In this document: positions 1-31,937 of the stretch, piece after piece
Numbering within the stretch: position 1 is the stretch's first letter
How the letters are laid out: every line of letters begins with the position of its first letter
IMG/VR virus record: IMGVR_UViG_3300032309_001437
Coordinates: 1 to 31,937 of that record
Origin: a virus
DNA: 31,937 bases
Strand: one strand, 5' to 3'
Notes under the pieces: generated by a model
The model's input: only the letters and a program-made list of their open reading frames with translations
The model's database searches: none
What the model was told of the DNA's origin: nothing
Made by a program: the position numbers and the translations under genes

Positions 1-157
1 AGGGGTTTCGGAGCGCAAATTATTCCTAGGCACGACGTTAAAAAGTTGTTTCGATAGCACTAAAAACACACTTATCCCTACCCACGAAAAATCGAAAACC
101 GGCTATGATAGCACGGATTTCCACCAATGGCCTATAAGCAAGGCTACAATCAGAAAC
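1..157 (+). promoter_or_regulatory. Leader upstream of the terminase operon, possible promoter
   Basis: No gene is visible here. The stretch is more AT-rich than what follows. Two sequences resemble a -10 box: TATGAT at 104-109 and TACAAT at 145-150. The second lies 7 bases before the first ATG (158), so transcription from it would give a nearly leaderless terminase message. I see no convincing -35 box at the proper distance from either. The octamer GATAGCAC occurs twice (53-60 and 107-114). There is no Shine-Dalgarno sequence before 158. Promoter assignment is an inference from weak matches. Confidence 0.25.
53..114 (+). repeat. Two direct copies of GATAGCAC
   Basis: The octamer GATAGCAC is found at 53-60 and 107-114, 54 bases apart, in the noncoding leader before the small terminase gene. 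The position suggests a regulator or packaging (cos/pac-type) site, but two copies of 8 bases could also be chance. Confidence 0.3.
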
Positions 158-733
158 ATGGCACTGATTTCAAAGGCAGACGCGGCACGAGCCCTTGGCG
201 TTACCAGCGAAGCGGTCTATGCAGCAATTCGTACAAACCGTCTATCGGTGGTACGCACCGGGGACGGTCGTGAACTCGTAAATTCCGCCACCATGCGTGA
301 GGAATGGGACCGCAACACACAAAAGCGTGTCGGCCGCGGCCCTAAGCCCCCTGCTGGAACGACCGAACGCACACCCATGCGCCCTGGCGAACTCACCCCA
401 AACGAGCGCCGCGATCAGCAGGCCGACTCAGGCGGCAACCTGGCGGATACCAACGAGGCCATACCCGATTACAACGAGTCCCGCGCCCGCACCGAGCACC
501 TAAAAGCCGAGCTATTGGAGCTGGAACGCAAACAAAAAGAGCAAATTCTCGTAAAAGCGGAGGAAGTTGAGACCAAATGGGTCGAAATTATCACCATGGC
601 TCGCACTAAGATTTTGGGTATCCCCACAAAGGCCAAACAGCGCATCCCCGACCTCGACACCGACGCCATAAGCTTGCTGGACGACATCGTAAGGGAAACG
701 TTAGAAGACCTAGCCGCTAAATCCGACGCCTAA
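158..733 (+). CDS. terS: Terminase small subunit (Nu1-like DNA packaging protein)
   Basis: This 191-residue protein is probably the small terminase subunit, which recognises phage DNA and brings the large subunit to it for packaging. Residues 1-45 read as a Nu1-type winged helix-turn-helix (KADAARALGVTSEAVYAAIR). The middle is a polar, low-complexity linker, and residues about 105-150 form a charged helix typical of subunit oligomerisation. The length is close to lambda Nu1 (about 181). The ATG at 158 starts the DNA-binding domain exactly and has no Shine-Dalgarno sequence. The stop lies in the motif CTAAGCCGC, shared with other gene ends here. The large terminase starts 10 bases downstream, which supports the assignment. 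The sequence itself is diverged, so the call rests on the HTH plus position. Confidence 0.8.
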   Translation: MALISKADAARALGVTSEAVYAAIRTNRLSVVRTGDGRELVNSATMREEWDRNTQKRVGRGPKPPAGTTERTPMRPGELTPNERRDQQADSGGNLADTNEAIPDYNESRARTEHLKAELLELERKQKEQILVKAEEVETKWVEIITMARTKILGIPTKAKQRIPDLDTDAISLLDDIVRETLEDLAAKSDA

Positions 734-743
734 GCCGCCGCAC

Positions 744-2612
744 ATGGTAACCACGCCCCTTAGCAGTATCGTCCGCCTGGAAAGTGCGGCACTTAGCGCC
801 TTCAAACCCCCGCGCCGCCTCACGCTTAGCGAGTGGGCCGACACCTACGCCTACCTCAGCGTCGAGAGCAGCGCCGAGGGTGGCCGCTGGCACACCCTCC
901 CCTACCAGAAGGGGATCATGGACGCCATAAGTGATCCGCTAATTGAACAAGTAACCCTTATGAAGTCGGCCCGTGTCGGCTACTCCAAAATCCTCAACCA
1001 CGTAATTGCCTATCACATCCACCAAGACCCCTGCCCTTTGATGCTAGTACAGCCGACGATTGAAGACGCGCAGGGCTATTCGAAGGAAGAAATTGCGCCT
1101 ATGTTACGCGATACACCCTGCCTAGCCGGCCTCGTAAGCGACGCTAAGGCTAAGGACGGCGCCAACACGATCCTGCAAAAGCAATTTCCGGGTGGAACGC
1201 TCAGCCTCGTTGGGGCCAACTCGCCGCGGGGCTTCCGTCGTGTGAGCCGCCGCGTTGTCCTGTTCGACGAAACGGATGGCTACCCACCCTCGGCTGGAAC
1301 GGAGGGCGACCAGATCAAGCTCGGCATCCGCCGAACCGAGTATTACTGGAACCGCAAAATCGTCGCCGGCTCCACCCCCACCATCAAGGACTTCAGCCGC
1401 ATCGAGCGCCTCTTCGCCCAGGGCGATCAGCGCCGCTACTTCGTGCCCTGCCCCCACTGCAACCACATGCAGTACCTGCGCTGGGCTCAGATGACCTGGA
1501 CCGACAACGACCCCTCCACCACCGCCTACAAGTGCGAATCCTGCAACGAACTCATCCCACACTCTAAGAAGCGTTGGATGGTCGAACGCGGCGAATGGCG
1601 CTCCACAATCCCAGGCAACGGCAAGCACGTAAGTTTCCACATCTGGGCCGCCTACTCCTATTCCCCCAACGCCTCCTGGTCTAATTTGGTCGAAGAGTTC
1701 TTGGAGTCGAAGAACGACGCCGAGCAACTAAAGACCTTCGTAAACACCGTCTTAGGCGAGGTCTGGGAAGACGAATACGCCTCCAAGATCGGCGCCTCCG
1801 CCCTGCTGGAACGCACCGCCAAGGAGACCTACGAAGCACTCATCGTCCCCTCCTCCGCCCTGGCGCTCACGATCGGCTGCGACTGCCAGGACGACCGCCT
1901 AAGCCTCAGCGTCTGGGCGTGGGGACGCGAAGAGGAGGCGTGGCTCATCGACCGCAGCAAGCTCTACGGCGACCCCTCCCGCCCCGACGTATGGAAACAA
2001 CTCGACGAAGTATTAGCACGCCCATTCCTAAGCGAAGACGGAATTGACCTGCGAATTAGCGTGTGCGCAATCGACTCTGGCGGCCACCACACCGCCACCG
2101 TCTACGCCTACGCCCGCGACCGCGCCGCCCAGGGCGTCATCGCCATCAAAGGCATGTCCACCAAGGGCAAACCGCCCATCGGCAAGGCCAGCAAGGTCGA
2201 TCTCAACCACAAAGGCCAAACCTTACGCAAAGGCGCCCAAGTATTCCCCGTAGGCTCCGACGCCATCAAATCGCTGCTATTCGGCCGCCTAAAGCACAAC
2301 GACCCAGGCCCCGGCTATCTCCACTTCCACGCCAAAACACCCCTCGACTATTTTGAGGAACTAACTGCCGAAAAGCAGGTGATGCGCTACAAGAACGGCT
2401 ACCCCCAGCGCGTCTGGGTAAAGAAGAGCAGCCAACCCAACGAAGCCCTCGACGAACTCGTCTACGCCTACGCCTCCTTGCACCGCCTCTACCAGCTCTA
2501 CGACCGCCGCACCATTTGGGAGCAGCTGGAACGCAAGCTCCGCCCCTCTCCCGACGACGCCCCCTCCCAACCCTCCCGATCCTCCGCCGCCTTCAACGTC
2601 CTAGGCCGCTAA
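744..2612 (+). CDS. terL: Terminase large subunit (lambda gpA family ATPase/nuclease)
   Basis: This 622-residue protein is the DNA-packaging motor and endonuclease, which docks on the portal, cuts the concatemer and pumps DNA using ATP. The gpA-family signature KSARVGYSK at residues 74-82 is the Walker A-like loop. VVLFDE at 171-176 is the Walker B strand with the catalytic acid. Paired cysteines C236-x2-C239 and C264-x2-C267 form a probable zinc knuckle. The segment LTIGCDCQDDRLSLSVW, about residues 377-393, begins the nuclease half, and AIDSGG near 446 carries a further conserved Asp. Length matches gpA (641 in lambda). It follows the small subunit by 10 bases, evidently in one transcript. 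The stop sits in CTAAGCCCC. Confidence 0.95.
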   Translation: MVTTPLSSIVRLESAALSAFKPPRRLTLSEWADTYAYLSVESSAEGGRWHTLPYQKGIMDAISDPLIEQVTLMKSARVGYSKILNHVIAYHIHQDPCPLMLVQPTIEDAQGYSKEEIAPMLRDTPCLAGLVSDAKAKDGANTILQKQFPGGTLSLVGANSPRGFRRVSRRVVLFDETDGYPPSAGTEGDQIKLGIRRTEYYWNRKIVAGSTPTIKDFSRIERLFAQGDQRRYFVPCPHCNHMQYLRWAQMTWTDNDPSTTAYKCESCNELIPHSKKRWMVERGEWRSTIPGNGKHVSFHIWAAYSYSPNASWSNLVEEFLESKNDAEQLKTFVNTVLGEVWEDEYASKIGASALLERTAKETYEALIVPSSALALTIGCDCQDDRLSLSVWAWGREEEAWLIDRSKLYGDPSRPDVWKQLDEVLARPFLSEDGIDLRISVCAIDSGGHHTATVYAYARDRAAQGVIAIKGMSTKGKPPIGKASKVDLNHKGQTLRKGAQVFPVGSDAIKSLLFGRLKHNDPGPGYLHFHAKTPLDYFEELTAEKQVMRYKNGYPQRVWVKKSSQPNEALDELVYAYASLHRLYQLYDRRTIWEQLERKLRPSPDDAPSQPSRSSAAFNVLGR

Positions 2613-2667
2613 GCCCCGCGCCCACACGTTCCAGCGCCCCTTCCCCCTTCCCGCTTACCGCTTAGCG
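2607..2667 (+). repeat. Inverted repeat CGCTAAGC / GCTTAGCG after the terminase stop
   Basis: CGCTAAGC (2607-2614), which contains the large terminase stop codon, is the exact reverse complement of GCTTAGCG (2660-2667) in the following intergenic region. The loop would be 45 bases. No T-run follows. This resembles the tighter hairpin at the portal stop (4562-4593). Confidence 0.35.
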
Positions 2668-2687
2668 CTTATCACTGCAACGCTTAC
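2652..2687 (+). repeat. Heptad repeats CGCTTAN upstream of the gpW-like gene
   Basis: Three head-to-tail heptads CGCTTAC, CGCTTAG and CGCTTAT (2652-2672) are followed after 8 bases by a fourth, CGCTTAC (2681-2687). A further CTTAG lies at 2696-2700. The repeats end 31 bases before the ATG at 2719. The array is iteron-like in form, in the only gap of more than 100 bases in this part of the operon. It could bind a protein, act in the messenger, or reflect a general excess of CTTA in this DNA. Function is unknown. Confidence 0.5.
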
Positions 2688-2718
2688 CACCTAGACTTAG
2701 GCGAAACGTAGTAGTCAG

Positions 2719-2970
2719 ATGGCGTCTCCAGCTGCGCAACGTCTAGCGGACCTGGAAGCAGTAGAAGCCGCTATTCGCACCCTTATCTCAGGTGCGCAAG
2801 AATATCGGATCGGCACACCTACAGGTGGTCGTATGGTGAAACGCGCCGACCTGGCGCAGCTCATCCAGTGGCGCGATCAGCTCAAAGCCGAAATCGCCCG
2901 CGACCGCATGGCCAACAGCCTGAACGCCGGCCGCGGCGATGGTCGCTCCCTCTACGTCCGCTTCAACTGA
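2719..2970 (+). CDS. Head-tail joining protein, gpW-like
   Basis: This 83-residue protein probably plugs the portal after DNA packaging and forms the platform for tail attachment, as lambda gpW does. An N-terminal helix (residues 5-22) is followed by a short beta hairpin region with Gly-rich turns (IGTPTGGRMVKRADL) and a second helix (about 40-58), the layout of gpW (68 residues). The basic C-terminal tail is GRGDGRSLYVRFN. Its place between large terminase and portal is the same as W in lambda, between A and B. There is no Shine-Dalgarno; the ATG at 2719 is the only start that gives the full first helix. The portal ATG follows 6 bases after its stop. Identification is by length, pattern and synteny. 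Confidence 0.8.
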   Translation: MASPAAQRLADLEAVEAAIRTLISGAQEYRIGTPTGGRMVKRADLAQLIQWRDQLKAEIARDRMANSLNAGRGDGRSLYVRFN

Positions 2971-2976
2971 GCCACC

Positions 2977-4569
2977 ATGGGCCTTCGCACTTGGTTCCGC
3001 CGCCAGCTCGCCATTGCGCGACACGGCCGCCGCGCCTACGACGCCGCTAAGTGGAACCGCTTCACGGCTGACTTCCTCGCCTCCGGCAACAGCGCCGACG
3101 CCGAGATCCGCGGCAGCCTCAAGGTGCTGCGCAACCGCAGCCGTGCGCTGGTCCGCGACAACCCCTACGCCCGCCAAGCCAAGCGCACCACCCAAATCAA
3201 CGTCGTCGGCGCCCGTGGCATCCAAATGCAGCCCCAGGTGCTCCGCCCTGACGGCAGCGAAAAGGACGAGCGCCGCAACGCCGCCCTCCTCGCCGCCTGG
3301 AACCACTGGTGCCGCGCCGACTCCTGCGACGTAACCGGCCGCCTCAGCTTCCACGGGATCGAACTCAGCATCGTCGGCGCCCTACCCGAATCCGGCGAGA
3401 TCGGCATCCGCCTGGTCCGCCAGCCCATGGGCCGCAGCAAAGTCCCCCTAAGCCTGGAGCTAATCGAAGCCGATCAAATCGACGACGAATACACCGGACT
3501 TAGCGACCGCCCTAAGCACTACTGGCGTATGGGTGTTGAGCTAAACGAGTGGGGCAGACCCACCCGCTACGCAATTCTGCGTAAGCATCCTGGTGACGTT
3601 GAGTTCACCAACTACATCGGCAGTAATGAGAAGCATCTCTTTATTGATGCTGCCGATTTTATACACGTTTTTATGCCTGAGCGCGTCGGGCAGACACGCG
3701 GAGTCCCCTGGTTCGCCTCGGTAATTACTACGTCGTGGAATCTCGGTAAGTATGAGGAAGCGCACTGGACGCGTAAGCGTGTGCAGGCCAACAGCCTCGG
3801 CTGGATCCAGACCCCCGAGCCCGAGACCTTCGGCAGCACCAACCCCGATGGCACGCCCGCCCTGGAGGACAGCAAGCGCCTCTGGAACACCGAGCCTGGC
3901 AGCTACAACTTCCTGCTCCCTGGCGAAACTGCCATCCCGCCCGACTTCGGCCCCGACGACGGCCAGTATGAAGCGGTGGTCCGCACCCTCGCCCGCCGCT
4001 TCGCCGCCGGCTACGGCTGCTCCTACGAGACCCTTAGCCGCGATTTCTCGGACACAAATTACAGCTCCTCTAGGCTCAGCATCCTGGAAGACCGCGATCA
4101 CTGGCGCGTAATCCAGTCGGTGCTAATTCAGCAGGTACACCAGCGCGTATTTGAGGAGTGGCTCGCCGCAGCCGCGCTCGCTGAGCTACCTATGCCGATG
4201 TTCAGCGACGTATGGACCCGACCTGAGCGCTACAACACCCCGCATTGGCAGGCCCGCGCCTGGAGCTGGGTCGATCCGGCCAAAGAGATGAAGGCCATGG
4301 AAATGAGCCGCGCCCTGCAGCTCCAAACCCACGCCGAACAGATCATGGAATACACCGGCAACGACTTCATGAACACCATGACCACCATCAGCAAGGAGAA
4401 CGAGATCAAACAAGAACTCGGCCTAAGCAGCGCTGCCCCCGCTCCCGCCTCAGCGGATCCACTTACAGAAACCCCCGGCCGCAACATCGAACCCCTCTAC
4501 TTAGAGGGCGAGGACGAGCCCATCAACCTCCGCACCGACCTCAGCGCCGCCGCTAAGCCGCAGCGCTAA
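2977..4569 (+). CDS. Portal protein (lambda gpB family)
   Basis: This 530-residue protein forms the dodecameric portal at one capsid vertex through which DNA enters and leaves. Family hallmarks are RSRALVRDNPYARQAK near residues 54-69 (the RSRDL-NNPYA motif of lambda-type portals), the SLGWIQTPE segment near 269, and DFSDTNYSSSR near 358-368, equivalent to the NYSSxR motif. Length fits gpB (533 in lambda). The C-terminal ~60 residues are acidic and Pro/Ala-rich, likely disordered. The start ATG is in the context CCACCATGGGC without Shine-Dalgarno. The stop codon is buried in a perfect 9-bp stem (4562-4593). The next gene is the protease-capsid fusion, as expected for this cassette. Confidence 0.95.
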   Translation: MGLRTWFRRQLAIARHGRRAYDAAKWNRFTADFLASGNSADAEIRGSLKVLRNRSRALVRDNPYARQAKRTTQINVVGARGIQMQPQVLRPDGSEKDERRNAALLAAWNHWCRADSCDVTGRLSFHGIELSIVGALPESGEIGIRLVRQPMGRSKVPLSLELIEADQIDDEYTGLSDRPKHYWRMGVELNEWGRPTRYAILRKHPGDVEFTNYIGSNEKHLFIDAADFIHVFMPERVGQTRGVPWFASVITTSWNLGKYEEAHWTRKRVQANSLGWIQTPEPETFGSTNPDGTPALEDSKRLWNTEPGSYNFLLPGETAIPPDFGPDDGQYEAVVRTLARRFAAGYGCSYETLSRDFSDTNYSSSRLSILEDRDHWRVIQSVLIQQVHQRVFEEWLAAAALAELPMPMFSDVWTRPERYNTPHWQARAWSWVDPAKEMKAMEMSRALQLQTHAEQIMEYTGNDFMNTMTTISKENEIKQELGLSSAAPAPASADPLTETPGRNIEPLYLEGEDEPINLRTDLSAAAKPQR

Positions 4570-4593
4570 GCCGCCCCACCGCCCCTTAGCGCT
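4562..4593 (+). terminator. Perfect 9-bp hairpin over the portal stop codon
   Basis: AGCGCTAAG (4562-4570) and CTTAGCGCT (4585-4593) are exact reverse complements with a 14-base C-rich loop. The TAA stop (4567-4569) is inside the left arm. No U-tract follows, so it is not a classical intrinsic terminator; it may stabilise message ends, attenuate, or set the ratio between portal and capsid expression. The next ATG is 18 bases beyond the stem. Confidence 0.4.
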
Positions 4594-4610
4594 CCGCCGC
4601 GCCTCCGCTT

Positions 4611-7600
4611 ATGGCCAACGTCAACGGCACCGAGATCAACCTCATGCCCACCAAGGGGATGCGGGCAGAGGCTGAGCGCTACCGCGCCTGGAAAGCCGAG
4701 GGACGCAAAGGCGGCACCTCCGTGGCCGCCCGCCGCGCCACCCAAATCCTCAGCGGTAATGAGCTGAGCCCCGCCACCGTGTTGGTTATGTCCGCCTGGT
4801 TCGCTCGGCATGAAGTGGACAAGCAGGGCGAGGGCTACTCACCGGGCAGCCCCGCTTACCCATCACCCGGCCGCGTTGCCTGGGCCGCCTGGGGCGGCGA
4901 TCCCGGCAAGACCTGGGCCGACGCTAAGGCCAAAACAATAAAAAGCGCCACCGATAGACTGCACAACACAACAACTACGGCTGTCATGGACGCCACCGCC
5001 GATCAGCAACGCGAGCTGACGCCAGACCTTACAGCTCCCCAAGTTGCGCTCTACGAAGCCTTGGAGGAAATTGTCGATGATCTCGGTCAGTTTGATCAGG
5101 GCATTGGCGCTCACGGCGCTCATTACATGCCTGTCAGCCCCTTCGCCAGCGAAGGGATGCAGTGCTCCAACTGCATCTTTTACGCCGGCCCTCGCGCTTG
5201 CGAAGTCGTCGCTGGCGACATCGCCCCCGAAGGCGCCTGCAAGTTCTGGATCATCCCAGAACAGCTGCTCACCCCCCAGGCTGACGCCTCAGCCGAAGGC
5301 CGTACCGCTACCTCTGCCGACGAAGTGCGCCTCGCCGCTAAGTCTGTGCGTGACTACGCAGCCAAACGCGCCGCAGCCGGCGAGCTGAGCGAAGGCGACT
5401 TCGTTGCCTGGCAATCCAGCGGTGGCACGGCCCGCGGCCGCATCGAGCACGTCATGCGTACCGGCACTCTCGGCGTCCCCGGCAGCGACTTCAGCATCGA
5501 CGCCTCCGCCGACGACCCCGCCGCACTCATCCGCATCTACCGCCCTAAGCAGGACGGCTGGAGCGAAACCGAAACCCTCGTAGGTCACAAGTTTTCGACG
5601 CTCCGCAAGATCGAACCCCTCGACGAATCTTCGGACGACGAAGACGACGACCGCACCGCCCCTTCCGACTTAGAGCAACGCCCTTACCCCAACGAACACG
5701 CCGCCCGCCTCTTAGACCCCGGCCAGTTCGACCGCTTCCGCCGCAAGAACAACGATTTCGCCCAAGGTATCGACTCCATTTACGGAATCAAAGGCGACGA
5801 TCCCGTGCGCCTACAAGCCCTACGCTTCGACGCCGCACGCTTTACAGTAAGTGAAGCTAAGAAGTGGCTTAGCGATCACGACTACACGCCCATCTCCTTT
5901 GAGCCCGCTACAGGCAAGTCCATGGACGGCAAAATCGACATCAAGGCCATCAGTAAGGAAGTGCTTAGGCGCGAAGCTCCGCAAGGTCTCCGCGTCGAAG
6001 AAAGCACAGACGCTGGCCTCACCTTTAGCTTCAGCTCCGAGGCGCCCGTGGAGCGCTGGTGGGGCCGCGAGGTGCTGATGCACGATGACGGCGCCATGGA
6101 CCTGGCCCGCATGAACGACGGCGGCCCCTGGCTCTGGAACCACAACCGCGACGTGGTGCTCGGCGTAGCCGAAAAAGCCTGGCTTGGCGACGATCGCCGC
6201 CTCTACGTTAAAACGAAATGGAGCCCCAACACCACCGAAAAAGGCACCGAAGAATACAAGCGTCGTCGTGACATCGAAGCGGGCATCGTCCGCAACGTAT
6301 CCTTCGCCTACGAGATCAACGATGTGCGCGAAGCATCCAACGGCGACATGCAAGTAGTGGGCTGGAACGTTCTGGAAGTCTCCTCAGTAAGCGTGCCCGC
6401 CGACCAGACCGTTGGCCTGGGCCGCGCACTCGACGACACCAACACATCCCCCACGCCACTTACGACGCAAGAAACAAATCAAGCGTCAACCCCTACACTA
6501 GAAACTAAGCAGACCGCCGAGCGCGGAGCTGACTTCCCCCAAGATCCTCCATCCATGGAACAAGCCACCAACGTCCAGGAGGTCCAATCCGCCGCTCGGC
6601 AGTCCGAGCGTGAGCGTGTTGCGGCCATCCGCGCCATGTGCGCCCAGCACCAGATCGGCACCGATCTGGCTGACACCCTCATCGACAACGAATCCACCCT
6701 CGACCAAGCCCGCGAAGCCGTGCTGAACCAAATCGGACGCACCCGCGTCGAAGTCCAAGGTCGCGTCCATGACGACGACTCCGCCGCCCTCGGCCTCACC
6801 GACAAGGAAGTCCGCAGCTTCTCCTTCGTCCGCGCCCTCAACCACCTCATCAACCCCGGCGACCGCGCTGCCCGCGAAGCCGCCGCGTTTGAAATCGAGG
6901 TCGGCAAGGCCGCCGCTGAGAAGTATCAGCGCTCCTCCAACGGCATCGTCATCCCCAACGAAGTGCTCCGCCGCGACCTCGTGGTCGGCACCAGCACCGC
7001 CGGTGGCAACCTCGTCCCCACCGACCTGCTGAGCGGCAGCTTCATCGACCTCCTGCGTAACCGCATGGCGATGATGCAAGCCGGCGTCACCATGCTGAGC
7101 GGCCTCCAAGGCAACGTAAGCATCCCCCGGCAATCCTCCGCCGCCACCGCTTACTGGGTCGGCGAAAACTCCTCGCCTACCGAGAGCCAGCAAGCAATCG
7201 ACCAAGTGAACATGACGCCCAAGACCGTGGGCGCCTTCGTTGACTACAGCCGCCGTTTGCTGCTCCAGGCTTCGGTTGACGTGGAGTCGATGATCCGTGC
7301 CGACCTGGCCAAGATCATCGCCCTTGAGCTGGACCGCGCTGCCATCTACGGCACCGGCTCCACCAACCAGCCCCTGGGCCTGACCAACACCAGCGGCATC
7401 GGCGCTCAGACAATCAGCACCTTCGGCACCTTCGCCGAGTACATCGGCATGGAAACCGACGTGGCCACCGCCAACGCCGACGCCGGCTCGATGCGCTACA
7501 TCATCAACGCCGCCGCCCGCGGTGCCCTCAAGAGCACCAGCCTTTCCGGCACCGAAGCCCGGTTCGTCTACGAGAACGACGAGATCAACGGCTACCCCGT

Positions 7601-7796
7601 GATCGTCAGCAACCAGCTCGGCACCAACGACTGCCTCTTCGGCGACTTCTCCCAGTTCGTCGTGGGCATGTGGTCCGGCCTCGACCTCACCGTGGATCCC
7701 TACGCCGGCTCCACCGCTGGCACGGTCCGCGTCATCGCCCTCCAGGATGTTGACTTCGCGGTCAAGCAACCCGGCGCCTTCTGCTTCGGCACCTGA
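4611..7796 (+). CDS. Fused HK97-type prohead protease and major capsid protein
   Basis: This 1061-residue frame joins proteins that are usually separate. Residues 1-110 are a phage accessory domain (ARHEVDKQGEGYSPG, then GRVAWAAWGGDPG). C185-x2-C188-x8-C197-x12-C210 resembles the cysteine set of a high-potential iron-sulfur protein. Residues about 355-435 (YPNEHAARLLDPGQF; GIDSIYGIKG) are a module often found before prohead proteases. Residues about 440-610 are the S78-type prohead protease, with probable catalytic His511 (LWNHN) and Ser564 (RNVSFAY). From about 649 comes a charged helical delta-like region and then an HK97-fold capsid (TAGGNLVPTDLLSG near 796; YGTGSTNQPLGL). The protease would free the capsid and remove the delta region. 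An in-frame ATG at 6555 (Met649) could start capsid alone, but has no Shine-Dalgarno. The start at 4611 lies in CTTATGGC. Confidence 0.9.
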   Translation: MANVNGTEINLMPTKGMRAEAERYRAWKAEGRKGGTSVAARRATQILSGNELSPATVLVMSAWFARHEVDKQGEGYSPGSPAYPSPGRVAWAAWGGDPGKTWADAKAKTIKSATDRLHNTTTTAVMDATADQQRELTPDLTAPQVALYEALEEIVDDLGQFDQGIGAHGAHYMPVSPFASEGMQCSNCIFYAGPRACEVVAGDIAPEGACKFWIIPEQLLTPQADASAEGRTATSADEVRLAAKSVRDYAAKRAAAGELSEGDFVAWQSSGGTARGRIEHVMRTGTLGVPGSDFSIDASADDPAALIRIYRPKQDGWSETETLVGHKFSTLRKIEPLDESSDDEDDDRTAPSDLEQRPYPNEHAARLLDPGQFDRFRRKNNDFAQGIDSIYGIKGDDPVRLQALRFDAARFTVSEAKKWLSDHDYTPISFEPATGKSMDGKIDIKAISKEVLRREAPQGLRVEESTDAGLTFSFSSEAPVERWWGREVLMHDDGAMDLARMNDGGPWLWNHNRDVVLGVAEKAWLGDDRRLYVKTKWSPNTTEKGTEEYKRRRDIEAGIVRNVSFAYEINDVREASNGDMQVVGWNVLEVSSVSVPADQTVGLGRALDDTNTSPTPLTTQETNQASTPTLETKQTAERGADFPQDPPSMEQATNVQEVQSAARQSERERVAAIRAMCAQHQIGTDLADTLIDNESTLDQAREAVLNQIGRTRVEVQGRVHDDDSAALGLTDKEVRSFSFVRALNHLINPGDRAAREAAAFEIEVGKAAAEKYQRSSNGIVIPNEVLRRDLVVGTSTAGGNLVPTDLLSGSFIDLLRNRMAMMQAGVTMLSGLQGNVSIPRQSSAATAYWVGENSSPTESQQAIDQVNMTPKTVGAFVDYSRRLLLQASVDVESMIRADLAKIIALELDRAAIYGTGSTNQPLGLTNTSGIGAQTISTFGTFAEYIGMETDVATANADAGSMRYIINAAARGALKSTSLSGTEARFVYENDEINGYPVIVSNQLGTNDCLFGDFSQFVVGMWSGLDLTVDPYAGSTAGTVRVIALQDVDFAVKQPGAFCFGT

Positions 7797-7801
7797 TCGC
7801 C

Positions 7802-8014
7802 ATGAGGATCGAGATCCTTCGCTCAGTGATGGTCTCGGGGGAGCCGGTAAGCGCCGGCTCCATCCTTGAGGTCATACCCAGCATCGCCAACCTGCTGATT
7901 GGCATGAACAAGGCTCAGCTCGCCCCCGAACCTGAGCCCGCTCCCGCTCCCGAACCAGAGGCCCCCAAGCGAGGCCGCAAACCCACCCCAACTCCTGAGG
8001 AGGCCCAGTCATGA
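7802..8014 (+). CDS. Small head-region protein with Pro-Glu linker
   Basis: This 70-residue protein has a compact N-terminal half (RIEILRSVMVSGEPVSAGSI, then EVIPSIANLLIGMNKAQ) and a C-terminal tail of alternating Pro and Glu that ends in a basic GRKPTPTPEEAQS. Short proteins with this beta-strand, 'LIG.GKA', then charged tail layout commonly follow capsid genes in phages; their role is not established, and a capsid-associated or assembly role is a guess. It starts 5 bases after the capsid stop and its stop overlaps the next ATG (ATGA). The next gene's Shine-Dalgarno is within its last codons. Confidence 0.65.
   Translation: MRIEILRSVMVSGEPVSAGSILEVIPSIANLLIGMNKAQLAPEPEPAPAPEPEAPKRGRKPTPTPEEAQS
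7997..8003 (+). promoter_or_regulatory. Strong Shine-Dalgarno GAGGAGG for the gene at 8011
   Basis: GAGGAGG ends 7 bases before the ATG at 8011, inside the end of the preceding gene. It is one of the clearest ribosome binding sites in the window, where most genes lack one, and it fits a highly produced head protein. Confidence 0.7.
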
Positions 8015-8394
8015 CCATCCTGCGCCAAGCGCTGGACAAACTCCAGCTCACCAACCTTCACGCCACCGCTGCCCGTACTGCCACCGGCAACGGCACCGCG
8101 GTCGATGTGCAGGCCCGCGACGGCGACCTGTACCTGGTCCTGGACTCGGCTGCCGGCACCGGCACCACGCCGACATTGGACATCAAGGTGCAGTCCTCCG
8201 ATACCTCCGGCGGTACCTACACCGACATCACCGGCGCCACCTTCACGCAGGTGACCGGCACCGCTTCCCAGCAGTCGATCACCATCTCCAAGGATGAGGC
8301 CCGCCGCTGGATCCGTGTTGTCTACACCCTCGGTGGCACGACCCCCTCGTTCACCTTCTCGGTGAACGCTGTCGGCGTGAACAAGTACGGCTAA
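8011..8394 (+). CDS. Probable capsid decoration or head-stabilising beta protein
   Basis: This 127-residue protein is rich in Thr, Ser, Gly and Val with short alternating strands, as in a beta-sandwich. Its place after the capsid gene, strong ribosome binding site, and codon style matching the capsid and first tail tube genes (almost no TAAG/CTTA) suggest an abundant structural protein, most simply a decoration protein like lambda gpD in position. It shares clear segments with the C-terminal half of the long fibre at 28865: GTTPTLDIKVQSSDTSG here against GTTPTLDVAIEESDDSG there, and GGTTPSFTFSVN against GGTSPSFTRAIN. An intrinsic terminator follows. The assignment to decoration is inference from position; the fold relation is seen in the sequence. 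Confidence 0.6.
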   Translation: MTILRQALDKLQLTNLHATAARTATGNGTAVDVQARDGDLYLVLDSAAGTGTTPTLDIKVQSSDTSGGTYTDITGATFTQVTGTASQQSITISKDEARRWIRVVYTLGGTTPSFTFSVNAVGVNKYG

Positions 8395-8405
8395 GCCGCA
8401 CAACC

Positions 8406-8443
8406 GGGCTGCGTAGCTTACGGGTTGCGCAGCCCACTTTTTT
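8406..8443 (+). terminator. Intrinsic terminator between head and tail genes
   Basis: GGGCTGCG (8406-8413) pairs perfectly with CGCAGCCC (8428-8435), with a 14-base loop, followed by ACTTTTTT (T-run 8438-8443). This is the only classical stem plus T-run found in the window. It lies 12 bases after the stop of the decoration-like gene. An alternative pairing of CAACC (8401-8405) with GGTTG (8423-8427) would disrupt the stem, so readthrough could be tunable. Confidence 0.8.
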
Positions 8444-8476
8444 CGCACTTACGCACCGCCTATAGAGGCCCCTTAC

Positions 8477-8911
8477 GTGATCACCGAAGACACCGGCCTG
8501 TACCTAGCCGACTTCGGCGTAAGCGTTGTGGCAGGCACCGCATCCGGCCTAGGCATCCTCGACATGCCCAGCCAACTAATCGTCGATGGCCAAGTAATCA
8601 GCACCGAATACACACTTACTTGCGAATCCGCTAAGTTCGGCGACCTACTCTACGGCTCAAAACTTACCGTAAACGGCGCCGCCTATACAGTACGCGCCAA
8701 CGTCCTAATCAGCGACGGGGTGTTCACGCAGCTATCCCTACAACGCGACCTAGAAACCACGCACACCACCTCCACCACACCGCTTAGTGCTAACGGCGCT
8801 GTGGTCTCGATCGACGACCTCGGCCTAGATCAACTCAACCCACTGATCAACGGCGGTGCCGCCTCCACCACTTACATTGATGGCAACGACATCAGTGGGG
8901 GTACAGCATGA
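8477..8911 (+). CDS. Head-tail joining protein, possibly gpFII-like
   Basis: This 144-residue protein starts with GTG at 8477. Residues 1-98 have the layout of gpFII-type head completion proteins: an N-terminal DFG-containing strand, a central variable part, then a small beta barrel (FGDLLYGSKLTVNGAAYTVR followed by a loop and FTQLSLQRD). Such proteins seal the portal complex and give the tail its docking surface. The last ~40 residues are a Thr/Ser/Asn-rich extension not in gpFII. Position between head genes and the tail terminator supports the role. The 3' end overlaps the next start (ATGA). It lies just past the terminator at 8406-8443, so its expression needs readthrough or a local promoter I cannot identify. 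Confidence 0.5.
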   Translation: MITEDTGLYLADFGVSVVAGTASGLGILDMPSQLIVDGQVISTEYTLTCESAKFGDLLYGSKLTVNGAAYTVRANVLISDGVFTQLSLQRDLETTHTTSTTPLSANGAVVSIDDLGLDQLNPLINGGAASTTYIDGNDISGGTA

Positions 8912-9510
8912 GCACCATCGCCCAGATCCAACTGCGCACGGATACCGCAGCGGCCTGGACCGCCGCCAACCCCACGCTCCTCTCCGGCGAGATGGGCATC
9001 GAGTCCGACACCCGCAAGATCAAGGTCGGCACCGGCTCCACCACCTGGAACGCCCTCCCCTACTTCCTTACCGGCGTCCACGTCCGCGGCCAAGCCAGCT
9101 ACGCCACCACCGGCACCGTAAGCATCGCCACCCAAGGCACTTACGTCTCCACCGGCCTCACCGCCACCTTCGACTCCACCACCGCCTACGGCATAAGCCT
9201 CGGCACCACTGACCTATTCGGCCTAAAGAACACGAGCGGCGCAACGCAACTCGTAAATGTAAGCGCTGCGCTAGATGCTCACGCCGGTAATAATCAAATC
9301 ATCGGACTCCGCTTAGCTAAGAACGGCGTAGGCATTACGCAGAGCGAATGTCGGACGTTCAGCAGTAGCAACGATGCGCCCCTAATTACTAACTGGCTTG
9401 TAAGTATGGCAGCTAACGATGAGATTAGTTTGCAAGTAGCCAACCACAGCGCCACCAGCTCAATTACTGTCAAGCGTGGTCGTGTAGTCATCACGGGAAT
9501 TAGTCAGTGA
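8908..9510 (+). CDS. Beta-structured protein with Mtd-like N-terminal repeat
   Basis: This 200-residue protein begins with the motif IQLRTDTAAAWTAANPTLLSGE, then GIESDTRKIKVGTG and TTWNALPYF (residues 7-53), characteristic of the N-terminal domain of Bordetella phage major tropism determinant and many fibre proteins. Residues 60-200 look like a jelly-roll or C1q/TNF-like beta domain, ending in SSITVKRGRVVITGISQ. Such domains form trimeric fibres or binding knobs. Its place between a head-tail joiner and the tail terminator is unusual for a tail fibre, so it could be a head fibre, a neck whisker-type appendage, or a decoration. It overlaps both neighbours by 4 bases (ATGA, GTGA), showing translational coupling in the neck operon. 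Confidence 0.65.
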   Translation: MSTIAQIQLRTDTAAAWTAANPTLLSGEMGIESDTRKIKVGTGSTTWNALPYFLTGVHVRGQASYATTGTVSIATQGTYVSTGLTATFDSTTAYGISLGTTDLFGLKNTSGATQLVNVSAALDAHAGNNQIIGLRLAKNGVGITQSECRTFSSSNDAPLITNWLVSMAANDEISLQVANHSATSSITVKRGRVVITGISQ

Positions 9511-9932
9511 CAACCAAGCGCGAACAAATCCTTAGCGCGGTGCGGACCACGCTTGTCGGCACCGTTGGCGTTGGCACGCGCATCTACCGCAGCCGCGTCG
9601 AGCCTGTGGCACGCGCCGAGAGCGCCGCGCTCATCGTCGAGCCCGTAAGCAACGTGCCGACGCAGAACACATCGCTGCCCACACTCGACCACGTACTAAA
9701 CATGCGCGTGGTAATTATTGTGCGTGACGCAATACCCGATCAGGCCGCCGATCCCATAATCGAGTCGCTGCACAGCAAACTAATGGCCGACCTCACCCTG
9801 GGTGGCCTCTGCATCGACATTCAACCAGGCCCCACCGAATTTACCCTAGAAGCTGCCGACACCCCCGTAGGCGTAATTTTCAACAACTTCCGCATCCTTT
9901 ACCGCACACAAGTGGCAACGCTAAGCAGCTAA
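9507..9932 (+). CDS. Tail terminator / minor tail protein U-like
   Basis: This 141-residue protein starts with GTG at 9507, overlapping the preceding stop. It shows the gpU/tail-terminator layout: an N-terminal helix (REQILSAVRTTL), a strand with YRSR at about 28-31, a central LNMRVVIIVRDA strand, a helix (ADPIIESLHSKLMADLTLGG), and a C-terminal EFTLEAADTPVGVIFNNFRILYRT segment. Proteins of this group cap the growing tail tube as a hexamer and join it to the head. The position just before the tail tube genes matches lambda U-V. The gene ends in TAAGCCC. No sheath gene follows, which fits a siphovirus. Confidence 0.75.
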   Translation: MTTKREQILSAVRTTLVGTVGVGTRIYRSRVEPVARAESAALIVEPVSNVPTQNTSLPTLDHVLNMRVVIIVRDAIPDQAADPIIESLHSKLMADLTLGGLCIDIQPGPTEFTLEAADTPVGVIFNNFRILYRTQVATLSS

Positions 9933-9987
9933 GCCCGCAAACTGTGCCATGTCCGCCACTTAGAATCGCCGCAGCCCCCAAGCACTT

Positions 9988-10209
9988 ATGGCAAGAACTA
10001 CAGCACCATCCGAGGATGTCCTGAGCAGCGAAGTTGCTGAGGACAATCTGCAGGAGCCGGAACAAGGAGCCGCAGCAGAATCTGTTGAAGCGCCCGCACC
10101 TATGCTTATTGATGAGTACAGCGGCCAAGGCGGCTCGTACACCCTCGACTCCTCAACCGGCCAGCGGACGCTTGTGCAGCGTACGCAGCATTCAGACACC
10201 CCCAGGTAA
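9988..10209 (+). CDS. Small acidic protein before the tail tube genes
   Basis: This 73-residue protein is not assigned. The first ~45 residues are acidic and disorder-prone (Glu, Ala, Pro, Ser); the C-terminal part contains GGSYTLDSSTGQRTLVQRT, a compact motif I recall from other small phage proteins near tail genes. It could be an assembly factor or a substrate adaptor, but that is a guess. The start is in CTTATGGC with no Shine-Dalgarno, 55 bases after the tail terminator stop. The tail tube gene begins 6 bases after its end, so the two are probably co-translated. Confidence 0.6.
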   Translation: MARTTAPSEDVLSSEVAEDNLQEPEQGAAAESVEAPAPMLIDEYSGQGGSYTLDSSTGQRTLVQRTQHSDTPR

Positions 10210-10215
10210 TTCACG

Positions 10216-11379
10216 ATGGCACTCCTCACTCGTAAGCGCCTCCTCCTGGCGGAGATCGAGGGCACCTACGGCTCCGACCCTTCCCCCACGGGCACCGACG
10301 CCGTGCTGGTCCGTGACCTCAACATCACGCCGGTGCAGAGCGAGAGCGTCAACCGTGACCTCGTTCGTCCTTACCTGGGCGCCTCTGAGCAACTGCTCGC
10401 CAACGTTCGCGTCGAATGCACCTTCAGCATCGAACTGGCCGGAAGCGGCACTGCCGGCACCGCCCCCCGCTACGGCTCGATCCTGAAAGCCTGCGGCTTC
10501 GCTGAAACCGCCATCACCCCTGCTGTCACCGGCACCGCCACCGCGGGCGCCCTGAACAGCATCACGCTGGCGGTCGGCTCCAGCGCCACCAACGACGCCT
10601 ACAAGAACCAGATCATCCGCATCACCGGCGGCACTGGCAGCGGCACCGTCGCGCTCATCACCGGCTACGTGGGCTCCACCCGCGTCGCCTCCCTCCGCGC
10701 CCTCGCCGGCAACGTCACCCCTGACAACACCAGCGTCTACAGCATCGGTCTCCAGACCATCTACACCCCCGTCAGCAGCGCTTTCAGCTCGGTAACCCTC
10801 TACTACAACATCGACGGGGTTCTCCACAAGCTCACCGGCGCCCGTGGCACGTTCTCGCTGAACACCACTGTCGGCCAGATCCCGACCCTCGATTTCAGCA
10901 TGACGGGCCTGTACAACGCCCCAACCGACACCGCTGCACCTTCCGTAACCTACGCCGACCAAGCCACCCCGCTCGTCTTCAAGGCAGGCAACAGTGGGGG
11001 CTTCAACCTCCTCGCCTACTCCGGCTGCCTCCAGTCGGTTGCCATGGACATCGGCAACAGCATCATCTACCGCGAACTCGTCGGCTGCACCAAGGAAGTG
11101 CTGCTCACCGACCGTTCGGTGTCCGGCACCGCAACGATCGAAGCACCCACCATCGCACAGAAGGACTACTTCACCACCTCTCTCACCGACAACGCTCTGG
11201 GCGATCTTTCCTTCATCCATGGAACGACCGCTGGTAACATCATCTCGCTGGTTTCCAACCGCGTGGACATCGGAGCGCCCAGCTACTCCGACCAGGACGG
11301 CATCCACATGCTCGCCCTGCCCTACACCGCTGTCCCCTCCACCACCGGCAACGACGAGATCCGCCTGATCTACGCCTGA
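10216..11379 (+). CDS. Major tail tube protein (first copy)
   Basis: This 387-residue protein matches the phage tail tube family (tube_2 type): the N-terminus MALLTRKRLLLAEIEGTYG and the segment RDLNITPVQSESVNRD, then a long series of beta strands. Hexameric rings of it stack along the tape measure to form the tail tube. The gene uses few TAAG/CTTA tetramers (about 2 by eye) and favours C-ending codons, like the capsid part and the gene at 8011, consistent with high production. Downstream lies a paralogue (11428) aligned along almost its whole length. Upstream bases CCCAGG give a weak ribosome site. It is about 1.5 times as long as lambda gpV, so an additional domain is likely. Confidence 0.85.
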   Translation: MALLTRKRLLLAEIEGTYGSDPSPTGTDAVLVRDLNITPVQSESVNRDLVRPYLGASEQLLANVRVECTFSIELAGSGTAGTAPRYGSILKACGFAETAITPAVTGTATAGALNSITLAVGSSATNDAYKNQIIRITGGTGSGTVALITGYVGSTRVASLRALAGNVTPDNTSVYSIGLQTIYTPVSSAFSSVTLYYNIDGVLHKLTGARGTFSLNTTVGQIPTLDFSMTGLYNAPTDTAAPSVTYADQATPLVFKAGNSGGFNLLAYSGCLQSVAMDIGNSIIYRELVGCTKEVLLTDRSVSGTATIEAPTIAQKDYFTTSLTDNALGDLSFIHGTTAGNIISLVSNRVDIGAPSYSDQDGIHMLALPYTAVPSTTGNDEIRLIYA

Positions 11380-11427
11380 GCACATCAGCAGCAAAGATCA
11401 CATTCCCATAGCTCGGCCGTAAGCCAG

Positions 11428-12684
11428 ATGCCTCTGCTAAGTAATCGCCGGCTGCTCCTCGCCGTAAGTGAAGCCACTTACGGTCAGGATCCGGTGCCAG
11501 GGGCATCCGCAGCCATCCTCGTCCGCGATCTAAGTATCACGCCCATACAGAGCGAATCCGTAAACAGGGACGTGGTACGTCCCTACTTGGGCTCTACTGA
11601 GCAGTTGTTGGCCAACACCCATGTTCAATGTGCGTTCAGCGTCGATCTAACCGGCTCTGGTACGTCCTCCGTAGCTCCCCGCTTCAGTCCCATACTTATA
11701 GCCTGCGGATTCACAGAAACTTACAACTCCTCTGCCACCACAGGCACAGCCACCACAGGCGGCGTTAACACAATTACGCTCGCAGCTTCAGCAAGCTCCA
11801 CCGATAACGCCTATACCAATCTGTTTATCCGCATCACAGCAGGAACTGGCAACGGTAACCTTGGCATTATAACGTCCTATGTAGGCTCCACCAAAATCGC
11901 CACCGTGTGTTACTTAAGCGGTAACGTCACGACCGACAATACGAGCGCCTACGCTATCGGACAGCAGTACACTTATACCCCCGTAAGTAGCGGCTTTGGC
12001 TCAGCCACCATCTACTACAACGTAGACGGCGTACTACACAGACTTACAGGATGTCGTGGGACATTCACCCTAAGCGCAACTGTAGCCGAAATTCCATCTC
12101 TAAATTTCACACTTACGGGTATCTACAATCCGCCTACTGATACAGCGCTGTCTTCCGTGACATACGGGGCACAAGCAACCCCTTTGGTATTCACACACGG
12201 GAATAGCGGCGCTTTCTCTCTGCTCAACTACGCGGCTTGTGTTCAAGAAGTATCTATTGATGTAGGCAACAACATAGTCTATCGTGAACTTATCGGCTGC
12301 AATAAAGAAGTGCGGATCGTAGACCGTATCGTTTCAGGTACAGCCACGATCGAGGCACCCACAATCGCAACAAAAGACTACTTTACCGCTGCACTAAGCG
12401 ACGGCACCCTAAGTAAGCTACAGTTTATTCACGGTAATACTGTTGGCAATATCGTAGGGTTCGCTGCGTCTGGTATTGACATAGACAGTACGTCTTATGG
12501 GGAGACAGATAATATCGTGATGCTGAGCATACCATTTACCTGCATTCCTAGCGCAGCCGCTCCGGCTGAAACAGAGTCTCTGTTGCTTGAAGAGTCCATG
12601 TTTAACGACCTTTACATCTTGGGCTACGGCGAGGTCGCATCCGGCTCTGGCGCGGGGGCAGAGTGCTGCCTGACCTTCGCCTAA
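11428..12684 (+). CDS. Second tail tube-like protein (paralogue with C-terminal insertion)
   Basis: This 418-residue protein aligns with the preceding tail tube protein from MPLLSNRRLLLAVSEATYG to near the end, sharing long blocks such as ITPIQSESVNRD and VVRPYLG. It has an added acidic segment of about 30 residues close to the C-terminus (AETESLLLEESMFNDLYILG, then YGEVASGSGAGAE). The DNA is very different from copy one: about 17 TAAG/CTTA tetramers against 2, and many A- or T-ending codons. This argues for lower expression, perhaps a minor tube protein at the tail tip or neck, or for a copy gained by recombination. No internal stop or frameshift is seen, so it looks functional. Confidence 0.8.
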   Translation: MPLLSNRRLLLAVSEATYGQDPVPGASAAILVRDLSITPIQSESVNRDVVRPYLGSTEQLLANTHVQCAFSVDLTGSGTSSVAPRFSPILIACGFTETYNSSATTGTATTGGVNTITLAASASSTDNAYTNLFIRITAGTGNGNLGIITSYVGSTKIATVCYLSGNVTTDNTSAYAIGQQYTYTPVSSGFGSATIYYNVDGVLHRLTGCRGTFTLSATVAEIPSLNFTLTGIYNPPTDTALSSVTYGAQATPLVFTHGNSGAFSLLNYAACVQEVSIDVGNNIVYRELIGCNKEVRIVDRIVSGTATIEAPTIATKDYFTAALSDGTLSKLQFIHGNTVGNIVGFAASGIDIDSTSYGETDNIVMLSIPFTCIPSAAAPAETESLLLEESMFNDLYILGYGEVASGSGAGAECCLTFA

Positions 12685-12753
12685 CCCTTACGCCGCTTAC
12701 GCGAAAAGCACCTACACTAAGCCGGTACATCCAGTAACTCATCCGAACAGCTT

Positions 12754-13080
12754 ATGGCGTTCGTTCGCAAGAAGGTCAAAACCTTCAAGTGGCCTGTAAC
12801 CATCGAAGAACCTGCTGACGGCGGCACGTTCGACTCCAGCACCTTCGACATCACCTTCAAGCGCCTGGGCCGTAAGGAGTTCGGCAAACTCAGCGAGAAG
12901 GGCGATCTGCCCCTGCTCAAAGCCGTAGTGCTCGGCTGGAACGGCATCAGCGACGAAGACGGCACCGACCTCCCCTTCTCCATCGAGGCCCTCACCGACT
13001 TCGCCGACGACCCCTACTGGGTGCGCGGTGTCCTGAAGGCTTACACCGAGACCTTCGACGGCGCTAAGTCGGGAAACTGA
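12754..13080 (+). CDS. Tail assembly chaperone G-like
   Basis: This 108-residue protein sits between tail tube and tape measure, where lambda G is. It has a small fold with beta strands first (KTFKWPVTIEEPADGGTFDS, then FDITFKRLGRKEF) and helices later (SIEALTDFADDPYWVRGVLK). Chaperones of this group coat the tape measure protein and recruit tube subunits, then leave. It ends in SGN-stop with the heptamer GGGAAAC directly before TGA, so part of the ribosomes should shift to make the longer GT product (12754-13433). The start is in CTTATGGC without Shine-Dalgarno. Sequence similarity to lambda G itself is not obvious; position, length and slippery site carry the call. Confidence 0.85.
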   Translation: MAFVRKKVKTFKWPVTIEEPADGGTFDSSTFDITFKRLGRKEFGKLSEKGDLPLLKAVVLGWNGISDEDGTDLPFSIEALTDFADDPYWVRGVLKAYTETFDGAKSGN

Positions 13081-13433
13081 AGGGTGCGGCGGAGTTCTGG
13101 GTAGGCGGTAAGCAGGAAGAGGACAAGACCGAAGACGATGCCAAAGTCTTCGGTTTAGTCTTACCCGAAGACGCGAAACCCAAACCCGCCGCCCCTTACG
13201 AGGTCTGGGACGAAAACTGGGACATCGTAATGATGTTCCTAAGAATGCAGACGCAATGGAACACCACCACGGCGGGCTACCTCGGCTTGAAATACGAGGT
13301 GCTGCTGATGCCTGGCGGCCTGATGGACCTATACTGCGTGGACGACCGCCTCGACATGCTGGAGGGCCTGCAGATCATGGAAACTGCCGCTCTCAGCGCG
13401 TTGGCTAAGGGGGAGGATAAGCAGGATGGCTAA
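12754..13433 (+). CDS. Tail assembly chaperone GT, made by -1 frameshift
   Basis: This is the frameshift product of the preceding gene. Frame 0 is read to 13077, the ribosome slips back one base, and reading continues from 13077 (LKGAAEFW) to the TAA at 13431-13433. The product would be 226 residues: 108 from G and 118 from T. The T part is open in the -1 frame from 13068 and has no good start of its own near the G stop; the first ATG pair in it is at 13230. T contains an acidic stretch, then YEVWDENWDIVMMFLRMQTQW (about 50-70 residues in) and helical segments. In lambda, GT at a few percent of G bridges tape measure and tube. The T end overlaps the tape measure start by 8 bases. Confidence 0.85.
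13071..13077 (+). promoter_or_regulatory. Slippery heptamer G GGA AAC for -1 frameshift
   Basis: GGGAAAC lies in phase as X XXY YYZ (..G GGA AAC) with the TGA stop of G directly following at 13078. Both tRNAs can re-pair after slipping to GGG AAA. The lambda site is GGGAAAG. The -1 frame is open for 366 bases after this point. I see no obvious strong stem just downstream. Confidence 0.9.
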
Positions 13434-16400
13434 GCAGATTGAAGATATTGTTGTACAGCTAGGTATTCAAGGTTTTGAAGAGTTAAATAAACTGCGCAGT
13501 TCCTTTAGAGAACTTACAAAAGTAACGAGAGGTACGGATGATCAGCTTAATGCTGCGCGCAAACGGCTGCTTGAGCTAAAGACCGAATTAGGAGACACAG
13601 CCCGAGCTAACAAGGGGCTTACCGACGCCTTTACTGCTTTAGTCGGCGAGGCTAGGCGCGGCTCCGACGTATGGCAAAGCCTAAATAAAGACCTGGCGCA
13701 GTTGCGCCAAGAGTCACGCCTTACAGACACGCAAATTACAGCCTTGCGTGACATTATTGTCGATGAGTCAAAGGCTCATGCGCAGTCCGCAGTATCTATA
13801 CGCGAGCACGTAAAATCTCTTCAAGACCTCAGAAATCAAGCTACCTTAAACGGTAAAGTACACCAGCAGCTAGGCGCAGATATTCAGCGACTTACGGCTA
13901 CCTTAGAGCAGGGAGAAATAACAAACAGAAAGCATTACAGTTCCTTGACCGCCATGTTGGCGGTAAAGCCTGACAAGGTACTTAAGCAATGGGAAGACTA
14001 CAATCGCATCCTTAAAGAAGGTACTGCATCCGCCGACAAGCTGGCTACGGCACAACGTCGCCTCAATCAGCTTTCTGGCGCCCCGCGCATCCTGGAGCGC
14101 CGCCGCGTAAGCGAATCCGCAGCGATAACACAAGACCCTGAGTACCTGCGCCGCTTTGGTTTTGAAGGTGCCTCCCTGCCCGAATTACCGAATACAAACG
14201 CTGCCTACGCACAACAAATAAAGGAACTGCAGCAAGACCTCGCTAACTTAGACCGCAACAGTATTGAATACCTGCAAACGCTTATGCAACTGACGGGCGT
14301 GCAGCGGCAGTCTACTGAGGTGGCACGCGGCTACGCTCAAGCGCTGCTAATGGGCGTACAAACCAAAACCGTAGCAAACAGTACACGCAATTTACAGGAA
14401 GTAGTAACAGCGTTGCGTGCAGAAATGCAGCAACTTGATACCACAACCTCCGAAGGCAGTGCTGCCTACGCACAAAACGCTAATCAGGTTCGTGTTTTAG
14501 AAAAGCAGCTTAACGATCTTGCTGGCGCATATCGTAATGTAAGCACTATGGCGACGCAGGCTGCCACAGCCGAGCAGAACGCCGCTAATGCGCGCATCCG
14601 CGATAACTACTTCAATCGAGGGATGGTACGCCAGCAGGAGGCTGCGCTCACCGAACTCGGCCAACGTGTACGCGCTGGCGTAAGCGGTACACCTCTTCTA
14701 CTTCCTGCCGCCGGACAGACATCGGCCCCTGGCACCGGGTTGAACGTAAGCGGAGGTGCGCGTATTGGTAGGCGTGCAAGCGTCACGTACCAAACCCCTG
14801 GAGCTGAGGGGATAGTTCCTGCCTACGGCGTACAGCCCGGAGGCGGTGTCGAGCGCTTCTTCGGCAGAGGCGAACTTGGGGGTGCTAATGCCCCTGGTCG
14901 TGGGGTGACTCCGATCGGTCCTGTGATGACCCCAGATCAGGAGGACAAAAACAGAACGCGAGTCATAACTGAAGCCGCGCAAGCATACGACACCTTAGGT
15001 AAGTCAGTGGAGCGTTCTCGGCGCCCCTTGCGCGATATTTACGTCGATATTGATAAGACTACAAAAGCAAGTAACGGCAGCGTAAATAGTCTGGAAGCGC
15101 AGATAGGCGTGTGGACTGAACTACGCAATGCCGTTGGCCGTACCGCGCCAGCATTCGACACGGCAACTAAGAAACTGGAGCAGCTCACGGCACGACGCGA
15201 GCGCCTTACCGGGGGTCGCCGCCTAAGTGGGATGCAGCTCGCTCAGGGCGTTGGCGCGGCGCTTAGTGGTGGCATTTTTGGCGGCCCCGAGGGCCTGATC
15301 GGCGGTCTCGGCGGCTTAGCCCTGGGCGGCGTGGGCGGCGCTTTCGCTGGTGCGGCCGTTGGTGCGCAAGTCGCGGGCCTTAGGCAGGCCGGAGCAGCAG
15401 CTGCTACTTACGCTGCCGAAGTTCGTAGATTACAGCTAGCGCTGCAAGGTATTGTAACGTCATTTGATGACTATAAGGCCGCTTTAGCCGCTGTAGCCTC
15501 CACATCCAGCACATTTAATGTGCCCATACGCGAAGCTACGCAGCAGTTTACTAAACTTAGCGCTGCGGTTCTAGGCTCCGGTGGCTCTATTAAAGATGCC
15601 GAAAACACATTTAAGGGCCTTACCGCATCTGTACTTGCTACTGGCGGCAGCGTCGAAGACATCAACGGTGCGCTTGTTGCGGCGGCTCAGGTATTCAGCA
15701 AAGGTAAGGTTACGGCGGAAGAACTACGTGGCCAGATCGGTGAACGTTTGGCGGGCGCTTTTGCGTTATTCGCTGAGTCAAGCGGCAGAAGCTCTAAGGG
15801 TCTTGATGCCGCTCTTAAGTCTGGTGAAGTCACGATTGCAGATTTTGTTAAATTTACGGAGTTTAGTCTTGCTAAGTACGGGCGCACAGCTCAGATCATT
15901 GCAGCATCTCCTGAACAGGCCGGTGCTCGCCTAGATAACGCGCTGAAGGCACTGCAGCAAAGCGTTGGTGATAGTCTTGGACCCGCCGGTGCAGCCTTCC
16001 AAGATTTTGCTGCGCGCTCTATTAGGGGACTGGATAAGCTAATAGAAAAACTTATCGAATTAAAGGCTATACAACCTGGCGCCGGATACTACCAGCAGCA
16101 GGTATTAGAAGGCTCGTTAAGTATTCCCCAGCTAGAGGACAGGCTGCTGCGTGCAGGACAACGAGAAACAGCGCTTCGCCAAGGAGCTGCATCGGCAGGA
16201 CTCGGCTTTATTGCTGACCTACGTCCCGATATAAGCGCCGCTACAAAAGAGGCTCGCATCCTAGAAGAGGCTTTAATAAAAGTACGTCTCATTGAGAAGG
16301 AGACAAACAAAGAACGTAAACAGCGCCAAACTGAAGAAGACACTGCCGATAGAGAAAAACTCGGCGCATCTTATCTGCGAGCCATTGAACAGCGCGAGGA

Positions 16401-19203
16401 GGCGCTCTTACAAGCACGCCTTCAGCGCGAGGAGCAAATTGCCGACATACGCAAGCAGTCGCTGGAGCAGGCCCGCCAGCTGGAGCGCCAATTCGCCGAT
16501 GAGCGGCGTGCCCTGGAACGTGAGATAGCTCAAAGCAAGCGGGGTACGGCGGACATTGAGGAGGACATCGCTAGGCAGCAACGCCTCTTGGCCGGCGAAG
16601 ACCCCCGCCTGATTGAAGCCGAGCAGCGCATCGCTGATGTCTACCGCGAAGCCCGCGAACGTGACATCAAAATAAAAGAAGACTACACCGACCGCGAGTT
16701 TAACCGCGCACGCACAGTTGCGGACTTCCAGAAAAACACAGCGGACCAGATCAACAAAGCTAACGAGGCATACGCTAAGACGCTTGGTAATATACACCGC
16801 ACCTACGCACGCGACGTGGGCAAAATTCTGGACGAGGCTAGCGGTAAGACGGCTAGGCGTTTGGACGCAGCAGGCAAGCTAATGGCTCTTTACACACAGA
16901 GAGGCGTGTTTAATACCCAGATTGCAGAAGCCTTAGGCGTAGTTGTAGCGGAGCCAGGTAAAGGTGGAGAGTATGCAATGGACGCGAATAGACTTATTGA
17001 CGCGCTAGGCGGAGAAAAGTCGCCGAGGTTCAAGCAGCAGCAGCGACCTATTCGCGGCATTATGGAGATTGACCAGCAAATTAGAGACGCCCGTAAGCAG
17101 TTGCAGTCACGCCGTCAACAACAACAACAACAACAAGTTACTGCAGATAGCTTCTTTACCGCCTATGCGGATCAGCCACAGTTTGAAGACGTTGCAGGTT
17201 TGCAGCCCCTGCCCATCACACGGATGCAGCGACAGGCTGCGCGGCCTTTGCGTCGCATGTGGGAGCGCACTGCAGCAGGGGGTACGCGCAACGTAAACAG
17301 CACGTTTAACACATCTGTGCTGGAACGTATCCAGCGTATGCAGCAGATCGTAGATAATTGGGATCCCGTAGGTTCGCAATGGAAAGAGATTCAAAATAAC
17401 CTACGCGAAACTAAGCGTAGTCGTGTGGCTGGGTCTGTACCCGCAGCCGTACTAACACAAGTGGCGCAGCGCATGTGGTCCGAGATGCGGGCCAACGTGC
17501 AGAGGGCTGGAGGTCTTTCAACGTCTAGAGGACAGAGCTTAGGTAGCCAGGAGGACTTTAGTGAGTACCTTACAGATAAACAACTGCGTATTCTTCAGCA
17601 GGGTTTACGCGCTACATTGGAGCCTGCCTACACATCGCAATTTGGACCAAACAAAAATCCCGGTGCTCTTGACCGCGCCTTGGGTACACTCCGTCCCGCT
17701 ATCGTTGACTTTAGAAAGGCTATATTTAGCCTGCTTGAACAGGAAGCAGTGCAGGGGCGTGTGTACGCAGAAAAAGCTCTCCAGAAACTCGGTGTATCAG
17801 GGATTAAAGCGCAGTACCGCAAGGATAACGATCCTAACACAATACAACAGCGATTTAACCAGCTATTCAAGCAGCCTGACATCGTACCAGGCGTAGGCAA
17901 GGATTTTGAAGGCGCTATGCTGCCAGGCGGCTTTAGAACGTCAAAGCTTGCCCGCAACCTAGGAAACGTCGCCTCCGGCCAACTACAAGGTGTACTTGCA
18001 CGACTAACAAACACACTTATTGCCAGAACCCCTTACCGCGTAGGCGATCCAGTTGGTCCGAACATCCGCCCGATTCCTGTGCAGCCGGCAACGAAGGGCG
18101 CTCCAGAATCCAGCGCCGCCGCTAAGGATGCCGCACTATCCCAAGGCGCTAAGCAGCTACAGCTCGATCTACTTAAGATTCGCGTAGATAGCGTAAAACC
18201 ACTTCAAGAGCAAACACGCCGCCTGCAGGAGCAAAACGACCTATTCAAAGCACAACAAACTTACTTACAGCAAGGCATTACGCCGGCACTTGCAGAACAG
18301 TTCGCCCAAGTCGATCAGCTGGGAGCACTGCAGCGGCAAATAGCCGAAAAGGAAAAAACAGCTGCTGTAGATAGAGCCCGTACTGCGGGGGCCAGTGAGC
18401 AGCAGATACAGACGCTTATTCAGGGGCACAGTGCGCTAACCACTCAAATCGACTCCAACGTGCAGCGCGTAAAAGACTTGGCTGTCGCCTATGAAGACGC
18501 CCAGAAGGCAGCACGCTTCACGCAGGATGAGCGCATCGGCCTCGGCTTACGCGAAGGCGCCGAAGCTTACGTCCAGTCGATCGGCACTATGCGCGAGGCC
18601 ACGGCCCAGCTCGCTCAGACCGGCATCAAGGGTGTCGAAGACGCCATCTTCAGCCTCGTCACCACCGGCACCGCCAACTTCCAGGAGTTCGCCGCCTCGA
18701 TCCTTAAGGACACCGCTCGCATGATCATTCAGCAGCTAATTTTGCGCAACGTTATGCAGATCATCGGCGCCATAGGCGGCGGTGGTGGCTCCGCTATAAG
18801 CCCGCTGTCTAACTTCAACGCGGGAGTTGCGCAGTACGCACCTCTAGCTAATGCCCTAGGCAACGCCTACGCCGCCAACGGCATCGTCCCCTTCGCTATG
18901 GGCGGCATCGTCGATAAGCCGACGCTTTTCCCCTTCGCCAATGGCGGTGCCGGCCGCCTCGGGCTTATGGGCGAGGCTGGCCCGGAAGCCATCATGCCGC
19001 TCCGCCGCCTCCCTAGTGGGCGCCTTGGTGTTGAGCAGGCAGGCGGTGGGTCGCCTGTGAGCGTTACCGTCAACGTCGATGCGAGCGGATCTTCGGTGCA
19101 AGGCAACGCCGGCCAAGGCGAGCAGCTCGGCCGCGTAATTTCCCAAGCCGTCCAAGCGGAGCTGGTACGCCAACAACGCCCAGGTGGCCTGCTAAGCCGC
19201 TAA
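13426..19203 (+). CDS. Tail tape measure protein
   Basis: At 1925 residues this is the largest gene, and it sets tail length. Residues about 1-560 are largely alpha-helical, coiled-coil-like. Residues about 602-655 are a Gly/Ala-rich hydrophobic stretch (GGIFGGPEGLIGGLGGLALG) that may insert in a membrane during injection. Residues about 660-840 form the tape measure domain (SFDDYKAALAAVASTSSTF through RLDNALKALQQSVGDSLGPA). A charged coiled coil spans about 956-1145. A CAA microsatellite encodes Q1231-Q1237. Near 1712-1780 is the lambda-type C-terminal domain (EDAIFSLVTTGTANFQEF), then MGEAGPEAIMPL. With about 0.15 nm per residue, the tail would be near 290 nm, an estimate from known tape measures. 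A Shine-Dalgarno GGGAGG stands before ATG 13426. Confidence 0.95.
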   Translation: MAKQIEDIVVQLGIQGFEELNKLRSSFRELTKVTRGTDDQLNAARKRLLELKTELGDTARANKGLTDAFTALVGEARRGSDVWQSLNKDLAQLRQESRLTDTQITALRDIIVDESKAHAQSAVSIREHVKSLQDLRNQATLNGKVHQQLGADIQRLTATLEQGEITNRKHYSSLTAMLAVKPDKVLKQWEDYNRILKEGTASADKLATAQRRLNQLSGAPRILERRRVSESAAITQDPEYLRRFGFEGASLPELPNTNAAYAQQIKELQQDLANLDRNSIEYLQTLMQLTGVQRQSTEVARGYAQALLMGVQTKTVANSTRNLQEVVTALRAEMQQLDTTTSEGSAAYAQNANQVRVLEKQLNDLAGAYRNVSTMATQAATAEQNAANARIRDNYFNRGMVRQQEAALTELGQRVRAGVSGTPLLLPAAGQTSAPGTGLNVSGGARIGRRASVTYQTPGAEGIVPAYGVQPGGGVERFFGRGELGGANAPGRGVTPIGPVMTPDQEDKNRTRVITEAAQAYDTLGKSVERSRRPLRDIYVDIDKTTKASNGSVNSLEAQIGVWTELRNAVGRTAPAFDTATKKLEQLTARRERLTGGRRLSGMQLAQGVGAALSGGIFGGPEGLIGGLGGLALGGVGGAFAGAAVGAQVAGLRQAGAAAATYAAEVRRLQLALQGIVTSFDDYKAALAAVASTSSTFNVPIREATQQFTKLSAAVLGSGGSIKDAENTFKGLTASVLATGGSVEDINGALVAAAQVFSKGKVTAEELRGQIGERLAGAFALFAESSGRSSKGLDAALKSGEVTIADFVKFTEFSLAKYGRTAQIIAASPEQAGARLDNALKALQQSVGDSLGPAGAAFQDFAARSIRGLDKLIEKLIELKAIQPGAGYYQQQVLEGSLSIPQLEDRLLRAGQRETALRQGAASAGLGFIADLRPDISAATKEARILEEALIKVRLIEKETNKERKQRQTEEDTADREKLGASYLRAIEQREEALLQARLQREEQIADIRKQSLEQARQLERQFADERRALEREIAQSKRGTADIEEDIARQQRLLAGEDPRLIEAEQRIADVYREARERDIKIKEDYTDREFNRARTVADFQKNTADQINKANEAYAKTLGNIHRTYARDVGKILDEASGKTARRLDAAGKLMALYTQRGVFNTQIAEALGVVVAEPGKGGEYAMDANRLIDALGGEKSPRFKQQQRPIRGIMEIDQQIRDARKQLQSRRQQQQQQQVTADSFFTAYADQPQFEDVAGLQPLPITRMQRQAARPLRRMWERTAAGGTRNVNSTFNTSVLERIQRMQQIVDNWDPVGSQWKEIQNNLRETKRSRVAGSVPAAVLTQVAQRMWSEMRANVQRAGGLSTSRGQSLGSQEDFSEYLTDKQLRILQQGLRATLEPAYTSQFGPNKNPGALDRALGTLRPAIVDFRKAIFSLLEQEAVQGRVYAEKALQKLGVSGIKAQYRKDNDPNTIQQRFNQLFKQPDIVPGVGKDFEGAMLPGGFRTSKLARNLGNVASGQLQGVLARLTNTLIARTPYRVGDPVGPNIRPIPVQPATKGAPESSAAAKDAALSQGAKQLQLDLLKIRVDSVKPLQEQTRRLQEQNDLFKAQQTYLQQGITPALAEQFAQVDQLGALQRQIAEKEKTAAVDRARTAGASEQQIQTLIQGHSALTTQIDSNVQRVKDLAVAYEDAQKAARFTQDERIGLGLREGAEAYVQSIGTMREATAQLAQTGIKGVEDAIFSLVTTGTANFQEFAASILKDTARMIIQQLILRNVMQIIGAIGGGGGSAISPLSNFNAGVAQYAPLANALGNAYAANGIVPFAMGGIVDKPTLFPFANGGAGRLGLMGEAGPEAIMPLRRLPSGRLGVEQAGGGSPVSVTVNVDASGSSVQGNAGQGEQLGRVISQAVQAELVRQQRPGGLLSR
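17116..17136 (+). repeat. (CAA)7 microsatellite within the tape measure gene
   Basis: Seven CAA triplets in frame encode seven glutamines (residues 1231-1237) after SRR. Being a triplet repeat, slippage would change tape length by single residues without a frameshift. Confidence 0.9.
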
Positions 19204-19228
19204 GCCGCAAAGGTAGTACGCTGTACCC

Positions 19229-19564
19229 ATGCCAACATTCTCCTACGTCAGCTCCTACGAGCCTACCGAGGTAAGTAAGCCTCGTGTGCGTAAGTTTGCA
19301 GCAGGCGATGGTTACGAGCAACGCATAAGATTTGGCTTACACACCAACCCTAAAGAGTGGCAGCTTGTCTTCTCCAACCGCACTGACGCAGAACGCGAAC
19401 TTATTGTCGCATTTTTAGATGCACGTGGCGGTGTGGAGAGCTTCGACTGGACACCACCGCGAGGCTCTGCCGGTAAGTATGTGTGTGAGGATTGGCAGGT
19501 AACGCTTAGTAATTGTAATAATAATCAAATACGTGCCACGTTTCGAGAGGTCTATGAGCCGTGA
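19229..19564 (+). CDS. Minor tail protein M-like
   Basis: This 111-residue protein belongs to the phage minor tail M group: N-terminal strand, then RKFAAGDGYEQRIRFGLHTN, a WQLVFSNRTDAERELIVAFLDARGG helix, and FDWTPP followed by YVCEDWQV. The FDWTPP-type motif is a good marker. M acts at the tail tip in assembling the structure that initiates tube growth; it is analogous to distal tail proteins. The position directly after the tape measure and before L, K, I and J matches lambda. It starts 25 bases after the tape measure stop, whose end carries the repeated CTAAGCCGC motif, and overlaps the GTG of L by 4 bases. Confidence 0.9.
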   Translation: MPTFSYVSSYEPTEVSKPRVRKFAAGDGYEQRIRFGLHTNPKEWQLVFSNRTDAERELIVAFLDARGGVESFDWTPPRGSAGKYVCEDWQVTLSNCNNNQIRATFREVYEP

Positions 19565-20361
19565 TTAACTACGGAGCAACAGACTATTCACCTTTTCATG
19601 ACATATACATATTAGACTACAGCTCAGAAGATTACACACCAGAGGATTACGAAAGCGACTTACAAGGAATAGCACCTAGCGCTATTATCGAGCTATTTGA
19701 GCTGCAGATAAACCTGCTACAGCATGGCGCCGATGATACCTTCCGCTTTCACGCCGGCACCAACCTAAACAACAACGGCAATGTGGTATGGGCCGGTAAC
19801 AGCTATCTACAATTCCCCATCGAGGCTGATGGCTTCACTTATGAGGGCAAAGGCACGCTGCCGCGGCCTAATATACGCTGCAGCAACGTAATGGGCACAA
19901 TCACCGCGCTGCTGCTGAGCCTACCTGACGGTCTCTCGGGCGCCAAGGTAACGCGCATCCGTACGCTGGCCCGCTACCTCGACGCGGTGAACTTCCCCGG
20001 CAGCGTGAACCCCTACGGCACGCCGGACCCAACCGCGGAGTTCCCACGCGAGATCTACTACGTGGACCGCAAATCCGTCGAGACGCGCGACGTAGTGGAA
20101 TTTGAACTAGCGGCAGCATTTGACCTGGCAGGTGTTCGCGCACCTAAGCGCCAGTGCATCAGCAACATCTGCCAGTGGAAGTACCGCTCAGCCGAGTGCG
20201 GCTACGTGGGCACCAGCTACTTCAACGAGAACGATCAACCCGTAGCCACCCTTGCGGCTGACGTATGCGGCAAGCGGCTAAGCAGCTGCAAGGCAAGATT
20301 TGGCGCCACTGCCGAACTGCCGTACGGATCCTATCCCGGTGTGGGTACGTTGTTCGCATGA
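19561..20361 (+). CDS. Minor tail protein L-like, probable [4Fe-4S] protein
   Basis: This 266-residue protein starts with GTG at 19561, overlapping M. It is the lambda gpL type tail tip protein. The N-terminal domain contains [20 protein letters not shown] (residues about 45-64), and [20 protein letters not shown] (162-181) is the conserved central piece. The C-terminal domain has C204-x8-C213-x22-C236-x6-C243, the same pattern of four cysteines reported for lambda gpL, which binds an iron-sulfur cluster; an extra Cys199 is present. The surrounding motifs [10 protein letters not shown] and LSSCKARFG are conserved. L helps to close the tip below the tape measure. Its TGA overlaps the ATG of K (ATGA). 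Confidence 0.92.
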
Positions 20362-21083
20362 CCGACTGGCGCACCGCTGCACTCGATCACGCCCAGGCCG
20401 AGGATCCCCGCGAGGCTTGCGGCCTGCTGGTGGTGGTCAAGGGCCGCGAGCGCTACTGGCCCTGCCACAACCTGGCGGTCGGCGTCGAGCAGTTCATCCT
20501 CGACCCGATCGACTACGCCGCGGCCGAGGATGCCGGCGAAATCATGGCGGTGGTTCACAGCCACCCGCGCACTGCACCGCAGCCCAGCCAAGCCGATCTG
20601 GTGGCGATCGAGCGCACCGGCCTCGCCTGGTGGATTGTCAATCCGAAAACCGAGGCATGGAGTCCCGAGCTGCGTCCCACCGGTTACAAGGCGCCCCTGA
20701 TCGGCCGCGAATGGGTGTGGGGGCTCACCGACTGCTGGACGCTGGCGCGGGACTGGTACGCCGAGCACAACCTGCGGCTGCCGGATTGGGAGCGCCCACT
20801 GACGCCAGAGCAGTTTGAGGCCGAGCCGCTGTTCGACCGGTCCTGGCGCGATGCCGGGTTCCGCGAGCTTGATGAAGACGATGAGCTGCAACCGGGCGAT
20901 GCGGTGCTGATGAGCATCAGCGGGCCAGGTCTTAACCATGTCGGCGTCTACATCGGCGACCAGCTGGTGCTCCATCACATCCGCGGCCGGCTCAGCAGCC
21001 GTGACCTTTACGGCGGCTGGCTGATGAAATGCACCGGGCGTAGGCTGCGCCATTACGATGCAGGGAGGCTAGGGCTGGCGTGA
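20358..21083 (+). CDS. Tail assembly protein K-like with JAMM and NlpC/P60 domains
   Basis: The chosen start, ATG 20358, gives 241 residues and overlaps the L stop; an upstream start at 20265 would run deep into L. Residues 1-~105 are a JAMM/MPN metallopeptidase with Glu19 and the full zinc signature H67-x-H69-x7-S77-x2-D80. Residues about 112-241 are an NlpC/P60 cysteine peptidase, with Cys126 (LTDCW) and His194 (LNHVGVYIG). Lambda gpK has the same two domains; it is needed for tail tip assembly and may cut peptidoglycan or process tail proteins. From here to about 23280 the DNA is nearly free of TAAG/CTTA, unlike the genes before. K, I and J are coupled by 4-base overlaps. Confidence 0.92.
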
Positions 21084-21688
21084 TGTTGCGCACGATCCGC
21101 ATCTACGGGCGCCTGGCCAAATTCCTGAAGCGCAGGAAGTTTGAGGCCGAGGTGAGCAGCGCGGCTGAGGCCGTGCGTTTCCTCTTGGCCAACTTCCCGC
21201 AGCTGGAGCAGCACATGGCCGACCAGCATTACCGGGTGAGCGTCGGCAGCTACGACTTGACTGAACAAGAGCTGGGCGATCCGAGCGGCGAGCAGGAGAT
21301 TAAGATCGTTCCCGTCGTAACCGGCGCTGGCACGGTGGGGCGAATCATTGCGGGCGTTGCTCTCGTGGCGTTATCGCTGCTATTTGCCCCCGGCGCAGCA
21401 TTGGCTGGCGGCTTGTTCACGCTCGGCCCCACTGCTGTCTCGATTGGCGTCGGAATTGGCGTGAGCCTGGTGCTCGGCGGCGTCGCGCAGCTGCTCACGC
21501 CTGTGCCGCGAACAGTGGGACCAGGCTCCACCAGCGACACGGTGAAGGATCCCCGCAAGAGCTACAGCTTCTCGGGCATCCAGAACACCAGCCGCCAGGG
21601 CCTGCCGGTGCCGATCGTCTACGGCGAGACCCTGGTGGGCTCGGTGGTGATCTCGGCCGGCATTGACACCGTGCAGGTGGCCGGATGA
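21080..21688 (+). CDS. Tail assembly protein I-like
   Basis: This 202-residue protein corresponds to lambda gpI. Residues 1-~80 form a ubiquitin-like beta-grasp segment ([20 protein letters not shown], then [20 protein letters not shown]). Residues about 85-140 are Gly/Ala-rich and hydrophobic ([36 protein letters not shown]). The tail ends in [20 protein letters not shown], a motif typical of the group. gpI is required for making the tip and is thought to be processed, but its final place in the virion is unclear. A GGGAGG ribosome site lies at about 21063-21068. ATG 21080 overlaps K; ATG 21083 is a second possible start. Its stop overlaps the J start. Confidence 0.9.
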
Positions 21689-24600
21689 GCAGGATCGCCG
21701 GTGCTGGTGGTGGCGGATGCTTTCTCGGGCACACGCTGATTCGCACGCCTGACGGGCAGCGTCCTATCGAAGCGCTGCAGCCTGGCGACCTTGTGGTCAG
21801 CTTCGATGACCGTGGCGAGCTGCACCACGCCAAGATCCTCATGGTTCACATCCACGAAGGCGAGCGGGTCAACCGCTATCGCCTCTGGGGCGGTGCCGTC
21901 TTGGATGCCACGGCCAACCACTGGGTACTGAACCAGTTCAACGCCTTCGTGGAGATCGACACGCTCGGCCCCGACGATTGCCTGGTGGATGAGAACGGCC
22001 ACCTGCGTCCGATCGTGGACCGCTCTGAGTTCTGCGTCGGCACCGTCTACAACCTGACCGTCGAGGGGCATCACACCTTCATCGCCGGTGGGATCCGCGT
22101 TCACAACGCCGGCCTCGGCCTCGGTATTGCCGGCGCAGGCGGTGGCGGCGGCGGCAAAGGCGGCGGCGGCGGCGAAACCTACACGCCTACCGAAGCTGGC
22201 GACAGCCTCAACTCGACCCAATACGCCAATCTGGTGGATCTCATCAGCGAAGGCGAGATCGAGGGCCTGAAAGACGGCTTCAAGTCGGTCTTCATCGACA
22301 ACACGCCGCTGCAGAACCCGGATGGCAGCTTCAACTTCCAGAACCTCGCCGTCTACACGCGCAACGGCACGCAGAACCAGAGCTACGTGCCGATCGCTGC
22401 CGACGTTGAGAACGAGGTTGGCGTCAACGTCACGGTGCAGCAGGCCACGCCTGTGGTGCGCAGCATCACCGACACCACAGTGAACGCCGCGCGTGTGACG
22501 ATCACCGTACCAGCGCTTCAGCTGTTCACTGACAAGGGCGACATCGAGGGCACTGATGTGCGCTTGCAGATAGCCGTGCAGTACAACGGCGGCGGCTACG
22601 GCACCGTGATCGACGACACGATCGCTGGCCGCACGGGTGATCAGTATCAGCGCGACTACTTGGTGAACCTGTCCGGCGCCTTCCCAGTGAACATCCAGGT
22701 GACGCGGATCACGGCGGATAGCAACAGTGCAAAGCTGATCAATGCCTTCAGCTGGTCAAGCTTCACCGAGATCACCTACGCGAAGCTGCGCTACCCCAAC
22801 AGCGCATTGGTGGCGGTGCGGGTGGATGCCGAGCAGTTCAGCTCGATCCCCAGCCGCTCCTATCTGATCCGCGGCATCAAAGTTCGGATCCCGAATAACG
22901 CCACGGTGGACGCGGTTACCGGCCGGTTGATTTACGCCGGCATCTGGGGTGGCACGTTTGGTGCCGCGCAGTGGTGCTCCGACCCCGCCTGGATCCTCTG
23001 GGATCTGCTCACCTCCACCCGCTACGGCTTTGGCGATCACATCCAAGCCGCGCAGCTGGACAAGTGGGCGTTTTACGCCGCGAGCCAGTACGCCTCCGAG
23101 CTGGTGCCCGACGGTTTTGGCGGAACCGAACCGCGCTTCTCCTGCAACGTCAACATCCAGACCGCCGAGGAGGCTTACAAACTCATCAACGATCTGTGTT
23201 CCACCTTCCGGGCGATGCCCTACTGGAGCGCAGGCGCACTCACCATCAGCCAAGACAAGCCCAGCGACGCTGCGTATCTCTTTACATTGGCCAATGTATT
23301 GGAGGATGGCTTTAGCTACCAAGGCGGCAGCCTTAAGACACGCCCGACGGTAGCAGTGGTCAGCTACCTCGACCTGAGCCTACGCGACATTGCTTACGAG
23401 GTTGTCGAGGACCAAGCAGCCATAACTAAGTACGGTGTAATCACAACAGAAATTAGTGCGTTTGCTTGCACCAGTCGAGGTCAAGCTGCGCGTATAGGGG
23501 AATGGCTGCTCTATTCCGAGCAGTACGAAAGTGAGATAATTAGTTTTACTGCCTCTATCGACGCGGGCGTGGTGGTACGCCCCGGTCAAATTATCGAGGT
23601 AGCCGATCCGGTACGCACCGGTACGCGACGTGGTGGAAGGATTGTCTCCGCTACCACAGCAGCAATAACCGTAGATGACGCCGCTAGCCTGGCGATGGGC
23701 TCTAACACCACTCTCTCAGTCATCCTCCCCACCGGTACTGTTGAAAGTCGCGCTGTAACGACCATTACAGGCAACGTAATTAGCTTAGCCACTCCGCTTA
23801 GTGTAGCACCAAACGCTAATAGTGTATGGATTTTCCAGACCAGCACCATCCAAACTTCGACGTGGCGAGTTCTGTCAGTGCAAGAGCAGGATGGTGCGCA
23901 GTACGCCATCAGTGCCTTGGCCTACAACGCCAGTAAGTATGCGTATATCGAACGCGGTCAAGCGCTCCAGGTGCGAGATATTACTGATCTGAACATTATT
24001 CCTGAAGCGCCAACTAACCTGCAAGCTACCGAGACTCTTTATGAGCTAAACGGTAGAGCACTGTCTAAGCTAATCATTAGCTGGCAGCCAATCAACGGTG
24101 TAAATCAGTACCGCATTCGTTGGAGACCTAAGAACGGTAACTGGACGAGCACTACACAAGCACGTTTTGATTACGAAATTTTAGACACTGCTGCGGGTAC
24201 TTATGAAGTACAAGTTTATAGCCTAAACGCAGGACTAAGACAATCAGTCGAACCGGCCCAGCTTACCGTACAGGCATATGGCAAAACCGCCCCACCTGCA
24301 AGTGTTAGCGGCGTAAGCCTAATACCTATAGACGAAGCAAGCGCAATTTTAAGCTGGGATCGTGCACCCGATCTGGATGTTTTGCTTGGCGGCAAAGTCC
24401 TTATTCGCCATAACGTGCTTATGGTCGGCGCTGTATGGGAAAACAGTCAAGAAATTGTTGCCGCTGCGGCTGGTAGTCAGACACAAAAACAAGTACCACT
24501 GCTGGAAGGCACCTACCTACTCAAGTTTGAGGACGACAGCGGTAATCGCTCGGTGTCAGCATATGCGGTGGTGATTGATCAACCGACACCACAGCCACGG

Positions 24601-25383
24601 TTGCAAGTACAAAGCTACCGCGAGGATCAGGAAACCCCTCCATTTTCCGGCAACTACACCGATATGTTCTACAGCGACGATCTCGATGGTTTGGTGCTGA
24701 GCAGTGGCGTGCTTGTGGACACCTTGGCCACCGACGGAAATTGGGATGCACTCGGCAGCCTCGACAGCATCGGCGGCGTGCTGAGCACCGGTGAGTATGA
24801 GTTTGGTAGCACGCTAGATATTGGCGGGGTATTCGATATGAACCTCACCCGCCACTTCGTCACGCGCCCATATCTGCCGGCCTCCCTGTGGGACGACAAA
24901 TCGGGAGAGATCGACACTTGGCCCGAGATTGACGAGAACAACCTGGACGGTGTGAACGCTCTGCTCTACGTCCGCACAACTGAAGACGACCCCGGCGGCA
25001 CCCCGACATGGGGTTCTTGGCGGGAATTCAGCAATGCGATCACTCGTGGCCGCGGGTTCCAGTTCAAGACTATCGCTACCAGCACCGATCCTGCCCAGAA
25101 CATTGTCATTGATGAGCTTGGTTGCCAACTAGAAATGCAGCAGCGCGTCGAGCAATCCGCCGCTCTCACAAGCGGTGCCGCCACGTATGCAGTAGTCTTT
25201 ACCAATCGGTTCTACCAACCCCCCAGCGTTGGTATCACAGGCTACAACATGGCTACCGGCGACTACTTCACGATCGCATCCGTGACACGGGCAGGATTCG
25301 ACGTAACATTCAGGAACAGTAGCAACGCTGCCGTGAGCCGCCAGTTCACCTACACCGCCATCGGCTACGGCCGGGAGATCTGA
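21685..25383 (+). CDS. Tail tip attachment protein J-like with embedded Hint domain
   Basis: This 1232-residue protein is the central tail tip/host specificity protein that contacts the receptor. After 11 residues ([11 protein letters not shown]) comes a Hint/intein-like domain, residues 12-141 (separate entry). J proper resumes with a Gly-rich linker and the hallmark DSLNSTQYANLVDLISEGEI (about 171-190), then DGFKSVFIDNTPLQNPDG. Further J pieces are PAWILWDLLTSTRYGFGDHI near 433 and the tip beta domains. Fibronectin type III-like domains span about 772-970 (APTNLQATETLYELNGRA; SGVSLIPIDEASAILSWDR). The C-terminal ~230 residues are a likely receptor-binding domain. The DNA style changes near 23280 to TAAG-rich and again near 24600, so the gene looks mosaic. 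Lambda J is 1132 residues; subtracting the Hint gives 1102. Confidence 0.95.
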   Translation: MSRIAGAGGGGCFLGHTLIRTPDGQRPIEALQPGDLVVSFDDRGELHHAKILMVHIHEGERVNRYRLWGGAVLDATANHWVLNQFNAFVEIDTLGPDDCLVDENGHLRPIVDRSEFCVGTVYNLTVEGHHTFIAGGIRVHNAGLGLGIAGAGGGGGGKGGGGGETYTPTEAGDSLNSTQYANLVDLISEGEIEGLKDGFKSVFIDNTPLQNPDGSFNFQNLAVYTRNGTQNQSYVPIAADVENEVGVNVTVQQATPVVRSITDTTVNAARVTITVPALQLFTDKGDIEGTDVRLQIAVQYNGGGYGTVIDDTIAGRTGDQYQRDYLVNLSGAFPVNIQVTRITADSNSAKLINAFSWSSFTEITYAKLRYPNSALVAVRVDAEQFSSIPSRSYLIRGIKVRIPNNATVDAVTGRLIYAGIWGGTFGAAQWCSDPAWILWDLLTSTRYGFGDHIQAAQLDKWAFYAASQYASELVPDGFGGTEPRFSCNVNIQTAEEAYKLINDLCSTFRAMPYWSAGALTISQDKPSDAAYLFTLANVLEDGFSYQGGSLKTRPTVAVVSYLDLSLRDIAYEVVEDQAAITKYGVITTEISAFACTSRGQAARIGEWLLYSEQYESEIISFTASIDAGVVVRPGQIIEVADPVRTGTRRGGRIVSATTAAITVDDAASLAMGSNTTLSVILPTGTVESRAVTTITGNVISLATPLSVAPNANSVWIFQTSTIQTSTWRVLSVQEQDGAQYAISALAYNASKYAYIERGQALQVRDITDLNIIPEAPTNLQATETLYELNGRALSKLIISWQPINGVNQYRIRWRPKNGNWTSTTQARFDYEILDTAAGTYEVQVYSLNAGLRQSVEPAQLTVQAYGKTAPPASVSGVSLIPIDEASAILSWDRAPDLDVLLGGKVLIRHNVLMVGAVWENSQEIVAAAAGSQTQKQVPLLEGTYLLKFEDDSGNRSVSAYAVVIDQPTPQPRLQVQSYREDQETPPFSGNYTDMFYSDDLDGLVLSSGVLVDTLATDGNWDALGSLDSIGGVLSTGEYEFGSTLDIGGVFDMNLTRHFVTRPYLPASLWDDKSGEIDTWPEIDENNLDGVNALLYVRTTEDDPGGTPTWGSWREFSNAITRGRGFQFKTIATSTDPAQNIVIDELGCQLEMQQRVEQSAALTSGAATYAVVFTNRFYQPPSVGITGYNMATGDYFTIASVTRAGFDVTFRNSSNAAVSRQFTYTAIGYGREI
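21718..22107 (+). other. Hint (intein-like, A-type BIL-like) domain inside J
   Basis: Residues 12-141 of J have the full Hint pattern: Cys12 as first residue (CFLGHTLIRTPDG), block B T76-x2-H79 (ATANHW), block F VYNLTVEGHHTF, and terminal VH140-N141. At 130 residues there is no room for a homing endonuclease. The residue after Asn141 is Ala, not Cys, Ser or Thr, so classic splicing lacks its second nucleophile; bacterial intein-like domains of this kind mainly cleave at their ends. The peptide IAGAGGGG flanks the domain on both sides (residues 4-11 and 148-155), as if the domain lies in a duplicated linker. Predicted cuts would free an 11-residue peptide and expose Ala142 as a new J N-terminus. 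Activity is inferred. Confidence 0.9.
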
Positions 25384-25386
25384 CGT

Positions 25387-26307
25387 ATGGCCCAAGGGGA
25401 TCTCAACGTCGCTAACCAATCAGGTGCCGCGTTTCGCGCGGACCTGAACAACCAGCTGGCAGCTCTTGGAACTCTGCAAAGCGGTGCCAGTGCGCCCAGC
25501 ACTACCTTCGCTTACATGCTGTGGGCGGATGCGACCGCCGGCTTGCTGAAGATCCGCAATGCTGCCAACAGCGGCTGGATCACGGTTGGCACGCTAGCTG
25601 ACGCGAATCTCGGGCTGCTGCCCACTACAGGCGGTGTGCTTACTGGAAATCTAACGCTTAACGCTCAAAACGACCTACGCCTGGCCGATGCCGATAGCAG
25701 CAACTGGGTAGCGCTTCAGGCACCAGCAACAGTTGCATCGAACCTAACGCTTACAGTCCCAGCCGCTGACGGCACAGCAGACCAAGCGCTAGTCACTGAC
25801 GGATCTGGTGCGCTCAGCTTCGCCAGCCGCAGCCGACTGGTGCGAGGCACTGCTGTCGCCACAACCAGCGGTACTTCCATCGACTTCACCAGTATTCCCA
25901 GCTGGGTTAAGCGCATTACAGTAATTTTTACGTCAGTTAGCACCGCAGGTACTAGCCCAGTTCAGGTGCAACTTGGCGACTCAGGAGGAGTTGAAACCAC
26001 CGGCTACACCGGAACTGCAGTAGCTATTGTTTCGACCAATTCCCTAAATATCGCCTCTTACACATCTGGGGCAGTGTTGATTGGGCAACTTACCACAACC
26101 GTACGATCTGGAAGCATGGTAATTACTAACATCAATGGTAATGAATGGCAATTTAGTTCAATTAACGCAAATGATGACGTTGGCTATTTAGGCTGGACTA
26201 GCGTAATAAAAACGCTTTCCGCAACGCTCGACCGCGTTCGCCTTACCACCGTCAATGGCACCGATACCTTTGACGCCGGCACCGCCAACATCATCTACGA
26301 GGGCTGA
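25387..26307 (+). CDS. Tail fibre protein
   Basis: This 306-residue protein begins with AQGDLNVANQSGAAFRADLN, then SGASAPSTTFAYMLWADATA and GLLKIRNAANSGWITVGTL (residues 2-73). I recognise this N-terminal module from many phage fibre genes, where it attaches the fibre to the tail. Residues about 75-135 look like a repetitive beta region (TTGGVLTGNLTL, then ADGTADQALVTDGSGALSF). The rest, from RLVRGTAVATTSGTSIDF, resembles a globular beta domain found at the ends of fibres. It starts 4 bases after J with a GGGAG ribosome site at about 25374-25378. A small gene (26310) follows by 2 bases. Probably a side or tip fibre acting in host recognition. Confidence 0.8.
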   Translation: MAQGDLNVANQSGAAFRADLNNQLAALGTLQSGASAPSTTFAYMLWADATAGLLKIRNAANSGWITVGTLADANLGLLPTTGGVLTGNLTLNAQNDLRLADADSSNWVALQAPATVASNLTLTVPAADGTADQALVTDGSGALSFASRSRLVRGTAVATTSGTSIDFTSIPSWVKRITVIFTSVSTAGTSPVQVQLGDSGGVETTGYTGTAVAIVSTNSLNIASYTSGAVLIGQLTTTVRSGSMVITNINGNEWQFSSINANDDVGYLGWTSVIKTLSATLDRVRLTTVNGTDTFDAGTANIIYEG

Positions 26308-26309
26308 TC

Positions 26310-26495
26310 ATGGAACGCATCGAAGTCAACGTCCAAACCGGCGAGCAGCGCACAATCGCCCTCACCGAAGCGGAGATCGCTGAAATCCAGGCACGCCCGC
26401 AGCCTGAGCCACCAACACCGCCTACCCCCGCCGATAAGCTTGCCGCTGCTGGCTTGACCGTAGCTGAGTTGCGCGAACTGCTTGGCCTCGACTGA
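26310..26495 (+). CDS. Small fibre-linked protein
   Basis: This 61-residue protein (MERIEVNVQTGEQRTIALTE, then AEIAEIQARPQP) has a two-strand N-terminus, a Pro-rich linker (PEPPTPPTPADK) and a C-terminal helix ending in LAAAGLTVAELRELLGLD. Short proteins with this 'IEV-VQTGE--T-LT--E' beginning are common directly behind fibre genes; some are named fibre assembly proteins, without proof known to me. The closing helix is typical of an interaction module. Its TGA overlaps an ATG for a 15-residue frame. Confidence 0.65.
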   Translation: MERIEVNVQTGEQRTIALTEAEIAEIQARPQPEPPTPPTPADKLAAAGLTVAELRELLGLD

Positions 26496-26542
26496 TGGCC
26501 CTACGCAGCAAAACCGGCACCGCCTACCGCCGCTACCGTTAA
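26495..26542 (+). CDS. Possible 15-residue peptide, echo of the 28031 gene
   Basis: ATG at 26495 overlaps the preceding TGA (TGATG) and opens the frame MALRSKTGTAYRRYR, then TAA. The start resembles MAVKAKTGTAR of the 45-residue protein at 28031 (shared MA, K-T-G-T-A). It may be a remnant of a duplicated gene or a tiny real peptide. The stop codon is inside a hairpin (26536-26552). Support is weak. Confidence 0.3.
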   Translation: MALRSKTGTAYRRYR

Positions 26543-26575
26543 AACCTAACGGGGCTATGCTGAAATGCAGCAGCC
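26536..26575 (+). terminator. Two consecutive hairpins after the small fibre-linked gene
   Basis: CCGTTA (26536-26541) pairs with TAACGG (26547-26552), loop of 5. Directly after, GGCT-AT-GCTG (26553-26562) pairs with CAGCAGCC (26568-26575), loop AAATG, with a 2-base bulge. No T-run follows. They lie in the 107-base gap before the next gene and could block transcription partly or protect message ends. The rest of the gap (26576-26649) shows nothing I recognise. Confidence 0.4.
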
Positions 26576-26649
26576 TGGATACGCCCTCTCGTCCCACGTC
26601 GAGACTAAGCAGGCTATAGCCCGAGACCAATCCTTCGCTACGCATCCCT

Positions 26650-27018
26650 GTGGCTGCTCCCAACATCAAGTCTCCTTCGACCGTTACGGCGATTTACGGC
26701 AAGACCGTGGGTTATGCCGTCACCACCTCGATGGCTGCAGCGCTGAGCAATGGCGCCAGCAGCGGCAAGGTGCTGAAGATCAACTCGGTGTACTGCGCCA
26801 ACGTGGACGGCGCAGCAACAGCCGACATCAGCCTGGAGCACTACAACGGCACGACGGGGTTTGCGATCGGCAAGACCATCGCCGTGCCTGCTGATGCCAC
26901 CCAGGTGCTCGTGACCCGCGAGGCGTACATCTACCTGGAGGAAGGCCACAGCCTCCGCGCACAGGCCAGCGCCACTGGCGACTTGGAGCTGGTCATCTCC
27001 TATGAGGACATCAGCTGA
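26650..27018 (+). CDS. Small beta-rich virion protein of cyanophage type
   Basis: This 122-residue protein is read from GTG 26650. It starts AAPNIKSPSTVTAIYGKT, continues with ASSGKVLKINSVYCANVDG and ends with YIYLEEGHSLRAQASATGDL and VISYEDIS. I recall a family of about 110-130-residue proteins in marine and cyanobacterial phages with this same beginning, the 'GKV-KIN--Y--NVDG' centre, and the 'LEG-SLRA-AS--GDLE--VSYE-I' end; they are thought to be structural. A single beta-sandwich is likely. No Shine-Dalgarno is visible. Its TGA overlaps the next ATG (TGATG), so the next gene is coupled. The function, perhaps a fibre tip or virion decoration, is not known. Confidence 0.7.
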   Translation: MAAPNIKSPSTVTAIYGKTVGYAVTTSMAAALSNGASSGKVLKINSVYCANVDGAATADISLEHYNGTTGFAIGKTIAVPADATQVLVTREAYIYLEEGHSLRAQASATGDLELVISYEDIS

Positions 27019-27581
27019 TGCTTGGCTTTAACGGCGGACTAATGGGCGTCAGGCGGACGCCTACAACCAGCTCGGCATCGGGACTGTGGTCTCAGAATGA
27101 GCAGAGCGTGGCACAAAGGGCTGCAATTTGGCCTTTTGCTGCGGCAAACACAGCAAGGTACTTTCGGTTAGCAAATTTTGCCAACACGGCACTTGATAGT
27201 GACACTTTAGATTTTGGCGAAATTGAAGTTTACGACGGCGACACTCTGCATACCGGAATTACATGCACAAGCAACATAACATGGGATGCCGGTCAAAATA
27301 GCTATCTTGTTGATGGCATTACAAGCACAGCCACCCGTTCGTATGTTCAAAGCTGGAGTAGCATACGGTCAACGGCAACGATCACATTGGATCTCGGCTC
27401 AACAAAAACCGTGAGCCACATAAAAATCTTTTGCCTCTACGGTGCAAATAGATTTCCCGCATCTTTTGACCTACAAAGCTCGGCTGACAACACAAGTTAC
27501 GGCTACCTTGCCACAGTAACAGTTGGAACTTTAACTTCTATAGGTGGTTACGCTTATTCCAGCGCCAAGGTGGCCATTTAG
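27018..27581 (+). CDS. Adhesin-like protein with discoidin (F5/8C)-type domain
   Basis: This 187-residue protein has a short N-terminal segment (MLGFNGGLMGVRRTPTTSSA, then SGLWSQNEQSVAQRA) of a type that often begins phage fibre proteins. From about residue 45 it resembles a discoidin or F5/8 type C jelly-roll: YFRLANFANTALDSDTLDFG, EIEVYDGD, TITLDLGSTKTVSHIKIFC and FDLQSSADNTSYGYLATV. Such domains bind sugars, so cell-surface polysaccharide binding is likely. From about 27100 to its end the DNA is visibly richer in A and T than its neighbours, suggesting recent import of the binding domain. A fibre chaperone-like gene follows 2 bases after the stop, which fits a fibre/chaperone pair. Confidence 0.7.
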   Translation: MLGFNGGLMGVRRTPTTSSASGLWSQNEQSVAQRAAIWPFAAANTARYFRLANFANTALDSDTLDFGEIEVYDGDTLHTGITCTSNITWDAGQNSYLVDGITSTATRSYVQSWSSIRSTATITLDLGSTKTVSHIKIFCLYGANRFPASFDLQSSADNTSYGYLATVTVGTLTSIGGYAYSSAKVAI

Positions 27582-27583
27582 TC

Positions 27584-28003
27584 ATGCTCTACTCCCACCG
27601 CCAAGCCACCCCAGCGCCCCTGCCGCACCGGATCCGCTTTGCGGACGGCAGCACCCGTACCGACAACAGCACCTTCACGCCTGATGAGCTGGAGCGCGCC
27701 GGATACTCCGGGCCACACCAGCGCCCCGAGTGCAACCCCAAGCTGGAAACAATCGCCTGGGACAGCGAGGCGCTTGAGTACGTCGTGCGCCCTTACAGCT
27801 TCGATGAGCTGCAGGCGCAGCACGCCAAGATCCGCCAGCGGCGCATCGAGCTGCTGAAGTCCAGCGACTGGACGCAGATCACCGACTACGACCTCGGTGC
27901 CGATCGTGAAGCCTGGGCTGCCTACCGCCAGGCCCTGCGCGACCTGGCCGATGCTGCCAACCCGTTTGACATCACCTGGCCGCAGCCGCCTAGGCTGAAC
28001 TGA
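27584..28003 (+). CDS. Probable tail fibre assembly chaperone
   Basis: This 139-residue protein ends with the helix pattern common to tail fibre assembly chaperones: RRIELLKSSDWTQITDYDLG followed by DREAWAAYRQALRDLADA (residues about 87-126), then NPFDITWPQPP. The N-terminal half (HRIRFADGSTRTDNSTFTPD) is a small beta domain. Proteins with this C-terminal 'LL-SDWTQ---WA-YR-ALR' segment help fibres fold or trimerise. It sits 2 bases after the discoidin-type protein, which may be its client. DNA style returns to GC-rich here. Its start ATG at 27584 has no Shine-Dalgarno, so coupling to the gene above is likely. Confidence 0.75.
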   Translation: MLYSHRQATPAPLPHRIRFADGSTRTDNSTFTPDELERAGYSGPHQRPECNPKLETIAWDSEALEYVVRPYSFDELQAQHAKIRQRRIELLKSSDWTQITDYDLGADREAWAAYRQALRDLADAANPFDITWPQPPRLN

Positions 28004-28030
28004 GAGGCCCTCCCCTAAGCGAAGCAACTC

Positions 28031-28168
28031 ATGGCCGTCAAAGCCAAGACCGGCACCGCTCGCGTCGAGCACGTACCAGGCAAGCCCAAGCTCACCCGCC
28101 AAGGTCAGGGCCAGCACAGCAAACCCAGCCACGGCCGAAAGCTGCGCCGCGGCCAAGGTAAGCCGTAG
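28031..28168 (+). CDS. Small basic protein (45 residues)
   Basis: The frame MAVKAKTGTARVEHVPGKPK, continuing to LRRGQGKP, is 45 residues with a high content of Lys, Arg, Gly and Gln and hardly any hydrophobic residues. I recall similar small basic proteins (M-VK-KTG-ARVEHVPGKPK-TRQG-G) in cyanophages and picocyanobacteria, so I take it as a real gene although it is very short. The composition suggests nucleic acid binding or a disordered assembly factor; the role is unknown. A 15-residue frame at 26495 looks like a shortened copy of its start. A hairpin follows at 28181-28195. Confidence 0.6.
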   Translation: MAVKAKTGTARVEHVPGKPKLTRQGQGQHSKPSHGRKLRRGQGKP

Positions 28169-28180
28169 CGCTGTGCCGCA

Positions 28181-28231
28181 GCACTGCCCCAGTGCGGAGC
28201 TGCAGCTTATGCAAGCCTTGTCGCTAAGCTG
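28181..28231 (+). promoter_or_regulatory. Hairpins in the leader of the 28237 gene
   Basis: GCACTG (28181-28186) pairs with CAGTGC (28190-28195), loop CCC. Downstream, CAGCTTA (28203-28209) is the exact reverse complement of TAAGCTG (28225-28231), loop 15. TAAGCTG can instead pair partly with AGCTTA at 28232-28237, which includes the A of the start codon. The alternatives could control the start, or the first hairpin could end the upstream message; neither has a T-run. Confidence 0.35.
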
Positions 28232-28236
28232 AGCTT

Positions 28237-28575
28237 ATGGCGATCTCCCCTGGCACGTACGACATCACCCTGCAGCGCAGGGCGGACTATAGCGTCACGC
28301 TCCAGTTCAAGGACAGCACCAACACGCCCATCGACCTAACGGGCTGGACCGCCGCTGCTCAAGCCTGGAACGAATACCGCACCACAAAATACGCCGACTT
28401 CACCGTAAGCTACACCAATAGGCTTACAGGTACTATTGCGCTATCACTTACAGACGATCAGACCGCTACCTTCCCCACCACCGCCTATTACGACGTACTG
28501 CTCACAAATCCCAGCGGCCTAAAGGAGTATTATCTAGAAGGTGCTATTTATGTGAGTGAGGGGTACACAGCATGA
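28237..28575 (+). CDS. Beta-sandwich tail/fibre protein
   Basis: This 112-residue protein (AISPGTYDITLQRRADYSVT, then LQFKDSTNTPIDLTGWTAAA, and YYDVLLTNPSGLKEYYLEGA) has the layout of a small immunoglobulin-like domain common in marine phage tail and baseplate proteins: 'YD-T--RGADY---L-FKD--G-PIDLTGWT'. It may be a connector at the base of the next two fibre-like proteins, with which it is tightly linked: its TGA overlaps the start of the collagen-like gene (ATGA). The ATG at 28237 lies in CTTATGGC with no Shine-Dalgarno but with stem-forming sequences before it. The exact role is unknown. Confidence 0.65.
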   Translation: MAISPGTYDITLQRRADYSVTLQFKDSTNTPIDLTGWTAAAQAWNEYRTTKYADFTVSYTNRLTGTIALSLTDDQTATFPTTAYYDVLLTNPSGLKEYYLEGAIYVSEGYTA

Positions 28576-28865
28576 CATCCGTGAGTGTGAGCGGGCTTAC
28601 GAGCACCGTAAGCGTAACAACGGATGACAACAAAACTGTTGTTGTACCCGTACCCGTAACCACCGTCATTACGGCTACTACGGTAGGGCCGCAAGGCCCT
28701 CAAGGAGCGCAGGGCTTACCGGGTGAATCCGGCACCAGCACCGGCAGCCCCACCTTCATCCAAACAACGCAACCCACCAGCGGCGAACTAGGCGGCGCAA
28801 CGAAGTACGCCTGGTGGGACACATCTGGCGGCGACCTTACACTTTGGATTGAGGACGGCATCTAA
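28572..28865 (+). CDS. Collagen-like fibre protein
   Basis: This 97-residue protein has a Val/Thr-rich N-terminal part (residues 1-37), then a short run of Gly-X-Y triplets (GPQGPQGAQGLPGESG, residues 39-54), and a C-terminal segment with PTFIQTTQPTSGELGGATKY and WWDTSGGDLTLWIEDG. The Gly-X-Y run would trimerise as a short collagen helix. The WWDTSGG-LTLWIEDG end is common in phage fibre proteins and resembles a tip motif. It overlaps both its neighbours (ATGA before, TAATG after), so the three are made together and may form one fibre. TAAG/CTTA are common in this gene. Confidence 0.75.
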   Translation: MTSVSVSGLTSTVSVTTDDNKTVVVPVPVTTVITATTVGPQGPQGAQGLPGESGTSTGSPTFIQTTQPTSGELGGATKYAWWDTSGGDLTLWIEDGI

Positions 28866-30661
28866 TGGCACTTCGCAACGCTTTTGGGGCGCTCGCCCTT
28901 GACGCCACAGTCACTGCAATCAAGACCTGGCTGGAGGACCGCACTGGCGCGAAGACCACCGCCAACAGCATCTCCGTCAACATCGCCAACGACCAAACCG
29001 TGCCGGTTAGCGGCAGCGTGTCAATCAGCGGCACGCCAGCTGTAACCGGCCCCCTCACCGACACTCAACTCCGCGCCGCAGCGGTTCCCGTAAGCGGGCC
29101 ACTCACAGACGTTCAGCTTCGTGCGACAGCCCTGCCCGTAAGTGGCAGCGTGTCGATCAGCGGCACACCCTCGGTGTCGATCAGCGGCACGGCTGCCGTA
29201 AGCGGCCCGCTTACGGACACACAACTCCGCGCCACGGCGGTGCCTGTAAGCGGTACGTTCTGGCAGGCGACACAACCGATCAGCGGAAGTGTTTCGATCA
29301 GTGGAACCCCTGCGGTCACTATCAGTGGAACCCCCACGGTCTCCGGCCCGCTGACCGACACTCAGCTGCGAGCCACGGCGGTGCCGGTGAGCGGCACGGT
29401 GACGGCCAATGCTGGCACCAACCTCAACACATCGGCGCTGGCACTGGAAACCGGCGGCAACCTGGCCACGCTGACCGGCCGCGTGCCGGCCCAGGGTCAG
29501 GCGCTGATGGCGGCCTCGCTGCCGGTGGCGATTGCCTCGAACCAATCAGCGCTGGCGGTGAACAGCACACCGGCTGCGGCACTGCTCACCACCTACAACG
29601 TGGCGGGCGTCATCACCATCAACACGGTGCTGGCAACGCTCGACTGCTCGCAGTACCGGAGCGTGTCGATTCAATGCACCTCCATGGGCACCAGCGGCGT
29701 GGTAACGCCGGAATGGAGCAATGACAACGCCACCTGGCTTGGTGCCACGATTCTCACGCAGGCTGGCGCCACGGTTACCACGTTCAACGCTGCTGGCTTG
29801 TGGGTGGCGCCTGTGCTGGCGCGTTACCTGCGGCTCAGGCTGAGCACCGCCACCACGGCTGGCACCACAACGCTGAGCATCCACCAGTTCGACGACGGCC
29901 GTCAGTTCTGGCTGGCTACGCAGCCAGTCTCAGGCACAGTTACCAGCAACATCGGCACCGGCACCGTTGCAGCCGTGACCGCTGCCAACCTGGCGCTGCC
30001 GGGCATCATCACGGATGTGGCCTCAGCGGCGTTGACAACAACCACGACCACGGCGGCATTCACACCGACGTTTGGCACCAGCTACAGCGTCAGCATCCCG
30101 GTTACCGCAGTCACCGGCACCACACCGACGCTGGATGTGGCCATCGAGGAATCCGACGATTCGGGCACCAACTGGTTCAAGGTCTACGACTTTCCCAGGA
30201 TCACAGCGGCCGGCATGTACCGCTCACCGCTGATCAGGATTGTTGGCAACCGGGTGCGATACGTGCAGACCGTGGGCGGCACCAGCCCGAGCTTCACCAG
30301 GGCGATCAACCGCCTACAGAACAGCAACAGCGCTGAAGCCGTGCGCCAGCTGATTGACCGCTCGATCGTGCTGACCACGCTCAACTCGACGACGCCAAGC
30401 CTCGATACCAGAGATGCTGGCAACCGCGCCCAGCTGGTGGTCAACATCGGTGCTGCCACCACCGCCCCTGCGCTTCAGATGGAAGGTTCAGACGACAACG
30501 GAGTCAGCTGGTATTCAATCGGCACACCGCTCACCGCTGTGGCCAGCTCCACGGTGCAGCTGACAGTGGTGGACATTAACGCTGCACTGATGCGCGTCAG
30601 GGTGAGCACCGCCGGTTCAGGCGTCACCGCTGGCTACGTGATGATCAAGGCACACGACTGA
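28865..30661 (+). CDS. Long fibre protein with PVSG repeats and three beta domains
   Basis: This 598-residue protein has a short N-terminal helix (ALDATVTAIKTWLEDRTGAK), then residues about 46-177 of repeats built from GPLTDTQLRA (four copies), PVSG and SVSISGTPAV units, likely a beta-helical or trimeric fibre shaft. The rest has three beta-sandwich-like domains, about 259-342, 405-482 and 522-598, each with a strand-turn such as SNDNATW, SDDSGTNW or SDDNGVSW. The middle one is alike to the decoration-like protein at 8011. The repeat section is TAAG-rich in its first part and the DNA from about 29300 to the end lacks TAAG/CTTA, so the gene may be a recombinant. Likely a receptor-binding fibre. 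Confidence 0.8.
   Translation: MALRNAFGALALDATVTAIKTWLEDRTGAKTTANSISVNIANDQTVPVSGSVSISGTPAVTGPLTDTQLRAAAVPVSGPLTDVQLRATALPVSGSVSISGTPSVSISGTAAVSGPLTDTQLRATAVPVSGTFWQATQPISGSVSISGTPAVTISGTPTVSGPLTDTQLRATAVPVSGTVTANAGTNLNTSALALETGGNLATLTGRVPAQGQALMAASLPVAIASNQSALAVNSTPAAALLTTYNVAGVITINTVLATLDCSQYRSVSIQCTSMGTSGVVTPEWSNDNATWLGATILTQAGATVTTFNAAGLWVAPVLARYLRLRLSTATTAGTTTLSIHQFDDGRQFWLATQPVSGTVTSNIGTGTVAAVTAANLALPGIITDVASAALTTTTTTAAFTPTFGTSYSVSIPVTAVTGTTPTLDVAIEESDDSGTNWFKVYDFPRITAAGMYRSPLIRIVGNRVRYVQTVGGTSPSFTRAINRLQNSNSAEAVRQLIDRSIVLTTLNSTTPSLDTRDAGNRAQLVVNIGAATTAPALQMEGSDDNGVSWYSIGTPLTAVASSTVQLTVVDINAALMRVRVSTAGSGVTAGYVMIKAHD
29048..29374 (+). repeat. Four GPLTDTQLRA-coding repeats in the fibre shaft
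   Basis: Copies lie at 29048-29077, 29096-29125, 29204-29233 and 29345-29374. Peptides are nearly identical (one has V for T) but codons differ strongly between copies, so protein sequence is kept while DNA has diverged. SVSISGTP units stand between them. Confidence 0.9.
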
Positions 30662-30711
30662 TGAGCGCTGGTACGCCTTGCTTCATCGACGTTGGAAGCG
30701 GCGCGGGCTAG
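30661..30711 (+). CDS. Possible 16-residue peptide after the long fibre
   Basis: ATG 30661 overlaps the fibre stop (TGATG) and opens MSAGTPCFIDVGSGAG before TAG. It may be a remnant of a longer gene or chance. The rest of the gap to 30735 holds nothing I recognise. Confidence 0.2.
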   Translation: MSAGTPCFIDVGSGAG

Positions 30712-30735
30712 GCTGCCTATGCGACACCTCCTCTT

Positions 30736-30888
30736 ATGGCCGCCCCTACTCCCGAGCAAGTAACCGGCATCGTGGCTTCCTTGCTGGCCGGCTCCGAAAT
30801 CCTCAGCCTCCTGCCTGGCGTCAAGGCCAACGGCTGGGTTCAGCTCATCCTCGCCGCGCTGCGCGGCATCGCATCCCGTAAGCGCTAA
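30736..30888 (+). CDS. Small hydrophobic protein of the lysis region (50 residues)
   Basis: This frame of 50 residues reads MAAPTPEQVTGIVASLLAGS, then EILSLLPGVKANGWVQLILA and ALRGIASRKR. Two helices are likely (about 7-26 and 33-48), amphipathic to hydrophobic, with a basic C-terminus. I recall similar small proteins ('SE-LSLLP-VKAN---QLI---L') beside lysis genes in cyanophages. Membrane association and a role with the holin are possible but not shown. The ATG lies in CTTATGGC without Shine-Dalgarno. It ends 4 bases before the holin-like gene. Confidence 0.6.
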   Translation: MAAPTPEQVTGIVASLLAGSEILSLLPGVKANGWVQLILAALRGIASRKR

Positions 30889-30892
30889 GACA

Positions 30893-31153
30893 ATGGGCGA
30901 GCCATCGCACGGCGAGATCCTCCGCGCCATCGGCGTGCTGGAGGGCCAACTCAAGCAGCTGCTCGACGCCGCCATCGCCGACAAGGGAGAGCGCAGCAGC
31001 CTGGGCGTCCGTGTTGGCAAGCTTGAAAACAGAATGGCGCAGGTAATAATCCTCGCCATCGTTGCCGCGATGCTCAGCCCGATCATATGGACCGAAATTA
31101 AAGGTGCCTTTACTTACAGGCAGCCTATGCCCCAACACATGCAACGCCCATGA
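30893..31153 (+). CDS. Holin-like membrane protein
   Basis: This 86-residue protein has a short coiled-coil-like N-terminal region (GEILRAIGVLEGQLKQLLDA, then GVRVGKLENRM; residues 8-48) and one transmembrane segment, about 49-66 (AQVIILAIVAAMLSPIIW), followed by a basic tail. A coiled coil before a single membrane span next to an endolysin gene fits a small holin or a holin regulator of the type common in marine phages. One span would make it class III-like or a holin-associated protein; an antiholin cannot be excluded. Its TGA overlaps the endolysin ATG (ATGA), so both are made together. Confidence 0.6.
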   Translation: MGEPSHGEILRAIGVLEGQLKQLLDAAIADKGERSSLGVRVGKLENRMAQVIILAIVAAMLSPIIWTEIKGAFTYRQPMPQHMQRP

Positions 31154-31937
31154 CTTCCGGCCCGTTGCGCCTAATTGACCTATTCAAATTTTATCGCGGC
31201 CTTCCCCACCAAATGGCCGCCGTAAGTGAGCTGGAAGCAGCAATCAACAAACGCGCTCCCCACCTCCTAAGCCGCGATCAGCCGTGGTTCAAGACCTGGA
31301 GCGTCCCAGGCAAGCAGACCGACCTCGCCGATGCGATCCAGCTAATCAAGGAATTTGAAGGCTGCCATCTTAGCGCCTACCCCGATCCGCTAAGCGGCGG
31401 CGATCCTTGGACGATCGGTTACGGCACAACGCGCTATGGCGCTGGCGACCCCGTAAAACGCGGCGACAAGATCAACGTAATCGAAGCCGATATGCTTCTC
31501 CGCCTAGAGGTGGACCGCATCGCCGAACGCCTCCGCTCCACCATCCCAACCTGGAACGCCTTAGGCGACCCGCAACGCTGCGCACTTGTAAGTTTCGCCT
31601 ACAACTTAGGCGCCGACTTTTACGGTAAGCCTGGGTTCGACACCATCAGCGCAGCGCTGCGCGACAAGGACTTCGCCGCCGTACCAGCGGCACTGCTGCT
31701 CTACCGCAACCCTGGCACGAACGTCGAAGCCGGCCTACTGCGCCGCCGTAAGGCCGAAGGAGCACTGTGGCAAAAAGGAACCCCGCAACTGCAACAGCAG
31801 GGCATTTTGTTGCGCGTCCCTTACGAGGCGCAGAACGACAACGCCAGCGGCACCGGCTACCGCGAATGCTTCAGCAGCAGCGCTGCCATGGTAAGTCGGT
31901 TCTACGGCAAAATTGCCAACGATAATGCCTATAACAA
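31150..31937 (+). CDS. Endolysin: GH24 lysozyme plus C39-like peptidase domain, 3' end missing
   Basis: The frame is open from ATG 31150 to the window end (262 codons). Residues about 57-215 form a T4-type lysozyme: KEFEGCHLSAYPDP then WTIGYGTT, with catalytic triad Glu70, Asp79 and Thr88; the His that commonly follows TIGYG is Thr here. ALVSFAYNLG and RNPGTNVEAGLLRRRKAE are further family motifs. After a Gln-rich linker comes VPYEAQNDNASGTGYRECFS with SSAAMVSRFYG, which reads as the start of a C39-type cysteine peptidase domain; Cys in ECFSSS is the likely nucleophile. The enzyme would therefore cut both sugar and peptide bonds of the wall. An N-terminal extension of ~55 residues precedes the lysozyme and lacks a signal peptide. 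Confidence 0.85.
   Translation, partial: MTSGPLRLIDLFKFYRGLPHQMAAVSELEAAINKRAPHLLSRDQPWFKTWSVPGKQTDLADAIQLIKEFEGCHLSAYPDPLSGGDPWTIGYGTTRYGAGDPVKRGDKINVIEADMLLRLEVDRIAERLRSTIPTWNALGDPQRCALVSFAYNLGADFYGKPGFDTISAALRDKDFAAVPAALLLYRNPGTNVEAGLLRRRKAEGALWQKGTPQLQQQGILLRVPYEAQNDNASGTGYRECFSSSAAMVSRFYGKIANDNAYN

Follow-up and report, generated by a model that had tools for sequence, protein, structure and literature searches.

In Hint domains, Cys1 and a TxxH motif generate a thioester at the N-terminal junction and a His-Asn pair cyclizes and cuts the C-terminal junction, and joining of the exteins requires Cys, Ser or Thr at position +1 (PMC7765530, PMC5874633). A-type bacterial intein-like domains (BILs; Amitai 2003, Dassa 2004) are, in the passages cited here, usually placed in variable regions of non-conserved bacterial proteins (PMC7765530, PMC5874633). 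Where they have no +1 nucleophile they can splice by an alternative route, as one of these passages reports from Dassa 2004 (PMC5874633). The TerL inteins of phiCbK are phage Hint domains with real exteins on both sides and Ser at +1 (PMC3556154).

Here we describe a Hint domain near the N-terminus of a lambda J-like tail tip protein, encoded in a 31,937-nucleotide stretch of virus DNA from IMG/VR (the window). The phiCbK inteins also lie in a phage gene, but that gene is not J. Lambda gpJ itself (8iyk, 9e7m) aligns in its core from residue 159 of the window's protein; it has no Hint domain and starts directly at a Gly-rich segment. Like A-type BILs, the J Hint combines the Hint fold, Cys1 and a C-terminal His-Asn with no nucleophile after it and no endonuclease, and it has in common with them a predicted C-terminal cleavage without obligatory ligation. 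The C-terminal His-Asn is found in 118 of 118 copies, and none of the 118 has Cys, Ser or Thr at +1. Unlike A-type BILs, it occupies a single fixed position in a conserved phage hub, is highly conserved and has intein-like presence/absence alleles. Because a conserved hub is not the variable-protein context of A-type BILs, we call the domain A-type-BIL-like rather than a member of that group.

Mini-inteins (Ssp/Npu DnaB, 1mi8 and 4o1r; Mtu RecA, 2in0) have the same fold as the J Hint (Z about 21-22) and the same blocks A, B, F and G, and they resemble it in empty-site alleles and in self-removal, which for J is predicted. They differ from the J Hint in two respects: its +1 residue is Ala, and its N-extein is a dispensable leader of 11-15 residues whose motif is repeated downstream. 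Of the class 1 intein features, Cys/Ser at position 1, TxxH and HN are all present in J, and the +1 Cys/Ser/Thr is replaced by Ala. The best Foldseek matches are intein-like domains outside the ordinary inteins, namely Tetrahymena BUBL1 BIL2 (6y75, 6tmm) and a Clostridium thermocellum BIL (2lwy), which occur in other host proteins and organisms and are 23-27% identical to the J Hint.

The J gene and its neighbors

The J gene adjoins gpL-, gpK- and gpI-like genes in the order found in lambda.

20265..21083, + strand: gpK-like protein (PHROG 30, E 1.8e-84; PHROG 2635)
21080..21688, + strand: gpI-like tail assembly protein (PHROG 32, E 2.8e-48)
21685..25383, + strand: J-like tail tip / central fiber hub protein, 1232 aa, with an N-terminal Hint domain (ORF; PHROG 31; Pfam FNIII-A_GpJ)
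22159..25383, + strand: canonical J (lambda J residue 2 aligned to window residue 159 in 9e7m/8iyk; NF049904 lambda_TipJ)

PHROG 31, 'central tail fiber J', matches residues 156-963 of the window's J with an E of 3.6e-250, and the Pfam FNIII-A_GpJ match has an E of 8.3e-38. The Hint domain thus precedes the start of canonical J, at about residue 158. The ATG of J overlaps the stop codon of gpI as ATGA (21685-21688). A separate small gene for the Hint was ruled out, since domain and J form a single ORF and the same ATG/gpI-stop overlap occurs in Hint-less J genes. In lambda, the gpI family is described as a ubiquitin-like plug of the tail tip (PMC1779556, PMC10721106). The gpK-like translation carries JAB-like HSHP and NlpC/P60-like motifs; a JAB motif pattern, itself ill-suited, matched gpK in neither Hint-bearing nor Hint-less loci.

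Elsewhere in the window, a 1061-residue ORF (4611-7796) matches both head maturation protease and major head protein families, making it a fused protease-capsid gene. Two consecutive genes (10216-11379 and 11428-12684) both belong to the PHROG 290 tail protein family, a tandem duplication, and a 598-residue ORF 3' of the tail genes (28865-30661) has no PHROG match.

The Hint domain and its predicted cleavage

A first-pass annotation of this DNA had read the start of J as a complete Hint domain with Cys12, TxxH, block F and a terminal His-Asn, followed by a non-nucleophilic Ala as in A-type BILs. All of these elements are in place.

21685..21717, + strand: N-flank leader, residues 1-11, like the N-terminus of Hint-less J alleles (sequence comparison)
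21718..22107, + strand: 130-residue Hint domain (C12-N141) that lacks an endonuclease insert (profiles, predicted fold)
21718..21720, + strand: Cys12, the N-S acyl shift residue at Hint position 1 (invariant, 118/118)
21910..21921, + strand: T76-A-N-H79, block B TxxH (invariant, 118/118, once L288 is shifted in register by one residue)
21979..21981, + strand: Cys99, a second invariant cysteine (alignment of copies)
22045..22080, + strand: block F, VYNLTVEGHHTF, residues 121-132, with His130 invariant (alignment of copies)
22102..22110, + strand: H140-N141 / A142, predicted site of Asn cyclization and cleavage (HN, +1 A and +2 G in 118/118), with the H140-N141 codons at 22102-22107 and Ala142 from 22108

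The excised domain exceeded two curated Pfam cutoffs, that of Hint_2 (28.4) with 32.6 bits and that of PT-HINT (27.7) with 28.4 bits. NCBIfam intein_Cterm also scored above its cutoff of 15.6, at 25.3 bits. The Pretoxin HINT profile (PF07591) was matched by all 57 aligned sequences at E<=0.01, although here the J hub follows the domain in place of the adjacent toxin of that family. A family profile retrieved the BIL 2lwy with an E of 2.7e-26. Comparison of a structure prediction with known Hint folds, as proposed in the first-pass annotation, led to the same identification: an AlphaFold model from an alignment of 57 diverse sequences (pLDDT 96.5, pTM 0.90) has the horseshoe fold of the Hint superfamily, and it superposes on mini-inteins, BILs and the Hedgehog Hint with VIA-align Z scores of 20-22 and an rmsd of 1.3-1.7 over 125-133 residues. 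By profiles and model, residues 12-141 of J are a complete 130-residue Hint/intein-like domain.

The domain is under strong constraint. All 118 distinct J copies share Cys12, TxNH, His130, His140, Asn141, Ala142 and Gly143; the most distant of these copies is ~57% identical to the window across the Hint region, and HN-AG is also found in 17 of 17 Hint-bearing loci from a second sample of J. Pairwise comparisons of the Hint gave a dN of 0.10, a dS of 0.71 and a dN/dS of 0.13, and the J core of the same pairs, represented by its first 200 residues, gave a dN/dS of 0.21 and a dS of 0.75. Purifying selection is thus stronger on the Hint than on the J core. We could rule out a degenerate or relic Hint, as the catalytic residues are all intact and constrained, and also a canonical splicing intein, as +1 is Ala in 118/118.

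Based on these sequence features, we consider it likely that the Hint is an A-type-BIL-like N-terminal cassette, autocatalytically removed from J and exchanged between J backgrounds. The J precursor would consist of a Gly-ended leader of 11-15 residues, the Hint, and AGLGx IAGAGGGG..K.. running into the J core. Once the Hint had folded, His140 and Asn141 would catalyze Asn cyclization and cut the chain before Ala142. The predicted released J starts with AGLGLGIAGAGGGGGGK, which is Gly-rich and close to a Hint-less allele. Because +1 is always Ala, we expect the domain to behave like A-type BILs and to cut without having to ligate. That J loses the Hint and starts at Ala142, as the first-pass annotation had suggested, is the most likely outcome, predicted from the invariant His-Asn and the +1 Ala.

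At the other end of the domain, Cys12 and TxNH would activate the Gly11 bond as a thioester. Both the Gly-ended leader and Cys12 are conserved, though C-terminal cleavage alone would not require either, and the invariance of Cys12 suggests that the N-junction is activated as well. The leader would probably also be hydrolyzed off, or, as has been reported for A-type BILs, occasionally be religated to the freed Ala142. Invariant Cys12, the Gly before it in 117 of 118 copies and a GCF junction like that of Hedgehog and BILs, along with the alternative splicing route that the cited passage on A-type BILs without a +1 nucleophile describes (PMC5874633, citing Dassa 2004), could also speak for a splicing or ligating element, in which the Gly11 thioester reacts with the Ala142 amine, once freed, of its own J chain or of a different one, or is passed to another virion protein. 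We regard this as rather improbable: canonical splicing requires Cys, Ser or Thr at +1, where all 118 copies have Ala, and the J N-terminus is already supplied by the downstream copy of its motif, so that joining is not needed.

Several residues outside the known splicing motifs are also invariant, among them H55, H57, Cys99, R138 and most of W80-F88 (within 21847-22098). They exceed the apparent need of self-cutting and hint at a partner or trigger. Such conservation could be expected of a Hint that folds, is never cut and remains on the virion as decoration, and cleavage is so far a prediction. This is nevertheless very improbable, given that the whole catalytic set is invariant in 118 copies, as are the +1 Ala and the +2 Gly, and that other J alleles cleanly lack the domain.

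Presence, absence and exchange of the cassette

The first-pass annotation called for a search for Hint domains at the same place in other J homologs, and hundreds of IMG/VR contigs carry one: 453 relatives were found with a Hint query and 560 with an alignment query, a more remote query reached Hint copies ~57% identical to the window (Hint region), and the best 80 of about 450-590 contigs were taken per search. No Hint was found in J among 50,697 phage genome records of cultured phages. Among the 84,980 genomes of bacteria and archaea scanned there was a single close relative, a 7057-base contig (L082) of a MAG labelled Cyanobacteria. Its size and match position are identical to those of an IMG/VR virus contig (L074), and it probably represents viral DNA that ended up in a bacterial bin. 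With no cultured carrier and one MAG match, Hint-in-J belongs to uncultured phages and apparently not to common prophages; a prophage or host gene was set aside on the basis of the lone match.

To sample J irrespective of its N-terminus, we used J-core-only searches, which are blind to the Hint. Among the matches listed, the Hint was present in 39 of 80 loci of the window's J lineage (35 of 76 newly named loci plus L012, L013, L021 and L022, all four Hint-bearing) and in 17 of 76 loci with a readable N-terminus in a second J lineage. Hint-less alleles have a clean empty N-terminus, M..IVGAGGGGGGKGGGG, and start at the Gly-rich motif (MNKIVGAGGGGGGKGGGG and MTESKYIAGAGGGGGGKGGGG are examples). 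The complete J N-termini of both samples included no decayed Hint. If J can work only once an inserted Hint has removed itself, full and clean-empty alleles are the only ones expected, and its clean absence in close relatives makes the Hint look like a self-removing cassette, not like an indispensable tail component.

The sequences around the Hint point to how the cassette could come and go.

21694..21716, + strand: left direct repeat, residues 4-11, IAGAGGGG (23 nt, 83% identical to 22126-22148)
22108..22125, + strand: AGLGLG, in Hint-bearing alleles only (allele comparison)
22126..22148, + strand: right direct repeat, residues 148-155, IAGAGGGG (23 nt, pairs with 21694-21716)
22126..22173, + strand: IAGAGGGGGGKGGGGG, second copy of the J N-terminal motif, running into the J core (allele comparison)

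IAGAGGGG does flank the Hint on both sides, as first noticed from the window alone. Within each lineage, the left copy looks like the start of the empty alleles, and the right copy continues into the J core. On the left, IVGA is the most frequent motif (27/113), and on the right, IAGA (65/113); since left and right are identical in 25 of 113 copies, the motifs are not simply kept equal. AGLG(LG) occurs only with the Hint and so belongs to the cassette, which ties its conservation to the cutting unit. The two IAGAGGGG copies represent a duplication of the J N-terminus, and the cassette between them is subject to gain, loss and exchange. It sits in a Gly tract at the J start, and from the flanking repeats we infer that it is gained or lost by recombination of the duplicated Gly-rich motifs; recombination between the left and right direct repeats would yield an empty allele. 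In two loci (L053 and L171) the J start has the Gly tract 5' of the Hint in another frame (RRWWWWRGCFLGH), which suggests slippage or a sequencing error in the G-rich repeat.

On a tree of J cores, the distribution of the Hint requires 10 changes, at least 5 of them forced by starred branches; the far part of this tree was picked for having the Hint, so that only its near part is informative. One pair of sisters, L211 and L167, shows an empty and a filled site. The two are near-identical as far as RIFGAGGGGGGG and then diverge, with homology back at RTPTEA (90% identity, 993 nt); both read ATGAGCAGGATCTTCGGCGC.GGTGGTGGCGGCGGCGG, and one then has the Hint. Strong splits in the Hint tree conflict with strong core splits in 6 of 10 cases, although these are quick trees in which single splits are unreliable. 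Additionally, 18% of pairs have a Hint dS that is less than half the core value, and the reverse holds in 2%. Taken together, tree conflict and dS asymmetry show that the cassette moves between J backgrounds, at least sometimes, and it would spread by such exchange.

We found no support for two suggestions of the first-pass annotation, that self-cutting is a maturation clock and that the tip is ligated to another protein. Both are weakened by the frequent absence of the Hint, which roughly half of the close J relatives in the window's lineage and three quarters of those in the second lineage do without. Because Hint-less relatives already have a cleavage-like N-terminus, no general tail-assembly step depends on the Hint. 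A related idea is that the Hint is a regulatory pro-domain, which blocks docking of the J N-terminus with gpI, gpL or gpH until folding, trimerization or another trigger, and so serves as an assembly timer or quality check. The Hint does lie on a hub protein next to gpI, which touches J in the lambda tip (PMC10721106), its constraint extends well beyond the catalytic motifs, and the invariant Cys99 could sense redox state. Set against this, the relatives without a Hint have the same gpI and gpK neighbors, and we found no difference elsewhere in the tip genes between Hint-bearing and Hint-less loci. We therefore consider a regulatory pro-domain unlikely. Its more specific form, in which J is kept from assembly until a partner binds at W80-F88 or the redox state changes at Cys99, is a shade less likely again.

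What a self-removing cassette in J would mean

The open-licence PMC literature on Hint domains, inteins and BILs together with phage tails held no report of an intein-like domain at the N-terminus of a lambda-J hub. Hint domains in phages are already known; what we did not find in the open literature searched is a Hint, predicted to be cleavage-only, fixed near the J N-terminus and having intein-like allele dynamics. The Alcaligenes phage Afa-NA1 encodes a collagen-like tail protein (L137:4032-5462) with a Hint ending VHN-MDDSGYETKRKY. This is also a phage virion gene, but its Hint is C-terminal and not in J. Salmonella phage Sen-NF (H84) has a match similar to the Afa-NA1 protein. BFVD holds Hint annotations in uncultured phage proteins, the top match being a 1016-residue uncultured virus protein, putative gp62. 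A Nitrospiria contig (L086:1200-2500) contains at least three tandem Hint domains with NKG or NKGGGGGC spacers, followed by a Gly/Ser-rich stretch and a hydrophobic C-terminal segment, and resembles BUBL-type arrays.

If the cassette removes itself from J as we predict, a cut after Asn141 alone gives nearly the N-terminus of an empty allele; ligation is then unneeded, and the element is tolerable in an essential protein. It would stay harmless because cutting alone restores a native-like N-terminus, and it would persist by virtue of deleting itself from a structural protein that is essential. If the Hint were instead a regulated pro-domain, some phages would time tail initiation by self-proteolysis and their relatives would not.

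A self-removing J Hint would be an intein-like element that has neither a homing endonuclease nor a splicing nucleophile, yet is a mobile allele in a virion structural gene. It would offer a testable case for the persistence and spread of cleavage-only Hint domains, and a naturally occurring collection of C-terminal self-cleaving tags in which +1 is Ala.
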